Origin: Algibacter lectus
GTDB lineage: Bacteria > Bacteroidota > Bacteroidia > Flavobacteriales > Flavobacteriaceae
Direction of reading: 5' to 3'
Assembly: GCF_900112395.1 (NCBI RefSeq)
Contig: NZ_FOLN01000002.1
Coordinates: 372,001 to 436,000 of the forward strand
DNA length: 64,000 nucleotides
Below the pieces are notes generated by a model. That model saw only the letters and a program-made list of their open reading frames with translations. It did not search any database and was not told the origin of the DNA. Every line of letters starts with the position of its first letter. The first letter of the stretch is position 1. Positions 1 through 64,000 of this stretch are shown in pieces. A program made the position numbers and the translations under genes.

Positions 1-384
1 CATCCAAACTTGACTGCCTTTGCTAATGTTTTTCACAAAAGGCTCATCAGTTTTTATAAACGATAAGTTCGCTCTACCATATTCTCTGGTATTCGATGGT
101 GCTACTTCACCTCCAGAAAAATGCGCTAAATATTGCGCGCCATAGCATACGGCTAGCATTGGTTTTTTCCCTCTAATTTCTGATAAATCAGGATGCAAAG
201 CATCTTCACCTCTTACAGAGTTTGGACTTCCCGAAAGAATAACCGCCTTGTAGGTGTCTAAATTGGTTGGAATTTTGTTAAATGGATGTATTTCGGAGTA
301 AATGTTGAGTTCCCTAACTCGACGGGCAATAAGTTGTGTGTATTGCGATCCGAAGTCTAAAATAAGTACCTTGTCATGTTGCAT
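1..384 (-). CDS. guaA: GMP synthase (glutamine-hydrolysing), N-terminal part
   Basis: The first 128 residues are present and the gene runs off the left edge of the window. The start [20 protein letters not shown] and the nucleophile-elbow segment [12 protein letters not shown], with catalytic Cys80, are those of the class I glutamine amidotransferase domain of GuaA. This domain releases ammonia from glutamine for amination of XMP to GMP in the cytoplasm. The ATP-pyrophosphatase domain must lie outside the window. The ATG at 384 is chosen because the conserved LILDFGSQY begins seven residues later. It follows bshC on the same strand with a 55-base gap, so the two may be co-transcribed. A gene for the opposing enzyme, GMP reductase, lies at 28.3 kb. 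Confidence 0.95.
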
Positions 385-439
385 GCGCAAAAATAACGAT
401 TGATTTTAAAATGACGAATTAGCACCGCAACTTTTTTAA

Positions 440-2041
440 CTAAATTGTTAACAGTAAAAAATCGCCTTTTAAAGGTTGTAAGTTTTTTATTAAGTTTGGT
501 AACAATTGCTCGCCATATTCTAAATAAAATTCCGAAAAATTAGTGTTTCGTTCCTGTAAACTACCACCCGGAAAAAGTTCGGTTTGTAAGTCCGTCATTC
601 TCGAAACGGCATCTTTCAATTTACGTTTTTGAGCTTTAAGTAAACGATTCTCTAAATGCTCTAAACCTTGTAATTGCTTTACTTCTTGAGCTTTTACAGC
701 ACCTAAAAACGATTTATCGGTGTCTTCGGCAATTTTATACATACTTTCAAATTGCTTTATCAAATGTTTCTTTTGTTCAGACAAATCGATATCAATATTT
801 GATATTTCTCTAACTTTTTTATTAATGAAAGCACTTCGCTTTAAGAAAACATCTTCCTTAGAAATATTTAAATTTTCAAGCTTTTTACTCTGACTTTCCG
901 TTTGAATTAAAACTGAATTTCTTAATAACAATACCGGAAAAGGTACATTTACTGTATTAAAATATTTTTTTAATTGAAACCAATACGCCAATTCTCCTCC
1001 TCCACCTATGTAACACAGGTTTGGTAAAATCACTTCTTGGTATAGAGGTCGCATAATCACATTTGGTGAAAAATGCTCCGGATGTTTTTTTACTTCATCC
1101 AGAATAGCCGCTTTTGTCCAAATTATATCGGTATTTATCGCTTTATAAACACCTTTCTCAAAAACAATACGTTCTCTTAAATTTTTATTAAAATAAAATA
1201 AGTTTATTTCTCTTGGGTTTACTTGCGCTTTATAGCCTTCAGAATAATTATTTAAATCTTCTATAGTTTCCGTAACCGCCTTAAACGATGTTTGGTTCAA
1301 CAATTCGGTTTCTATAAAAGGGATAAACTCTTTTTTTAATGCGGCATTATTGGCTTCAACAATTACTAAACCATATTCGTGAAACACAGCGTTTGCCAAA
1401 TATCTGGTAGCATCGGCTAAATTATCGTGCTCTAAATAAGCCTTTTGAAAAAGACCTTTTAAATATTCAGCATTTTTAGTATGTCCAATTTCATTTGAAA
1501 ATACTTCAAAAACATCGGCTAAACCTTCGGTAGATAATTCTCCTACAGCTCCGCTAGCGTCCTTATTCCATTGCACTTTTTTTCCTCTGAAATTAAAATA
1601 ATTTATTTCATCAAAATCATGATCTTCTGTTGCCATCCAATAAATAGGAACAAAATTTTGATCGGGATATTTTTCTTTTAATTCTTTTGAAAGATTAATA
1701 GCCGATACTATTTTATACAGAAAATACAGTGGTCCCGTAAACAAGTTTAGCTGGTGCCCTGTTGTAACGGTAAAGGTGTTTTCTAATTTTAATAAATCTA
1801 TATTTTGAAGTGTTAATACCGAAGCTTCAACCTTTTTATACTGTTCAGTTAGTACCCCATGCAATACTTTTCGAGATTCTGGAGTAAAATGGGCTCCCTT
1901 TTCTTCAATTTGATTTTTGAAATTATCAAGGTTTGGAAAACGGTTGTAAAATGGTTTTAACTCTTGATTTTCATCGAGATAATCGCAAATTAAACTTGAA
2001 AAATATCCTGTGTTTTTAAACGAAATACAGTCTGCTGGCAT
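440..2041 (-). CDS. bshC: Bacillithiol biosynthesis cysteine-adding enzyme BshC
   Basis: BshC is the enzyme assigned to adding cysteine to GlcN-malate, the last step in making the low-molecular-weight thiol bacillithiol. The protein has the family hallmarks TTGHQLNLFTGPLYFLYK and VPIYWMATEDHDFDEIN near the N-terminal third, then a basic, coiled-coil-like helical region and a C-terminal FYLEYGEQ segment. Length is 533 aa, as expected for the family. The frame stays open to an upstream ATG at 2080, but family members begin close to the MPADCISFKNTGYFS sequence, so the start at 2041 is preferred. BshA, the first enzyme of the pathway, is 4.3 kb away at 6356-7495. The deacetylase BshB is not in the window. 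Confidence 0.9.
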   Translation of the reverse strand: MPADCISFKNTGYFSSLICDYLDENQELKPFYNRFPNLDNFKNQIEEKGAHFTPESRKVLHGVLTEQYKKVEASVLTLQNIDLLKLENTFTVTTGHQLNLFTGPLYFLYKIVSAINLSKELKEKYPDQNFVPIYWMATEDHDFDEINYFNFRGKKVQWNKDASGAVGELSTEGLADVFEVFSNEIGHTKNAEYLKGLFQKAYLEHDNLADATRYLANAVFHEYGLVIVEANNAALKKEFIPFIETELLNQTSFKAVTETIEDLNNYSEGYKAQVNPREINLFYFNKNLRERIVFEKGVYKAINTDIIWTKAAILDEVKKHPEHFSPNVIMRPLYQEVILPNLCYIGGGGELAYWFQLKKYFNTVNVPFPVLLLRNSVLIQTESQSKKLENLNISKEDVFLKRSAFINKKVREISNIDIDLSEQKKHLIKQFESMYKIAEDTDKSFLGAVKAQEVKQLQGLEHLENRLLKAQKRKLKDAVSRMTDLQTELFPGGSLQERNTNFSEFYLEYGEQLLPNLIKNLQPLKGDFLLLTI

Positions 2042-2295
2042 ATTAAAATAGATAGAAAGTGTAAATATAAGCTTATTCAATTTTGCAATTCTAAAAATTT
2101 CGTTAAGAATTAACAGGAAATTGAACCACCAATTTTGTCGTATTAAATTTAAGAAACATTCATTTTATATTCACTTAACATTTCAGTGCCTAATTCTACA
2201 TGTTGTTAATATTTAAGTAATCTTTTTAACACTAAGGTTACTTAAAATTAAATTAAGCACAGCAGTTAGTTAACACGGTTGTTTGATTCAAATTC

Positions 2296-2303
2296 TAATT
2301 TTG
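2296..2303 (+). promoter_or_regulatory. Candidate -7 box (TAATTTTG) for the collagen-repeat lipoprotein
   Basis: TAATTTTG matches the Bacteroidetes -7 consensus TAnnTTTG and lies 33 bases before the ATG at 2337. It is embedded in an imperfect palindrome (TTCAAATT...AATTTTGAA, about 2287-2305) that could also bind a regulator. No convincing TTG -33 element was found at the usual distance, so this is a motif match only. Confidence 0.4.
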
Positions 2304-2336
2304 AACCGAATTAATTAACCAATATTTATATATTAA

Positions 2337-3872
2337 ATGATGAACAAGTACATTAAATTATTTTTATTCCTTTTTATTGTAACATCTACAAGTACAGTAA
2401 TAGTTAGCTGTGATATCGAAGATGGAAAAGATGGTATTAACGGTGTTGACGGAAAAGATGGCGAAGACGGAAAAGATGGTGAGGATGGTGAAGATTTCAC
2501 ACCACCAGAAGCTATGTTTAGTAACAAATCGTCTTTAGCTCCTTTAGTAAAATTACACAGTGAATTTAGTACAGTAGAAGCTTTTTCTTTATTAAGTTCT
2601 ACCGATGTGCTTTCTAACGGTTTTCGTTTAGTTGGTGCTCAAGATGGTGCAGGATTTTTAAAAGATGGTGATGAGTACATCTATGTTGTAAATGCAGAAG
2701 ATGATTATGCTGTTTCTAGAATTCGTTTTGATAAAGACCTTAATCCTATTTCTGGCGATTGGTTATTAAATAGTGGTGTTGCAGATTATGCAAGACAATG
2801 TTCTGGTACTATGTGGGAAGCTGCTGTACATGGTGGTGATAAAGATATCTTTTTATCTGCTTCAGAAAGTTACGCTTACGATGTTAAAGGAATTGATCCT
2901 TGGATTGAAACACCTACTCCAACTGCAGATTTTGGTTTAGATGCTTTAGGTGAATTCTCTTGGGAAAACGCTGTACCATTACCAAAAGGTGCTTATACTG
3001 GTAAAACGGTAATTATTGGTGGAGATGATGATTCTAGCGGGTCTGAAGGCCAAGTAACTATGTATTTATCTGAAAACGGTGATGCAGATTTAGCAAACGG
3101 AAAAATTTATGTTTTAAGATTTAAGCAAGTTTCTGATGGTGCTGGCGGAACTATGGATGTTGCTGCAGATCAAGTTTACAACGAAGGTAGTTTAGATTTT
3201 CAAAAAACTTACGACATCGAATTTGTAGAAATCGTAGATGGTGCGGCTTTAACTAAAAGTGAAATGGAAACCGCTTGTACTAATGTATTTGCTTCTCAGT
3301 TTATGCGTGTTGAAGATGTTGATTATAAAAAAGGTAGCGATGCCAATGCAAGAGACGTATTTTTTGCGGTAACAGGAAGAGGTCCAGGAAGAGGAACTTA
3401 TAACGATTGGGGAACTGTTTACAAAATTGAACTTGATGAAACTAATCCATTAGAAGGTAAATTAACTCAAATTATTAGCGGAAACACTGATACTAACAAT
3501 CAAGATGGTAACCTTGCAGAATTACAAAGTCCAGATAATATTTGCGTTACAGAAAACTTTATCTACGTGCAAGAAGATCCAAATTCTTTCTCTAGAAACC
3601 ATGCTGCACAAATTTACCAAGCAGATTTAGATGGTAACAATAATAAAGTTGTTTTAGAATTAAAAGTTGAAAATAACTTAGACCCAACAGGATCTACAGG
3701 ATTTTCTGGTGAGTTTGGTGCTTTAACTGATATCTCTGATAAAGTAGGTGTGCCAGATACATTTATTTTAAACTTACAACCACATTACTGGGAAAGCGAT
3801 GATTTTGTTTCTAGCAGTTTACCACATAACCAAGGTGGACAAATTGTATTATTAAAAGGCTTAGCTAGATAG
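2337..3872 (+). CDS. PhoX-like (DUF839-type) lipoprotein with a collagen-like Gly-X-Asp repeat
   Basis: A 511-aa exported lipoprotein. Residues 1-24 form a signal peptide, with the lipid attachment site at Cys25 (VIVSCDIEDG). Directly after it come eight tandem Gly-X-Asp/Asn triplets (residues 30-53), a short collagen-like acidic spacer. The rest reads as a beta-propeller of the PhoX/DUF839 kind: a FSWENAV segment followed by VIIGGDDD, then LYVLRF-like strands, and late in the protein LQSPDNICV and YVQEDP, corresponding to the calcium/iron-binding loops of PhoX. PhoX enzymes are secreted alkaline phosphatases, but activity of this divergent member is not shown by sequence. The gene is followed by a strong hairpin and then a di-heme peroxidase on the same strand. 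ATGATG gives two equivalent starts. Confidence 0.7.
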   Translation: MMNKYIKLFLFLFIVTSTSTVIVSCDIEDGKDGINGVDGKDGEDGKDGEDGEDFTPPEAMFSNKSSLAPLVKLHSEFSTVEAFSLLSSTDVLSNGFRLVGAQDGAGFLKDGDEYIYVVNAEDDYAVSRIRFDKDLNPISGDWLLNSGVADYARQCSGTMWEAAVHGGDKDIFLSASESYAYDVKGIDPWIETPTPTADFGLDALGEFSWENAVPLPKGAYTGKTVIIGGDDDSSGSEGQVTMYLSENGDADLANGKIYVLRFKQVSDGAGGTMDVAADQVYNEGSLDFQKTYDIEFVEIVDGAALTKSEMETACTNVFASQFMRVEDVDYKKGSDANARDVFFAVTGRGPGRGTYNDWGTVYKIELDETNPLEGKLTQIISGNTDTNNQDGNLAELQSPDNICVTENFIYVQEDPNSFSRNHAAQIYQADLDGNNNKVVLELKVENNLDPTGSTGFSGEFGALTDISDKVGVPDTFILNLQPHYWESDDFVSSSLPHNQGGQIVLLKGLAR

Positions 3873-3896
3873 TAAACACAATATTTTTTTAATATT

Positions 3897-3935
3897 AAGA
3901 ATCTTCATTTTCACAATGAAGATTCTTTCATTTTT
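3897..3935 (+). terminator. Intrinsic terminator after the PhoX-like gene
   Basis: A perfect 13-base stem (AAGAATCTTCATT at 3897-3909 with its complement at 3915-3927) encloses a 5-base loop and is followed by TCATTTTT. It ends 13 bases before the next gene, so transcription into the peroxidase gene would be by readthrough or from its own promoter. Confidence 0.75.
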
Positions 3936-3948
3936 ATAACTTTCACAC

Positions 3949-5760
3949 ATGTTTCGATATTTAAAATCGCTATTCTTCTTAATTATTTGCATTTCAATAA
4001 CTGGATGCAAACAGGATAAAAAAGAAACCATTTCTGTAATAAATTGGTCGACTGCACAAAACTATTACTCCCAAAACATAGATTTAGCTTTAAGTTATAT
4101 CGATAGTTTAGAAACGGAAGGTATGCACGGTAAAAAAGCCAAAACCTATTTCGCTTTATCTCGTGTTGCTTTCAAAAAAGCCGAACCTTACGCATCGTAT
4201 TTAAATCCGGAGGTTGGCCACAGAGCAAACGGCCCTGCCCTACCTATTTATAAAGAAGACACCGGTAAGATTATCAAACCAGTTGGTTATCAAAAAATAG
4301 AAGAAAGTGTTTTTGATAATGAAACTTCCGAGGCCGATTTTAAACAAGAACTATACGTGCAAAAAGGCATGCTTTCTAACCTTAAAAAAGCTATTGACAA
4401 AAGAGATCTTAATCCACAACGCTTTTTTATAGCCACACACCAGCAACTATTACGTATAGTAAGCTTAGCCATATCTGGTTTTGATACGCCAGTAAGTCAT
4501 TTAGGCATTGATGAAACTATTGTTTCACTAGAAAGTTTACAAACCGTCTATAAGGCTACCATACAAAATAGTATTAAACTTAAGAATGAAAAATTAGACT
4601 CCGATTTTAATGCTAATATTGAAAAAGCTATTGCTTTTATTAATAAAAATCAAGATTTTGATACTTTCGATCGCTTTACATTTACACGCGATTATATGAA
4701 TCCGATTACTCGAAATTGGGTCGATATTAGAAAATCTAGTGCACTTTGGGAACCAATAGACACTACTCCTTTTAATTTTGATGCCCCTACTTTTTTTGAA
4801 GACGATAGTTTTAATTTAAATTATTTTACAGCTGCTATCAACCAAAACCCAACTGAGAAACAGATTACTTTAGGTAAAAAATTATTCTCAGACCCTAAAC
4901 TTTCCGAAAACGGAAAAATGGCTTGTATTACCTGTCATTTACCTAATAAAGGCTATGCCGATAATGTTGCACTAAATTTAGATAATCAAGGTAAACCATT
5001 GCTACGAAATACACCCACACTTATAAATACGGCATTTCAACAAAGTTTCTTTTTAGACGGACGCTCAAACACCTTGTTAGATCAAATTTCATCTGTATTT
5101 ACAAATGATAAAGAGTTTAACTCCGATGTGCATAAGTTCTCAAACGCCATTCTAAAAGACTCAACTTATACCACTCTTTTTAAAGATGCCTTCGGAAAAA
5201 TTTCATCAAATAATACGGATGTTATAAAAGCCATTTCATCATATATTTCAACCTTAAATGGTTTCAATTCTAAATTTGATAAAAACATAAGAGGCGAGGA
5301 AAATAACTTTTCAGATGAAGAAAAACTGGGATATAATTTATTTATGGGAAAAGCCTTGTGCGCTACTTGTCACTTTATGCCTTTAACCAACGGAACAGTT
5401 CCTCCTTTTTATACTGAAACAGAAAAAGAAGTTATTGGAGTTCCGGAAACAGCAGAAAACAAACAACTTGATGATGATTTAGGTTTTTATTGGAGCTTTA
5501 AAGAACCACTACATAAAGGCATGTTTAAAACACCAAGTATTAGAAACATTGCTCTAACAGCGCCTTACATGCATAATGGTGTTTATAAATCTTTAGAGGA
5601 AGTTGTAGAATTTTACAACCTTGGAGGTGGTGGCGGTCTAGGTTTCGATTTAGAACACCAAACTTTGCCATTCGATGAACTTAATTTAACAACTGAAGAA
5701 CAAAACGCCTTAGTCGCTTTTATGAAAACGCTAACGGAAACAGTTAGTGATGTGTATTAA
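3949..5760 (+). CDS. Di-heme cytochrome c peroxidase lipoprotein with a long helical N-terminal half
   Basis: The C-terminal half (about residues 300-595) is a CcpA/MauG-type di-heme peroxidase. It has two heme c sites, CITCH at 326-330 and CATCH at 471-475, with the NTPTLINTAF and FFLDGRS segments after the first and KTPSIRNIALTAPYMHNG after the second. A lipobox at Cys20 (SITGCKQDK) places it on the periplasmic side of a membrane. Residues 30-260 are helical and contain FKKAEPYASYLNPEVG, NGPALP and GYQKIEESVF. I read these as resembling imelysin/EfeO-type metal-binding helices; this is inference. The usual partner is a small c-type cytochrome or a periplasmic substrate, not identifiable here. 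An intrinsic terminator follows. Confidence 0.85.
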   Translation: MFRYLKSLFFLIICISITGCKQDKKETISVINWSTAQNYYSQNIDLALSYIDSLETEGMHGKKAKTYFALSRVAFKKAEPYASYLNPEVGHRANGPALPIYKEDTGKIIKPVGYQKIEESVFDNETSEADFKQELYVQKGMLSNLKKAIDKRDLNPQRFFIATHQQLLRIVSLAISGFDTPVSHLGIDETIVSLESLQTVYKATIQNSIKLKNEKLDSDFNANIEKAIAFINKNQDFDTFDRFTFTRDYMNPITRNWVDIRKSSALWEPIDTTPFNFDAPTFFEDDSFNLNYFTAAINQNPTEKQITLGKKLFSDPKLSENGKMACITCHLPNKGYADNVALNLDNQGKPLLRNTPTLINTAFQQSFFLDGRSNTLLDQISSVFTNDKEFNSDVHKFSNAILKDSTYTTLFKDAFGKISSNNTDVIKAISSYISTLNGFNSKFDKNIRGEENNFSDEEKLGYNLFMGKALCATCHFMPLTNGTVPPFYTETEKEVIGVPETAENKQLDDDLGFYWSFKEPLHKGMFKTPSIRNIALTAPYMHNGVYKSLEEVVEFYNLGGGGGLGFDLEHQTLPFDELNLTTEEQNALVAFMKTLTETVSDVY

Positions 5761-5803
5761 ACATTAGCTCTAAAACTTTTAGAACACAATAATGAAACTC
5801 TTA

Positions 5804-5832
5804 AAAATCCGTCAATTTATGGCGGATTTTTA
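5804..5832. terminator. Bidirectional terminator between convergent genes
   Basis: AAAATCCGTC pairs with GGCGGATTTT, including one G-T pair, around a 7-base AT loop. A-run and T-run flanks lie on the two sides. It serves the peroxidase gene on + and touches the stop codon of the membrane-protein gene on -. Confidence 0.75.
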
Positions 5833-6309
5833 TTTTATAAAAAACCAACCATGACTACCAGCAACTGCTCCTGCCGTAGTTATTAAACTTAATATTAGTA
5901 AAAACCAATGCGCCTTATGAAGTATTGAAAATGTTTTTGAAGGATTTTCTTCTACATATTTTTTGAATAATTTATGCAATATAAGCGGCTCTAAAACATA
6001 TAAAATAAGAGTAAAAAGTACCCAAACTAAAGTCATAGCATGAATCCACCAAAACCGATAATCAAAATATCGATCCCAAGCATCGAGCACATATAACATA
6101 TAGAAACCAGAAAGTCCGGTTAGTAAAGTTGTTACTTTAGCTTGTATAGCAAATTTACCTTCTAATGCTTCGAAGGTTTTAATTTGATCTTCTTTGGATT
6201 TTAGCTTTTTTACGGCCGGAATAATAACGGTAGTTACCATAGAGACTCCACCAATCCATAAAATAACAGCTATAACATGAATAACGCGTGCTAAAGTGAA
6301 TGTTTCCAT
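5830..6309 (-). CDS. Four-helix membrane protein, CopD/DUF2269-like
   Basis: A 159-aa protein with four clear membrane segments (about 6-27, 55-75, 86-108 and 133-155). Helix one carries RVIHVIAVILWIGGVSM and helix three WIHAMTLVWV. Such in-membrane histidines in a CopD/DUF2269-like four-helix bundle suggest b-type heme or copper binding, but the family is poorly characterised and no biochemical role can be assigned. It is downstream of bshA on the same strand with a 46-base gap and could be the last gene of that unit, which would end at the hairpin overlapping its stop codon. Confidence 0.6.
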   Translation of the reverse strand: METFTLARVIHVIAVILWIGGVSMVTTVIIPAVKKLKSKEDQIKTFEALEGKFAIQAKVTTLLTGLSGFYMLYVLDAWDRYFDYRFWWIHAMTLVWVLFTLILYVLEPLILHKLFKKYVEENPSKTFSILHKAHWFLLILSLITTAGAVAGSHGWFFIK

Positions 6310-6355
6310 TTTCTTTTAATATGAGTGGATTTAAAGCTGAGTTATTTTTATAATT

Positions 6356-7495
6356 TTAAAGCACCAAACACTTGGCTAGTGTTTTTTCATAAATTTTCTC
6401 GTACTGCGGTACAATTTCGTGTAAGTCGAATTTCAAGGCTTCTTTTCGAGCGTTTTCTTTGAAGGTTTTTAATCGATTTTCATCGCTTAAAATATGTATA
6501 GCATTTTTGCTCATATCTTCAATATCCCCCACTTCACTTAAATACCCTGAAACACCGTGCACATTAACTTCTGGAATACCACCCGTGTTACTTGAAATTA
6601 CAGGAACACCAGATGCCATAGCTTCTAGAGCCGCTAAACCAAAACTTTCCGTTTGAGAAGGCAATAAAAATAAATCACTAAAGCAAAGTATCTTATCAAT
6701 TTCATTACTTCTTCCGAAGAAAATTACTTTATCTGTAATACCAAGTTCAGCGCATTGTATTTCCATCTTTTCCTTTTCAGGTCCTTCACCAATAAACATC
6801 AGTTTGGCTGGCATTGCTTTTTGAATGTTATAAAACACACTAATAACATCTTCTATTCGTTTTACGGGACGTAAATTACTAATATGTGTTATTATTTTTT
6901 CGTTGTCTTTAGCCATCATCCCACGTTGACATTCTGTAACGCTATGATGCTTATATTTTTCTAAATCTATAAAATTAGGCACTACATCAATGTCCTTTTT
7001 TATATCAAACAAACGTAGTGTATCTTCTTTTAAACTCGCTGAAACCGCAGTAACAGCATCAGATTTATTGATACTAAACGTTACAGCTGGTTTATAAAAC
7101 GGATGACTACCAACAAGTGTAATATCGGTACCATGAAGTGTAGTTACAATTGGCACATAAATATCTTCTTCAATAAGCATTTTTTTAGCCATATAAGCCG
7201 CGTATGCGTGCGGAATAGCATAATGTACATGAAGGATTTCTATTTTATGAAGCTTCACCATATCAACCAATTTACTCGATAAAGCTAACTCGTAGGGTTG
7301 GTAATGAAACAATGGATACTCTGGTACATTTACTTCGTGATAATGAACGTTATTGCCTAATAATTCCAATCGCACAGGTTGGTTATATGTAATAAAATGG
7401 ATTTCATGGCCACGCTTAGAAAGCTCTAAACCTAATTCTGTTGCTACAACGCCACTACCTCCAAATGTTGGATAACACACTATACCTATTTTCAT
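6356..7495 (-). CDS. bshA: N-acetyl-alpha-D-glucosaminyl L-malate synthase BshA
   Basis: BshA is the GT4-family glycosyltransferase that joins UDP-GlcNAc and L-malate in the first committed step of bacillithiol synthesis. The N-terminus MKIGIVCYPTFGGSGVVATE is diagnostic. The acceptor-domain segment HVHYAIPHAYAAYMAKKM and the C-terminal GT-B motif SQTESFGLAALEAMASGVPV, including the Glu residues that contact the nucleotide sugar, are intact. Length is 379 aa, as in characterised BshA. An ATG three codons upstream (7504) is also in frame, but the conserved start matches 7495. It lies 18 bases after the GH3/beta-lactamase gene on the same strand, which suggests one transcript linking bacillithiol and cell-wall amino-sugar metabolism. 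Confidence 0.93.
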   Translation of the reverse strand: MKIGIVCYPTFGGSGVVATELGLELSKRGHEIHFITYNQPVRLELLGNNVHYHEVNVPEYPLFHYQPYELALSSKLVDMVKLHKIEILHVHYAIPHAYAAYMAKKMLIEEDIYVPIVTTLHGTDITLVGSHPFYKPAVTFSINKSDAVTAVSASLKEDTLRLFDIKKDIDVVPNFIDLEKYKHHSVTECQRGMMAKDNEKIITHISNLRPVKRIEDVISVFYNIQKAMPAKLMFIGEGPEKEKMEIQCAELGITDKVIFFGRSNEIDKILCFSDLFLLPSQTESFGLAALEAMASGVPVISSNTGGIPEVNVHGVSGYLSEVGDIEDMSKNAIHILSDENRLKTFKENARKEALKFDLHEIVPQYEKIYEKTLAKCLVL

Positions 7496-7513
7496 GCTCT
7501 TCAATTTAAAATT

Positions 7514-10429
7514 TTAATCTTCAATCGCTTCGTAAATTAAACGCTGAATTTCTGTTCTAATATTTTCTTTTAACAACAAGTTTTTACCTGCATTTGGGTA
7601 GGTTCTATTTGCTAAAAATACATATACAATTTCTTCATCTGGGTCTGCCCAAGCATAAGTTCCTGTAAAACCAGAATGCCCAAAACTCTTCATAGATAAA
7701 CAACCACATGTTGGTCCTACTGTTCCCAATTGAGGTTTATCAAAACCAATTCCTCTTCTGTTATTTTGAGCTTCAAAATAACGCGTATTAAACTTATCTA
7801 CGGTTTCTTCTTTTAAATAACGCTTTCCGCCGTAATACCCTTTCTGCAAATACATTTGCATAATTTTCGCAACATCGTTGGCATTACTAAAAACCCCCGC
7901 ATGGCCACCAATACCATCTTGCATGGCGGCTCCCATATCATGCACGTAACCGTGTACTTTTTGAAAACGATAATAATTATCCTCTTCCGTAGGTACTATT
8001 TTTTTACTACTTATTTTATGGTACGGATTATACATGGTGTTATTCGCACCTAACGACTCATAAAAATGCGCTTGCGTTAATTGCTCTAACGTTCTGTCGT
8101 AATACTCTTCAATAAATTTCTTTAGAATGTAATAAGGGAAGTCACTATAACGGTATCTCAAGCGATCTAGCAATTCTGAATCTTTAATTATCTTCGGAAT
8201 AGAATCTTGATAATCAGTTCTTAAAAACAAGTTTTTGGCCACTTCAACATTAAATTCTGGACTTCTAATTTTTCTATAATATTTTGCACTAGGGCGTTTA
8301 GTTACTGTATCTAAAGTATGATAATAGAAGGGTTCCCATGGACGTAATTGAGCATAATGCGAAAGCATCTTCTTAAAAGTCACATTCTCTTTGTTAGACC
8401 CTTTGTATTCAGGTAAAACTTCTACTAATTTAGTATCTAGTGAAATAACATTTTGTTCTTCCAGCTCCATTACCAACGGCAAGGTTGCTAATATTTTTGT
8501 TAGAGATGCTACATCATAAATATCATCAAAACCCACTTTTTCTTTTCCGCTATAGGTGTGTTTCCCAAAATTTTTATTGTAAATCACTTTCCCTTTTCTA
8601 GCAACCAAAAGTTGAATTCCGGGTGTCATTTTATTGTTTACAGCATAATTAGCGATAGAATCTATTCTGTTTAATTTTTCAGAATTCATTCCCACACGCT
8701 CTGGAACAGTGTATCCCAAACGTTTTATAGCTTCACTATCTATACCTTCGCCAGCATTATAAAACTGTCCAATAGAAACAGGAAGTGTTCCTTTTGCTGG
8801 AATAGCTCCAAAAATAAGTTGTGCAGATTTTTGTTGTGCAATAGCACTGTTTTGGTAACTTACTATAACACTCTCAATATTTGCCATAGTTCTTAAATCG
8901 GCAAGTGCATATGGTTTAACAAACACATCTAAAATTACGTTGTGCGATCTAGAAATTTCGTGCAACCAACTAATCTCTTTCTCTGTAAACTTATAGCTTT
9001 TCCATGGGTTAGCATTAGAGCGATGTAAACCAACAATAACGGTATTATAAGGTTCTAACCTTCCCATTAATTCTTCTAAATTATTTCCTTTTACGGCATG
9101 TACTTTACCATACTTTTTAAGTTCATTAAAAAATACATCACCAGAATCGTCACCTAAATTAACATAAGCTATCGATTTAATTTCCAACTTTTTTAAAGGG
9201 ACTAAGTTATTCTCGTTTTTAACAACAGTAATGGCATTTTCTAGTAGTTCTTCATATAAAATATCATCTTCTGGTCTGTTTAAATCTTTGCCAAGATTAT
9301 TTAAACTAATTGGTTTATAATTCTGTAAACCAACTTTGTACTTAGCCATTAAAATCTTTTTAACCGAAAGTTCTAATCGTGCTTCTGTAATTTCACCTCT
9401 ATTATAAGCTTCTTTAATTTTAGAAATACCAATACTTACATTTTCAGACATTAGCATCACATCGTTACCAGCTTTAAAAGCAGCTAAATCAATATCGCCG
9501 GTTTCATCAAAATCGGCAGCACCTTTCATAGTTAAGGCATCAGTAAAAATAAGACCTTTAAAACCTAATTTCTCCTTTAAAATATCGGTAACAATATGTT
9601 TTGATAAAGATGAAGGCACACCAGAATTATCTAAACCAGGTACATTTAAATGCGCCACCATAACACTAGAAAGTCCTTCGGTAATTAATTTTCTATATGG
9701 ATATAACTCTATAGAATCTATGCGTTTTTCATTAAAACTAATAGTTGGTAATGTTAAATGTGAATCTTGATCGGTATCGCCGTGACCAGGAAAATGTTTT
9801 GCATTAGCCAAAACTCCAGCGCCTTGCATTCCTTTCATGAAAGCAGAAGCCTTACGAGTAACATTATCTCGGTCTTCACCGAAAGAACGGTTACCAATAA
9901 TTGGATTTTTAGGGTTAGTATTAATATCTACAACAGGTGCAAAATTAAAATGCACACCTAAACGTTTGCAATGTTCGCCAATATATCGACCAGCCTCTTC
10001 AACTAATTTATCATCTTTAATGGCTCCAAGCGTCATGTTCCAAGGAAAAGCATAAGTAGAATCTAAACGCATACTTAAACCCCATTCGGCATCCATACCA
10101 ACTAAAAGCGGGATTTTTGATATCGCTTGCAGTTGATTATTCAGTTTGGCTTGACGGTATGGTCCGCCATTAGAATATATTACACCACCAATATGGTTGT
10201 TTCTTACTAAATTTTCGACCTTAACTTTTGTTGCAGCACTTTGGCTAGACATGACCTGAACCATGTACAATTGCCCTATTTTTTCGGATAAGGATAGTGA
10301 AGCATACACACTATCTACCCATTTATGTTGAGCTTGAGGGTTGGCTGTTTCTAAGGGGTTTTTAGAATTTTGACCATAAATAGAAAGTACTGAAAACAGA
10401 CAAACTACGGTAAATTTTATATGACGCAT
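7514..10429 (-). CDS. GH3 beta-N-acetylhexosaminidase fused to a serine beta-lactamase-like domain
   Basis: A 971-aa exported protein with signal peptide residues 1-19 (FSVLSIYGQ). Residues 40-370 form a NagZ-like GH3 barrel. The catalytic nucleophile is Asp297 in FTDALTMKG, and the acid/base dyad Asp222-Ser-His224 lies in the conserved stretch at 211-224 (KHFPGHGDTDQDSH). Residues 390-570 look like a GH3 C-terminal domain. Residues 580-960 form a class C beta-lactamase/PBP-like serine hydrolase with the SxxK motif S642LTK and a HSGFTGT segment in the KTG position. The fusion suggests periplasmic trimming of peptidoglycan fragments by glycosidase plus peptidase/esterase action, but the second activity is inferred only. 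The gene leads a unit with bshA and the four-helix membrane protein. Confidence 0.88.
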   Translation of the reverse strand: MRHIKFTVVCLFSVLSIYGQNSKNPLETANPQAQHKWVDSVYASLSLSEKIGQLYMVQVMSSQSAATKVKVENLVRNNHIGGVIYSNGGPYRQAKLNNQLQAISKIPLLVGMDAEWGLSMRLDSTYAFPWNMTLGAIKDDKLVEEAGRYIGEHCKRLGVHFNFAPVVDINTNPKNPIIGNRSFGEDRDNVTRKASAFMKGMQGAGVLANAKHFPGHGDTDQDSHLTLPTISFNEKRIDSIELYPYRKLITEGLSSVMVAHLNVPGLDNSGVPSSLSKHIVTDILKEKLGFKGLIFTDALTMKGAADFDETGDIDLAAFKAGNDVMLMSENVSIGISKIKEAYNRGEITEARLELSVKKILMAKYKVGLQNYKPISLNNLGKDLNRPEDDILYEELLENAITVVKNENNLVPLKKLEIKSIAYVNLGDDSGDVFFNELKKYGKVHAVKGNNLEELMGRLEPYNTVIVGLHRSNANPWKSYKFTEKEISWLHEISRSHNVILDVFVKPYALADLRTMANIESVIVSYQNSAIAQQKSAQLIFGAIPAKGTLPVSIGQFYNAGEGIDSEAIKRLGYTVPERVGMNSEKLNRIDSIANYAVNNKMTPGIQLLVARKGKVIYNKNFGKHTYSGKEKVGFDDIYDVASLTKILATLPLVMELEEQNVISLDTKLVEVLPEYKGSNKENVTFKKMLSHYAQLRPWEPFYYHTLDTVTKRPSAKYYRKIRSPEFNVEVAKNLFLRTDYQDSIPKIIKDSELLDRLRYRYSDFPYYILKKFIEEYYDRTLEQLTQAHFYESLGANNTMYNPYHKISSKKIVPTEEDNYYRFQKVHGYVHDMGAAMQDGIGGHAGVFSNANDVAKIMQMYLQKGYYGGKRYLKEETVDKFNTRYFEAQNNRRGIGFDKPQLGTVGPTCGCLSMKSFGHSGFTGTYAWADPDEEIVYVFLANRTYPNAGKNLLLKENIRTEIQRLIYEAIED

Positions 10430-10514
10430 AAAAAGAATTAATTAAGAAATTACTAGTCGTTTAATACAATACTAATAATCATGCCAAAATAATACTTTTA
10501 AAAAGAAGATGAAA

Positions 10515-10599
10515 AGACTTTAAGATAGATTTATACAGAAGTTTGTAACAGATTTTAAATTTAAGTTGAAGTAAACCTGCTTAATCTATTTTAAAGTCT
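10515..10599 (-). terminator. Long inverted repeat downstream of the imelysin operon
   Basis: A 17-base arm at 10515-10531 (AGACTTTAAGATAGATT) pairs with 10583-10599 with one G-T wobble, around a 51-base AT-rich spacer that could itself fold. It fills the 185-base gap between the end of the imelysin operon and the start of the GH3 gene on the same strand. It lacks a long U-run, so it could be a terminator or a 3' mRNA structure. Confidence 0.4.
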
Positions 10600-10614
10600 A
10601 AATAAAACATTGAA

Positions 10615-11691
10615 TTAATCACCATCATTATCTGTTGTTGTGATAATAATAGATAAAATACTACGTACATCTACACTAAATAAAACACCTAACTCACCAA
10701 GTTTCTCGTGTAAATTCTCAACCTCTTCTGGGTTACTTGTAATAGCCGTATAAAAATTAGTTGGTATGGCATCAATAGCTGCATAAACTTCTGCTATTTT
10801 AGCTTCTACAGCATTGTTTAATTCATCATTATCAATTGTAGCGTATACATAATCTGAAATACCCAAACCATTTGGATTAAAATATACCGCCTCTAAACTT
10901 TTAATGTTATTTTCGATAATAGCTAATGAAGTATGACTAAAGTAAGCTTGTGAAATTTCTGGATTTACATTATCGGAATTCTCTAAACCTGCAGGCTTAC
11001 CTATTTTGGTGATCTTGGCATTATCAATCAAATTAAATAAACCGTTGTATAGTAAATTGAACGATCCTTTTATTCCTGTTTCTTGATTGGCTATAAAGGT
11101 TGAAGCATAAGCACCAGAGTTTACAGTACCCCAAATACCTTGAAGTCTTTCCGATTGCGTCTTTAATTCCAAAGCCGTATATTTTAAATAATTTCTTCTT
11201 TTTTCAGATGAAACAAAAGCAGCATTAACCGTTGCTAAATCGTCACCAAAAAGCAAATATTCTAAGCCTGAAAGTGTTTTTATTTGTGGACTTAATCTTA
11301 GTACAAGCGCTTCATCCACAACTTCGTTATTAATCAAAATGTTTTCTATAGCCGTTGGTAATGTTGGCCAATTGAATAAAGCCTGATGCATAAACTGACC
11401 ACGAACATCACCAATATTAAAAGCATAAATACTTCCATACGCTTTCGCGGAAACTTGCCACTGCACACGTAAAGCTTCTAAATTAAATTCTGTAGAAGCT
11501 GCTAAATATGTTTCTACAGCCGTATTTAAATTAACACTTTCTGAAACAAAATGCTCTACAGCAGGTAGAATATTTTGGTTAACAACATCGACTAAAAGTA
11601 AATCGACTTTAAATGATGCTTTTGTATTATCGTCCGACGAGTTACAAGTGAAAAGTAAAAAAGTCAGAAATAATATTGATAAATTTCTCAT
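10615..11691 (-). CDS. Imelysin-family lipoprotein lacking the GxHxxE motif
   Basis: A 358-aa helical lipoprotein with Cys16 as lipid attachment site (LLFTCNSSDDN). The repeated helical segments, the QALFNWPTLP region and the TLSGLEYLLFGDD segment identify the imelysin (IrpA/EfeO-like) superfamily of periplasmic proteins linked to iron uptake. The position where the family usually has Gly-x-His-x-x-Glu reads LSGLEYLLFG, so the histidine is absent, unlike in the other imelysin protein of the operon. This suggests a different metal ligand set or a structural role. It is the third gene of an imelysin / di-heme oxidoreductase / imelysin operon, 53 bases after the oxidoreductase. Confidence 0.85.
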   Translation of the reverse strand: MRNLSILFLTFLLFTCNSSDDNTKASFKVDLLLVDVVNQNILPAVEHFVSESVNLNTAVETYLAASTEFNLEALRVQWQVSAKAYGSIYAFNIGDVRGQFMHQALFNWPTLPTAIENILINNEVVDEALVLRLSPQIKTLSGLEYLLFGDDLATVNAAFVSSEKRRNYLKYTALELKTQSERLQGIWGTVNSGAYASTFIANQETGIKGSFNLLYNGLFNLIDNAKITKIGKPAGLENSDNVNPEISQAYFSHTSLAIIENNIKSLEAVYFNPNGLGISDYVYATIDNDELNNAVEAKIAEVYAAIDAIPTNFYTAITSNPEEVENLHEKLGELGVLFSVDVRSILSIIITTTDNDGD

Positions 11692-11744
11692 GTTTTTTAA
11701 TAGTGTTTTAGTTTTAATATGAAACTAATAAATAAATCATTTTT

Positions 11745-13151
11745 TTAAAGTGAATTCACAAAACTGATAAGGTTTTCACGATCATCAACCGAAAGGTTTT
11801 TAAAATCTTCTCTTATATTTTCTGCTTCACCACCATGCCATAGTATAGCTTCTTCAATATTTGCGGCTCTACCATCATGCATTAAATTAGTATGGCCATT
11901 TACTGTAGAAATAAGGCCAATACCCCAAAGCGGTTGTGTTCGCCATTCATTTCCAGTTGCTAAATAATCGGGTCTATTATCTGCCAAATCATCTCCCATA
12001 TCATGTAATAAAAAGTCAGAATATGGTTTTATAGTTATATTTTTAAGATAATCACTTGCCGCTTCCGTACCCGTTTTTTGATTAATAGCGTGGCAACCAA
12101 TACAATTTAATGAAGAGAAAAGTGCTTTACCTTTCAGTACGTTTTCATCCTTATAATTTCGTCTATTAGGTACTGCTAAATGCGCCTGATAAAATAACAT
12201 TTTATCTAATTGTACATCGGTAACTTCTGGAGTACCACCATTAATAGCATCGGCACAATCTTGCTGTGGTGACGGACAATTAGAATCTGAAAATAATGAT
12301 GTGGTTAACCCCATATCTCCATGTAAGGCCGCAGCAACTTGCTGTTTTAATGTAGGCGCATTGGCTTTCCATCCGTATTTACCTAAATCTCTCTCGTTTA
12401 TTTGATAATTATAAACATAATTTGCTCGACCCGAGATACCATCGTTATCACTATCGGTTTCATCTTCAAACTTTGTAATTTCTTCATCTGGCAAAGCACT
12501 AATTAAACCTAAACCAATAGTTTGTTGTGCTACTCGAGGAGACATTAGCACACCAGAAAGAGAACCAAAGGCTTCTTGAGAAAAACTATAAATTGGTTTT
12601 TGTAATTGATAAGACGTTCCGTCGGCATATTCTCCATTAATAACTTCGTAAGTTACATTAACCTTTGCTTCAAACGGAATACCATTATTTGCTCGGTCTT
12701 GAAGTTGAGTTCCATAGCCCAAAACAGGCAAAGCATCTCCATTACTATCTTGTCCTGGCATACTTATACGCATTAAAAAGCCACTAGAATCTTCACCATT
12801 AACAAAAGCTTTACCACGACCATCTTTAAAGTGACAGGTTGCGCAAGCTCTTGCATTAAATGTTGGACCTAAACCATCTCGACCTGTTGTAGAGGCCGGC
12901 GAGGAAACCCAAGTTTGATTAAACAAAGAGTTACCTGTAGCAAATTCGGCTTGCTCAACAAATGATAATCCACTGATTTCAAAACCAAAAGCATTGTTAC
13001 TTGTTGAATTAACTCCTAAATCACTAGTAAGAAACTCTTCGCCTTCTTCATATTCAATTTTAGATGTAGCCGTATAATCATCATCGGAACAACTGTATAA
13101 GCAAGTTATAATTATGGAAATAAATACGATTTTCAGTTTCATTTTAATCAT
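11745..13151 (-). CDS. Di-heme oxidoreductase (DUF1111 type) lipoprotein
   Basis: Positions below count from the TTG at 13166; subtract five for the ATG start at 13151. The lipobox is at Cys26 (CLYSCSDDD). Two heme c sites are CATCH at 108-112, in NARACATCHFKDGRG, and CIGCH at 355-359. The C-terminal HDGRA...EEAILWHGGEA stretch is typical of DUF1111 putative peroxidases or thiol oxidoreductases. The family is linked to periplasmic redox chemistry alongside imelysins, with no firmly established substrate that I know of. The frame also opens at the TTG at 13166, but that codon lies inside a strong hairpin, so the ATG at 13151 is chosen; 13142 is a further option. It sits between two imelysin genes on the same strand. 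Confidence 0.88.
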   Translation of the reverse strand: MIKMKLKIVFISIIITCLYSCSDDDYTATSKIEYEEGEEFLTSDLGVNSTSNNAFGFEISGLSFVEQAEFATGNSLFNQTWVSSPASTTGRDGLGPTFNARACATCHFKDGRGKAFVNGEDSSGFLMRISMPGQDSNGDALPVLGYGTQLQDRANNGIPFEAKVNVTYEVINGEYADGTSYQLQKPIYSFSQEAFGSLSGVLMSPRVAQQTIGLGLISALPDEEITKFEDETDSDNDGISGRANYVYNYQINERDLGKYGWKANAPTLKQQVAAALHGDMGLTTSLFSDSNCPSPQQDCADAINGGTPEVTDVQLDKMLFYQAHLAVPNRRNYKDENVLKGKALFSSLNCIGCHAINQKTGTEAASDYLKNITIKPYSDFLLHDMGDDLADNRPDYLATGNEWRTQPLWGIGLISTVNGHTNLMHDGRAANIEEAILWHGGEAENIREDFKNLSVDDRENLISFVNSL

Positions 13152-13165
13152 GATTTTAAATAGCA

Positions 13166-13192
13166 AAATCCCGAATGTATAATTCGGGATTT
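13166..13192 (-). promoter_or_regulatory. Intercistronic hairpin in the imelysin operon
   Basis: A perfect 11-base stem (AAATCCCGAAT at 13166-13176 with its complement at 13182-13192) has a 5-base loop and is followed on the minus strand by TTTTGCTATTT. It lies between the first imelysin stop and the oxidoreductase start. It may act as a partial terminator or as an mRNA-stabilising element that sets the ratio of imelysin to oxidoreductase. Confidence 0.6.
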
Positions 13193-13215
13193 CACTTTAA
13201 AAATGGGGTGTTATT

Positions 13216-14430
13216 CTATAAATTAATTCCTATTACAGTTGCGGATGCGCTAATTTCATCTGCCCAATCTTGTAAAGCAACAACACTTTGCATCACTACA
13301 CCAAAGTTAGCATCTGTTGAGTTTTCTAATGTAATTAGATAATCAAAAGGTTCGCTATTATTAGCTATTGCATTTACTTTTGCCATAGCCTCGTCTGCCG
13401 CATCTTTTAACTTTTCAGCTTGAGCTGCATCTTTTTCTTTTACTAAATCGTAAAAAGAATCTCCAGAGACATTACCATAAGCTCCAAAAACTACGTTATA
13501 AACACCTTGCGCATTTGCCCAAATATCTTTGTGCGTATTATCACTAAAGCATGAATGCTCATCTTCTTGTCCTAATCCATCAATACCATCTGTAGAATCT
13601 ACAGGGGCGATTATACGTTCCGAGCTTAATTCGTCACCAGCAATAAAGAAAGCACCGTTAATAAATTGCTTTAACGCAACATCTTCATCTAAAGCTTCAA
13701 AAACAGTTCTATAAGTACCATTTGGAGCCCAAGTTGTAGTTAATGCATTTAAATCGCTTACTAATAAATCGGTTGCTGCTTGTAAATAATCAGCTCTACG
13801 ATCTGCATCATCTGCGGTAGTATAATCGGTATACTCACGTTGCCCAGGTAAATCTTCACTTGGTAAAGTATTGTCTTGTCCCCAAAGTAAAAACTCTATA
13901 GCATGCCATCCTGTACTGATAGATTTATCGGTGGTTTCTTCATTTAAAGAAGCTAAAGTCGCTTCATCTATGGTTACACTCGTATCAGAAATAATACTTG
14001 TAAAACTACCCGCATAAGCTTCTGTTCCAGATGCTACATAATCAATATAACTTTCGTCTATTGGCCAAGCATTAAGTTGTCCTTCATTACCAACACTCCA
14101 AGCTTCATTTTCTGTATCTATAGGACCGTTGCATTCTCTATAAGCTTCGGTTTGCCCATAAATATCTCTAGCACTCAACCAAGCCGTTTTTGCTGCTGTA
14201 AAATTAGCATCAGTTGGTGTTTCTATAAAAACATCTACCGCAGTTTGTAACGACACAGCTCCTGTATAACTATCTAAATAAGATTGATAAACAAGCTTGG
14301 CGTAGTTTTCAATAACAGCAGACTTTTCGATGCTTTCACTTGTGTCTCCTCCATCATCATCACTAGAACAAGATGCTACAAAAAGTGTTAACGTAAAAAG
14401 ATAAAGCGGGTTAAATAATTTGAATTTCAT
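13216..14430 (-). CDS. Imelysin-family (IrpA-like) lipoprotein
   Basis: A 404-aa lipoprotein with Cys21 (LFVASCSSDDDG). The segment STGWHAIEFLLWGQD carries the GxHxxE motif of the imelysin family, and the protein also has REYTDYTTADDADRRADYL and a C-terminal helical repeat. IrpA-like proteins are periplasmic or outer-membrane-associated and are regulated by iron in characterised systems. They are thought to bind iron or feed it to transporters and are not believed to be active peptidases. It is the first gene of the operon and has the best promoter candidate of the window 38 bases upstream. Expression is probably iron-responsive, by analogy; I did not find a clear Fur box. Confidence 0.87.
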   Translation of the reverse strand: MKFKLFNPLYLFTLTLFVASCSSDDDGGDTSESIEKSAVIENYAKLVYQSYLDSYTGAVSLQTAVDVFIETPTDANFTAAKTAWLSARDIYGQTEAYRECNGPIDTENEAWSVGNEGQLNAWPIDESYIDYVASGTEAYAGSFTSIISDTSVTIDEATLASLNEETTDKSISTGWHAIEFLLWGQDNTLPSEDLPGQREYTDYTTADDADRRADYLQAATDLLVSDLNALTTTWAPNGTYRTVFEALDEDVALKQFINGAFFIAGDELSSERIIAPVDSTDGIDGLGQEDEHSCFSDNTHKDIWANAQGVYNVVFGAYGNVSGDSFYDLVKEKDAAQAEKLKDAADEAMAKVNAIANNSEPFDYLITLENSTDANFGVVMQSVVALQDWADEISASATVIGINL

Positions 14431-14467
14431 AATTTATTTTTATTTAGACTTGATATAAATAGAATTG

Positions 14468-14497
14468 CAAATATATTTTCTTTTTAAAGAAATCAAA
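14468..14497 (-). promoter_or_regulatory. Promoter of the imelysin / di-heme oxidoreductase operon
   Basis: On the minus strand TTTG (14494-14497) is followed after 18 bases by TATATTTG (14468-14475). This matches the Bacteroidetes -33/-7 arrangement at a suitable spacing and is 38 bases before the ATG. An 11-base palindrome (AGATTAAATCT, 14506-14516) just upstream could be an operator. The rest of the 390-base gap to 14822 shows only AT-rich DNA. Confidence 0.6.
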
Positions 14498-14821
14498 GCT
14501 TATTTAGATTAAATCTTAATAAAATATCAAAATGAACTGTTAACCTTTTTTAAATCAATCGTTTAAAACGTTTATTAAATCTTTAGAAAATATAGCACAT
14601 TTACACCAATCACTTCTACCCTAGTATTGATTTACCAAATCAAAAAAGTTTAATTAATAAATACACTTTTTCTTAAAAACAAAACTCTTCTACACCTCTG
14701 AATTTAATAGATTTAACAGTAATAATATTTAACTAATTAATAAACATTATATAACATATCATATTGTTTTAAATACGTTATTTACCACCAACATAAAAAA
14801 ACAACCAGACCAACATTATCA

Positions 14822-15781
14822 ATGGATTTTTCTACAATAGTTATTTATCTTGGCTTTACATTAGCCGCCTATTCTGTAATAGGTAATGATACCATCCAAA
14901 CGTTAGGGACTTTTCTAAGCTCTAATGAACGAAAAAAATGGTGGGTGTTGTGGCTTTATGCAGGTGGTATTCTAACATTTACCCTAATCTATGGTTACAT
15001 TACTCATGACGGCGATGTCTCTTATGGACGTTTAGAAAAATACCCTATGCCAAACCCCTTTTCATGGTATTATATATTACCTCCTATTATTTTAATGATA
15101 CTTACGCGTACCGGAATTCCTGTAAGCACATCATTTTTAATTCTTACGTTTTTTAACCAAAAGAATTTAACCGATATGGTTTTAAAATCCGTTTCTGGTT
15201 ATGCGGTTTCTTTTGTTGCCGCCATTATTTTGTATTTGGCCATATCCAAAGTACTAGAGAAAAAATTTATAGAAAACCCAATTACAGCAAAAGAAAACCA
15301 AATATGGACCGCTTTACAATGGGGTTCTACCGGTTTTTTATGGTCGCAATGGCTTATTCAGGATTTTGCCAATATTTATGTTTACTTACCAAGACAACTC
15401 GAATTATGGCAGTTAATATTCTCTTTAATTATTATATTAGTGATGCTCGCTTTTATTATCGCGAAAAAAGGAGGTGCCATACAAGGCATTATTAAATCTA
15501 AAACCAACACCGTCGATTTAAGGTCTGCTACGCTTATAGATTTTACATACGGTATTATTTTATTCTACTTTAAGGAGTTAAATAATGTGCCAATGAGTAC
15601 CACCTGGGTGTTTATAGGTATTCTGGCCGGTAGAGAAATTGCCTTAAACTACATGCTTAGAAAAAATGAACCTAGAAGAGCTATGTTTAGTAATTTAGGT
15701 ATGGATTTGTTTAAAGTTTTTATAGGCCTTGTAGTGAGTATTGTTCTAGTTTATGCTGTAAAATATTTAGCAACGCTATAA
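14822..15781 (+). CDS. Multi-pass membrane protein resembling a divergent PiT-family permease
   Basis: A 319-aa protein with about eight hydrophobic segments. Two internally similar positions recall the PiT phosphate permease signature: VIGNDTIQTLGTFLSSN near residues 19-35, and the later ELNNVPMSTTWVFIGILAGR near 255-275, with PVSTSFLILTF in the first half matching the usual PVSTTHA. PiT carriers use Na+ or H+ gradients to import phosphate or sulfate. Here the Gly-Ala-Asn-Asp signature is altered to Gly-Asn-Asp, so the substrate is uncertain. It is followed 47 bases later by a universal stress protein gene on the same strand, and the two probably form an operon. Confidence 0.55.
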   Translation: MDFSTIVIYLGFTLAAYSVIGNDTIQTLGTFLSSNERKKWWVLWLYAGGILTFTLIYGYITHDGDVSYGRLEKYPMPNPFSWYYILPPIILMILTRTGIPVSTSFLILTFFNQKNLTDMVLKSVSGYAVSFVAAIILYLAISKVLEKKFIENPITAKENQIWTALQWGSTGFLWSQWLIQDFANIYVYLPRQLELWQLIFSLIIILVMLAFIIAKKGGAIQGIIKSKTNTVDLRSATLIDFTYGIILFYFKELNNVPMSTTWVFIGILAGREIALNYMLRKNEPRRAMFSNLGMDLFKVFIGLVVSIVLVYAVKYLATL

Positions 15782-15828
15782 CCTTACTTTCATTTTAAAA
15801 TTAAAACATAACCCTAATCGTTAAAAAG

Positions 15829-16671
15829 ATGAAAAGCATATTATTTCCAACAGATTTCACCGAATTATCCTTAAATGCTTTTACATATGCTATGGAATAT
15901 GCACAAAAGTCTAATTCTAAGTTAATTGTGTATCACACTTATACTGCCGGAGATCCTTTAAATGAAGATGCTCAGGCTGTTTACAATAAAGTAGATATAC
16001 AGAACTTTAGAAGTAAAAAGGATAAATTCCCTCCATTTGAAAAACTTATTAAAAACAGTAAGGCAGGAAATTTAAACGTAAAATATGTTGTAGATGAAGG
16101 TACTTTTGTAGAGTCTTTAAAAAAGTATATTTTAAAAAAAGAAGATAAGATTGACTTGATTATTATGGGTACACAAAGTAGCCAAAATAGCCTGTTTAAC
16201 ATTTTTATGGAAACCAATACCATTAAAATATTAGAAGAAATTAGCAAGCCCGTTATTGCCATACCAGAAAAAGCTGTTTTCGATGGTTATTTGGATAATA
16301 TTGTATTTCTAGTGGATTATAAGGAAGATGAAATTATTCCGTTAGGAGATGTTATCGAAAAATCTCAAGAATTCAATTCAAAACTACATGTTATTCATTT
16401 CGATTTAGCACATGTAGAATCAATTTCTCCTTTAATGGAAACCTTTAAGCAATCGTTAGATTTAGCCCACCTAAATAATGTAGAGTTTATTTCTATAGAT
16501 TCTATTAACCTGAAGAAATCGTTAACAGAATACTGCATTAACAACAAAATAGATATGGTTTGCTTAATAAACCATAAACGGAATTTTTACCAACGTCTAT
16601 TCTCTTTTAGTTTAACTGAAGATTTGCTAAACAATTTCGACATCCCGATAATGGCTATTTATCGTGACTAA
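15829..16671 (+). CDS. Tandem universal stress protein (UspA superfamily)
   Basis: A 280-aa cytoplasmic protein made of two Usp domains, about 1-145 and 155-280. The first begins MKSILFPTDFTELSLNAFTY, the classic UspA strand-loop, and has LIIMGTQSSQNSLFN, where the ATP-binding type would have a G-2x-G-9x-G(S/T) motif. The glycines are not fully kept, so nucleotide binding is doubtful. The second domain is more divergent. It is probably co-transcribed with the upstream permease-like gene and may regulate or protect it. A perfect palindromic terminator follows. Confidence 0.85.
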   Translation: MKSILFPTDFTELSLNAFTYAMEYAQKSNSKLIVYHTYTAGDPLNEDAQAVYNKVDIQNFRSKKDKFPPFEKLIKNSKAGNLNVKYVVDEGTFVESLKKYILKKEDKIDLIIMGTQSSQNSLFNIFMETNTIKILEEISKPVIAIPEKAVFDGYLDNIVFLVDYKEDEIIPLGDVIEKSQEFNSKLHVIHFDLAHVESISPLMETFKQSLDLAHLNNVEFISIDSINLKKSLTEYCINNKIDMVCLINHKRNFYQRLFSFSLTEDLLNNFDIPIMAIYRD

Positions 16672-16686
16672 CAAAATATAATCCAT

Positions 16687-16720
16687 AAAAAAAGCTCTAA
16701 AAATTTTTAGAGCTTTTTTT
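16687..16720. terminator. Bidirectional terminator (perfect 34-base palindrome)
   Basis: A 17-base A-rich arm containing AGCTCT is followed directly by its exact complement, giving a hairpin with A-runs and T-runs on both ends. It lies between the convergent usp and serB genes and can stop transcription from either side. Confidence 0.9.
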
Positions 16721-16746
16721 ATTCTATAATACCAAGTAAATAATCT

Positions 16747-17970
16747 TTACTCAATTAAATCAATATGTCTGTCGTGATAGCCTAACAAGTATAAAACACC
16801 ATCTAAACCAATGCTAGATATAGAACTTTGTGCATTATCTTTTACTTTAGGCTTCGCATGAAATGCAATCCCTAACCCCGCTAAATTGAGCATAGGTAAA
16901 TCGTTGGCACCATCGCCTACCGCAATAGTTTGGCTAATATCAATACCTTCTTTTGCGGCTATTTCTTTTAAGTATTCTGCTTTTTTATTACCGTCAACAA
17001 TATCTCCTAAATAGCCACCAGTTAACTTACCATCTACAATTTCTAATTGATTAGCATAAACATAGTCCATACCTAATTCTTTTTTTAAATACTCACCAAA
17101 ATATGTGAATCCTCCAGAAAGAATAGCAGTTTTAAAACCGTAACTTTTTAATGTATCAATTAAACGGCGAGCTCCTTTTGTAATTGGTAAATTTACAGCA
17201 ACATCTTGTAAAACTTCTTCACTTAAGCCTTTTAAAAGCTTCATACGTTGTTTAAAACTTTCGTTGAAATCAATTTCTCCTTGCATAGCAGATTCAGTAA
17301 TTGCTTTTACTTCATCACCAACACCAGCAAGTTCTGCTAATTTATCAATAACTTCAGCCTGTATCAGCGTAGAATCCATATCGAAACAAACTAAACGACG
17401 GTTTCTACGGTAAATATTATCTTCCTGAAAAGCGATATCAACATCGAGATCATTAGAAATCTGCATAAACTTCGCAGTAACTTCAGCTTTATTATCAATT
17501 TGACCACGAATGGAAAGTTGAATAGAAGCACGTGGATATTCAGATTGCTTTTTTAAAGATAAACGCCCTGTTAAACGTTTAATAGAATCAATATTTAAAT
17601 TCTTTTCTGAAATTACTTTCGTTACTTCAGATATTTGTTTGGCTGCTAATTTTTCACCTAAAAGTGTTACGATATAACGGTCTTTACCTTGAAGCGTAAC
17701 CCAATCTTCATATTTATCTAAAGAAATTGGAGTAAACTTAGCCGAAATACCAAGCTCATAAGCCTTAAAAAGTAAATCTTTTAAAACGGCTGCCGATTTC
17801 TTTTTAGATTTTATTTCGAACAAAATACCAAGCGACAATGTATCATGAATATTGGCCTGACCAATATCTAAAACTTTTGCGCCATATTCGGCCAAAACGC
17901 CAGTTAAACTAGATGTTAAACCTGGTTTATCCTGTCCTGAAATATTTAATAAAACAATCTCTTTAGCCAT
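16747..17970 (-). CDS. serB: Phosphoserine phosphatase with two ACT domains
   Basis: A 407-aa cytoplasmic enzyme for the last step of serine synthesis. Residues 1-85 and about 97-180 are two ACT domains; the first starts IVLLNISGQDKPGLTSSLTG. This suggests allosteric control, probably by serine. Residues 190-395 are a HAD-type phosphatase with the nucleophile Asp197 in F-D197-M-D199-S-T, the ILSGGFTYF motif II, and the VGDGANDLPML metal-binding motif. Being longer than the E. coli enzyme (322 aa), it fits the two-ACT SerB class seen in Bacteroidetes and mycobacteria. It appears to stand alone, with terminators on both sides. Confidence 0.94.
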   Translation of the reverse strand: MAKEIVLLNISGQDKPGLTSSLTGVLAEYGAKVLDIGQANIHDTLSLGILFEIKSKKKSAAVLKDLLFKAYELGISAKFTPISLDKYEDWVTLQGKDRYIVTLLGEKLAAKQISEVTKVISEKNLNIDSIKRLTGRLSLKKQSEYPRASIQLSIRGQIDNKAEVTAKFMQISNDLDVDIAFQEDNIYRRNRRLVCFDMDSTLIQAEVIDKLAELAGVGDEVKAITESAMQGEIDFNESFKQRMKLLKGLSEEVLQDVAVNLPITKGARRLIDTLKSYGFKTAILSGGFTYFGEYLKKELGMDYVYANQLEIVDGKLTGGYLGDIVDGNKKAEYLKEIAAKEGIDISQTIAVGDGANDLPMLNLAGLGIAFHAKPKVKDNAQSSISSIGLDGVLYLLGYHDRHIDLIE

Positions 17971-18084
17971 AATTTAGTTTTTACTTTTTCAAAGATGTAA
18001 AAATCATTATTCTATTTGAATTATGAAAGTTTTTTATAGAATAATACACTTTGCCCTATTCTTGTAAAATATCAAACTGTTTGG

Positions 18085-18125
18085 ATAAAAAAACACCCAC
18101 AAATTTTAATTATTTGTGGGTGTTT
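18085..18125 (-). terminator. Terminator of the six-gene envelope/redox run
   Basis: A 14-base stem (AAACACCCACAAAT at 18091-18104 with its complement at 18112-18125) has a 7-base loop. On the minus strand it is followed by TTTTTTTATCC, a good U-run. It ends just after the stop codon of the last gene at 18131. Confidence 0.88.
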
Positions 18126-18130
18126 AAATT

Positions 18131-18616
18131 TTACTTTACAAATCTACTATGCCAGCTTTCACTTGCAGGAACTTCCCAGTTTTCTTTAAACTCACCAACA
18201 TTGGCAACTAAGTTATTGAAAACAATAGTATTTTTAGAAACAGCTTTGTCTTTTGCCATTTTACGGAAATCTGTTAATGTTTTATAAGCTACGTATTCAC
18301 CTTGCTTATAAGACACGTTCATTTTATCCATTAAATCGACGTTGTAATCCTTTTCTAATTGCTGAATAAAATGCACCGAAGCATCTATAGAACAACCTGT
18401 AGCCTGACTCATAGCTTGGTTAACACCAATAACGATAAAGCGTTTATACTCTATAGTGTAACCCGATTGTAAATCGCTACCGTGTGCCGTCCAGTTTTCT
18501 ATAAAAACATTAAGTTTGGCCTTAATTTCTTCTAGCTCTTGTTCGTTAAACGAACGATTAGCTTGGTATATCCAAACGCGTGATTCTGGTGGTAATATAT
18601 TAAAATCTACTAGCAT
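18131..18616 (-). CDS. Conserved protein of unknown function (no ABC motifs)
   Basis: A 161-aa soluble protein without a signal peptide or membrane segment. Similar flavobacterial proteins, with the start FNILPPESRVWIYQANR, are often labelled 'ABC transporter ATPase', but this one has no Walker A, Walker B or signature motif, so that label is not supported. The central segment VGVNQAMSQATGCSIDASVHFIQQLEKD contains one Cys and one His that might be functional. It is the last gene of a six-gene same-strand run and is 76 bases after the Fe-S protein gene. No function is proposed. Confidence 0.75.
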   Translation of the reverse strand: MLVDFNILPPESRVWIYQANRSFNEQELEEIKAKLNVFIENWTAHGSDLQSGYTIEYKRFIVIGVNQAMSQATGCSIDASVHFIQQLEKDYNVDLMDKMNVSYKQGEYVAYKTLTDFRKMAKDKAVSKNTIVFNNLVANVGEFKENWEVPASESWHSRFVK

Positions 18617-18692
18617 TATTTTTTTCTTTATAAGATGAATAACGTTCGGGTTAATTAAACCTAAACATCCTTCATTTATTAAATTGAATTAT

Positions 18693-19484
18693 TTATAAAC
18701 CTTGAGACTGTGCAATTAATTCTGCAATATCTAAAACGGTTATTTCACTTTCTTTTTCTTTCACTTTTACGCCATCGCTCATCATTGTCATACAATATGG
18801 ACAAGCCGTTGCTATGATTTCTGGGTTAGTTTTAAGCGCATCTTCTGTACGAAGTTCGTTTATTTCCTTATCCCCTTTTTCTGCATCTTTAAACATTTGC
18901 GCACCTCCTGCTCCACAACATAATGCAGTAGATTTGCTTCGTTTCATTTCGAGAAGATTTGCGTTTAATGTTGCCAATACATCACGTGGTGCATCATATT
19001 CTGAGTTTGCACGACCTAAATAACAAGGATCATGAAAAGTAATGCGTTTTCCATTAAACACCCCGTCTTTTATCTCTAATTTCTTAGATTCTATTAACTC
19101 TTTTATAAATTGTGTATGGTGTAAAACATCATAATTACCACCTAAACTTGGGTATTCGTTTTTTAAGCAATTAAAAGAATGCGGATCGCAAGTTACAATA
19201 CGTTTAACCTCGTAAGCATTTAAAACCTCGATATTCATCATGGCTTGCATTTGAAACAAAAACTCGTTACCCGCACGTTTTGCAACATCGCCTGTACAAG
19301 TTTCTTCGGTGCCTAAAACAGCAAAATTAACGTTGGCTTTATTTAATATTTTAACAAAAGCACGTGTTATTTTCTTGGCTCTATCATCATAACTTCCAGC
19401 GGAACCTACCCAAAATAAAATATCAGGTTGTTTGCCTTGAGCCATGAGTTCTTCCATGGTTGGTACGTTTAGTTGTTCGCTCAT
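18693..19484 (-). CDS. CCG-domain Fe-S/redox protein (HdrB / GlpC C-terminal type) with a degenerate first CCG domain
   Basis: A 263-aa cytoplasmic protein of the cysteine-rich CCG family, found in heterodisulfide reductase HdrB and the C-terminal half of LutA/GlpC-type subunits. The second CCG domain is intact: HDPCYLGR, ALCCGAGG and TACPYCMTM provide the C...CC...CxxC set. The first is not: GSAGSYDDR has Ser where related proteins have Cys, EETCTGD has one Cys, and CDPHSFNC lacks a CxxC. It should therefore carry one cluster or redox centre. It is encoded next to the 4Fe-4S membrane protein at 19886-21202, its likely electron partner. The electron donor and acceptor are unknown. Confidence 0.85.
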   Translation of the reverse strand: MSEQLNVPTMEELMAQGKQPDILFWVGSAGSYDDRAKKITRAFVKILNKANVNFAVLGTEETCTGDVAKRAGNEFLFQMQAMMNIEVLNAYEVKRIVTCDPHSFNCLKNEYPSLGGNYDVLHHTQFIKELIESKKLEIKDGVFNGKRITFHDPCYLGRANSEYDAPRDVLATLNANLLEMKRSKSTALCCGAGGAQMFKDAEKGDKEINELRTEDALKTNPEIIATACPYCMTMMSDGVKVKEKESEITVLDIAELIAQSQGL

Positions 19485-19516
19485 TTTTATTCTTTTATAA
19501 ATTAAAATGGTTTATT

Positions 19517-19882
19517 TTAATTATTTGTATTTATGTCTTCTTCTTCTATATCAAAATTTTCTCTTTTTAAACCCGCTAAATCCTTTTTTGAAACTCTAAT
19601 ATATAAAGCATGTTTAAATGTGCCGTTTGTAAGTCGAACATTTTTATCATTACGAATTAAAAACGTTCTTCGGTAAGCCTCTTCTGATAGTTTTTCTATT
19701 TGAAACTCTGAGCAATAATCACAAAATACTTTTTTAACCTTAATTTCTGATGGATGACTATCTACATAGTCAATCGCAGCATAAACCTTTATTTGCAGTG
19801 AATCTTTTTGGTATCCAACCTGAGATTGAACCCGATTAAAACAAAATAAATTTATAATTAATATGGTTAAAGCGTATCTCAT
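19517..19882 (-). CDS. Small secreted protein of unknown function with a CxxC pair
   Basis: A 121-aa protein with an N-terminal signal peptide (LTILIINLFCFNRVQSQ) and a CDYCSEF motif near residue 55, which could be a disulfide or metal site. The C-terminus is acidic (NFDIEEEDINTNN). It is wedged between the two Fe-S genes with gaps of 3 and 32 bases, so translation is very likely coupled to the upstream 4Fe-4S gene. I do not recognise the family. The operon position argues that it is a real gene. Confidence 0.65.
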   Translation of the reverse strand: MRYALTILIINLFCFNRVQSQVGYQKDSLQIKVYAAIDYVDSHPSEIKVKKVFCDYCSEFQIEKLSEEAYRRTFLIRNDKNVRLTNGTFKHALYIRVSKKDLAGLKRENFDIEEEDINTNN

Positions 19883-19885
19883 CCA

Positions 19886-21202
19886 TTATTTTTCATCTTT
19901 CCAATTCAAACGGTCCATTTGGTTGTATGGCCATGGCGCTCCGTTGTTCTCAATATTCGTCATCATGTTATTAAGTTCTGTTGGTGCCGCACTTTGTTCC
20001 ATCACTAAATAACGACGCATTTCAATAATTATTGATAATGGATCTATACTCACTGGGCAAGCCTCTACACAAGCGTTGCAACTAGTACACGCCCAAATTT
20101 CTTCGTTTGTAATGTAATCGCCAAGTAATTGTTTCCCATCATCTTTAAATTCACCATTGTTGGCATCGATATTTTTACCAACTTCTTCTAGACGGTCACG
20201 CGTGTCCATCATGATTTTTCGTGGTGATAATTTTTTACCTGTTAAATTTGCAGGGCATTCGCTAGTACAGCGTCCGCATTCCGTACATGTATAAGCATTT
20301 AATAAACTTACCCAACTTAAATCTTGCACATCGCTAGCTCCAAATTTAGCAGGAACTTCATCAACATCACCTTCTGCAGGTGCAGCAAATGGATCGGCAT
20401 TCGGATCCATCATTAGTTTTACTTCATTAGTTACCGATTCTAAATTGTTGAATTGGCCTTTTGGTGTTAATTTGCCATAAAACGTATTTGGGAACGCTAA
20501 TAATATGTGTAAATGCTTTGAAAAATATAGATAGTTTAAGAAAATTAAAATACCAACAATATGTATCCACCAAGCACTACGCTCTATAAAATGCAACGTT
20601 GTTTCAGGTAAACCTGAAAACATTGGTGCAATATATTGACTGATAACGTTTCCTGAGTTTAACCCTTGGAAATGCAAATCGGTAGCATTCATTATTAAGA
20701 AAAGGCTCATTAAAACCATTTCGAAATACAGAATGATATTTCCATCGCTTTTTGGCCAGCTAGTCATTTCACTTTTCCAAAAACGTTGAATTTTAATAAC
20801 GTTTCTACGTATCCAAAATACAATTACAGATACAAAAACTAGACATGCTAAAACTTCAAAAGTCCCTATTAAAAAACCGTAGACAGATGTTGGCAAAACA
20901 CTTAAACCTATACGGTGTGTTCCAAAAAGTCCATCGATTATAATTTCTAGAACTTCAATATTTATAATAACGAAACCGACATAAACCACAACGTGCAGAA
21001 ATCCTGAAACAGGACGACGCACCATTTTACTTTGTCCAAGAGCAATGCGTGCCATGTTTTTCCAACGTTCGGGTTTGTTATCGCTAACATCAACATCTTG
21101 ACCGAGGTTAATGTTACGGAATAGTTTTTTTACATTTTTTGCAAAATATCCAATGCCACAAAATAAAATTATAGCGAATACTATGTTTGGTAAATATGTC
21201 AT
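19886..21202 (-). CDS. Membrane 4Fe-4S dicluster protein (HdrC/NarI-like electron carrier)
   Basis: A 438-aa protein. Residues 1-240 contain five to six membrane helices with several histidines (for example HVVVYVGFVIINIEVL), as in NarI/DsrM-type b-heme subunits. Residues 290-400 hold two ferredoxin motifs, CTECGRCTSECP and CTSCNACVEACP, for two [4Fe-4S] clusters. With the CCG protein encoded two genes downstream, it resembles an Hdr/Glp-type membrane complex moving electrons between the quinone pool and a cytoplasmic partner. The catalytic substrate is not visible from the sequence. It starts 7 bases after the MCE gene stop. Confidence 0.87.
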   Translation of the reverse strand: MTYLPNIVFAIILFCGIGYFAKNVKKLFRNINLGQDVDVSDNKPERWKNMARIALGQSKMVRRPVSGFLHVVVYVGFVIINIEVLEIIIDGLFGTHRIGLSVLPTSVYGFLIGTFEVLACLVFVSVIVFWIRRNVIKIQRFWKSEMTSWPKSDGNIILYFEMVLMSLFLIMNATDLHFQGLNSGNVISQYIAPMFSGLPETTLHFIERSAWWIHIVGILIFLNYLYFSKHLHILLAFPNTFYGKLTPKGQFNNLESVTNEVKLMMDPNADPFAAPAEGDVDEVPAKFGASDVQDLSWVSLLNAYTCTECGRCTSECPANLTGKKLSPRKIMMDTRDRLEEVGKNIDANNGEFKDDGKQLLGDYITNEEIWACTSCNACVEACPVSIDPLSIIIEMRRYLVMEQSAAPTELNNMMTNIENNGAPWPYNQMDRLNWKDEK

Positions 21203-21209
21203 TTAAATC

Positions 21210-22151
21210 TTAGTTAGTTTCTGGTTCTTGGTATGGAATTTCTTTCTTAGAAAGAATTCTAGTATAGCGGTTTGGGTGTAATTTAAAATCTAACAATAGA
21301 GACTCTAATTCTGCGGTTGCACCTTCTAAATTATCGTATAAATCGTCGTCTTTTAATAGTTTGCCCATGGTACCTTCTCCCTTTTCTAGGTTTGCCATAA
21401 TGTTTTCAAAACTCGCTAGCGTAGTTTCTAAATTCTTCATGGTAGCTGCTAAATCTGTTTTAGAAAGTTCTCCTGTCATTTTAGCCAAATCGTTACTTGC
21501 ACTTTCAGCATTAGTTAAAACTGTAGTGATTTTAGATTGATTGGTTTGCATGATATTATTTAAAGCTTTTGAAGTGCCTTGAAAAGAATTCATGGTTTCA
21601 CTCAAACTAGCCAAACTAGACTTTAAGTTTGCCTTTCCTTTTTCATCTAAAACATCATTTAAATTAGAAATTAAAGCATCGGCACTTGTAAGCATAATTT
21701 CAATTTTAGCTTGTAACGGTGTTAATTGGCTTGCTAATGCATCTGTTAAACCTGCTTTTACTTTTCCTGTTAACATAGCTCCATTTTCAGCTGTTTCTGC
21801 ATTATCAAAAGCCGGTATTATAGCCACGGCTTTTCCGCCTATTAAACCAGTATCATATAATTGTGCAGTACTGTTTTTTGAAAATTCAAAATCGTTATCC
21901 ACCAATAATTCTACTAATAATTTGCCTGAACCATCGCCTTTAAATTTCAAACTAATAACTTTTCCAACGTTAAGACCATTTATAGTTACAGGTGTTGCAG
22001 GTGCTAAACCTTCAACATTATCGTAAACTGCGTAGTAGGTTTTAGAACTATCTAACAGGTTTTGCCCTTTTAGGTAATTAAAACCAAATATGAAAAGGAT
22101 AATTCCTAATAATACTAATATGCCTGTTTTTACTTCTCTAGATATTTTCAA
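21210..22151 (-). CDS. MCE/MlaD-family lipid-transport protein
   Basis: A 313-aa protein anchored by one N-terminal membrane helix (GILVLLGIILFIFGFNYLKG). An MCE domain covers about residues 37-115 (YYAVYDNVEGLAPATPVTIN, then GLNVGKV), followed by a long helical C-terminal region. MCE proteins of the MlaD type form hexameric rings in the periplasm that carry phospholipids between inner and outer membrane. The permease and ATPase partners (MlaE/MlaF) are not nearby. It follows the amidase gene by 69 bases, a pairing I believe is common in Bacteroidetes. Confidence 0.9.
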   Translation of the reverse strand: MKISREVKTGILVLLGIILFIFGFNYLKGQNLLDSSKTYYAVYDNVEGLAPATPVTINGLNVGKVISLKFKGDGSGKLLVELLVDNDFEFSKNSTAQLYDTGLIGGKAVAIIPAFDNAETAENGAMLTGKVKAGLTDALASQLTPLQAKIEIMLTSADALISNLNDVLDEKGKANLKSSLASLSETMNSFQGTSKALNNIMQTNQSKITTVLTNAESASNDLAKMTGELSKTDLAATMKNLETTLASFENIMANLEKGEGTMGKLLKDDDLYDNLEGATAELESLLLDFKLHPNRYTRILSKKEIPYQEPETN

Positions 22152-22220
22152 ATTGTATTTTCTTTAAATAACAAAGACAAATTTAAGATAATTTTAAAAA
22201 GAATGCTCTTATTTTCTGAA

Positions 22221-23318
22221 TTACCTTTTTAAAGCTTCAGTAAGACTTATCTTTTTACCGTTCTTGAAAGCTACAACAAAACTAGATTTATAGCCTTTAC
22301 TTTTTGCATCGCTCACCAATTGCTTTGTTTGTGTATAATTTGATGTAGAACCATAGTAATACTTGTATAAGTTACCTGTTTTTTCTTTAGAAATGGCAGA
22401 TAATCCTTTAAAATTATAAGGTTTTGTAGCTATGGATTTTGAACTTGCCGCTATTTGTACTTTAAAAGTAACGTCCTTATATATGTCATCACTTGTTGAT
22501 GCCGTTTCTTCAACTTCATCTTCAAAAACAGTATGGGCTACATTTTGTTCTATTGATGCCTTATATTGCAAAATAGCATCTGTAATAGCCTTAGACATAT
22601 CTTGTTGTCCTTTTTTCGAATTTAAATACGCACCTTCTTTATTATTTGTTAAAAACCCCAACTCTACCAAAACACTTGGCATTACCGTTTGATGTAACAC
22701 AATAAATCCGGCTTGCTTAACACTTCTATCTTTTCGTTTTAATTTACCAACAAAATTACTCTGAATTAAACTTGCCAATTGAATACTTTGATCTAGATAA
22801 TCTTCCATACCCATCATGATACTAATTGCCGATTCTGGCGAATTAGGATCGTATCCCGCATAATTTTGGTGATAATTATCTTCTAATAAAATCACCGAGT
22901 TTTCCTTTTTAGCAACTTCAAAATTAGTATTGTTTCTGTGTAAACCTAAAACAAAAGTACCTGCTCCATAAGCTTGAGAAGTGTGAGAATCGCAATGCAC
23001 AGACACAAATAAATCGGCCTTAGCCTTATTTGCGATTTTACCACGAACAAATAAATCTATAAATTTATCTTCCTTTCGGGTATAAATAACTTCAATATTT
23101 GGGTTCTTTTCTAAGGCATTTCCAATAGATAAAACCACTTTTAATGCAATATCTTTTTCTTTATATCCATTACCCATATTACCAGGGTCTTTACCGCCAT
23201 GCCCTGCATCTAGTACAACAACAAACTTATCGCCGTCGTTATTTCCATTATTTGCATATGAAGAAAATGTTAATACTAATATAAAAGATACGAAAAGTAA
23301 TAAGGTGTTCGTTTTCAT
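22221..23318 (-). CDS. N-acetylmuramoyl-L-alanine amidase (AmiC/Amidase_3 type)
   Basis: A 365-aa exported cell-wall hydrolase with a signal peptide over residues 1-22 (LTFSSYA). The Amidase_3 domain spans about 30-250. It has VVLDAGHGGKDPGN (Zn-binding His), a Glu in GYKEKDIAL, SVHCDSH (second zinc His), and VLVELGFLTN (catalytic Glu). The C-terminal segment (280-365) looks like a SPOR-type repeat domain (VQIAASSKSIATKPYNFKGL), which binds denuded septal peptidoglycan. It probably works in daughter-cell separation. It is the first gene of the six-gene run and divergent from lptD. Confidence 0.92.
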   Translation of the reverse strand: MKTNTLLLFVSFILVLTFSSYANNGNNDGDKFVVVLDAGHGGKDPGNMGNGYKEKDIALKVVLSIGNALEKNPNIEVIYTRKEDKFIDLFVRGKIANKAKADLFVSVHCDSHTSQAYGAGTFVLGLHRNNTNFEVAKKENSVILLEDNYHQNYAGYDPNSPESAISIMMGMEDYLDQSIQLASLIQSNFVGKLKRKDRSVKQAGFIVLHQTVMPSVLVELGFLTNNKEGAYLNSKKGQQDMSKAITDAILQYKASIEQNVAHTVFEDEVEETASTSDDIYKDVTFKVQIAASSKSIATKPYNFKGLSAISKEKTGNLYKYYYGSTSNYTQTKQLVSDAKSKGYKSSFVVAFKNGKKISLTEALKR

Positions 23319-23477
23319 GAGATAAATCAGATTGTGTTTTAAACCGGTGTATTAAAAAATACGGCTATTTTTAAAATTAAAAGCATGCCATTTAAAAAAT
23401 AGTAACGATTAAAATACTCGGTTTAGTTTAATTTAAAATTTTTCTAAGAATATAAAACATTCACAGAAAAATATATG

Positions 23478-23485
23478 TAATTTTG
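23478..23485 (+). promoter_or_regulatory. Candidate -7 box (TAATTTTG) for lptD
   Basis: A TAnnTTTG match lies in the divergent gap between the amidase gene and lptD. It overlaps the outermost possible TTG start of lptD (23483-23485), which would argue for a start further in. No clear TTG -33 box was found, so a chance match is possible. Confidence 0.35.
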
Positions 23486-26236
23486 GCTTTTCAAAAACCG
23501 AGCCATACTTTTACAAAAATACATTTAAAAGCGTTGCAGACAAACAACTTTAATATACTTTTTGCACTAAGTTTTACCATGTTTATTAACATGCTAAGCT
23601 TTGGGCAGGACATCAAAAAAAAGACGGATTCTATTAAACCTTCTGTTGAAAATCGGGTGACAATAAAAACCGATAGTGTACTAGCACCAATAATTGATGA
23701 AAAAGTTCAGGATTCCACTAAAACCGATTCTATCAAACCTAAAAAAGGTCTTTTAGAAAATAAAGTGGTTTACAGTGCGGTAGATTACACCACCTTCAAT
23801 CAAATAAAACACAAACTGTATTTATATAATCAAGCCAAAATTGATTATGGTGACATGAACATTTCTGCAGGAAGTATTATTGTAGATTATACAACAAACA
23901 CCGTTCGTGCTCGAGGTATTATTGATACTACTGGTGAATACACTCAAAAACCTGTATTTACACAAGGAAGTAGCGTGGTAGAGCCCGACTCTATTGTTTT
24001 TAATTCAAAATCTAAAAAAGCACTTATATATAATTCTAAAACCGAGCAAGGTGAAGGGACTGTAATTGCTAGTATCACAAAAAAGGAAAACGATTCGGTT
24101 TACTTCTTAAAGAACGCAAAATATACAACAGCTGAAAACCTTGAAGATCCAGATTATTATATTAAGCTAAGAAAAGCAAAAATTGTTCCCGGTAAAAAAA
24201 TTGTAACAGGCTTAGCTAACTTGTTTATTTACGATGTACCAACACCAATAGGATTACCTTTTGCCTTTTTCCCTCAGACCGAAACACATACATCAGGTGT
24301 TATTTTACCTAGTTTCGGTGAGCAAAACGATCGAGGTTTCTTTTTACAAAACGGTGGATACTATTTTGCAATTAACGACCATGTAGATTTAACTGTTTTG
24401 GGAGATTATTACACTAATGGAAGTTACGGACTAAGAGTTGAAAATACTTATGCAAAGCGCTATAAATACAGAGGTAATGTAGCTTTTAGATATGAAAGTT
24501 TAATAACGAGTGAACTTGGTTTTTCCGATTATGCTAAAAACACCTTATACAACTTAAGATGGTCTCATAGCCAAGACGCTAAAGCTAATCCTAATTCACG
24601 TTTTTCTGCCTCGGTAAACCTTGGTAGTAGCAATTATTATAGCGGCTCTTTAAACCAAGTGAATATTGCAAACCGATTTAATAATACATTATCATCTTCG
24701 GTTTCTTACTCTAAAACTTTTCAAGGGGAACCACAGGTTAATGTTAGCTTAACAGCGACACACTCTCAAAATACGCAAACAGAAACCATTAATATGACGT
24801 TGCCTACACTGCAAGGTAGTATTGGTAGAATGTACCCTTTTGCTCCAAAAACGGGTTCTAAAAAAGGGATTATTCAAAATATAAATTTACAGTATAATCT
24901 GCGTGGGGAAAATAGAATTGAAACTACAGATTCTTTATTCTTTAAAAAGGAAATGTTCGACGATGCTCAAGCAGGATTTCAACATAGTATCCCGTTAACC
25001 ACAAACTTTAAGTTATTCAAATATTTTAGTATGAGTACCAGTGCAAACTTCAATGAAGTTTGGACATTTAAAACTATTGATAAAAGTTTTGATACTACAA
25101 CTAGAGAAACCGTTACTGAAACAGTAAATGGCTTCGATTCTTTTAGAACTTATAATTTCTCTACTAGTTTAGGTACAACTATTTACGGTATGTTCGATTT
25201 TGAAAAAGAAGGTAAAGATCCTAAAATACAGAAAATTAGGCACGTTATGCGCCCTGCTATTAGTTATAATATCAATCCTGCTTTCGATAAATATTATGAT
25301 ACTTACGAGGTTGTAAGTGCAGATGGCGAAACCAAAGAAGATGTATCCTTTACTAGATTTGAAGAAAGTATTTTTGGCACACCAGGTCAAACATTTTCTA
25401 GCTCTATGGGTATTTCATTATCCAATAATATAGAAGCTAAAGTACGCGATAAAGATAGCACGGCTACCGAGCCTAAAAAGGTGGTTTTACTTAATAACTT
25501 AAACTTTTCTACATCTTATAATTTTGCTGGAGATTCTTTACAATGGAGCCCAATAAGAATGAGTGGTGGTACACAACTTTTCGATAATCAATTAAGTTTG
25601 AATTTTGGAGCAACTTTAGATCCTTACGCTCTGGATAACAACAATAATAGAATTGATACTTTTAATGTTGATAACGGCGGAAGCTTATTTAGATTAACTA
25701 GTGCAAACATGACTGCTAGTTGGTCGTTATCTAGTGATAAAAAAGGCAAAAAAGATTCTAAAGACGACGATAGAAATCGTGATGAAAACTTGCAAGGTGG
25801 TGGTCGAGACGATGACATGTTTGGTGTATCTCAAGATTTCTCTAAACCTATCGCTAAAAAAGACGATGAAGATAAAGACACTAAAAGCGCCCTTTATCGC
25901 TATAAAATCCCTTGGAGTTTACGTTTAGCGTATGCAGTAAATTATTCTAACTCTACAAGGCAAAACGAAATATCATCGCACTCATTAATGTTCTCTGGAG
26001 ACATTCAATTATCAGATAAATGGTCTATTGGAGCATCATCTGGTTACGATGTTAAAAACAATGGCTTCACCTCTACTCAACTACGTTTTGAACGTGATTT
26101 AGAAAGCTGGAGAATGAACTTAAGCTGGGTTCCTTTCGGAACGTATACCTCATGGAACTTTTTCATCGGTATAAAATCTAGCCTTTTACAAGATCTTAAA
26201 TACGAAAAACGTAAATCTGCCGATGTACAACTTTAA
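23483..26236 (+). CDS. lptD: LPS-assembly outer-membrane protein LptD (Bacteroidetes type)
   Basis: A protein of up to 917 aa. After a signal sequence (NILFALSFTMFINMLSFGQ) comes an OstA/LptA-like periplasmic domain (about residues 95-250: YTTFNQIKHKLYLYNQAKID, then IVDYTTNTVRARG). A large beta-barrel follows, with many alternating strands ending ...RMNLSWVPFGTYTSWNFFIG. LptD inserts lipopolysaccharide into the outer leaflet together with LptE. An acidic and basic low-complexity loop (KKGKKDSKDDDRNRDEN) interrupts the barrel near residue 755. No ATG gives a full signal peptide. TTG at 23483 is the outermost start and TTG at 23534 gives a better-sized signal peptide; the start remains unresolved. 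Confidence 0.85.
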   Translation: MAFQKPSHTFTKIHLKALQTNNFNILFALSFTMFINMLSFGQDIKKKTDSIKPSVENRVTIKTDSVLAPIIDEKVQDSTKTDSIKPKKGLLENKVVYSAVDYTTFNQIKHKLYLYNQAKIDYGDMNISAGSIIVDYTTNTVRARGIIDTTGEYTQKPVFTQGSSVVEPDSIVFNSKSKKALIYNSKTEQGEGTVIASITKKENDSVYFLKNAKYTTAENLEDPDYYIKLRKAKIVPGKKIVTGLANLFIYDVPTPIGLPFAFFPQTETHTSGVILPSFGEQNDRGFFLQNGGYYFAINDHVDLTVLGDYYTNGSYGLRVENTYAKRYKYRGNVAFRYESLITSELGFSDYAKNTLYNLRWSHSQDAKANPNSRFSASVNLGSSNYYSGSLNQVNIANRFNNTLSSSVSYSKTFQGEPQVNVSLTATHSQNTQTETINMTLPTLQGSIGRMYPFAPKTGSKKGIIQNINLQYNLRGENRIETTDSLFFKKEMFDDAQAGFQHSIPLTTNFKLFKYFSMSTSANFNEVWTFKTIDKSFDTTTRETVTETVNGFDSFRTYNFSTSLGTTIYGMFDFEKEGKDPKIQKIRHVMRPAISYNINPAFDKYYDTYEVVSADGETKEDVSFTRFEESIFGTPGQTFSSSMGISLSNNIEAKVRDKDSTATEPKKVVLLNNLNFSTSYNFAGDSLQWSPIRMSGGTQLFDNQLSLNFGATLDPYALDNNNNRIDTFNVDNGGSLFRLTSANMTASWSLSSDKKGKKDSKDDDRNRDENLQGGGRDDDMFGVSQDFSKPIAKKDDEDKDTKSALYRYKIPWSLRLAYAVNYSNSTRQNEISSHSLMFSGDIQLSDKWSIGASSGYDVKNNGFTSTQLRFERDLESWRMNLSWVPFGTYTSWNFFIGIKSSLLQDLKYEKRKSADVQL

Positions 26237-26332
26237 AGTTAAGATGTTATATTTTTGTTTACACAGAAGTATATAATTCTTATTTTTATTGCTGAACTTA
26301 AACGATTTTCAACCTGATAAATAATTTTACTG

Positions 26333-26713
26333 ATGAAAAAAATAATCACTACTACTGAAGCTCCAGCGCCTATAGGCCCATATAACCAAGCTGTATTAAC
26401 AGGAAACACATTATATACTTCTGGGCAAATAGCTATTAACCCAGAAACTGGTGAGCTTGTTTTAGAAAATATTAAAGCTGAAACTACACAGGTAATGAAT
26501 AACCTAAAAGCAGTTTTAAAAGCTGCTGATATGACTTTTGAAAATGTTATTAAATCGACGATTTTTATTAGTAATATGGACGATTTTGTAAACATCAACG
26601 AGGTTTACGGAAGTTATTTTGACGACGCCACAGCACCTGCACGCGAAACCGTACAAGTCGCTAGACTGCCTAAAAATGTAAATGTAGAAATTAGTGTTAT
26701 CGCAATAAAATAG
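26333..26713 (+). CDS. ridA: RidA-family enamine/imine deaminase
   Basis: A 126-aa cytoplasmic protein covering the whole RidA fold, with APAPIGPYNQAV at the start, LYTSGQIAINPETG, and the C-terminal APARETVQVARLPKNVNVEI containing the Arg that binds the carboxylate of 2-aminoacrylate. RidA hydrolyses reactive enamines/imines released by PLP enzymes such as threonine dehydratase. It stands alone, 97 bases after lptD, and converges with the hybrid kinase gene 16 bases away. Confidence 0.93.
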   Translation: MKKIITTTEAPAPIGPYNQAVLTGNTLYTSGQIAINPETGELVLENIKAETTQVMNNLKAVLKAADMTFENVIKSTIFISNMDDFVNINEVYGSYFDDATAPARETVQVARLPKNVNVEISVIAIK

Positions 26714-26729
26714 ATAACACCCTTAGATT

Positions 26730-28127
26730 CTAAAGCGCATACTTATCCAACAACTCTTTTAGTTTTGGTAACTCAAGAGGTTTTGCTAAAAATTCATTAG
26801 CACCGGCTTGTTTTGCGCTTTCAATATCTTCTTCAAAAGCACTTGCTGATACGGCTATAATTGGTGTTTTATGTTGTTGATACTTTTTGGTTTTTATAAT
26901 CTCACGGGTGGCTTCATAACCATCCATATCTGGCATATAGATATCCATAAAAATCATATCGAAATCTAATATTTTATAAAGTTCTACAGCTTCTAAACCG
27001 TTTTTCGCAAACGTACAATCGGCACCTTGCTTCTCAAGTAAAAACTTAATTACTTTTTGATTCATTCTATTATCTTCCGCAACCAACACATTAAATTTAG
27101 CATGAAGTCCAGGTGTTGCTTCTTCAACCATTTTAATATTAAGTGTCTTTTTTAATTGAAGACTAAAATAAAAAGTTGAACCTTCGTTCTCTTTACTTTC
27201 AAGCTTTAAGGTTCCCCCCATTAGCTTAACTAACTTTCTCGAAATAGAAAGTCCTAAACCAGCACCGCGATAATCTTTAATAATAGAAGCCGGAATATTA
27301 GTATCATCATCAAAAAAGCGCTTAACCTCGTCAGATCGCATCCCTACTCCAGTATCCTTTACATAAAATGTTACAATCTGTTCATGATCTATTCCCACAG
27401 TTTGATCGATAATAATAGAAATCTTCCCTGCATTAGTAAATTTAATAGCGTTATTAATCAAGTTAATTAAAACCTGTTGTATTCTAGACGAATCGCCATA
27501 TACTAAAGATTTATCTTTTTCTTCAAACAAAAATTTAAAATCAAACTCCAATCCTTTTTCCCAGGCTTGGTATTCAAATACTTTAAATAGGTTACCTAAA
27601 TCTTGTTTTAAGTCTATAGCGATAAAATTCAGTTTAACATCAGCACTATCAACTTCTGCATTATCCGTAACCATTTTCACCAACTGCAATAAATGCATGG
27701 ATGAAAATTCTGCAATTTCTACCTGAGCCACCTGATCACTATCCAAATTGGTTTGTTTTAGCATATTTAGCATACCTAAAACCGTGTTAAGAGGCGTTCG
27801 CACCTCATAACTCATGTTCGCTAAATAGATTGATTTATGCTCGGCTAAATTTTCAGATTTTTCTAAATCTGTTTTTAATTCCTTTATTCTAGATGTTAAG
27901 TTTTCTTTTATTACTTCATTCTTTAACAAACTCTTTAAGAAGAATTGCAGAGCAAAAACCTGAATAACAGCTACTATAAAAAGAAATAAGGCCGCTAATT
28001 CCGCATAAATTTTATCATCAACAAAAAGATAACCAATGATTAAAATAGCCGCAATAGAAGTGAATATTGAAAAAGATAATTTCTTTTTAACGGTAATATA
28101 CTTTACAGACTCCGGGATAAAATTCAT
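26730..28127 (-). CDS. Hybrid sensor kinase with Tyr in place of the phosphoacceptor His
   Basis: A 465-aa inner-membrane protein. Two membrane helices (about 18-36 and 42-66) with almost no periplasmic loop are followed by a short coiled coil (70-100), a HisKA-like helix pair (100-165), a HATPase domain (205-325) and a C-terminal receiver (345-462). The ATP site looks complete: N226 in LINNAIKF, KDTGVGM and GAGLGLSISRK. The receiver has its acceptor Asp395 (FMDIYMP) and acidic pair (VAEDN). In the H-box, NMSYEVRTPLN replaces the usual SHE(I/V)RTPLN: Tyr107 is encoded by TAT where CAT would give His. Classical autophosphorylation should be impossible. It may be a phosphatase, a heteromeric partner or an ATP-driven switch. 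Confidence 0.9.
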   Translation of the reverse strand: MNFIPESVKYITVKKKLSFSIFTSIAAILIIGYLFVDDKIYAELAALFLFIVAVIQVFALQFFLKSLLKNEVIKENLTSRIKELKTDLEKSENLAEHKSIYLANMSYEVRTPLNTVLGMLNMLKQTNLDSDQVAQVEIAEFSSMHLLQLVKMVTDNAEVDSADVKLNFIAIDLKQDLGNLFKVFEYQAWEKGLEFDFKFLFEEKDKSLVYGDSSRIQQVLINLINNAIKFTNAGKISIIIDQTVGIDHEQIVTFYVKDTGVGMRSDEVKRFFDDDTNIPASIIKDYRGAGLGLSISRKLVKLMGGTLKLESKENEGSTFYFSLQLKKTLNIKMVEEATPGLHAKFNVLVAEDNRMNQKVIKFLLEKQGADCTFAKNGLEAVELYKILDFDMIFMDIYMPDMDGYEATREIIKTKKYQQHKTPIIAVSASAFEEDIESAKQAGANEFLAKPLELPKLKELLDKYAL

Positions 28128-28266
28128 TTATAATTGGCAGGTTAACAAATCAAAAAAGATAATGATTAAAACACTAATATAATTAATTAGTCATTCATTG
28201 TTCTATTCTTTTTGTTTAAATTTAAATTTTCTTTTAATAATTTTCAATAAAACACAATCGATAGTA

Positions 28267-29307
28267 ATGCGCATAGAAAACGAAATAAAATTAGGCTTTA
28301 AAGATGTTATGTTCCGCCCAAAAAGATCTACTTTAAAAAGCAGATCTGAAGTAAGTTTAGAGCGTGAATTTAAATTTTTACACAGCACTACAGTTTGGAA
28401 CGGCATCCCGATTATGGCTGCTAATATGGATACGGTGGGCACTTTTGAAATGGCCAAATCTCTTGCTAAAAAAGGACTTTTTTCTGCCATACATAAACAT
28501 TACACCGTTCCTGAATGGAAAGCTTTTTTATCTTCAATTTCAGAAAATCATTTAAATCATATTGCAGTTAGTACAGGTATTGGTAAAAACGATTCAGAAA
28601 AACTTGCTGCTGTATTTGCATTAAAACCAGAACTAAAATTCATCTGTATTGATGTAGCAAATGGCTATTCGGAATATTTCGCAGATTTTGTAAAAAGCAC
28701 CCGAAAACAATATCCAGATAAAGTAATTATTGCTGGCAACGTAGTTACTGGCGAAATGGTAGAAGAACTAATTCTATCTGGTGCCGATATTGTAAAGGTT
28801 GGTATTGGTCCAGGATCTGTTTGTACTACTCGTGTAAAAACCGGCGTTGGTTACCCACAACTTTCGGCAATAATAGAATGTGCAGACGCTGCTCATGGAT
28901 TAGGCGGACACATTATTAGTGATGGTGGTTGCACAACTCCTGGTGATATTGCCAAGGCTTTTGGCGCAGGAGCCGATTTTGTTATGCTCGGTGGTATGCT
29001 TGCAGGACACGACGAAAGTGGCGGTGATATTATTGAAAAAAACGGCAAACAGTTCCGAAAATTTTACGGAATGAGTTCCTCAACAGCTATGGATAAACAT
29101 GTTGGAGGTGTGGCAGAGTATCGTGCTAGTGAAGGCAAAACGGTTGAAGTGCCCTATAAAGGTCCTGTTGACGTTACTTTGCAAGATATTTTAGGAGGTT
29201 TACGAAGTACCTGTACTTATGTTGGGGCATCTCGATTAAAAGAACTTACCAAACGTACCACATTTATTAGAGTTAACGAGCAGGAAAATAGATTTTACAA
29301 TCATTAA
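28267..29307 (+). CDS. guaC: GMP reductase
   Basis: A 346-aa cytoplasmic enzyme that converts GMP to IMP with NADPH. The start [20 protein letters not shown] and the loop [11 protein letters not shown] with catalytic Cys186 match E. coli GuaC, which has almost the same length and the same Cys number. The frame is open to 28198, but the extra 23 residues are hydrophobic and atypical, so the ATG at 28267 is chosen. It is divergent from the hybrid kinase gene. Together with guaA at the left edge, both directions of GMP/IMP balance are encoded in this window. Confidence 0.94.
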
Positions 29308-29320
29308 TATTTAGTGATTT

Positions 29321-29381
29321 AAAAAATGATTTATCAAAAAAGGGATAAACAATCCTAAAACTCATCAAATCATCATTTTTT
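29321..29381 (+). terminator. Possible terminator after guaC
   Basis: AAAAAATGAT (29321-29330) is complementary to ATCATTTTTT (29372-29381). The enclosed sequence contains a smaller TTATC...GATAA hairpin, and a T-run ends the structure. The stem is AT-only and the loop long, so the call is weak. The remaining 140 bases before the next gene show no clear signal. Confidence 0.35.
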
Positions 29382-29522
29382 ATCTGCATAATTTTCAATG
29401 TTTTAATACTTATAGTAAAGCGTCTAGTTTTATTCAAAACCACTATTTTACAATGAAAATTAATGTATTTTTATAAGAATCTTTTTTACTAATAAATTCA
29501 TTCATAATAAACCAAGAAATTT

Positions 29523-32500
29523 ATGGCGTTAAAAATTGTAATCTCACACAAAACAAAGTACAAGTATGATAGACCTATAAATCTATCTCCACATATTTTT
29601 AGATTACGTCCTGCCCCACATAGCAGAACGCCAATTGAGGCTTATTCAATAAAAATTAAACCCGAAAATCAATTTTTTAACTGGCAACAAGATGCCTTTG
29701 GTAATTATTTAGCGCGATTAATTTTTCCTGATAAAACGACCGAACTTTCTGTTGAAGTTGAAATTATTGCCGATTTAAAAACCATAAATCCTTTTGACTT
29801 TTTTGTTGAAGAAGCTGCGGAAGAATACCCGTTTACTTATAGTGACACCATTAAAAAGGAACTTCTACCCTATTTAGAAATTACCGATAATGGTCCGCTT
29901 ATTCATGAATTTATTAAAACTTTAGATTATACGCCAAGAAAAACAATCTATTTTTTAATTGATATTAATCAGAAAATATACGAGTTCTTAAGTTATAATA
30001 TTAGACTCGACCCTGGAGTACAAACTTGTGAAGAAACATTGCTTCAAAAAAACGGATCATGTCGTGATTATGCTTGGCTCTTTGTACAAGTATTGAGACA
30101 TTTAGGCTTTGGAGCACGTTTTGTTTCAGGTTATTTAGTACAATTAAAATCTGATGAAAAATCGCTTGATGGCCCTTCTGGTCCTGAGGAAGATTTTACA
30201 GATTTACATGCTTGGGCAGAGGTTTATTTACCTGGTGCTGGTTGGATTGGTTTCGATGCTACATCGGGATTATTAGCCGGAGAAGGTCATATTCCATTAG
30301 CTTGTACCCCTTCATTTGAAAGTGCTGCACCGGTTTCTGGAATGACAGATATTTGTGAAACTGAATTTGAATTTGAAAATTCTGTAAAACGCATTTTCGA
30401 ATCGCCTCGTGTAACAAAACCCTACACAGACAAACAATGGAACGACATTTATAAACTTGGTTTTAAAGTTGAAAAAGAACTAGAAAAAGGAGATGTACGT
30501 TTAACCATGGGTGGCGAACCGACTTTTGTTTCTATTGATGATATGGAATCGCCTGAATGGAACACAGATGCCGACGGACCACATAAAAGACAACTAGCAG
30601 ACGACTTAACGAAGCGCCTATTTAATAAATTTGCTAAAGGCGGATTTTTACATCGCGCACAAGGTAAATGGTATCCTGGAGAACCTTTACCACGTTGGGG
30701 AACGGAGCTTTGCTGGCGTAAAGATGGTAGAGTAATTTGGCATAACGAAAAATTACTTTCAACCTTTGCTGATAATAAAATTGTACCCGAAAATGCCGAT
30801 AAAATATTCTTAGAAACCTTAACCAAATATTTAGGTGTTACTGATAAAACAATAATGCCTGCCTTTGAAGATGCTTTTTATTTCCTTTGGGAAGAAGGTA
30901 ATTTACCAACAGATATTGACCCAAGAGAAGATAAAGATGGCTCGTTAATTCAAAAGAAATTAGGAGAAATATTAGAGCAAGGCACAAATAAAGTTGTTGG
31001 GTATTTAATGCCTTTAAACAATAGTTTTGGTCAATGGCACACGTGTACATGGCAATTTAGACGTAATCATTTATTTTTAACGCCTGGTAATTCACCAGTT
31101 GGTTTACGTTTACCTTTATCATCATTAGTGCATAAATCGGAATATGAAGAATTTCCAAAATTCGAACCCGATCAATTTACCAAACGTGGCAGATTCCCTA
31201 GCTATAAAAAAGTAGCAACCAATAGATATGCAGCTTTTGTTAACGGCGAATTAGAAAGTCCGAAAACTAATTATTTTATTAGAACCGCACTTTGTGCCGA
31301 GGTTAGAGATCAAAAACTATATTTATTTTTACCGCCATTAGATTGCGCTGAATTTTACCTCGACTTACTTTCTTCTATAGAAGCTACAGCAAAAGCATTG
31401 AACATACCGGTAATTTTAGAAGGTTATCCAGCACCAAAGGATAACAGATTGGAGTCCTTAAAAATCACTCCCGATCCTGGTGTTATTGAAATTAATGTGC
31501 ATCCAGCCAAAAACTGGGACGAGTTAACTAAAAACACTTTTACGCTTTACGAGGAAGCAAAACAATCGCGTTTAGGTACCGAAAAGTTTATGCTCGATGG
31601 AAAGCACACGGGGACAGGTGGCGGAAACCACGTAACTTTAGGAGGCATATCTCCTGCGGATAGTCCATTACTCCGTAAACCTAGTTTATTACGAAGTTTA
31701 TTAACCTTTTGGCAACATCATCCGGGGCTTTCTTATTTATTCTCAGGATCTTTTATTGGTGCAACCAGCCAAGCACCAAGAATAGATGAAGCGCGTATGG
31801 AAAACCTATACGAACTTGAAATTGCCTTTAGTCAAATACCTAAAGACGGCGAGGTTCCATTTTGGTTAACCGATAGATTGTTTAGACATTTATTAACCGA
31901 TTTAACCGGTAATACACATCGTGCAGAATTTTGTATTGATAAACTATATTCACCAGATTCATCATCGGGGCGTTTAGGTATTTTAGAGCTTCGTGCTTTC
32001 GATATGCCACCACATCCACAAATGAGTTTAATGCAAAATTTACTGGTACGTACTTTGGTGGCTTGGTTCTGGAAAAAACCTTACGAGCATGATTTAGTAC
32101 GTTGGGGGACAGAATTACACGATAAGTTTTTAATAGAACATTTTGTGCGAGAAGATATAAAAGACATTGTAAACTCTCTAAACAAAGCTGGATACCGCTT
32201 TAAAGAAGAATGGTTTAATCCTTTTTTCGAATTTAGATTTCCTTTACATGGTATGGTAACTATAAACAACATTCATATCGAACTTCGTGCAGCCATTGAG
32301 CCTTGGAATGTTTTAGGTGAAGAAATGACTGGCGGCGGAACGGCACGTTATGTAGATTCATCTTTGGAACGAATTCAAATTAAAGTTACTAATTTTACAG
32401 AAGAAAGATATGTTGTAACTTGCAACGGTGTTAAAGTAAACCTTAAAGCAACCTCTGTAAAAGGAGAATTTGTGGCAGGTATACGTTATAAGGCATGGGA

Positions 32501-32855
32501 TCCGTATTCTGCATTACACCCAACTATTGGTGTAGATTCTCCTCTTGTTTTCGATATTGTTGACACATGGAACAAACGTTCTATTGGTGGTTGCACCTAT
32601 TTTGTATCACATCCTGGCGGACGTTCTTACGACGTACATCCGGTAAATAGTTACGAAGCAGAATCTAGACGAATTAACCGTTTTTGGGAATCTGGGCATA
32701 CGCAAGGAGAAATCGATCCGATAAAAGAAACTATAACAGATGATAATACATCAAGCATTACCGTTAAAAAGAAAGGAAGTTCTAAAAAATTCAATTATAA
32801 AGAATTACCTGTTAATTTTGAGTTTCCTAACACAACAGATTTAAGAAAAAAGTAA
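29523..32855 (+). CDS. Transglutaminase-like protease fused to a DUF2126 domain
   Basis: A 1110-aa cytoplasmic protein with no signal peptide. Residues 1-90 form the N-terminal beta region of bacterial transglutaminase-like peptidases (KTKYKYDRPINLSPHIFRLRP). Residues 150-260 are the transglutaminase core with triad Cys180 (NGSCRDYAW), His229 (LHAWAEVY) and Asp245 (GFDATSG). From about residue 290 to 1090 it is the large DUF2126 domain (RLTMGGEPTFVSIDD, DGKHTGTGGGNHVTLGG, RIDEARMENLYELEIAF). The TGGGNH and carboxylate-rich motifs suggest a ligase-like active site, and the domain has been grouped with predicted amidoligases, but I know of no confirmed reaction. It is the first gene of a three-gene operon; the next gene starts 12 bases downstream. 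Confidence 0.85.
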   Translation: MALKIVISHKTKYKYDRPINLSPHIFRLRPAPHSRTPIEAYSIKIKPENQFFNWQQDAFGNYLARLIFPDKTTELSVEVEIIADLKTINPFDFFVEEAAEEYPFTYSDTIKKELLPYLEITDNGPLIHEFIKTLDYTPRKTIYFLIDINQKIYEFLSYNIRLDPGVQTCEETLLQKNGSCRDYAWLFVQVLRHLGFGARFVSGYLVQLKSDEKSLDGPSGPEEDFTDLHAWAEVYLPGAGWIGFDATSGLLAGEGHIPLACTPSFESAAPVSGMTDICETEFEFENSVKRIFESPRVTKPYTDKQWNDIYKLGFKVEKELEKGDVRLTMGGEPTFVSIDDMESPEWNTDADGPHKRQLADDLTKRLFNKFAKGGFLHRAQGKWYPGEPLPRWGTELCWRKDGRVIWHNEKLLSTFADNKIVPENADKIFLETLTKYLGVTDKTIMPAFEDAFYFLWEEGNLPTDIDPREDKDGSLIQKKLGEILEQGTNKVVGYLMPLNNSFGQWHTCTWQFRRNHLFLTPGNSPVGLRLPLSSLVHKSEYEEFPKFEPDQFTKRGRFPSYKKVATNRYAAFVNGELESPKTNYFIRTALCAEVRDQKLYLFLPPLDCAEFYLDLLSSIEATAKALNIPVILEGYPAPKDNRLESLKITPDPGVIEINVHPAKNWDELTKNTFTLYEEAKQSRLGTEKFMLDGKHTGTGGGNHVTLGGISPADSPLLRKPSLLRSLLTFWQHHPGLSYLFSGSFIGATSQAPRIDEARMENLYELEIAFSQIPKDGEVPFWLTDRLFRHLLTDLTGNTHRAEFCIDKLYSPDSSSGRLGILELRAFDMPPHPQMSLMQNLLVRTLVAWFWKKPYEHDLVRWGTELHDKFLIEHFVREDIKDIVNSLNKAGYRFKEEWFNPFFEFRFPLHGMVTINNIHIELRAAIEPWNVLGEEMTGGGTARYVDSSLERIQIKVTNFTEERYVVTCNGVKVNLKATSVKGEFVAGIRYKAWDPYSALHPTIGVDSPLVFDIVDTWNKRSIGGCTYFVSHPGGRSYDVHPVNSYEAESRRINRFWESGHTQGEIDPIKETITDDNTSSITVKKKGSSKKFNYKELPVNFEFPNTTDLRKK

Positions 32856-32867
32856 TTAATAAATTAA

Positions 32868-35426
32868 ATGACCATAGATTCAAATACACTATTTCAGAAT
32901 TATTTTACCAATCATAAAAATTATGATGAAGTATTGAAATCTAATATGAAAATTAACCCAGAATGGGGTGATTTACTATCTAATTTAATCACCGCAGGTC
33001 CTGACGAATTAATTTCTAGACAAAAAGAAATTGATTGGTTAATGGACGAAAACGGTGTAACCTACAACGTTTATAACGACCCAAAGGGCTTACACCGTGC
33101 TTGGGATTTAAGCATTGTGCCTTTTTTAATCCATGATAAAGAGTGGCTAACCATTGAAAAAGGTTTAAAACAACGCGCTGAGTTACTCAATTTAATTTTA
33201 AAAGATGTTTACGGTAAACGTGAGCTTATAAAAAATGGTATTGTACCTCACGAAGTATTGTTTGCTCATCGTGGTTTTTTACGCCAATGCGATCAAATAA
33301 AATACAACACCTCCAAAGATTTACTAATTCATGCAGCCGATTTAGCAAGAGGCCCAGATGGCCGTATGTGGGTGGTTAACGATCGTACGCAAGCACCTTC
33401 TGGTTTAGGTTATGCTTTAGAAAACAGATTCGCCATGAACAAGGCGGCATCAAATTTATTTAACGGTATAAATGTAAAACAACCAAGCGATTTTTTTCAG
33501 GATTACAACCAAATGCTTATTGATGCGGCTCCTAAAGATATCGATAATCCAAACATTGTTATACTAACATCTGGTCCGCATAACGAAACTTATTTTGAGC
33601 ATGCCTACATGTCTTCATTTCTTGGCTATCCTTTAGTAAAAGGAAACGATTTAGTGGTTAGAAATGGTAGAGTTTGGATGAAATCTTTAAAAGAATTAAA
33701 GCAAGTTCATGTTATTTTAAGGCGTGTAGATGATGTTTACATGGATCCTTTAGAACTTCGTGAAGATTCTTATTTAGGCATCGCAGGTATTCTAGATGTT
33801 ATTAGGCAAAAAAACGTAAGCATTGTAAACCCAATAGGTAGCGGTGTTTTAGAAAACTCTGGACTTATCCCGTTTATGAATGCTATTTGTAAGTATTTTT
33901 TTAATGAAGAATTACTGCTTCCGCAAATAGCCTCTTGGTGGTGTGGACAAGAAAAGGAACGAAATCATGTTTTAAAGAACATAAAAAAATATGTTGTAAA
34001 ACGAATTGATCGCTCTAATAGAGAAAGTATATACTTCTGTGAATTTTTAAATGAAGCTAAACTAAATAAATTAAAAGAAGAAATATTAGCAAATCCTTAT
34101 CGATTTGTAGCACAAGCAAAAATACAATTTTCTACTGCGCCAGAATTTATTGAAGGTAAATTAGAGCCGCGCAAAATAATGTGTAGAACCTTTGCTATCG
34201 CCAAAAAAGATGGTTACAGCATTATGCCAGGAGGTTTAGTACGTGTTGCCGCAGAGCGGGAGAACTTAATAGTATCCAACCAAAGAGGTGGCATTAGTAA
34301 AGATTTTTGGATTGTTAGTGATACGCAACAAAACTACTTCCATAATTATGCTTGGGATAATACATTTAGAAACCCTGTATCAGATATAAATGATTTACCT
34401 AGCCATACCGCAGAAAACTTATTTTGGTCTGGTCGTTACTTGGGGCGTGCTCTAGTCACTTCTCGCCTATTGCGCATGTGTTTAAATAGTATGCAAAGTT
34501 CGCAATATAAAAATGGTGAAGTTCCTCCCGAAAATTTAAAAATTATTTTTGAAGCCATAACAGGAATCACCCATACTTTACCGGGCTTTGTGGGTAAAGG
34601 CAAAGAAGACGTGCTTAAAAACCCTTTAAAAGAACTAAACGCACTTGTTCTAGACAGTTATAAAGTAGGTTCGTTAGCACAAACTTTAGGTAGTTTCAAT
34701 AATTCCTATTACACCTTAAGAAATTTATGGTCTAAAGATATGTGGCGCGTATTCGATGGTATCAAAAAACTATGGAATAAGCATGATAAAGACAAAGAAT
34801 ACTCGGTAGCAGCATTAATAAAATTACTCGATAGCACCATTACTCGCCTTATTGCTTTTATGGGGTTAATAGAAGAAAGTATTTTAGTAGACCAAGGTTT
34901 ACTTCTTTATTTTATTGGTTTGCAAACCGAACAAGCAAGTTTAACCATTGCAAAATGCAGATCTTTAATTGTAGCGAGTTATGACGAAGATTTAGAATAT
35001 GAAATGCTTGAGGCTTTATTATCTAGTCATGAAAGTTTAAATATTTACCGTTACAGTTACCGATCTTACCTAAGTGTTGAAAACGTGGTAAAATTAGTTA
35101 TACTTAACGATAAATACAGCCGTTCTCTCACCTATCAATTAAGTCGTATTTTAAAAGATATTGGCAAATTACCATTACCAACTGGGATTACGGGTAACTC
35201 AAAATGTTACGATTTAATTCATGAGGCCAATCAAATAATTCTAAAATCTAATATCGATACATTATTAGAATTAGATGAAACAGAAGCTGTAAGAGAGAAT
35301 TTAGAAGATATGCTTTCTGAACTTAGTGAATTATTGCATCAAACATCTTTATCTATTTCTGATACATATTTCAATCATTCATATCAACAAAATCAATTGG
35401 TTAATCAAAACTTTCCACTTCAATAA
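32868..35426 (+). CDS. Circularly permuted ATP-grasp ligase fused to an alpha-E domain
   Basis: An 852-aa cytoplasmic protein. Residues 1-485 are the circularly permuted type 2 ATP-grasp domain (DUF404/407-like), with DLARGPDGRMWVVNDRTQAP, SGLGYALENR, ILRRVDDVYMDPLELRED and PGGLVRVA. Residues 513-835 are the all-helical alpha-E domain (AENLFWSGRYLGRALVTSRL). In many bacteria these two are separate adjacent genes; here they form one chain. ATP-grasp enzymes form amide or ester bonds through acyl phosphates, so the protein is a predicted peptide ligase of unknown substrate. It begins 12 bases after the DUF2126 gene, and its last base is the first base of the following transglutaminase gene. Confidence 0.88.
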   Translation: MTIDSNTLFQNYFTNHKNYDEVLKSNMKINPEWGDLLSNLITAGPDELISRQKEIDWLMDENGVTYNVYNDPKGLHRAWDLSIVPFLIHDKEWLTIEKGLKQRAELLNLILKDVYGKRELIKNGIVPHEVLFAHRGFLRQCDQIKYNTSKDLLIHAADLARGPDGRMWVVNDRTQAPSGLGYALENRFAMNKAASNLFNGINVKQPSDFFQDYNQMLIDAAPKDIDNPNIVILTSGPHNETYFEHAYMSSFLGYPLVKGNDLVVRNGRVWMKSLKELKQVHVILRRVDDVYMDPLELREDSYLGIAGILDVIRQKNVSIVNPIGSGVLENSGLIPFMNAICKYFFNEELLLPQIASWWCGQEKERNHVLKNIKKYVVKRIDRSNRESIYFCEFLNEAKLNKLKEEILANPYRFVAQAKIQFSTAPEFIEGKLEPRKIMCRTFAIAKKDGYSIMPGGLVRVAAERENLIVSNQRGGISKDFWIVSDTQQNYFHNYAWDNTFRNPVSDINDLPSHTAENLFWSGRYLGRALVTSRLLRMCLNSMQSSQYKNGEVPPENLKIIFEAITGITHTLPGFVGKGKEDVLKNPLKELNALVLDSYKVGSLAQTLGSFNNSYYTLRNLWSKDMWRVFDGIKKLWNKHDKDKEYSVAALIKLLDSTITRLIAFMGLIEESILVDQGLLLYFIGLQTEQASLTIAKCRSLIVASYDEDLEYEMLEALLSSHESLNIYRYSYRSYLSVENVVKLVILNDKYSRSLTYQLSRILKDIGKLPLPTGITGNSKCYDLIHEANQIILKSNIDTLLELDETEAVRENLEDMLSELSELLHQTSLSISDTYFNHSYQQNQLVNQNFPLQ

Positions 35427-36319
35427 TGGTTTTTCAATTATCACATACCACAAGTTACAAATACGGCAATGGCGTAACATTTTGTCATAATATCGCGACC
35501 TTAAAACCACGTGATTTTTTGGGACAAACCATTTTAAGTTACGACTTGGAAATTAGTCCGAAACCAACAGAAATATCTGAACGTACTGACTTTTTCGGAA
35601 ACACCATCACCCGTTTTTCCATACAGCAATACCATAAAGAATTAAAAGTAATTGCAAAAAGCAAAGTGCTTCGTGATTATACTTTGGCTCCTGATATACA
35701 TAAATCTGAAAGTGGTTTAACTATTACTTTAGATGAAGCCAAAAAGGAATTAAAATCTATTTCACCTGAAATTTTAGAAGTAAAACAGTTTTTATTAGAA
35801 TCTATTTTAATTGCTAAAATATCCAAAAACATCAGAGACTACGCCTTAAAGTCTTTTAAGCCAGACCGACCTATATTCGAAGCGACTTCAGAATTAATGT
35901 TACGCATTTTTACCGATTTTGAGTTTAATTCAAATGCTACCAATGTGGCTACTCCTATCCAAGAAGTTATGGAAAACAAGAAAGGAGTTTGTCAAGATTT
36001 TGCGCAAATAGGGATTGCATGCCTGCGATCTATTGGCTTACCAGCTCGTTATGTTAGTGGCTATATAGAAACATTACCGCCTCCTGGAAAAGAAAAACTA
36101 ATAGGAACCGATGCATCTCACGCATGGTTTTCTGTATATATTCCAAAATTTGGATGGGTAGATTTCGACCCTACAAATAATCAAATACCACAAAACCAAC
36201 ACATTATTGTGGCTTATGGTCGTGATTATTATGATGTACCACCATTAAAAGGTGTTATTTATAGTTCTGGTGCCAATAAAATGAAAGTAGCAGTAGATAT
36301 TAGACCTGCGGTAGATTAA
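35426..36319 (+). CDS. Transglutaminase-like cysteine protease (ATP-grasp partner)
   Basis: A 297-aa cytoplasmic protein with the N-terminal beta domain (LSHTTSYKYGNGVTFCHNIA) and a transglutaminase core. The triad is Cys189 (KKGVCQDFAQ), His232 (DASHAWFSVY) and Asp248 (GWVDFDPTN). Such proteins regularly accompany the circularly permuted ATP-grasp/alpha-E pair and are predicted to cleave or transfer the amide bonds made by the ligase. Its start overlaps the ATP-grasp stop (TAATG), so translation is coupled. Its stop codon overlaps that of the convergent ABC gene. With the first gene of the operon it gives two different Cys-His-Asp enzymes for one ligase. Confidence 0.88.
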   Translation: MVFQLSHTTSYKYGNGVTFCHNIATLKPRDFLGQTILSYDLEISPKPTEISERTDFFGNTITRFSIQQYHKELKVIAKSKVLRDYTLAPDIHKSESGLTITLDEAKKELKSISPEILEVKQFLLESILIAKISKNIRDYALKSFKPDRPIFEATSELMLRIFTDFEFNSNATNVATPIQEVMENKKGVCQDFAQIGIACLRSIGLPARYVSGYIETLPPPGKEKLIGTDASHAWFSVYIPKFGWVDFDPTNNQIPQNQHIIVAYGRDYYDVPPLKGVIYSSGANKMKVAVDIRPAVD

Positions 36320-37536
36320 TCGATTACACGCCCTGTAGAACCTTGTTCTGTTGGAAGTAATTCATAAATAAAATCAGGATCTAAATTAGCTTCTTTTCTA
36401 TGAGATACATATAGAATAGCTGTATCAGTTTCTGTTGCTATTTTATTAATCAATTCGCAAAATAAAGCGGCATCACTATCATCTAAACCATTAGTAGGTT
36501 CGTCTAAAATAAGCAACGGAGGGTTTTTAACCATCGCTCTTGCTATTAAAACCAAACGCTGATGTCCGCGCGAAAGCGATAAAAAACATTGTTTTCTAAT
36601 ATCGAACATATTTAAAACCCGTAACCAATGCTGCGCGATTTTTATTTGCGCATTGGTTGGTGTTTTATACAAACCAACGGTATCAAAAAAACCAGAAGCA
36701 ATCATGTTACCAATGGCATCTCGGCGGGTAAAACCGCGAAGCATTTCTGAAGAAAAATAACCTATTTTCTGTTTAATATCCCAAATACTCTCGCCACTCC
36801 CCTTTTTTACCCCAAATAACGTAATGTCTTGTCCGTACGCTTTAGGATTATCCCCAAAAATCATACTTAGTATCGTACTTTTACCAGATCCGTTTGGTCC
36901 CATTAATTGCCAAAATTGTCCAGATTTTATTTCCCATGAAATGGAATTTAAAATAGAACGTTCGCCGTAATTAATAGATACTTGATTAAACTTAACTAAA
37001 GGATTTAAAATTTCGGGTTTATCATGATACTCTACCGTAGGCAAAGCTTCAATAAAATAAAAAGGTTCTGTTTTATTTTCTGTATTTGAAAACTCAACTA
37101 ACTTATTATTTTCTACCTGATATATGCATTTTATAAAAGGAAGAACATCTAATTTTCTATTTGCTATTTGAACAATTGAAGTTGTTTCGCTTAAAGCAGC
37201 CAACTCCTTTTCAATATATGCTTGTGTAGCAACGTCTAAATTGCCAAAAACATTATCGATTACTAAATAATCGGGTTTTTGAGCTATTATATGATCGAGA
37301 AGTGCTTTTTTTCGTTCACCTTCTGAAGAATGAAGTAAACTATTTTTTGTTTGGGTAGCTACGTTCTTTTTGCCGTGACGTATTTCTTCATCTATAAATT
37401 TATTTAAAATTACTTCAGAAAAAAGTGCACCCTTTAAACTTGAAAAACCAGAAATTAGTTCTCCAAAAAAAATAGTTTTGATAAGGCTTTCCTTATCAAA
37501 ACTATTAGATATATAAATTGCTAAATGCTTTTGCAT
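36316..37536 (-). CDS. Soluble twin ABC ATPase with a degenerate first domain
   Basis: A 406-aa cytoplasmic protein without membrane segments, with two ABC ATPase units in the style of ModF/PhrA proteins. The second (about 180-400) is complete: Walker A GPNGSGKST (213-221), signature LSRGHQRLV and Walker B LLILDEPTNGLDD. The first (1-150) has no P-loop, keeps a signature-like SSEGERKKALL (70-80), and has LVIDN in place of a Walker B with catalytic Glu. It probably forms one working and one structural ATP site. There is no permease partner. It starts 8 bases after the sugar-kinase-like gene on the same strand, so the two form an operon. Its substrate or target is unknown. Confidence 0.85.
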   Translation of the reverse strand: MQKHLAIYISNSFDKESLIKTIFFGELISGFSSLKGALFSEVILNKFIDEEIRHGKKNVATQTKNSLLHSSEGERKKALLDHIIAQKPDYLVIDNVFGNLDVATQAYIEKELAALSETTSIVQIANRKLDVLPFIKCIYQVENNKLVEFSNTENKTEPFYFIEALPTVEYHDKPEILNPLVKFNQVSINYGERSILNSISWEIKSGQFWQLMGPNGSGKSTILSMIFGDNPKAYGQDITLFGVKKGSGESIWDIKQKIGYFSSEMLRGFTRRDAIGNMIASGFFDTVGLYKTPTNAQIKIAQHWLRVLNMFDIRKQCFLSLSRGHQRLVLIARAMVKNPPLLILDEPTNGLDDSDAALFCELINKIATETDTAILYVSHRKEANLDPDFIYELLPTEQGSTGRVID

Positions 37537-37543
37537 TTATCTT

Positions 37544-38407
37544 TTACTTTAAATTATTGGTATGAAATGGCACTAAACCATCAATAGGTCTACGCTCAAA
37601 ATTTCCAACTGTAAAGCCCATTTCTTCTCCAACTTCTCTAATTTCTTTTTGAGCAAAAAAGGCTATAGATCCTGCAAAATGTACAGGTGCTGTTTTTAGC
37701 TCTTCTTTAAATTGGAAAATCATGTTTTTTGCAAACAAACGAATACCATCTTTAATTAAGTTAATGGTGTATTCTGAATCTTTATGTAAAAACATAAATT
37801 CAGCAAATCCCGCTAAATACGCATTAGGACTTGGTTGTTTGTATAGGTTGTATTTAATAAAATCTGCCTCCATGTTAAACTTAGCACCAAAGGCTATTTT
37901 AACATTTTCTGGCATGTTACCAAAGTAATAATCTCTAATTAACTGCTTACCATAATAATTACCAGAAGCATCATCCATTAGCGTGTAACCAAGTGATATA
38001 ACGCGTTGGTGTAACACTTCACCATCATAATAACTACAGTTAGAGCCTGTACCCAGAATGCAAACTACAGCAGCTTCCTTTGGATCGTTAATAGTAGCGT
38101 AAACGGCAGCTAATGTATCTTCGTTAACTTCAACATGAGCATTAGTAAAAATATCTTTTAAAACGGTACTTAATAAGTCTTTTGCATTATCTGTACCACA
38201 ACCCGCGCCATAAAAGAACACGTGTGTTACTTTATCGGCATTAGATTTTAATTCTTTACTTTTCTTAATTAATTTATTAAGCTTTTTCTCGCTTAATATG
38301 GCTGGGTTTAATCCTTTAGTTCGGATTTTATCCATTAATCTATTTCCGTCTTTATCTACAGCCAGCCAATCGGACTTAGTAGAACCACTATCTACAATTA
38401 AAATCAT
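37544..38407 (-). CDS. BadF/BadG-type ATPase, N-acetylglucosamine-kinase-like
   Basis: A 287-aa cytoplasmic protein of the ASKHA fold with the phosphate-1 motif DSGSTKSDWLAV, a GAGCGTDNA segment, the phosphate-2 motif ILGTGSNCSYYDG and DDASGNYYGKQLI. Proteins of this type include eukaryotic N-acetylglucosamine kinase and are common beside glycolytic genes in Bacteroidetes. Amino-sugar kinase activity is plausible but not proven by motif. It follows gap on the same strand, but a strong terminator separates them. Confidence 0.8.
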   Translation of the reverse strand: MILIVDSGSTKSDWLAVDKDGNRLMDKIRTKGLNPAILSEKKLNKLIKKSKELKSNADKVTHVFFYGAGCGTDNAKDLLSTVLKDIFTNAHVEVNEDTLAAVYATINDPKEAAVVCILGTGSNCSYYDGEVLHQRVISLGYTLMDDASGNYYGKQLIRDYYFGNMPENVKIAFGAKFNMEADFIKYNLYKQPSPNAYLAGFAEFMFLHKDSEYTINLIKDGIRLFAKNMIFQFKEELKTAPVHFAGSIAFFAQKEIREVGEEMGFTVGNFERRPIDGLVPFHTNNLK

Positions 38408-38419
38408 AAGTTCTTAGAA

Positions 38420-38462
38420 TAAAAAAATCCACAGCATTATTCAAAATAAATAACACTGTGGA
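38420..38462 (-). terminator. Terminator after gap
   Basis: TCCACAG (38428-38434) pairs with CTGTGGA (38456-38462), with further AT pairing inside. On the minus strand the stem is followed by TTTTTTTATTC. It separates the pfkA-gap unit from the kinase-ABC pair. Confidence 0.8.
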
Positions 38463-38479
38463 AATATATAAATTATTTA

Positions 38480-40488
<2,009 letters not shown>

Positions 40489-40677
40489 TTATTTCTTATA
40501 ATTAAAACGTAAATTTAATAAAGAAAAAGAATATAATCATACTATTAACACTGTTTTATTAGTAGTTTGATACTATAACGTTTTAGTAATAAAAAAGAAA
40601 TAACATGCTATTTTAACCCCGAATTATTCGATTAAAATCAAATTGAGGTAATTTTATTGAGAATTATTGAAAAAAAA

Positions 40678-43600
40678 TTAGTTTTTTGAAGCTGGCTTTA
40701 CAGAAATATAATCAGGTAGTGCGTTTTCCGCTTCCTTTTCAGGTCGCTCTAATACATCATCTTCTTTGTCGGACTTCTTTGTAAATATTTTTCTAAGCAA
40801 CTCCTTAAACGTATCGAAATCGACATTGTACGAAAGCCCTACACCTTGCGTGTACCCAATATCTTCACCAAAATTACGAATACTGTTTTCTCGGTTAAAA
40901 ACTTTAGCGGTTAACGTACCATCTTCATTTAAAAGAAAAGAGACTTCCACATCGCCAGCAATAACTGTATCGGTTGCGCCACCAACAGGCACACCTACTT
41001 TACCATTGATAAGTACACGATCGCTAATTTGTGTTTGCAGTGTTAAACCAACACGATCATCGGTTTGATAATCTGGAGTATTTTGTCCCGCCTCATAATT
41101 TAGACCTAAACTTAGTTTACTATCTCCGTTAGAAAACACACTATTAATTATACCATTAAGACGCTCTGCAATGGTGCCCGAAAAATTAAGTTCATCTAAA
41201 CCTCCAGAAAAAGAACCTGTTGAAACAAGATACAAGGCCTGATCCTGACGATCACTATCCGACTCTAAACGGTAATTTAACTCCGATTTTATGGTAGAAT
41301 TCACATTAGGAAACTCAAAAGTAAATTCTGGAACAGGGTGCTCCAAACTTCCTGTTAAAGCAATATTTAATTCTACAGGTATACTTCTATTAATTGGTGT
41401 ATCTAGTAATGGTGATGGATTTGCCTGGGTTTTATAAATAGCATTCATGTTTATCTCTGCATCTAAAGGCGAACCTTCCCAAGCTAAAGTTCCACCCGGC
41501 TGAACCGTAAATTGCTTTTGCACAAAACCGCCATAAGCAAAATTATAGAGTCCTTCGAAAACCGCGAAATCTCCCCACATATTAAACTTTCCGTTAGTAT
41601 TAATTTCAACTAACAATCCGCCTCGCCCTCTACCTTTTAAGGAGTGCCCTGTGGCTTTATCAATTATAATTTCTACTTCGGCATCTTCGGTTACATCTAA
41701 ATCGAAATCAAGCTCTAAACCTTTAATTTCATCAAAAATGAGTTCTTCTCCTTTGTTACGTGCCTCTTTTTCTTCCTTAGTAATAAAATGTATAAAGGTG
41801 TTATCTCCAAAAGATTCGGCATCATTCAATGGTATTTTGAACACCGTTCCTGGCTTAGTTTCCCCAATAACATTTATCCTTAGCTCCTCGGTTGGTCCCG
41901 AAATACTAGCTTCACCTCCAATAAAACCTGTGCCGTAATACAGCGCATCTTCCGTTTCCTTCGTATCTAAAATTAATAAGTTTTTAGTTGTAATATCTAA
42001 GCCTAAACTCCATTTAGCAAAGTTAACATGGCTTAAATCGCCTTTTAGCAATCCTTTTGTTTTGTATTTTGTATCGGTAATATTGATGTTGTTGAATATA
42101 AAACTTTGATTTTTTAAAGTCACAGAAGCATTTTCTGCAAAATCGTAATTCACGTTTAGAAACGGAATTCCTAATCCTGCTTTTTTCACTATAAGTTCAC
42201 CATTAAAATTAGGTTTTCGTAAATCGCCAACAACCTGTATTTCTCCTTCGGCCTTACCTCGAATATCACTTAAAACATCTCGTAACAAAGGGTTTAATGG
42301 ATATAAATCGAAACCATCAAACACCAAACCTACGTCAATTCGAGAAGCCTTACCTGCTACATAAATATCACCTTTTGCGGTAAACGAATTAGAATCATCG
42401 TTTTTAATTGTAGCATCAACAGTGTAATTTGTTAACGACTCATTACCGCTAATATTAGCATCGAAAGAACCTAACAGAAAATCGTTAACCCTAAAGTTAT
42501 TAATAATGATACTTGAATTAGGCAAATAATTCCCGTTTTGCTGCACTAAATCTAGTTTACCATTAACGTTTCCAGATAAATTTAAACTATCAATATCCGG
42601 CGTTATTTTAGCTAAATCGACATTAGTAAAGTTAAGTTTTATATCCTTTTCTGTTGAATCTCTCAAGAATCCGGAGAGTTTAATTTCTTCATTTTCATGA
42701 TTAATTCTAAACTTATCGATATTAAACTTCGTTAGTTTTTTATCAAATGATATTTTATGAAACTTATCTTGTAACTCATTAATATTCCATTTATTATCCT
42801 TAATTGTAACATCCGATTGTTTAAACCCAATAACCGACTCGTTGGCTTCGTTGATAGTATGATAGAAACTTAAGTTGAAATTATCTTTATTACGTTTTCC
42901 TCCATTAAATTCCGATCGCATAAATAGCGTATCATTAACCGTTACATTAATTAAATTAAAGTTAGAAACATTGTAATATTTAGTATTTAAACTATCTATT
43001 TCTACGTAAGTATTAAAAACTGGATTACTGTTATCTACTTGTAACTCGATGTTGTTAGCAAAATAATTTTGAAGCTTAATTTTAGGTGATTTAAAGGTGA
43101 GTTTAAATTGACTTTCATCACTCTCTACTTGCCCACGAATAAAGGTGTTTTTTGCCAACTGAAGCTCTGGATAAATAACTTCTACAATTTTATTATAAAT
43201 GGTGAAATTAAAATCGACGCTTTGGTTCGCTTCTACCTCATTCGGTATATAATTGGTATAAATGTAACCAATAGAATTTTCGAATAATTTTTTAAGCTCC
43301 TTAAATTTAAATTTTCCTTTAAAATCACCTTCTATAATATCTGGTGAGTTAATTTCTATATAACGTAAACCTTCGCTAAAACGCGATGAAATATCGAATT
43401 CATCGAAATAATAGGTGTCATTTTCGTTTTTATAATTAGTTTTTCTAAATGAAATTTTACCGTAAGCATCATCATAATTACTGGCATTCATATTCATTTT
43501 AACTGTACTTTTAAAAATAGAAATACTATCTTTTTTTACGAAGTTTAAAGCGTTTAAATTGGCATATTCTACCTTAGCTTCAAAATCATATTTATTTACA

Positions 43601-45090
43601 GTTTCAGAGAAATCTACAAGGCCTGTAAAGTTTAATTTCAGGTTTCTATCATTAGCGATAAGGTTTCCGTCAAAAATATTATTTCTAACATTTCCGGCTA
43701 CTTTTACACCTTGATATTTGTAGTTATTGTACTCAACTTCAAACACATCACCTTTTACTTGTGTATTAATAGTTTTAGTAACAAAACCATTACCATCTAC
43801 ATCAAAATTAAGAGATGCTTTACCAACGGTTGGAGAGTCTAAAAATGTTCCAAAATCGAATTCCTCAAAAATAATATTACCTTTATAAGCCGCATTATCA
43901 ATATCGTTAATTTTACTTATTCTTAAGTTAGAATCGACAAAACCTAGCTCGGTATCTATTTGAATATCTGCAACCACCGTAGACGATGTAATTTGAGAAT
44001 TTCCAACTACGGTAAAATACCCTAACCTATCAAAAGATGACGGAATAGCTGCGCCTAGTACGTTTGGTAACAAGGCTTTTAAATCTTTATATGTAGAAGA
44101 TAAATTTCTGAATTTCCCGTTCATATAAAAATTACCTTCCTCCTTATTAAAAAGGTTTTTAAAACTAATATCTCCGTAAATTCGAGTATTTCTGTTGGTG
44201 TTTAATTTTAAATTAGAGGTTTGTAAATCATTTAAAGTTCCTGAAAGATCTGTACTAAAAGTTGCTGTTTGGTTTACACCAAATTCATTGTAAAACGTAT
44301 TTAATTCGTCTAACTTAACTTTAGAATCCTTAAAACTAGCCGAAACCAAAACCTTATCGGTAAAGTATTTAAAATCTGCTCTATCATAAGAAAATTTCAA
44401 ATCGCCTTTTAATTCTGAGTTTGGGGTTTTAATACTCAAATTAGCGAAAGTCATATCGGTTAAGGTATAACTAAAATCGGTCATCATATTTTTAACGGTA
44501 ACACCACGACTATCAACAAAATTAAGTGTATTAATTCTGGCATTTACATCGCTTCCGTTAATTAAAAAATTGGTAGCGTTTATGTTTAAATCTTCAAAAT
44601 GCAGCAACTTAGTTGTTTCTCTATTTTCATCTATAAATTTAAAAACACTGTTGTATATGGATACATCACTACTCGATAATAAAAAATTACTTTTCTCCGA
44701 TCTTGGATTATCACTATCAAAACGTGCCACAAAAACATCTAAATTAGTATCCGTTTCGTCTTTATAAGTTTTAATATTAAAATTAAGATTTTCAATATCA
44801 ATATCTCCAAAAACCAATTGTCCATTAATTAGGTTCCTAACACCTAGAATAGATGTATTTAATTCGGCAATACTTATTAAGGTATCCTGTCTATAATCTT
44901 CAATGTAAATTTGCTTAAGTTCAACATCTCCATTAAATTGAAGACTAACTTTATCTACATTTATATTGGTCTTAAAATCACTATTAATGCGCTTAGTGAC
45001 GTAATTACCTAAACTTGTTTGTATGGCAGGAATAGAGAGAACCAACACCAAAATGATGAACAACAATAGCAATATACCTGCTATTTTCAA
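40678..45090 (-). CDS. tamB: TamB-type translocation/assembly module protein
   Basis: A 1470-aa protein with one N-terminal membrane helix (ILLLLFIILVLVLSIPAIQTSLGNYV), then a very long run of beta-strand repeats as in AsmA/TamB lipid-transfer bridges. The C-terminal DUF490 domain holds NMWGDFAVFEGLYNFAYGG and GLNYEAGQNTPDYQTDDRVGL. TamB-like proteins span the periplasm and help outer-membrane lipid and protein assembly. No ATG is available near the start: the frame is open only to about 45132, so the TTG at 45090 is the best start. It is divergent from tsaD. Confidence 0.9.
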   Translation of the reverse strand: MKIAGILLLLFIILVLVLSIPAIQTSLGNYVTKRINSDFKTNINVDKVSLQFNGDVELKQIYIEDYRQDTLISIAELNTSILGVRNLINGQLVFGDIDIENLNFNIKTYKDETDTNLDVFVARFDSDNPRSEKSNFLLSSSDVSIYNSVFKFIDENRETTKLLHFEDLNINATNFLINGSDVNARINTLNFVDSRGVTVKNMMTDFSYTLTDMTFANLSIKTPNSELKGDLKFSYDRADFKYFTDKVLVSASFKDSKVKLDELNTFYNEFGVNQTATFSTDLSGTLNDLQTSNLKLNTNRNTRIYGDISFKNLFNKEEGNFYMNGKFRNLSSTYKDLKALLPNVLGAAIPSSFDRLGYFTVVGNSQITSSTVVADIQIDTELGFVDSNLRISKINDIDNAAYKGNIIFEEFDFGTFLDSPTVGKASLNFDVDGNGFVTKTINTQVKGDVFEVEYNNYKYQGVKVAGNVRNNIFDGNLIANDRNLKLNFTGLVDFSETVNKYDFEAKVEYANLNALNFVKKDSISIFKSTVKMNMNASNYDDAYGKISFRKTNYKNENDTYYFDEFDISSRFSEGLRYIEINSPDIIEGDFKGKFKFKELKKLFENSIGYIYTNYIPNEVEANQSVDFNFTIYNKIVEVIYPELQLAKNTFIRGQVESDESQFKLTFKSPKIKLQNYFANNIELQVDNSNPVFNTYVEIDSLNTKYYNVSNFNLINVTVNDTLFMRSEFNGGKRNKDNFNLSFYHTINEANESVIGFKQSDVTIKDNKWNINELQDKFHKISFDKKLTKFNIDKFRINHENEEIKLSGFLRDSTEKDIKLNFTNVDLAKITPDIDSLNLSGNVNGKLDLVQQNGNYLPNSSIIINNFRVNDFLLGSFDANISGNESLTNYTVDATIKNDDSNSFTAKGDIYVAGKASRIDVGLVFDGFDLYPLNPLLRDVLSDIRGKAEGEIQVVGDLRKPNFNGELIVKKAGLGIPFLNVNYDFAENASVTLKNQSFIFNNINITDTKYKTKGLLKGDLSHVNFAKWSLGLDITTKNLLILDTKETEDALYYGTGFIGGEASISGPTEELRINVIGETKPGTVFKIPLNDAESFGDNTFIHFITKEEKEARNKGEELIFDEIKGLELDFDLDVTEDAEVEIIIDKATGHSLKGRGRGGLLVEINTNGKFNMWGDFAVFEGLYNFAYGGFVQKQFTVQPGGTLAWEGSPLDAEINMNAIYKTQANPSPLLDTPINRSIPVELNIALTGSLEHPVPEFTFEFPNVNSTIKSELNYRLESDSDRQDQALYLVSTGSFSGGLDELNFSGTIAERLNGIINSVFSNGDSKLSLGLNYEAGQNTPDYQTDDRVGLTLQTQISDRVLINGKVGVPVGGATDTVIAGDVEVSFLLNEDGTLTAKVFNRENSIRNFGEDIGYTQGVGLSYNVDFDTFKELLRKIFTKKSDKEDDVLERPEKEAENALPDYISVKPASKN

Positions 45091-45147
45091 TAATATTTTT
45101 AGAAATTTTTTGATACCCTTAACGTTATAATTTTATTTAGAATAAAC

Positions 45148-45155
45148 TATTTTTG
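45148..45155 (+). promoter_or_regulatory. Candidate -7 box (TATTTTTG) for tsaD
   Basis: A TAnnTTTG match lies 77 bases before the tsaD ATG, in the divergent gap with tamB. The leader would be about 70 nucleotides. No clear -33 element was found. Confidence 0.4.
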
Positions 45156-45232
45156 CAATCACAAACAAATAGAATTTCTTAATTCGGTTACTCGGATTCA
45201 AAATTAACAATTATTGTGCCTAATATTCACTA

Positions 45233-46255
45233 ATGAAGGAACAAAATATTTATATACTCGGAATTGAGTCATCTTGCGATGATACAGCGGCTTCCGTAAT
45301 ACACAACGGTAAAATTTTAAGTAATGTTGTCGCTACCCAAAAAATACATGAAGAATTTGGCGGTGTAGTACCAGAATTGGCGTCTAGAGCGCATCAACAA
45401 AACATTGTACCTGTAGTTCACCAAGCGTTAAAAAAGGCAAATATTACCAAAGAACAACTTCATGCTGTTGCTTTTACACGTGGCCCAGGATTAATGGGTA
45501 GTTTATTGGTTGGTACATCGTTTGCAAAATCTTTAGCCTACGGATTAAATATTCCGTTAATTGATGTAAACCACATGCAAGCGCATATTTTGGCTCATTT
45601 TATAGATGAAGAAGGTTTTGATAAACCACCTTTTCCGTTTTTAGCCATGACGATTTCGGGCGGACATACACAAATTGTGCGTGTAGATTCTTATTTTGAT
45701 ATGACGGTAATTGGCGAAACTATTGACGATGCCGTAGGTGAAGCCTTTGATAAGAGCGGAAAAATTTTAGGGCTAGGTTATCCTGCAGGTCCAGAAATTG
45801 ATAAACGTGCCAAACTAGGAAATCCTAAAGCTTTTAAATTCACAAAACCGAAAGTAGATGGATTAAATTTTAGTTTTTCTGGTTTTAAAACAGCTGTGCT
45901 TTATTTTATTCAGCGTGAAGTTAAGGCCAATCCTAACTTTATTGAAGAAAACTTAAACGACATCTGTGCCTCTATTCAATATACTATTATTGGTATTCTA
46001 ATTGATAAATTAAAACTTGCCACTAAAGAAACAGGTATCAGTCATATTGCCATTGGTGGCGGTGTTTCGGCCAATTCGGGAATAAGGCAAGCTTTAAAAG
46101 ATGGTGAACAAAAGTTTGGTTGGACAACCTACGTGCCAAAATTTGAATTCACTACAGATAATGCCGCTATGATTGCTATTGTTGGTTATTTAAAATTTTT
46201 AGAAGAAGATTTTGCCGAGCAAGATGTAGTAGCATCAGCACGATTAAAAATCTAA
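45233..46255 (+). CDS. tsaD: tRNA N6-adenosine threonylcarbamoyltransferase
   Basis: A 340-aa cytoplasmic enzyme of the Kae1/TsaD family that transfers threonylcarbamoyl to A37 of ANN-decoding tRNAs, together with TsaB and TsaE. Motifs are ILGIESSCDDTAASV at the start, the Fe-binding HMQAH (His114 and His118), TISGGHTQIV, and GGGVSANSGIRQAL with a late TTDNAAMIA. Length is typical. It is a single gene on +, divergent from tamB and followed by a terminator. Confidence 0.97.
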   Translation: MKEQNIYILGIESSCDDTAASVIHNGKILSNVVATQKIHEEFGGVVPELASRAHQQNIVPVVHQALKKANITKEQLHAVAFTRGPGLMGSLLVGTSFAKSLAYGLNIPLIDVNHMQAHILAHFIDEEGFDKPPFPFLAMTISGGHTQIVRVDSYFDMTVIGETIDDAVGEAFDKSGKILGLGYPAGPEIDKRAKLGNPKAFKFTKPKVDGLNFSFSGFKTAVLYFIQREVKANPNFIEENLNDICASIQYTIIGILIDKLKLATKETGISHIAIGGGVSANSGIRQALKDGEQKFGWTTYVPKFEFTTDNAAMIAIVGYLKFLEEDFAEQDVVASARLKI

Positions 46256-46261
46256 ATTTCA

Positions 46262-46400
46262 TTATAATATTTTTTCAAAAAGAGCCGCATAATTTATGTG
46301 GCTTTTTTGTTTTTCAAAAGCTCCATATGCTTCGTTTTCTTCGGAACGGGCTATGGATTCATCCTTTTTTACAGTTCTAAATTGAATAGCTAGGCTTTTA
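46262..46400 (-). other. Open frame without start codon; possible gene remnant or interspersed repeat
   Basis: On the minus strand a frame reads SLAIQFRTVKKDESIARSEE and continues through NEAYGAF and SHINYAALFEKIL to a stop at 46262. It has no start codon, and a stop closes it about 46 codons upstream. Its codon content looks protein-like, yet it overlaps the tsaD terminator hairpin. It could be a fragment of a decayed gene or a copy of a dispersed intergenic element. The remaining 46400-46560 bases show no gene. Confidence 0.25.
46279..46314 (+). terminator. Terminator after tsaD
   Basis: AGCCGCAT (46283-46290) pairs with ATGTGGCT, including one G-T pair, around the loop AATTT. It is followed by TTTTTTGTTTTT. 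Confidence 0.82.
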
Positions 46401-46566
46401 TTTATTCAGCCTAAAGCTGAAAAATAACGCACAACTTCAATAATCACCTTGCTATTCAACGTAGTCAAAGCAAAAAAAATATAAATTAACGCACTCAATT
46501 TAAAGCAATTAACAACATATTCTTAATAACTTATAGCCTCTATTTTCATATCACAAACATTAACTT

Positions 46567-46574
46567 TAAATTTG
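46567..46574 (+). promoter_or_regulatory. Candidate -7 box (TAAATTTG) for the PPIase/rsmE unit
   Basis: A TAnnTTTG match lies 26 bases before the ATG at 46600. A transcription start near 46581 would give a short leader. No clear -33 box was found. Confidence 0.4.
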
Positions 46575-46599
46575 GCTCTGAAAATATACCCCAAATATT

Positions 46600-47238
46600 A
46601 TGACCAAACTTTTATTTATTTCAGCCTTTATAGGCTTTTCATCTTTTTTGAACGCACAAAAATCAATCGAAAAAGAATTAGAACTTGTTGAAACTCCAGA
46701 ACAAATTGAACAATTTCTAGAGTCGAAAAACTCTAAAAAAAACAAACTTATTACCTTTAACGAGGAAAAACACAAAACAAATTTAGCAAAAGAGCTTTTC
46801 GATATGCGCCTTGGAGGTACTAAGGTTAACGAAAACGAATACGAGAAAACAGTATATAAAGTTGTTAAAAAGAATAAGAAAACCTATTACAGAGTTGCGT
46901 ATATTTATCTAGATGGCACGAAATACCAACTAGATGAAATTAATAACTTGCGTGATAAAATTATTGCAAAATACCATAACGGAGCACCATTTGATTTTTT
47001 ATCTAAACAATACTCCATGGATGAAAACGCCAATAAAGGAGGCGACTTAGGTTGGTTTTTATCAGGAGAAGTACATCCAGATTTTGAAAGCGCAATTGTA
47101 AGTAGCGAACATCACTTAAATGATATTTTCACAGTGGATGTGACTGAAAAAAACTGGTATTATGTAGTTTTAAAAACACATGAACCCAAAGACATCGCAG
47201 AAATTGAAGTTTTAAAAATTGTTGAAGCAAAAAACTAA
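46600..47238 (+). CDS. Exported parvulin-type peptidyl-prolyl isomerase
   Basis: A 212-aa periplasmic protein with a signal peptide (LFISAFIGFSSFLNAQ). The C-terminal half (about 100-205) is a parvulin domain with FDFLSKQYSMDENANKGGDL and LGWFLSGEVHPDFESAI, the family core. Such proteins help fold exported and outer-membrane proteins in the SurA/PpiD manner. The N-terminal half is a charged helical region without clear homology. Its stop overlaps the start of rsmE (TAATG), so the two are translationally coupled. Confidence 0.87.
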   Translation: MTKLLFISAFIGFSSFLNAQKSIEKELELVETPEQIEQFLESKNSKKNKLITFNEEKHKTNLAKELFDMRLGGTKVNENEYEKTVYKVVKKNKKTYYRVAYIYLDGTKYQLDEINNLRDKIIAKYHNGAPFDFLSKQYSMDENANKGGDLGWFLSGEVHPDFESAIVSSEHHLNDIFTVDVTEKNWYYVVLKTHEPKDIAEIEVLKIVEAKN

Positions 47239-47945
47239 TGCAACTATTCTATAATCCCGACATAAACGAAAACACAACACAATTTTCTTTTGAAAAAGAA
47301 GAAAGCAGGCATATTGTAAAAGTGCTTCGTAAACAAGTTGGAGATACTTTGCATATTACAAATGGAAAAGGTTGGCTCTTTTCTGCTCAAATATCGATAC
47401 CTAATATCAATAAATGCACAGCAGAAATTGTATCCAAAACATTACAACCTAAAAAAAATTATAACCTACACCTAGCGGTCGCTCCTACTAAAATGAACGA
47501 CCGCTATGAGTGGTTTTTAGAAAAAGCCACAGAAATTGGTATCGATAGTATTACCCCTATTATTTGCGACCATAGCGAACGTAAAATCATTAAGCCAGAA
47601 CGTTTTGAACGCATTATTCAATCGGCAGCAAAACAATCTTTAAGTTGCTATTTACCAGAATTAAAAGAGGCAGTACCTTTTAAAACCTTTGTAAATCAAG
47701 ACTTTTCTGGACATTTATTTATTGCACATTGCGAAGAAACCGATAAGAAATCGTTAAAGAACGAACTCCAGTCGAATCAAGATATCACTATTTTAATTGG
47801 TCCGGAAGGTGATTTTTCGGTTAAAGAAATAGATCTAGCACTTCAAAACAAATTTATTCCTGTAACTTTGGGAGAAACACGTTTGCGCACAGAAACTGCT
47901 GCTATTGTTGCTTGTCATTCTGTTGCGTTTATTAATGAAATGTAA
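47238..47945 (+). CDS. rsmE: 16S rRNA (uracil-1498-N3)-methyltransferase
   Basis: A 235-aa cytoplasmic SPOUT-family methyltransferase. The N-terminal PUA-like part has ESRHIVKVLRKQVGDTLHIT. The C-terminal knot has KMNDRYEWFLEKATEIGID, LIGPEGDFSVKEI and LGETRLRTETAAI, which are hallmarks of RsmE. It methylates U1498 in 16S rRNA using SAM. It is the second gene of a unit starting with the PPIase gene, and a DUF4159 gene follows after 12 bases. Confidence 0.94.
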   Translation: MQLFYNPDINENTTQFSFEKEESRHIVKVLRKQVGDTLHITNGKGWLFSAQISIPNINKCTAEIVSKTLQPKKNYNLHLAVAPTKMNDRYEWFLEKATEIGIDSITPIICDHSERKIIKPERFERIIQSAAKQSLSCYLPELKEAVPFKTFVNQDFSGHLFIAHCEETDKKSLKNELQSNQDITILIGPEGDFSVKEIDLALQNKFIPVTLGETRLRTETAAIVACHSVAFINEM

Positions 47946-47957
47946 TACACTTAAATC

Positions 47958-48599
47958 ATGAAATTCATTACTTCCATTTTATTTTGTCTGCTTTCGGTGG
48001 TTTGTACTGCACAAGATTTGGCGATTTTAAAATATCAAGGTGGTGGTGATTGGTATGGGAATGCCACGGCTTTACCAAACTTAATTACATTTTGTAACGA
48101 AAATATTAATACCAAAATAAACCCTAAAGTAGAAACTGTTGAAGTGAGCAGTCCTGATATTTTTCAATATCCTTTTATTCACATGACGGGACATGGTAAT
48201 GTGTTTTTTAATGAAACAGATTCCGAAAATTTACGTAACTATTTAATTTCAGGTGGTTTCCTGCATATTGATGATAACTATGGCATGCAGCCTTATATTA
48301 TAAAGGAACTTAAAAAAGTATTTCCGAATAAAGATTTAATCGAATTGCCAGCCACTCACCCTGTTTTTAATTCGGCTTTTAGTTTCCCTAAAGGTTTACC
48401 AAAAATACATGAGCACGATGGCAAACGCCCGCAAGCATTCGGTTTATTTGAAAAAGATAGATTGATATTGCTATTTACTTATGAAAGTGATTTAGGCGAT
48501 GGTTGGGAAGACCCACAAATACATAACGATCCTGCAGATGTTAGAGAAAAGGCTCTAAAAATGGGAGCTAATATTGTAAAGTATGCTTTTGAACATTAA
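47958..48599 (+). CDS. Exported DUF4159 protein
   Basis: A 213-aa protein with a signal peptide (ITSILFCLLSVVCTAQ). The body ILKYQGGGDWYGNATALPNL, FIHMTGHGNVFF and GGFLHIDDNYG match the DUF4159 family, whose fold resembles class I glutamine-amidotransferase-like domains but whose function is unknown. GHGN and HIDDNYG contain conserved His and Asp that might form a site. It is part of the PPIase-rsmE unit, 12 bases after rsmE. Confidence 0.85.
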   Translation: MKFITSILFCLLSVVCTAQDLAILKYQGGGDWYGNATALPNLITFCNENINTKINPKVETVEVSSPDIFQYPFIHMTGHGNVFFNETDSENLRNYLISGGFLHIDDNYGMQPYIIKELKKVFPNKDLIELPATHPVFNSAFSFPKGLPKIHEHDGKRPQAFGLFEKDRLILLFTYESDLGDGWEDPQIHNDPADVREKALKMGANIVKYAFEH

Positions 48600-48607
48600 A
48601 TTAAATT

Positions 48608-48793
48608 ATGGAAACTATAGTTCATCTTGTTTTTCAGTTGGTTGAACCCTTTTTTAAATCCAATTCTTTAAATGAGAAACTGTCTAAAAAAATAAAACGA
48701 ACACTTATTGGGTTTATATTATTCCTAATATGTATGCTAGTCCTAATTAGTTATATCGTAATTTCACATGAGAATTTCTCAATTACACGCTAA
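48608..48793 (+). CDS. Small single-pass membrane protein
   Basis: A 61-aa protein with a strong membrane helix (about residues 33-55, LIGFILFLICMLVLISYIVI) preceded by a basic stretch (KLSKKIKRT), which predicts a cytoplasmic N-terminus. It starts with ATG 8 bases after the DUF4159 stop and ends 17 bases before the TrmH-type gene, so its position in a tight operon supports it being real. The family is not recognised. Confidence 0.5.
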   Translation: METIVHLVFQLVEPFFKSNSLNEKLSKKIKRTLIGFILFLICMLVLISYIVISHENFSITR

Positions 48794-48810
48794 CCATTCA
48801 AACAAAAAAA

Positions 48811-49308
48811 TTGCAACTCACCCACTACACCACCAACTTCAAAAAACGTACATTTCCAATCACTTTGGTATGCGATAATGTTACCAATGCACCAAATATT
48901 GGTAGTTTATTTAGAATGGCAGATGCTTTTGGAATTGAAAAATTGGTGCTTTGTGGTGAAAACATTCAGTTGGGACGAAAAATATCAAAAACATCACGAG
49001 CAACAGAAAAAGTGGTTAATTATGATATATGTCCATCGGCTTTAGAGGTTGTAAAAGAATTAAAAGAAAACAATCATCATATTATTTCTTTAGAAATAAC
49101 GGATAAAAGTGAACCGATTCACACCGCTAAAATTTCAAATGAAAAATCTATTGTTTTAGTTATTGGTGATGAAAACTTTGGTGTATCCGAAGCTATTTTA
49201 AATCTATCAGATGCAGTATTTCATATTGATATGTTTGGCCAAAATAGCAGTATGAATGTTGTGCAAGCCACAAACATCGCCGTTTACGAAATTACAAAGC
49301 AACTTTAA
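48811..49308 (+). CDS. TrmH/SpoU-family RNA 2'-O-methyltransferase
   Basis: A 165-aa SPOUT methyltransferase with the three knot motifs NAPNIGSLFRMADAFG, LVIGDENFGVSEAIL and SSMNVVQATNIAVYE. It lacks an N-terminal substrate-binding domain, as in compact TrmL/TrmH-like enzymes, so the tRNA or rRNA target is uncertain. The start is a TTG at 48811, since no ATG precedes the conserved LVCDNV segment. Confidence 0.88.
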   Translation: MQLTHYTTNFKKRTFPITLVCDNVTNAPNIGSLFRMADAFGIEKLVLCGENIQLGRKISKTSRATEKVVNYDICPSALEVVKELKENNHHIISLEITDKSEPIHTAKISNEKSIVLVIGDENFGVSEAILNLSDAVFHIDMFGQNSSMNVVQATNIAVYEITKQL

Positions 49309-49384
49309 TAAATTACTGTTTATACCTTTTTCAAAAAAATGAATGCTCTCAAAATTTCAACGTAAATAATATTATATTTACAAG

Positions 49385-50473
49385 ATGAATTCGAACACCA
49401 TTTCAAACGGTATACTCAAAGCTATTGGCATTATTTTAGGCATAGCACTCATTTTATATTTTCTATACCAAATACAATCGGTGATTGGTTACGTGGCCAT
49501 AGCAGCAGTAATTTCATTAATTGGCCGACCTATTGTTCTGTTTTTAGAACGTAGATTGAAGTTTAAAAATACCATTGCCGTTATTGTAACTATGCTTGTT
49601 TTGTTAAGCTTATTTATAGGTTTGGTTGGCTTATTTATTCCGTTGGTAGTAAAACAAGGTCAAAATTTATCGCTTTTAGATATTGACTTATTACAAGAAA
49701 ATATCGAAAATTTATATATTGAAATCCTCAAGTATTTTGATTTACATAAAATTGATGTAGAACAATCTTTAAAAGACTCTAACCTACTGTCTAAAATTAA
49801 TTTCGCTATGATTCCGAACTTTTTAAACTCGGTTTTAAGTGGACTTGGAAGTTTTAGTATTGGTTTATTTTCAGTATTATTTATTTCATTTTTCTTCTTG
49901 AAAGATAGCCGTTTATTTGAAAATGGCATTCTAACATTTATTCCCGCTAACAAAGAGTCTCGCTGGAAAAACTCTTCAACTAAAATTAAAGATCTACTAT
50001 CCCGATATTTTGTAGGGCTTATTTTTCAAATACTAATTCTATTTATTATTTACACCATCGGTTTACTTATTATTGGTGTAGAAAACCCTATTGTTATCGC
50101 TTTTCTATGTGCATTGTTGAACCTTATTCCTTATGTTGGTCCGTTAATTGGCGCGGCATTAATGCTTACTTTAACCATGACTAGTAACTTAGGCGAAAGC
50201 TTTAACGACGTTATTTTACCTAAAACATTTTGGGTATTTATTGTGTTCATGATTGGGCAACTTATTGATAATTTTGGCAGCCAACCCGTAATATTTTCTA
50301 AGAGTGTAAAATCGCATCCGTTAGAAATATTTTTGGTGATTTTAATTACAGGTATTCTTTTTGGCATTATTGGTTTAATAATAGCCGTGCCTGCTTACAC
50401 CGCTATTAAAGTGATTTTAAAAGAGTTTTTAGCTGAAAACAAGATTGTAAAAAAACTAACTAAAGGTTTATAA
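49385..50473 (+). CDS. AI-2E family transporter
   Basis: A 362-aa inner-membrane protein with about eight helices. The family features are an N-terminal pair of helices (GIILGIALILYFLYQIQSVIG), a soluble helical insert (90-150), and the C-terminal NPIVIAFLCALLNLIPYVGP segment. Members export or exchange small molecules (AI-2, Na+/H+ for some). The true substrate here is unknown. A SAM-methyltransferase gene follows after 7 bases on the same strand. Confidence 0.9.
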   Translation: MNSNTISNGILKAIGIILGIALILYFLYQIQSVIGYVAIAAVISLIGRPIVLFLERRLKFKNTIAVIVTMLVLLSLFIGLVGLFIPLVVKQGQNLSLLDIDLLQENIENLYIEILKYFDLHKIDVEQSLKDSNLLSKINFAMIPNFLNSVLSGLGSFSIGLFSVLFISFFFLKDSRLFENGILTFIPANKESRWKNSSTKIKDLLSRYFVGLIFQILILFIIYTIGLLIIGVENPIVIAFLCALLNLIPYVGPLIGAALMLTLTMTSNLGESFNDVILPKTFWVFIVFMIGQLIDNFGSQPVIFSKSVKSHPLEIFLVILITGILFGIIGLIIAVPAYTAIKVILKEFLAENKIVKKLTKGL

Positions 50474-50480
50474 ATTCATT

Positions 50481-51665
50481 TTGAATAATTCTATACTACA
50501 TACTGAGATTCAAAATTTTATTTATGCTCATTTAAAGGCAGATATAAGCTCCGTTTTATTAAAAGGCACCAATTTTGAAGCTGTTGAAACCAACGAAATT
50601 ATCGAACAAATTGAAGCAAAAAAACGAAGCGAAAAAAAGTTAGCTACTTGGTTTAATGCTGAAAACATTTATTTTCCTAATAAATTAAACATAGAGCAAA
50701 CCTCTTCTGAAGTTACAGCAAAACACAAAGCTAATTTAATACAAGGCGATGCTATAATCGACTTAACCGGTGGCTTTGGAGTAGATTGTTATTATTTCTC
50801 AAAACACTTTAAAAAGGTTACTCATTGCGAAATAAACCCCAAATTATCTCAAATAGTTAGTCATAATTACAAACAATTAGGTGTTGAAAACATAGAAACA
50901 CAAACTGTTGACGGTATTGAGTATTTAAAAAGCCTTGATTCTCAATTCGATTGGATTTACATAGACCCTTCTAGACGACATGATAGCAAAGGAAAAGTTT
51001 TCTTTTTAAATGATTGCTTACCTAATGTACCTACGCATTTAGATTTACTTTTTAAAAGAAGTAAAAATATTATGATTAAAACATCACCGCTTCTCGATTT
51101 GTCCGTTGGTATTGGCGAATTAAAGCATGTAAAAACCATACATGTTGTAGCTGTAAATAACGAAGTAAAAGAATTACTTTGGATTTTAGAAGCTGATTTC
51201 AATGGAGATATCGGTATTAAAACATGCAATATTAAAAAGGAAAAAGAAGACCTTTTTAGTTTTATTTTAGATGAAGAAAAAACGACTGATTCTAATTACA
51301 GCCTACCACTCACCTATCTTTACGAGCCGAATTCGGCTATTTTAAAATCTGGCGCTTTCAATTCTATTTCTAATCAATTACAGGTTTCTAAACTTCATAA
51401 ACATTCGCATTTATACACCAATGCGACTTTAATAGATTTCCCTGGAAGGACTTTTAAGATTGAAGACATTTTACCGTATAACAAAAAAGAGATAAAAAAA
51501 AGAGGCTTAAATAAAGCGAACATCACCACGAGAAATTTCCCGGAAACGGTACAAAATATCAGAAAAAAATTTAATATTAAAGATGGTGGCGATCTCTACG
51601 TATTTTTCACTACAGACTTAGGCAATAACAAGGTGGTCCTGATTACTAAACGGGTAACTTCTTAA
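50481..51665 (+). CDS. SAM-dependent methyltransferase with C-terminal THUMP-like domain
   Basis: A 394-aa cytoplasmic protein. A helical N-terminus is followed by a class I methyltransferase fold: motif I IIDLTGGFGVDCYYFS, THCEINPKLSQIV, and the catalytic-type motif WIYIDPSRR. The C-terminal 150 residues (YTNATLIDFPGRTFKIEDI and onward) resemble the ferredoxin-like THUMP-like domain found in this Bacteroidetes family. RNA modification is likely, but the site is not known. It starts with TTG, 7 bases after the AI-2E gene. Confidence 0.83.
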   Translation: MNNSILHTEIQNFIYAHLKADISSVLLKGTNFEAVETNEIIEQIEAKKRSEKKLATWFNAENIYFPNKLNIEQTSSEVTAKHKANLIQGDAIIDLTGGFGVDCYYFSKHFKKVTHCEINPKLSQIVSHNYKQLGVENIETQTVDGIEYLKSLDSQFDWIYIDPSRRHDSKGKVFFLNDCLPNVPTHLDLLFKRSKNIMIKTSPLLDLSVGIGELKHVKTIHVVAVNNEVKELLWILEADFNGDIGIKTCNIKKEKEDLFSFILDEEKTTDSNYSLPLTYLYEPNSAILKSGAFNSISNQLQVSKLHKHSHLYTNATLIDFPGRTFKIEDILPYNKKEIKKRGLNKANITTRNFPETVQNIRKKFNIKDGGDLYVFFTTDLGNNKVVLITKRVTS

Positions 51666-51680
51666 AAACTACTTCAAAAA

Positions 51681-51709
51681 AAAATCTCAGACCATAAGCC
51701 TGAGATTTT
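51681..51709. terminator. Bidirectional terminator between the methyltransferase gene and susD
   Basis: A perfect 10-base stem AAAATCTCAG / CTGAGATTTT encloses a 9-base loop, with A-run and T-run flanks on the two sides. Confidence 0.88.
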
Positions 51710-51737
51710 CCATATTACCAATTTATAAAATTGATGC

Positions 51738-53507
51738 TTAATTGATATACCCGAAATTTTGACTAATTTCAGCGGTTACATCGATAGTAGCCTGAGGAAT
51801 AGCATAAACTCTTAAATACGGCTCCGTAGTTGGTTTGGCTGTATAAGGTTTATCAAAAGTTCCAAAACGTATCATTTGTTTTCTACGATACATCTCCCAA
51901 TACATTTCAAAACCAATTTCGTTATAAAGTGTTGTTTCATCTAAAGAAGTAATAGCAACACCTGGCGCATTTCCGAAGAGTGCTTCACGCGTTCTACTTG
52001 TTCTTAACATATTGATATCGGCAAGTGCTAAAGCTGTTTCTCCGTTACGGAAATAAGCCTCTGCACGCATACAATACATTCCTCCTAAACGGTATAATGG
52101 CACATCTACAGCAGAGTTTCCGTTACCGTAGTTAGGGTCGAATTCCCATTTAAAGTTACGTACACCACGATTAATTTGATCTTGAGAAAACACAGCTTCT
52201 ACAGGGTTACTAAAATCTAAATCTGGAGTGTAATCCATTGGTGTTGTCGTGTTTTTTTCCATGTACAATTTACTGATTTCAATACGTCCATCAACTGTCA
52301 TATTAAAACCACCTTTTCCGTCTAAAGTTGGGCCATACTGCTGCCCTACTTGTAAACCACGGTTAAAATGTACAAGTAACTTTCCGGTATCTGTTCTGCT
52401 ATCTTCAGCAGGTACACTCCCTGTGGTTCCATCGTTCATAAACCAAGTACCATCACTATATTGGTAGTAACGGTGAAAACGAGGATCATCATGATTTCCA
52501 TCCCAAGTGTAGTAAAACTCAGGTTCTACGCAAGATCCGTTTGTACCACGATTATCTGGTGTTTGCTTTTGTGCACGCCCTGTAGACATGTATGCAAAAT
52601 CGTTATCACTACTTCTAATGTTATCATTTTCTTGAACAATGGCAAAAATAATTTCAGAACCGCTGCCATTATCTATATCAAAATTCTTGAAATAGTTGCT
52701 CTCTAAACTAAAGCTACCATCAATTAATAATGATGTGTAATAAATAACTTTATCCATATCGCTACCATTATTATCTACAGCAGGTTCCGTAAAATTAAAA
52801 CTAGAACTGGCATTATAACGATCTTTAAAAACAGCTCTATTTAAGTACATATCTGCCAGTAATGCATAAGCCGCCTGTTTTGTAAAACGCCCATTATAGG
52901 TTTGTTGTTCACCTAAATTAACAAGGTTTGGTATAATACTTTCTACATCGGCAATAAGGTTATCGATTTCAGTTTCTCCTTGAAGAATTTCTAAAGGCGC
53001 ACCCGCTGTAAACGGGTCTCTGTATGGCGCTTGGTTAAATAAATCTAACGTATTGTAAACATATAAAGCCAATAAACCTTGAGCTTCTGCTAAAAACAAA
53101 TCGTAATTTGCATAATCTGGATTTTGCTCTAAAGACTCAATTGCCGTTAAGGTTTTAGTGATTCCGCTCGTTAAATTATTCCAAGTACCGGCAACTGCAG
53201 CATTGTTTGTTCCCCAAGTAAACTCGGTTAATGCACGCCATTTTCCACCATCGCCCCAGTCACTTCCGCGGGTTGGCAGCATACACTCATCGGTTGGATA
53301 TTCTTGCAAACCAAATACATTACCGTGATCGGTAAAGGTTCTATTTGCTAATTGACCGTAAGCCGCAGCCATGGCGCTTTCTGGGTTAGAGCTTTCTCCA
53401 CCAATAACTTCGTCTATCACTTCTTCATTCAAATCTGTACAACTAAAAACGAGTGCACCAACCATGAATACGGAAGCTATTTTTGATATTTTATTTGAAA
53501 TTTTCAT
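51738..53507 (-). CDS. SusD/RagB-family surface glycan-binding lipoprotein
   Basis: A 589-aa outer-membrane lipoprotein with Cys23 (ALVFSCTDLNEE). The SusD core shows NAAVAGTWNNLTSGITKTL, the helical TPR-like units (LLALYVYNTLDLFNQAPYRDP, AYALLADMYLNRAVF), and a C-terminal DVPLYRLGGMYCMRAEAYFR then LADINMLRTSR followed by FEMYWEMYRRKQMIRFG. SusD lids the SusC barrel and captures an oligosaccharide or other ligand. It starts 4 bases after the susC stop, a classic pair. No glycoside hydrolase, lyase or sulfatase gene is adjacent, so the ligand cannot be named. Confidence 0.95.
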   Translation of the reverse strand: MKISNKISKIASVFMVGALVFSCTDLNEEVIDEVIGGESSNPESAMAAAYGQLANRTFTDHGNVFGLQEYPTDECMLPTRGSDWGDGGKWRALTEFTWGTNNAAVAGTWNNLTSGITKTLTAIESLEQNPDYANYDLFLAEAQGLLALYVYNTLDLFNQAPYRDPFTAGAPLEILQGETEIDNLIADVESIIPNLVNLGEQQTYNGRFTKQAAYALLADMYLNRAVFKDRYNASSSFNFTEPAVDNNGSDMDKVIYYTSLLIDGSFSLESNYFKNFDIDNGSGSEIIFAIVQENDNIRSSDNDFAYMSTGRAQKQTPDNRGTNGSCVEPEFYYTWDGNHDDPRFHRYYQYSDGTWFMNDGTTGSVPAEDSRTDTGKLLVHFNRGLQVGQQYGPTLDGKGGFNMTVDGRIEISKLYMEKNTTTPMDYTPDLDFSNPVEAVFSQDQINRGVRNFKWEFDPNYGNGNSAVDVPLYRLGGMYCMRAEAYFRNGETALALADINMLRTSRTREALFGNAPGVAITSLDETTLYNEIGFEMYWEMYRRKQMIRFGTFDKPYTAKPTTEPYLRVYAIPQATIDVTAEISQNFGYIN

Positions 53508-53510
53508 AAA

Positions 53511-56500
53511 TTATAATTTTAAAGTTGCACCAAGTAAAAATGATCTTGAGGAAGGATAAGTAGTGTAATCTATACCAATAGATTGATTTCCTCCAGAAGC
53601 ACGCGGACTATTAACCAACGGATCGAATCCTGAATAATTAGTGATTGTGAAAATATTTTGTCCGCTAACGTATAGGTTTAAACCTTGTAACCACGTAATA
53701 TTAAGCGCATCGGTATCTATAGAATAACCAAGTCTTGCATTGTTTAAACGAATGAAATCTGATTTTTCTAAGTATAGTGTAGACAATTGTGGTTGGTTTG
53801 TAAAACTTGCACCATCGTTATAAAACTGAGACAATACATTTCTATCTGAAACAATATTGTTGATGTTTAATGCCAAGTTGGTATTATTAACCAATAAACC
53901 TCCTGTTTGCCCAATAAAAGCAAGACTTAAATCCCATCGTTTGTAGCTTAAGTTTGTATTTAAACCAAAGGTGAAATTTGGAAGTGCGCCTTCAAATATT
54001 TGACGATCTTCAGTATTAATAACGCTATCATCATTAAAATCTTCAAAAATATCGTTTCCATCAGCATCAAAACCTAAATGTTTCAGCATAAAGAAAGAAC
54101 CAGCCTCGTATCCGCTTTTATAGATATTGGCAAAAACCCCAGATAATCCAGGACCTGCAACACTCCCTGAGTATAATTCTGATACTGGTAGATTTTGTAT
54201 TTCATTATCTAAAGTTGCACCGTTGACATCTACACTCCATGAAAAATCTTCGGTATTAATAATTTTACTACCTAAAGCAAACTCAAAACCTTTGTTTACA
54301 ATTTTTCCATCGATGTTTTTCCAAACCGTTGTAGTAGGACTTAATGGTTCCGAAGAAATATTTAAAATAGCATCGGTTGTCGTTTTATTGTAATAATCTA
54401 AAGATCCGTAAAGCTTGTTGTTCCATAAACTAAAATCTATACCAACGTTAAGTTGTGTTACCACTTCCCATTTCAAATCTGGATTTGCCGTACGATTTAC
54501 AACAATTCCGTTTATTAAATTGTAATCGTCATACAAGTAATATCCACCTGAAGCCGATTGCGAATAACTCGCTTGAGTAATTTTATTCTGAACTTCTTGG
54601 TTACCAGTTTCTCCCCAACTCATTCTGAATTTTAATTGATCGATATCGTCTATTTCACTAATAAAGTTTTCGTTATCTAAATTCCAACCTAAAGCAAACG
54701 ATGGGAAATAACCGTATTTATTATTTTCTCCAAAACGTGTAGAGCCATCGGCTCTTAAAGAAGCTGTAAGTAAATATTTATCATCAAAATTATAGTTTAA
54801 TCTTCCAAAATAAGATTGCAACTCATTTCTTTGCGCATATCCGCTAACTCCAGATTGCTCGCCAGAATAACCAGGATCGTATTCTGGAGCTACGCCTGTA
54901 CCTTTTTCATCTATACCTATTAAAGAAAATGTAGTTCCAGAGAAATCGAATTCTTGATAAGAGAACCCTCCTAAAACTTCAAACTTACTTTTGTTTAAAC
55001 CAAATCGGTAGGTTAAATAATGTTCCATTAAAACACTTTCAGACTCTAAATTATTCTGAACATAAGCACCATCTGGCGTTCTATCGGTAGCATTTGGATA
55101 AATAGTAGAATTTCTTTCGGAAACCGAACGATCTATACCATAATTAAACTTGTATTCTAAACCATCTATAATTCTGAATGTTGTTTCTAGATTTCCTAAA
55201 ACACGTAGCGTTTGCGTATGGTCATCATAAATATCCAACAAATACATTGGGTTATAATTCTGGTTTAAGTTGAAATTGGTAAAATCGCCATCTTCAGTAA
55301 AAACAGGTTGTGTTGGGTTTGCCATTAATGCATGAATAATTAATTGCCCATCCGATCCAGCATCTGCTCCATTTGGAACTCCTGTTTCGTTAATTTGACT
55401 GGCCGTTAAATTCACTTTAACTTTTAAACGTTTGTTGTCTAAAAATGACTCTTCAGCATTTAAACGTGCTGTTGTTCTTTTAAAACCACTCGTTTCAACA
55501 ATACCTTCCTGATCCATAAAAGATAAAGAGGTATAATAGTTTCCGCTGTCCGTCTTTTTAGCAAACGAGAAGTTGTTGTTATGCGTAACAGCACTGCGCA
55601 ATAACTCGTCTTGCCAATCGGTAGACCCACCATGATCGTAAGCTACATCTGTAATAGCGTTTCTGTATTCACTAGCCGATAAAACATCTGTTTTTTTAAT
55701 CACAGAAGCGATACTTAAATAAGAATCTACGGTAATAGACGCTTCTCCAGTTTTTCCTTTTTTAGTAGTGATAATTACAACACCGTTAGAACCTCTAGCG
55801 CCATAAATAGCTGCTGCAGATGCATCTTTTAAAACTGTAATAGAAGCAATATCGCTAGTATTTAAAAAGTTTAACGGGTTTTTAGCGCTAGAACTACCCA
55901 AACCAACATTTGGGCTGGCAGCACTAACGTTTTCGTTACTTAGCGGTATACCATCTACCACAAATAATGGCGAACTACCACTACGGATAGACCCTACACC
56001 ACGAATGGAAACATTAACACCTGCACCAGGCTCGCCACTAGATTGCACAACGCGTACACCTGCTACTTTACCTTGAATTAAATTATCGGGTGATACATTA
56101 ACTCCCTTTTTAAAATCGCCAGTAGAAAGCTGAGTTACTGCACCTGTTAAATCCTTTTTTGTTTGTTGACCGTAACCTACAATTAGAACTTCATCTAACA
56201 TGGCGTTTAACGGCTTTAAGTTAATTTTTAAATCTGTAGAAGTTACATCAACGTACTGAGATTCGTAACCTACAAAAGACACCTGAAGTGTTTGCCCTAT
56301 TGCGGCATTAATAGAAAATACGCCATCAAAATCGGTAGAAGCACCTGTTGAAGTCCCTTTTAAAATAATGGTAGCTCCAGGTAATGGTACTCCAGATTCG
56401 TCTAAAACAATACCCTTTATAGTTGTTTGAAAGGTATCATTTTTGAAATTTAAATCTCTATTAGGCATACTATTTGCGTACCCAGTTTGGTATAAGAGAA

Positions 56501-56558
56501 TAGATAAAACTAAAAAAGCTATGTTTTTTAGTGTAAAAAAATTATTTTTAGTGTACAT
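53511..56558 (-). CDS. SusC/RagA-family TonB-dependent receptor
   Basis: A 1015-aa outer-membrane transporter. A signal sequence (residues 1-30) is followed by a carboxypeptidase-regulatory-like domain (TTIKGIVLDESGVPLPGATI, about 45-125). A plug domain (LDEVLIVGYGQQTKKDLTGA, NLIQGKVAGVRV) carries the SusC signature IRGVGSIRSGSSPLFVVDG. A beta-barrel then ends ...YTTYPSSRSFLLGATLKL. It imports ligands across the outer membrane using TonB energy, with SusD. It probably heads a two-gene operon. A perfect 9-base hairpin lies 38-61 bases upstream in the leader. Confidence 0.96.
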   Translation of the reverse strand: MYTKNNFFTLKNIAFLVLSILLYQTGYANSMPNRDLNFKNDTFQTTIKGIVLDESGVPLPGATIILKGTSTGASTDFDGVFSINAAIGQTLQVSFVGYESQYVDVTSTDLKINLKPLNAMLDEVLIVGYGQQTKKDLTGAVTQLSTGDFKKGVNVSPDNLIQGKVAGVRVVQSSGEPGAGVNVSIRGVGSIRSGSSPLFVVDGIPLSNENVSAASPNVGLGSSSAKNPLNFLNTSDIASITVLKDASAAAIYGARGSNGVVIITTKKGKTGEASITVDSYLSIASVIKKTDVLSASEYRNAITDVAYDHGGSTDWQDELLRSAVTHNNNFSFAKKTDSGNYYTSLSFMDQEGIVETSGFKRTTARLNAEESFLDNKRLKVKVNLTASQINETGVPNGADAGSDGQLIIHALMANPTQPVFTEDGDFTNFNLNQNYNPMYLLDIYDDHTQTLRVLGNLETTFRIIDGLEYKFNYGIDRSVSERNSTIYPNATDRTPDGAYVQNNLESESVLMEHYLTYRFGLNKSKFEVLGGFSYQEFDFSGTTFSLIGIDEKGTGVAPEYDPGYSGEQSGVSGYAQRNELQSYFGRLNYNFDDKYLLTASLRADGSTRFGENNKYGYFPSFALGWNLDNENFISEIDDIDQLKFRMSWGETGNQEVQNKITQASYSQSASGGYYLYDDYNLINGIVVNRTANPDLKWEVVTQLNVGIDFSLWNNKLYGSLDYYNKTTTDAILNISSEPLSPTTTVWKNIDGKIVNKGFEFALGSKIINTEDFSWSVDVNGATLDNEIQNLPVSELYSGSVAGPGLSGVFANIYKSGYEAGSFFMLKHLGFDADGNDIFEDFNDDSVINTEDRQIFEGALPNFTFGLNTNLSYKRWDLSLAFIGQTGGLLVNNTNLALNINNIVSDRNVLSQFYNDGASFTNQPQLSTLYLEKSDFIRLNNARLGYSIDTDALNITWLQGLNLYVSGQNIFTITNYSGFDPLVNSPRASGGNQSIGIDYTTYPSSRSFLLGATLKL

Positions 56559-56595
56559 TTTTAAGTGATTGGTTTTACAATGCTTAATAATTTAG

Positions 56596-56624
56596 CCGTA
56601 GTTGTTCCAGCAACTACGGTTTTT
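56596..56624. promoter_or_regulatory. Leader hairpin upstream of susC; a terminator on the + strand
   Basis: CCGTAGTTG (56596-56604) pairs perfectly with CAACTACGG (56611-56619) around a 6-base loop. On the + strand it is followed directly by TTTTTAATTTG, so it would end an antisense transcript leaving the susC start region. On the minus strand it would sit in the susC 5' leader. No TAnnTTTG box for susC was found in the 370 bases upstream. Confidence 0.6.
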
Positions 56625-56921
56625 AATTTGTAAATTAGGGTTGCTATTTAATTATTACATAGAGTCGAATTTTTTAAGTTATAGGTTTAATGTTTTAGCA
56701 TGTTGTTATGCTCTTAGAGATTGCAAAAAAAGAAAATATTAAGCTGTTCTAATTTACCTTATCGTTATCTCATTATTAAATAAACCATAACTTACAATTC
56801 CGACCTTAAATCGTTAAAAAACACAAAATCAACCAACTAAACATCTTTCAAAACATTAATATGAAAGTAAATATTCATGTTTTGTTTTCAATTTATTAAC
56901 ATAGCATTAAACTTAACAGTC

Positions 56922-56929
56922 TACTTTTG
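56922..56929 (+). promoter_or_regulatory. Candidate -7 box (TACTTTTG) for the PI-PLC-like gene
   Basis: A TAnnTTTG match lies 27 bases before the ATG at 56956. It overlaps a possible GTG start at 56929 and therefore supports the ATG. The stretch from 56625 to 56921 holds no gene that I can see. Confidence 0.45.
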
Positions 56930-56955
56930 TGCCTCTAAAAAACCCAACTTATTTT

Positions 56956-58011
56956 ATGAAACATTACAACACTTTACTCCTTCTATTTTTTAGTTTTAAT
57001 TTGTTTGCGCAAAACGATGCCTTACATATTAATCAAATACAAGTTATAGGTTCTCACAACAGTTATAAAAAGGCTATTGAAGATAAATTGTATACCTTTT
57101 TAGAATCACAAAGTGATAAGATGAAATCTCTACAATACGATCATATCTCAATACCAGAACAGTTAGATTTAGGCTTACGAAATTTAGAAATAGATGTTTA
57201 CCTTGATACAGAAGGCGGGAAATTTGCAAATCCTAAAGGTTTACAATTTGCCGAGGCGCAAGAAGATTTTGACCCTAATAAAGATATGATAAAACCAGGT
57301 TTTAAAGTTTTGCACATGCCAGATATCGATTTTAGATCGCATTACAATACTTTAGAAGCGTGTTTAATGGCGATAAAATCTTGGTCTGACGCCAACCCAA
57401 CGCACGAACCTGTATTTATAACTTTAGAAGCCAAAGATGGAGATACTAATAGATTTGGAACTACACCTGAAGCCTTTACGGAAGCTGGTTTTGAAAAATT
57501 GGATGATGCTTTAATAGCTGGTCTTGGAAGAGATAAACTTATAACTCCGGACGATGTTAGAGGTGAACATGCTACCTTAGAAGAAGCTGTTTTTAATAAT
57601 AACTGGCCTACTCTAAAAGCTTCGCGTGGAAAGTTTCTTTTTATTTTAGATGATGCAAAAGCTAAGCGCGCTTTATATATTAAAAACCATCCGTCACTAA
57701 AAGAGCGTGTTTTGTTTGTAAATGCAGAACCAGGAACTCCAGAAGCTGCAACTTTAATCATAAATAACCCAGAGAATGAAACCATATCTGGTTTAGTATC
57801 TAAAGGGTATATTATTAGAACACGTGCCGATGCCGGAACAAAAGAAGCGAGAGCAAACGATTATAAACATTTTGAAGATGCAAAAAAATCTGGTGCACAA
57901 ATTATAACAACCGATTATTATTTACCAAGTCGATTTTTTGAAAGCGATTACCACATCTCTTTTGAAGGGAAAACATATGTACGTGAAAACCCTATATCAT
58001 CTAGACAATAA
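56956..58011 (+). CDS. Secreted PI-PLC-like phosphodiesterase (Ca2+-dependent PI-PLC C1 type)
   Basis: A 351-aa exported protein with a signal peptide over residues 1-18 (LLLLFFSFNLFAQ). The fold markers are VIGSHNSYKKAI with catalytic-type His34, LRNLEIDVYLD with the acidic calcium ligands, KVLHMPDIDF with the second His, and TLEAKDGD. These match the calcium-dependent phosphoinositide-specific phospholipase C1-like family of marine bacteria. The enzyme would cleave inositol-phosphate-linked lipids outside the cell, but its true substrate is unknown. It is divergent from susC and convergent with the GntR-type regulator. The ATG at 56956 is preferred over the GTG at 56929. Confidence 0.83.
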   Translation: MKHYNTLLLLFFSFNLFAQNDALHINQIQVIGSHNSYKKAIEDKLYTFLESQSDKMKSLQYDHISIPEQLDLGLRNLEIDVYLDTEGGKFANPKGLQFAEAQEDFDPNKDMIKPGFKVLHMPDIDFRSHYNTLEACLMAIKSWSDANPTHEPVFITLEAKDGDTNRFGTTPEAFTEAGFEKLDDALIAGLGRDKLITPDDVRGEHATLEEAVFNNNWPTLKASRGKFLFILDDAKAKRALYIKNHPSLKERVLFVNAEPGTPEAATLIINNPENETISGLVSKGYIIRTRADAGTKEARANDYKHFEDAKKSGAQIITTDYYLPSRFFESDYHISFEGKTYVRENPISSRQ

Positions 58012-58034
58012 GATTTTATAGTATAAGAATTAGA

Positions 58035-58066
58035 AACGTCTGAAAATAAATTCAGGCGTTTTTTTG
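58035..58066 (+). terminator. Terminator after the PI-PLC-like gene
   Basis: AACGTCTGA (58035-58043) pairs with TCAGGCGTT (58052-58060), including one wobble, around the loop AAATAAAT. It is followed by a T-run. Confidence 0.83.
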
Positions 58067-58084
58067 TTAAAAAAGTCTGGTGAT

Positions 58085-59131
58085 TTAAATGGAATTTCTT
58101 TCAATATAATTAAAGACATTTTTTACTTGATTTTTTTTATTATTTAAAACCAAATAAGCCGCTTGGTCACCCATAGCTTGAAAATCTGTACTAACTACGT
58201 TAATTCCTAAAAGATCTTTTAAAGGTGTATCGTTGTATGAAATAATACCAATATCTGTTCCTAAAACCAAATTCTTTTTACGCACTTGGCGTACTAAGTT
58301 TACCAAATCGTTTTCTTCAATAATAATAAAAGCATCTTTGCTGTCAAGATCCATATGATCATAAATTTGATCTAAAACTTCAAATTCAAAATTAAACTCC
58401 GCGCAAAATTTCTGAAAGCCATGCACAATACGTTTTGGATATGGATACACCAACTTATCGGGATATACCAAAACAAGCTTGTCATAGTTTTTAAGTCTCT
58501 CTAAACCTTCTTGTAGCGCTTCATAAATATCTTCCTTAAAATCTTGATAAACGGCTGCAAAATTACCAGCGATATCAATTTTACTATTATCTAGAATAAC
58601 TAATTTATCTTTAGGGACTTTATCTATAGCCAATTTAACAGGCGTAGTTGTACTAATATGCTTAGAATCTTGAGATTTAAAATGTGGCATGATTACATAA
58701 TAATCAAAGGCGCCTAAATTTTTCTCTAAGGTTTTAATAAAAATAGATTCTTCGCAGTGATAAACAGATAGTGTAACAAGGGCATCGCTTCCTAAGCTTT
58801 TTACAAACGAATTATAAATCATCATTTTGTAATTACTCAGCTTGTTAATCATGAAAAACACATTAACCTTAGAAATTAAATCTGTTTTCGCTGTATAAAA
58901 ACCTTTTCCTTTAACTGATACGATAGCTTTCTGTTCCTTGAGTTGTCGGTATGCTTTTTCTACGGTATCTCTAGATAAATAGCAAGATTCACTCAACTCA
59001 TTTATAGATGGTATTTTTTCACCAACCAATAGTTTGCCTCTCGAAATATCGTTTACAATAGAATCTACTATTTGCTTATATTTTGGTACACGAGAGTCCT
59101 CGTTAATTTTTATTTCGAATGGTTTATCCAT
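58085..59131 (-). CDS. GntR-type regulator with a LacI-like sensor domain
   Basis: A 348-aa cytoplasmic transcription factor. Residues 10-78 are a GntR winged helix (YKQIVDSIVNDISRGKLLVG, SINELSESCYLSRDTVEKAY). Residues 90-345 form a periplasmic-binding-protein-like sensor (FVKSLGSDALVTLSVYHCEE, LGTDIGIISYNDTPLKDLLG), the architecture used in Bacteroidetes sugar-catabolism regulators. The ligand is probably a sugar or uronate linked to the adjacent TRAP/uxaC genes. It lies between the PI-PLC gene and the dctPQM-uxaC operon, so either could be its target. A palindrome upstream may be an operator. Confidence 0.9.
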   Translation of the reverse strand: MDKPFEIKINEDSRVPKYKQIVDSIVNDISRGKLLVGEKIPSINELSESCYLSRDTVEKAYRQLKEQKAIVSVKGKGFYTAKTDLISKVNVFFMINKLSNYKMMIYNSFVKSLGSDALVTLSVYHCEESIFIKTLEKNLGAFDYYVIMPHFKSQDSKHISTTTPVKLAIDKVPKDKLVILDNSKIDIAGNFAAVYQDFKEDIYEALQEGLERLKNYDKLVLVYPDKLVYPYPKRIVHGFQKFCAEFNFEFEVLDQIYDHMDLDSKDAFIIIEENDLVNLVRQVRKKNLVLGTDIGIISYNDTPLKDLLGINVVSTDFQAMGDQAAYLVLNNKKNQVKNVFNYIERNSI

Positions 59132-59180
59132 ATAAATTGCAGTAAAAATAACTATGAAAGAAACATAATAATCTAATTTC

Positions 59181-59216
59181 AGGTTGTACCTATATTTTAA
59201 ATGTAAATCAAAATTA
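59181..59216 (-). promoter_or_regulatory. Candidate promoter and operator of the GntR-type regulator
   Basis: On the minus strand TAATTTTG (59209-59216) matches the -7 consensus. Just downstream is the inverted repeat AGGTTGTACCT (59181-59191), placed so that a bound repressor would block transcription. Self-regulation is inferred. No clear -33 element is visible. Confidence 0.4.
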
Positions 59217-59393
59217 TTGGTATTATAAATGTTCTATTTCGAATACTTGTTATTTGTCTTATTTTGTTTAGTAAAATTACAATAATCCACCGGTTTACTT
59301 AAGGTTTTAACATAAAAGTCAAACAAAGGGACTTATAAATTTGAAACTTTTGCTAAGTCTCAAATTGAAGGTTCAAAATGTGTTAAAGTAAAT

Positions 59394-59449
59394 AAGGTTG
59401 AATTTTTAGAGCCTCGATAAAATTGTGAGCTTTCTAAAAATTCAACCTT
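59394..59449 (-). terminator. Long stem-loop after dctM
   Basis: A perfect 17-base inverted repeat (AAGGTTGAATTTTTAGA at 59394-59410, complement at 59433-59449) encloses 22 bases that can pair further (GC..TC with GAGC). It lies 25 bases after the dctM stop and before the regulator. The U-run after it on the minus strand is poor (ATTTACTTTAA), so it may stabilise the mRNA end as well as terminate. The rest of the 343-base gap holds only the regulator promoter region. Confidence 0.6.
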
Positions 59450-59473
59450 AAAATTATAATTTAATATTTACGG

Positions 59474-60778
59474 TTACAACCCTAAAAGTCGTGGTAAATA
59501 CATTGAAATTGCAGGGATATAAGTAATTAAAAGTAGTACAACAACCATAATTACTAAAAATGGAATTAATGGTTTTATTACTTGCGATACCGAAACATTG
59601 GCGACTCCACTACCTACGAAGAGAATGGTTCCAACGGGTGGTGTACACAAACCAATACAAAGGTTAAGTACTAAAACAATTCCGAAATGCACAGGGTCCA
59701 TTCCTAGGGCAACTACTACAGGTAAAAATATTGGTGTAAAAATTAAAACCGCTGGCGTCATGTCCATAAAAGTTCCAATAATTAAAAGTACCAAGTTAAT
59801 CACTAAAAATATAACTATTTTATTACTAAACTGTTCTAATAAAAAGCTACTAATAAGTTCCGGAATACCTTCAAAAGAAAATAACCAAGACATCGCCATA
59901 GACGTACAAATTAAAAACATCACTACTGCTGTAGTTTTTGCACTCGTTAATAAAATAGAAGGAAAATCTTTAGGTTTCACATCGCCATAAACTAATGCTA
60001 AAACACCAGCATAAAGCACAGCAATAGCAGAAGCTTCGGTTGCTGTAAAAATACCAGCAACAATACCACCAACTACAATTACTAATAATAATAAGCTAAA
60101 AAATGCTTTTCTAAAATACTTCCAAATTAAAGATATTGGTGCACGATCTCCTTTAGAAAACTTACGTGTAATAGCCACAAAAGCAATGTACCCCATGATA
60201 GCAACACCTAATAAAATACCTGGTAAATAACCTGCAATAAATAGCGCTGCTACAGATGCTGTACCACCACTTGCTAGGGCATATACAATTAAAATATTAC
60301 TTGGGGGAATTAACAATCCGGTAGTTGCAGAGGTAATATTTACCGATGCACTAAATTCTCTTGGATAACCTTCTTCTTCCATTCTATCGGTCATGATACT
60401 ACCAATGGCAGAAGTTGCTGCAATAGCAGATCCAGAAATAGCACCAAATAACATAGAAGCTAATACATTAACATAAGCTAATCCTCCTGGTAAACTTGCT
60501 ACTAAAGATTTGGCGAAATTTATTAACCTATTGGCTATACCTCCTTGCTTCATAATTTCACCTGCCAATACAAAAAACGGAATGGCCAAAAGTGCAAAAC
60601 TATCAATACCGGTCGTCATTCGTTGCGCAATGGTTGTTAGACCTGGTAATTTGTCAATATTCAACAATAAACTTATAGTTGTGGAGATACCAATACTATA
60701 AGCTACTGGTACTCTTAACATCAATAATGTAAAGAAACTTACAAATAAAACGATGATACTTATTACTTCAATACTCAT
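59474..60778 (-). CDS. dctM: TRAP transporter large permease (DctM)
   Basis: A 434-aa inner-membrane protein with about 12 helices, standard length for DctM. Features are RVPVAYSIGISTTISLLL, PFFVLAGEIMKQGGIANRLI near residues 70-90, SGSAIAATSAIGSIM and the late GTFMDMTPAVLIFTPIFLPV, which are family signatures. It imports the substrate held by DctP using a Na+ or H+ gradient, together with DctQ. It starts 2 bases after the dctQ stop. From the neighbourhood, the substrate is probably a hexuronate. Confidence 0.94.
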   Translation of the reverse strand: MSIEVISIIVLFVSFFTLLMLRVPVAYSIGISTTISLLLNIDKLPGLTTIAQRMTTGIDSFALLAIPFFVLAGEIMKQGGIANRLINFAKSLVASLPGGLAYVNVLASMLFGAISGSAIAATSAIGSIMTDRMEEEGYPREFSASVNITSATTGLLIPPSNILIVYALASGGTASVAALFIAGYLPGILLGVAIMGYIAFVAITRKFSKGDRAPISLIWKYFRKAFFSLLLLVIVVGGIVAGIFTATEASAIAVLYAGVLALVYGDVKPKDFPSILLTSAKTTAVVMFLICTSMAMSWLFSFEGIPELISSFLLEQFSNKIVIFLVINLVLLIIGTFMDMTPAVLIFTPIFLPVVVALGMDPVHFGIVLVLNLCIGLCTPPVGTILFVGSGVANVSVSQVIKPLIPFLVIMVVVLLLITYIPAISMYLPRLLGL

Positions 60779-60780
60779 AA

Positions 60781-61272
60781 TTATTCGGTTATTTCGTTAG
60801 CATTAATTTTTCCTAAATGGTATACAGAAAAACACATAATAAAAAGGCCACTTATTGGTAAAATAGCATAAATGTATCCTAAAGGAATACGCAATGTACC
60901 AGACAATTGCCCTAAATGTAATGTGGTATAAACTAAATTAAAACCACCAATTACCATAACGACCAATGCAAATAATAAAATACATATTTCGATAAATATG
61001 AGTGCTTTTTTCTTGGTTTTACTCGAAAATTTTTGATATAAAAAGTCCATAGATAAGTGCTCTCTTTTTCCGCTTAAGTAAGCTGCACCAAGTATAGACA
61101 ACCATATTAATGAGAAACGCGCTAACTCTTCGGTAAATGCAAAAGATGTATTTAATACATATCTAGAGAACACCTGACTTAAAACATCAATAACCAATAA
61201 TCCGAATATGAAGACTAAAATAATTTCCATAATCCGACATACTTTTTCAAAAAGAATATCTGCTTTTTTCAT
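60781..61272 (-). CDS. dctQ: TRAP transporter small permease (DctQ)
   Basis: A 163-aa protein with four membrane helices. The segment VDVLSQVFSRYVLNTSFAFTEELARFSLIW is split by the usual conserved Arg and Glu (FSRYVLN, FTEELAR). It pairs with DctM and lies directly between dctP and dctM on the same strand, with 2-base gaps. Confidence 0.92.
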   Translation of the reverse strand: MKKADILFEKVCRIMEIILVFIFGLLVIDVLSQVFSRYVLNTSFAFTEELARFSLIWLSILGAAYLSGKREHLSMDFLYQKFSSKTKKKALIFIEICILLFALVVMVIGGFNLVYTTLHLGQLSGTLRIPLGYIYAILPISGLFIMCFSVYHLGKINANEITE

Positions 61273-61274
61273 AC

Positions 61275-62249
61275 TTATTGATTTTTGATTTTATTGATGA
61301 TTTCGCTCATTTCTGGATGATCTTTCACAAAAGCCTCTAATACAGATTTAGATTGCTCTTGAAACAATGATTTATCCGGAATTATAATTTCTACACCAGC
61401 TTTTCTTGCTGTCTCCATAGATTCTTCAACTGAATTCTGCCAAAACACTTTTTCGGCTTGCGATGATTCATCGGCCGCTTCTTGAACCCATTGTTTTTCT
61501 TCAGCAGTTAATTTCTCCCAAAATTTGGTTCCAATTAACAACACATCAGGCACTGAGGAGTGCTGATCTAAAGTATAATATTTACTTACTTCGTAATGAT
61601 TTGAAGATACAAATGATGGCGGATTATTCTCCGCGCCATCTACCACACCTTGTTGTATAGCAGTGTATAATTCGCCATAAGCCATCGGTGTTGGCGAACC
61701 TCCAAGAGCCTCTACCATATTAATAGCCATTTGGTTGTTCATCACCCTAATTTTAAGGCCTTTTAAATCTTCTGGCTTACGTATCGCTTTATTCGATGTA
61801 TAAAAACTACGGCTACCAGCATCATAATAACACAAGCCACGTAGCCAAAATTTACTTCCTTTTTCTAAAATAGATTTCCCTACTTCGCCTTCTAAAACAT
61901 CGTATTGATGTTGTTTATCTTTAAATAAATATGGAATACCTAAAATATGATATTCTGGAACAAAGTTAGATAAGGTGGCTGCACTTACTTTTGTAACTGC
62001 AACACTCCCTATTTGAAGTAATTCTAAAGCTTCACGCTCGGAACCTAATTGGCCATCAGGAAAAATTTTAATTTGTATTTTTCCGCCAGATTTCGCGTTT
62101 AATGCCTTTTGAAATTCTAAAATCCCTTTGTGAACGGGATGTGTTTGCGGTAATGTATGTGCCAAATACATCATTTTAATATCGTCGTCTTTTTTGCAAC
62201 TCTGCATAACGAACAAAATTAAAAAGGCACATAATATTCTATTCATCAT
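61275..62249 (-). CDS. dctP: TRAP substrate-binding protein (DctP) as a lipoprotein
   Basis: A 324-aa extracytoplasmic solute receptor. The family signatures are AHTLPQTHPVHKGILEFQK, IKIFPDGQLGSEREALELL and IRVMNNQMAINMVEALGGSP, with the conserved Arg in KIRVMNN that contacts the carboxylate of the ligand, then YGELYTAIQQGVVDGAENNP. The N-terminus LILFVMQSCKKDDD is a lipobox (Cys17), so the protein should be membrane-tethered; most described DctP proteins are freely soluble in the periplasm. A carboxylate ligand, probably glucuronate or galacturonate, is inferred from the Arg and the downstream genes. Confidence 0.93.
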   Translation of the reverse strand: MMNRILCAFLILFVMQSCKKDDDIKMMYLAHTLPQTHPVHKGILEFQKALNAKSGGKIQIKIFPDGQLGSEREALELLQIGSVAVTKVSAATLSNFVPEYHILGIPYLFKDKQHQYDVLEGEVGKSILEKGSKFWLRGLCYYDAGSRSFYTSNKAIRKPEDLKGLKIRVMNNQMAINMVEALGGSPTPMAYGELYTAIQQGVVDGAENNPPSFVSSNHYEVSKYYTLDQHSSVPDVLLIGTKFWEKLTAEEKQWVQEAADESSQAEKVFWQNSVEESMETARKAGVEIIIPDKSLFQEQSKSVLEAFVKDHPEMSEIINKIKNQ

Positions 62250-62277
62250 TCTTATTTAGTTTAGTTTAGTGTTTGGT

Positions 62278-63693
62278 CTAGTCGTTGAATTTAAAATATT
62301 TCACAGCATTAAAATAGCAAATGTTTTGAATTATTTTTCCTATAAATTCTAAATCATTTGGAACAAGTCCATTTTTAACATCTTCTGCCATAAGGTTACA
62401 TAAAATACGTCTAAAATACTCATGCCTAGGGAATGATAAAAAGCTACGGCTATCGGTTAGCATACCAATAAAGCGACTTAATAAGCCCATATTAGACAGC
62501 GTATTTAATTGTTTTTCCATGCCGTCTTTTTGATCTAAAAACCACCAACCAGAGCCCCATTGCATTTTACCTGGCGTATCAGCACTTTGAAAATTCCCCA
62601 TCATGGTAGCGAATACTTCGTTTTGCGATGGATTTAAATTATAAGTGATGGTTTTTGCTAATTGATTGGTAGATTCTAAAGCTTTAAACAATTTAGACAT
62701 AAATTCTGCTACCGGAAAATCTCCAATAGAATCGCAACCAGCATCTAGACCAATTTCTGCCTCTAGCCTAGTATTATTATTTCTAAGTGATCCTAAATGA
62801 TATTGCTGTGCCCAATCGAATTCGTGATATTTTTTTCCTAAATACAGAAATAAAAATGAACGATAAGTTGTGATTTCTGAAGTTGAAAGTATTTCTCCTT
62901 TTAATTTTTTATCGAAAATTAAAGCAACATCTTCTTCAGTAAAATCTACAATATCGAGATGTTCTCCTAGTCCAAAATCTGATAATTTACAGCCTAAACT
63001 ATCAAAATAAGCAATACGCTGATCTATCGCTTTTAAAAAAGCATCAAAAGAATTAATAGTAATTCCTGAAGCATCTCCTAAACGAATTAAATATTTAGAA
63101 AAACTTGGCTTTCCTATCCAAAATAAATTATCCGATCTAAACGTTGGTAATACTTTGGTATAAAAATCACCTTCTGCAATTTTTTTATGATCCATTAAAT
63201 CATCAGCAGGATCGTCCGTAGTACAAACTACTTCCACCTTCATATCTTCTAAAAGTTGTGCAGGTGTTTTATGCTCTAAAATACTATTCGCTTTCTCATA
63301 AATAGCATCAGCTGTACTTGGTTGTAGAATATCATCGATATCAAAATAACGTTTTAATTCCAGCTGAGTCCAGTGAAACAAAGGGTTTCTTAAAGTATAA
63401 GGCACTGTTTCTGCCCAGCTTAAAAACTTATCTTTTAGCGATGCCGCACCGGTAATATTAAACTCTTCAATACCATTAGCACGCATGCCGCGCCATTTAT
63501 AGTGATCGCCTTTTAACCAAACCTCCGTTATGTTTTTAACCGGTTTATTATCGGCAATTTGCTTAGCCGATAAATGGTTATGATAATCTATAATTGGTAA
63601 ATCTTTAGCGTACTGATGGTACAATGTTTCAGCTATATCAGACTGCAACAAGAAATTATCAGTTATAAAGTTTTTTGAATTTATAGTACTCAT
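62278..63693 (-). CDS. uxaC: Glucuronate (uronate) isomerase
   Basis: A 471-aa cytoplasmic enzyme of the amidohydrolase-like fold that converts D-glucuronate to D-fructuronate and D-galacturonate to D-tagaturonate. Typical segments are DNFLLQSDIAETLYHQYAKD, IIDYHNHLSAKQIADN with metal-site histidines, EVVCTTDDPADDL, GSGWWFLDQKDGMEKQ and LTDSRSFLSFPRHEYFRRIL. It begins 2 bases after uxuA and is followed by dctP, so uptake and the first two catabolic steps share one transcript. Confidence 0.96.
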   Translation of the reverse strand: MSTINSKNFITDNFLLQSDIAETLYHQYAKDLPIIDYHNHLSAKQIADNKPVKNITEVWLKGDHYKWRGMRANGIEEFNITGAASLKDKFLSWAETVPYTLRNPLFHWTQLELKRYFDIDDILQPSTADAIYEKANSILEHKTPAQLLEDMKVEVVCTTDDPADDLMDHKKIAEGDFYTKVLPTFRSDNLFWIGKPSFSKYLIRLGDASGITINSFDAFLKAIDQRIAYFDSLGCKLSDFGLGEHLDIVDFTEEDVALIFDKKLKGEILSTSEITTYRSFLFLYLGKKYHEFDWAQQYHLGSLRNNNTRLEAEIGLDAGCDSIGDFPVAEFMSKLFKALESTNQLAKTITYNLNPSQNEVFATMMGNFQSADTPGKMQWGSGWWFLDQKDGMEKQLNTLSNMGLLSRFIGMLTDSRSFLSFPRHEYFRRILCNLMAEDVKNGLVPNDLEFIGKIIQNICYFNAVKYFKFND

Positions 63694-63695
63694 AA

Positions 63696-64000
63696 TTATA
63701 TGCTTTTCGAAATTCCAAACTCCAGTCCTCTTAACTCTGCTAAACCACGCAATCTTCCAATTCCAGAATAACCTGGGTTTGTTTTCTTATGTAAATCATC
63801 TAACATTTGATGTCCATGATCAGGACGCACAGGAATTAAAGCATCTTTCATACCTGCAGCTATACGTCTTCTTTCTTCTAAAACAACCGCTTTCATTACG
63901 CTATACATATCAACATCACCTTCTAAGTGGTTGGCCTCGTAAAAGTTTCCTTTTTCATCACGTTGCGTACTTCTAAAGTGTAAAAAGTGTACACGATCGG
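63696..64000 (-). CDS. uxuA: Mannonate dehydratase, C-terminal part
   Basis: About the last 101 residues are present and the gene enters the window from the right edge. The segments [36 protein letters not shown] and [18 protein letters not shown], then [20 protein letters not shown], match the C-terminus of UxuA. UxuA removes water from D-mannonate to give 2-keto-3-deoxygluconate. Mannonate comes from fructuronate through UxuB, which is not in the window. It is the upstream gene of the uxaC-dctPQM operon. Confidence 0.93.

What the first reader, a model, noticed from the sequence alone, without database searches (positions are those of the whole stretch)
29523..36319. Three-gene putative peptide-ligase system: transglutaminase-DUF2126, ATP-grasp-alpha-E fusion, transglutaminase
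The sequence shows a tight operon (12-base gap, then a 1-base overlap) encoding two Cys-His-Asp transglutaminase-like enzymes, a circularly permuted ATP-grasp ligase fused to an alpha-E domain, and the very large DUF2126 domain. Related clusters have been predicted to make and cut amide-linked peptides or tags, but I know of no demonstrated product. Here no proteasome-like hydrolase or carrier peptide is adjacent, and ATP-grasp and alpha-E are one chain. This is the strongest candidate for undescribed chemistry in the window.
Basis: partly seen in the sequence, partly recalled or inferred. Interest (0 to 1): 0.8.

Follow-up and report, generated by a model that had tools for sequence, protein, structure and literature searches.

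The report
Transglutaminase operon with a disabled ligase
This operon belongs to a widespread but still uncharacterised bacterial system that seems to make or cut amide bonds; its supposed ligase has lost the residues such enzymes normally need, and an intact version sits elsewhere in the same genome.

Summary
In detail: three tight genes encode TGase-DUF2126, an ATP-grasp/alpha-E fusion and a second TGase. The fusion's ATP-grasp half lacks the residues expected to bind Mg and ATP: of 11 such sites, 78 fused sequences keep 0-3, whereas 74 of 75 stand-alone relatives keep all 11. The gene is under purifying selection in the one pair tested, so it looks like a pseudo-ligase, not a dead gene. The same genome has a second cluster on another contig: intact ATP-grasp, alpha-E, third TGase. 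All 110 DUF2126-bearing genomes examined carry the stand-alone ATP-grasp, against 7 of 33 and 25 of 191 without DUF2126. PF00227 (proteasome family) finds nothing in this genome; no conserved carrier peptide was found near either cluster. TGase triads are intact. DUF2126's predicted fold resembles glutamine-synthetase-type ligases, weakly. Some proteobacterial relatives are under nitrogen control; no such signal was seen here. Best reading: the accessory half of a two-module amide-conjugation system known mainly from prediction. Its chemistry remains unknown.

The parts
29523..32855 (+). Gene A: transglutaminase-like domain (aa 7-246) fused to DUF2126 (aa 276-1108)
   Evidence: DUF2126 is the only copy in the genome
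30060..30257 (+). Catalytic triad of gene A: C180 (30060), H229 (30207), D245 (30255); C180-R181-D182 motif
   Evidence: triad in 81 of 81 A-type sequences, positions
30348..32852 (+). DUF2126 region; predicted fold most like glutamine-synthetase-superfamily ligases (weak matches)
   Evidence: model pLDDT 77.7, pTM 0.80; Foldseek best match 1tt4 E 1.2e-3, then glutamine synthetases
32868..35426 (+). Gene B: circularly permuted ATP-grasp domain fused to alpha-E; reads as a pseudo-ligase
   Evidence: model pLDDT 87.1, pTM 0.86, best PDB match 3n6x
33375..33386 (+). Gene B, place of the E-D-N motif (expected Mg ligands): reads N171-D172-R173
   Evidence: E kept in 1 and N in 0 of 78 fused; both 75 of 75 in stand-alone
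33849..33866 (+). Gene B, place of the D-D-K motif (expected ATP lysine): reads E329-N330-S331
   Evidence: second D and K each 0 of 78 in fused, 75 of 75 in stand-alone
33996..34028 (+). Gene B, place of the Gly-rich loop: GGYG replaced by N384-R385-E386-S387; the preceding K378 is kept
   Evidence: G380 0, G381 21, Y382 0, G383 2, K374 69 of 78
34173..34193 (+). Gene B, place of the D-L-R motif: reads M438-C439-R440
   Evidence: D 0 of 78 fused, 74 of 75 stand-alone
34437..34451 (+). Gene B, alpha-E 'ER' motif: reads Y-L-G-R-A (E replaced by G526)
   Evidence: E 74 of 74 stand-alone alpha-E; fused E 46, G 25 of 77
35426..36319 (+). Gene C: stand-alone transglutaminase-like protein, triad C189/H232/D248, C-Q-D motif
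   Evidence: triad in 51 of 51 C-type sequences

Best explanation
The operon is the accessory module of a two-module amide-bond system. Module 2, outside the window (G000:C13 about 153010-156377 = L031:7011-10378), encodes the intact circularly permuted ATP-grasp ligase, a stand-alone alpha-E and a third TGase. Module 1 (the window) adds a TGase joined to DUF2126 (a glutamine-synthetase-like domain), a fused ATP-grasp/alpha-E in which the ATP-grasp has become a pseudo-ligase, and another TGase. Proposed working order: the module 2 ATP-grasp activates a carboxylate as an acyl phosphate and joins it to an amine with alpha-E as partner; the fused pseudo-ligase/pseudo-alpha-E mimics that pair and serves as a non-catalytic partner, scaffold or regulator; DUF2126 makes a second ATP-dependent step; the Cys-His-Asp TGases exchange or hydrolyse the amide, which in nitrogen-limited relatives would free or trap amine nitrogen. 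Shown by computation: gene content, residue loss, intact triads, co-occurrence, sigma54-like sites upstream in some proteobacterial relatives. Inferred: that the pseudo-ligase does not use MgATP, that it partners module 2, and all of the chemistry (my odds: accessory module with pseudo-ligase about 0.75; partner of module 2 about 0.5; nitrogen-linked amide conjugation about 0.35).
For: Residues: 11 sites, 78 fused keep 0-3, 74 of 75 stand-alones keep 11; two fused pairs and one stand-alone pair are duplicates. Control on all sites: of 108 stand-alone-invariant columns 58 are kept in at least 80% of fused and 28 in at most 10%, and those 28 include the E-D-N, D-D-K, Gly-loop, D-L-R and N-S-S-Q motifs, so the fold is kept and the site is lost. 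The fused clade is one clade in a FastTree tree (support 1.0, midpoint root) and has its own invariants (W358 and G360 78 of 78, E329 76 of 78). Gene B between two species of the genus: dN 0.084, dS 1.00. Dependence: stand-alone ATP-grasp in 46 of 46, 27 of 27 and 38 of 38 (one of them, G738, in two broken pieces) DUF2126 genomes, G701 in two sets, so 110 by handle; in DUF2126-negative genomes 7 of 33 and 25 of 191. Every fused gene seen is in a genome with a stand-alone one. Nitrogen: B. cenocepacia I35_5080-5083 listed at -8.2, -9.4, -9.4, -6.0 in an ntrC mutant; sigma54-like sites (at most 1 mismatch) in 21 of 138 upstream regions, 3 of 138 on the other strand, 9 of 2760 shuffles.
Against: The two modules do not co-evolve tightly: correlations of pairwise identity across 24 genomes are 0.83 and 0.96 within modules but 0.21-0.44 between them. 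Two Gammaproteobacteria (G718, G811; completeness not told) have the fusion without DUF2126, and 23 of 38 DUF2126 genomes there lack the fusion; so do 3 of 46 and 2 of 27 elsewhere. K374 is kept in 69 and R436 in 77 of 78 fused, so some nucleotide binding is not excluded. Fused-specific invariants at the old site could mean a new activity. The sigma54 count includes seven closely related Pseudomonas loci, and neither cluster of this genome has such a site (best 5 mismatches). DUF2126 matches to ligases are weak (none at E below 0.001, TM-scores 0.15-0.18 on the query) and its profile does not match E. coli YbdK or GlnA. No physical interaction was tested; a published pull-down with Anbu as bait saw no specific complex among Anbu-operon proteins.
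Confidence: 0.5

Rival explanations
1. The window operon is self-sufficient: gene B is still an ATP-dependent peptide ligase with unusual residues, DUF2126 a second ligase, and the TGases cut or transfer.
For: The fold is kept (3n6x best match, E 1.1e-32), K374 kept in 69 of 78 and R436 in 77 of 78, and fused-specific residues are strongly conserved at the old site.
Against: All three expected Mg ligands, one ATP lysine and the Gly loop are missing in nearly every fused sequence. DUF2126 genomes always carried the intact stand-alone ligase in the 110 examined.
Confidence: 0.12
2. A pupylation-like protein-tagging pathway: a small peptide is ligated to proteins and removed or degraded by Anbu or a metallopeptidase.
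For: Ligase-like, TGase and proteasome-like parts occur together in relatives: the G258 module 2 contains a 254-aa PF00227 protein; Anbu-like hits in 12 of 52 well-covered named loci. Tagging was proposed in print for the Anbu operon (passages).
Against: No conserved short ORF within 3 kb of either module in 41 family loci, apart from ones beside prfB that I read as its frameshift leader. PF00227 absent here and in 38 of 46 DUF2126 Bacteroidota genomes.
Confidence: 0.15
3. A small-molecule nitrogen-scavenging or storage pathway in the style of gamma-glutamyl-amide synthesis: an amine is fixed on a carboxylate, then processed and released by the TGases.
For: NtrC/sigma54 control in relatives; nitrogen-limitation expression of a TGase-like gene in P. 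putida (PP2686, values 6.6 and 4.6); urea-metabolism association in marine metagenomes; glutaminase and a zinc metallopeptidase beside the modules in G157, G258 and G008; DUF2126 model near gamma-glutamylmethylamide synthetase 9qur, E 0.014.
Against: No substrate, transporter or catabolic enzyme is consistently linked. No nitrogen signal in this genome. Fold similarity is weak.
Confidence: 0.3

Closest known systems
Anbu operon (ATP-grasp, alpha-E, transglutaminase, Anbu) of Pseudomonas, Yersinia, Hyphomicrobium
   Same: Module 2 of this genome has the ATP-grasp, alpha-E and TGase of that operon; the stand-alone ATP-grasp matches 3n6x at 546 bits. The Yersinia ATP-grasp releases phosphate from ATP (passages).
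   Different: No Anbu in this genome; the window's module adds DUF2126, a fused pseudo-ATP-grasp/alpha-E and more TGases; the two modules are on different contigs.
Predicted amidoligase systems of Iyer et al. 2009 (PMC3268129; paper not held; content known to me from citations and from recall)
   Same: Same domain set, including DUF2126, named by Pfam 'putative amidoligase'.
   Different: I could not check whether that paper already noted the inactive ATP-grasp copy or the two-module dependence.
Burkholderia cenocepacia I35_5080-5083 (DUF404/DUF407, DUF403, TGase, large TGase)
   Same: Same four protein kinds by name, nitrogen-regulated through NtrC (passages).
   Different: There listed as four separate genes; identity of the large TGase with TGase-DUF2126 is my inference.
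Glutathionylspermidine / glutathione synthetases (2io7, 3n6x, 2hgs)
   Same: Fold of the ATP-grasp half.
   Different: Gene B lacks the expected Mg and ATP residues; no sequence match of the stand-alone profile to E. coli Gss.
Pupylation (PafA, Dop, Pup, proteasome)
   Same: Also joins a glutamine-synthetase-fold ligase with, in other bacteria, a proteasome-like hydrolase; Dop (5lrt) appears at rank 39, E 0.62.
   Different: No carrier peptide found nearby, no proteasome in the genome, added ATP-grasp, alpha-E and TGases.

Membership tests
Predicted ATP-grasp/alpha-E/TGase peptide system (Iyer 2009 type) | Circularly permuted ATP-grasp, alpha-E and TGase encoded together | tested here: met
   window; module 2
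Predicted ATP-grasp/alpha-E/TGase peptide system (Iyer 2009 type) | Proteasome-like Anbu in the operon | tested here: not met
   PF00227 absent from the genome. Not treated as excluding: 38 of 46 DUF2126 Bacteroidota genomes have no PF00227 match
Active circularly permuted ATP-grasp ligase (gene B) | Mg ligands, ATP lysines and Gly-rich loop (assignment by analogy, recalled) | tested here: not met
   at most 3 of 11 sites in any of 78 fused sequences
Active circularly permuted ATP-grasp ligase (module 2 gene, L031:7011-8453) | Same residues | tested here: met
   11 of 11; only L132 of 75 stand-alones falls short
Transglutaminase-like cysteine enzymes (A and C) | Cys-His-Asp triad | tested here: met
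   81 of 81 and 51 of 51
Transglutaminase-like cysteine enzymes (A and C) | Transamidation rather than proteolysis | not testable with these tools
   needs enzyme assay
Glutamine-synthetase superfamily (DUF2126) | Fold | tested here: inconclusive
   coherent but weak Foldseek matches; no sequence-profile match
Glutamine-synthetase superfamily (DUF2126) | Catalytic residues | tested here: inconclusive
   motifs GGEPTF, DPGVIE, GNH, ELR are conserved and look GS-like by eye only
Pupylation-like tagging | Dedicated carrier peptide | tested here: not met
   none near the modules; elsewhere in the genome not searched
Anti-phage defence | Match to a PADLOC model | tested here: not met
   0 families for the three proteins

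The most novel reading that the evidence does not exclude
The fused pseudo-ATP-grasp is not merely a scaffold: its old ATP site has been rebuilt into a new, strictly conserved site (N/E/P-S at the D-D-K motif, R at the Mg-ligand Asn, W-W-C-G at 357-360), so that an ATP-grasp fold carries out, or allosterically gates, a reaction that ATP-grasp enzymes are not known to do, as part of a bacterial nitrogen-economy amide-conjugation system spread over many phyla.
Probability: 0.15. Interest if true: 0.85.

Novelty: new member of a known kind. Interest (0 to 1): 0.5.

Why it matters
The Anbu/alpha-E/ATP-grasp/TGase operons have resisted assignment (in the passages I saw, no Anbu peptidase activity and no complex among the operon proteins). 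If the operons come as an active module plus a pseudo-ligase module, assays that used one module may have lacked partners, and the right test is to reconstitute or delete both together under nitrogen limitation. It also corrects the idea that the ligase of this window's operon is its own ATP-grasp.

Tried and rejected
Gene B as the active ligase: rejected on residues. Anbu elsewhere in the genome: PF00227 negative. Conserved carrier peptide: none found near the modules (606 short intergenic ORFs in 41 loci; the families in 3 or more loci lie beside prfB, which I read as its programmed-frameshift leader and its antisense or alternative frames, by eye). Neighbour enrichment in 80 named loci: mostly Pseudomonas synteny; one 419-aa family upstream in six loci, not followed. 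Sequence-profile mapping of active sites: DUF2126 on YbdK and GlnA and the stand-alone ATP-grasp on Gss, all without significance. Sigma54 promoter for the window operon: none, best 5 mismatches; a scan of the whole window gave 33 sites with up to 2 mismatches against 31 expected. Sigma70 and terminator scans: no excess over shuffles. Defence system: no PADLOC match. Fragment or decay artefact: open frames, dN/dS low in one pair with near-saturated dS, and YN00 failed for gene B.

Limits of the residue count: fused hits of 1100 bp or less were left out (L079, L081, L116, L072, L073) and short stand-alone pieces in L132, L072, L073. The 11 sites were picked by me from the stand-alone invariants because they resemble known ATP-grasp site residues (recalled); the control over all 108 invariant columns is. 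The 33 DUF2126-negative Bacteroidota genomes were taken from the top of listings, not at random.
Full report
Observation. Pfam gives Bact_transglu_N, Transglut_core and DUF2126 for A, CP_ATPgrasp_2 and Alpha-E for B, and Bact_transglu_N and Transglut_core for C. NCBIfam has no model that matches any of the three. The window lies at G000:C23:372001-436000 in a 4.81 Mb genome with one DUF2126 gene. Flanks are housekeeping: GMP reductase upstream, a ModF-like ABC protein and a BadF-like protein downstream.

How common. In the window's family 36 of 299 sampled genomes have DUF2126, in the phylum sample 12 of 395, in the class of a Pseudomonas genome 38 of 229. Of the 80 loci, 52 reach at least 9 kb on both sides: the fusion is there in 40, a stand-alone ATP-grasp in 31, both in 24, neither in 5, an Anbu-like hit in 12, the zinc metallopeptidase in 5.

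The second module. Alpha-E was found twice or more in each of the 36 DUF2126 genomes of the family sample, once in the fusion and once stand-alone; of 14 DUF2126-negative genomes 3 had one, stand-alone. In this genome the second copy sits on contig C13 in a cluster ATP-grasp (480 aa), alpha-E (307 aa), TGase (322 aa, triad C179/H218/D234). In 12 family genomes (G002, G084, G113, G145, G157, G169, G180, G217, G245, G246, G271, G291) the second cluster lies next to the DUF2126 operon. In G258 the cluster also holds a 254-aa protein that matches the proteasome family (PF00227, E 1.6e-8), between alpha-E and TGase, which makes module 2 the Anbu-type operon. This genome has no PF00227 match. Of 46 DUF2126 Bacteroidota genomes 8 have one; frames of 248-259 aa in 6 look Anbu-sized and 184-221 aa in 3 look HslV-sized (labels by size are mine).

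The pseudo-ligase. I aligned 78 fused and 75 stand-alone ATP-grasp domains (24 fused and 29 stand-alone from family loci and the window, the rest from named records; two fused pairs and one stand-alone pair are the same sequence). Eleven sites resembling known ATP-grasp Mg and ATP residues (recalled from glutathione and glutathionylspermidine synthetases) are all kept in 74 of 75 stand-alones; the exception is L132, whose frame is split. In fused sequences the counts are E169 1, N171 0, D326 0, K327 0, K374 69, G380 0, G381 21, Y382 0, G383 2, D434 0, N466 2, of 78. As a control, over all 108 columns invariant in the stand-alones, 58 are kept in at least 80% of fused sequences and 28 in at most 10%; the 28 include these motifs. 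So the fold is retained and the site is not. The predicted structure of B is confident (pLDDT 87.1) and its best solved match is 3n6x, E 1.1e-32, followed by glutathione synthetases; by sequence 3n6x matches the stand-alone at 546 bits and B at 269. The alpha-E half has also drifted: the E of the family's ER motif is 74 of 74 in stand-alones but 46 of 77 in fusions, and is G in the window. Nothing in the 50 Foldseek rows shown could be assigned to alpha-E. Gene B is nevertheless maintained: dN 0.084 and dS 1.00 against its congener, with the caveat of near-saturated dS and one pair; fused sequences form one clade and share their own invariants such as W358 and G360 in 78 of 78.

Dependence. 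Using a profile of stand-alone ATP-grasps, which separates the two kinds by score and frame length, 46 of 46 DUF2126 Bacteroidota genomes have the stand-alone and 43 the fusion, against 7 and 0 of 33 DUF2126-negative ones. Of 27 named genomes, 27 have the stand-alone and 25 the fusion. In the Pseudomonas class sample 38 of 38 DUF2126 genomes have the stand-alone (G738 only in two broken pieces) and 15 the fusion; of 191 without DUF2126, 25 have the stand-alone and 2 (G718, G811) the fusion. G701 is in two sets, so the totals are 110 of 110 for the stand-alone and 82 of 110 for the fusion, by handle. The order is therefore nested: stand-alone ligase first, DUF2126 on top of it, the fusion mostly with DUF2126. 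Against a tightly fitted complex, identities co-vary within modules (0.83, 0.96) but weakly between them (0.21-0.44) over 24 genomes.

DUF2126. No solved relative by sequence. A model from 60 sequences (pLDDT 77.7, pTM 0.80) has no Foldseek match below E 0.001; the best is 1tt4, a predicted glutathione synthase of the glutamate-cysteine ligase 2 kind (E 1.2e-3, probability 0.99), and the ranks 2-30 are glutamine synthetases or gamma-glutamylmethylamide synthetases, with low TM-scores. Profile comparison with E. coli YbdK and GlnA gave nothing. I take the glutamine-synthetase reading, which is also Pfam's label (putative amidoligase), as likely but unproven.

Nitrogen. Passages of PMC5491218 list I35_5080-5083 of B. 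cenocepacia (DUF404/407, DUF403, two TGase proteins) among NtrC-dependent genes. PMC3325844 lists a TGase-like gene PP2686 in a nitrogen-limitation table (one passage). PMC3597751 associates these domains with urea metabolism in marine metagenomes (passages). PMC12316311 puts proteasome-type COG3484 in a sigma54 cluster of Proteobacteria (passage). In the named loci 21 of 138 upstream regions have a sigma54-like site with at most one mismatch, against 3 of 138 on the other strand and 9 of 2760 shuffles; seven of the 21 are Pseudomonas relatives. The window and its second cluster have none. Transfer of the nitrogen role to this organism is inference.

Mechanism. I favour a two-module amide-conjugation system: an active ATP-grasp with alpha-E from module 2, a pseudo-copy of that pair as partner or regulator from module 1, a second ligase-like step by DUF2126, and TGases that exchange or cut the amide. 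Only the anatomy, the residues and the co-occurrence are shown.

Literature. Searches for the domains, COG names and inactive ATP-grasp copies returned no characterised function and no paper on an inactive ATP-grasp; the library holds open-licence papers only and the founding prediction (Iyer 2009) is not in it. So I do not claim that the pseudo-ligase is unreported, only that I did not find it there. The operon is a new example of a predicted and widespread kind, with a dependence and a pseudo-ligase that make it more testable.

Noticed in passing
L031:7011-10378 (G000:C13, outside the window): Second cluster with intact ATP-grasp, alpha-E and a third TGase; the active partner proposed here.
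   Followed up: yes
L034, L046, L050: A glutaminase and a zinc-ribbon metallopeptidase (Peptidase_Mx) sit beside the modules in three genomes (G157, G258, G008).
   Followed up: partly
G889, G748, G859, G753, G868: Extra proteins of about 713-718 aa match DUF2126 in two separate stretches; a divergent DUF2126 paralogue.
   Followed up: no
L087, L092, L098, L108, L111, L117: A conserved protein of about 419 aa of unknown kind lies near DUF2126 in six proteobacterial loci.
   Followed up: no
L035:12758-12832 and relatives: Conserved 24-aa ORF before prfB in 12 loci, read as the release-factor-2 frameshift leader.
   Followed up: partly
L082: Record title says Helicobacter pylori PMSS1 but it is a metagenome-assembled genome; the label is doubtful.
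   Followed up: no
window 26730-28127: Hybrid histidine kinase with receiver domain, next to the operon's upstream neighbour.
   Followed up: no
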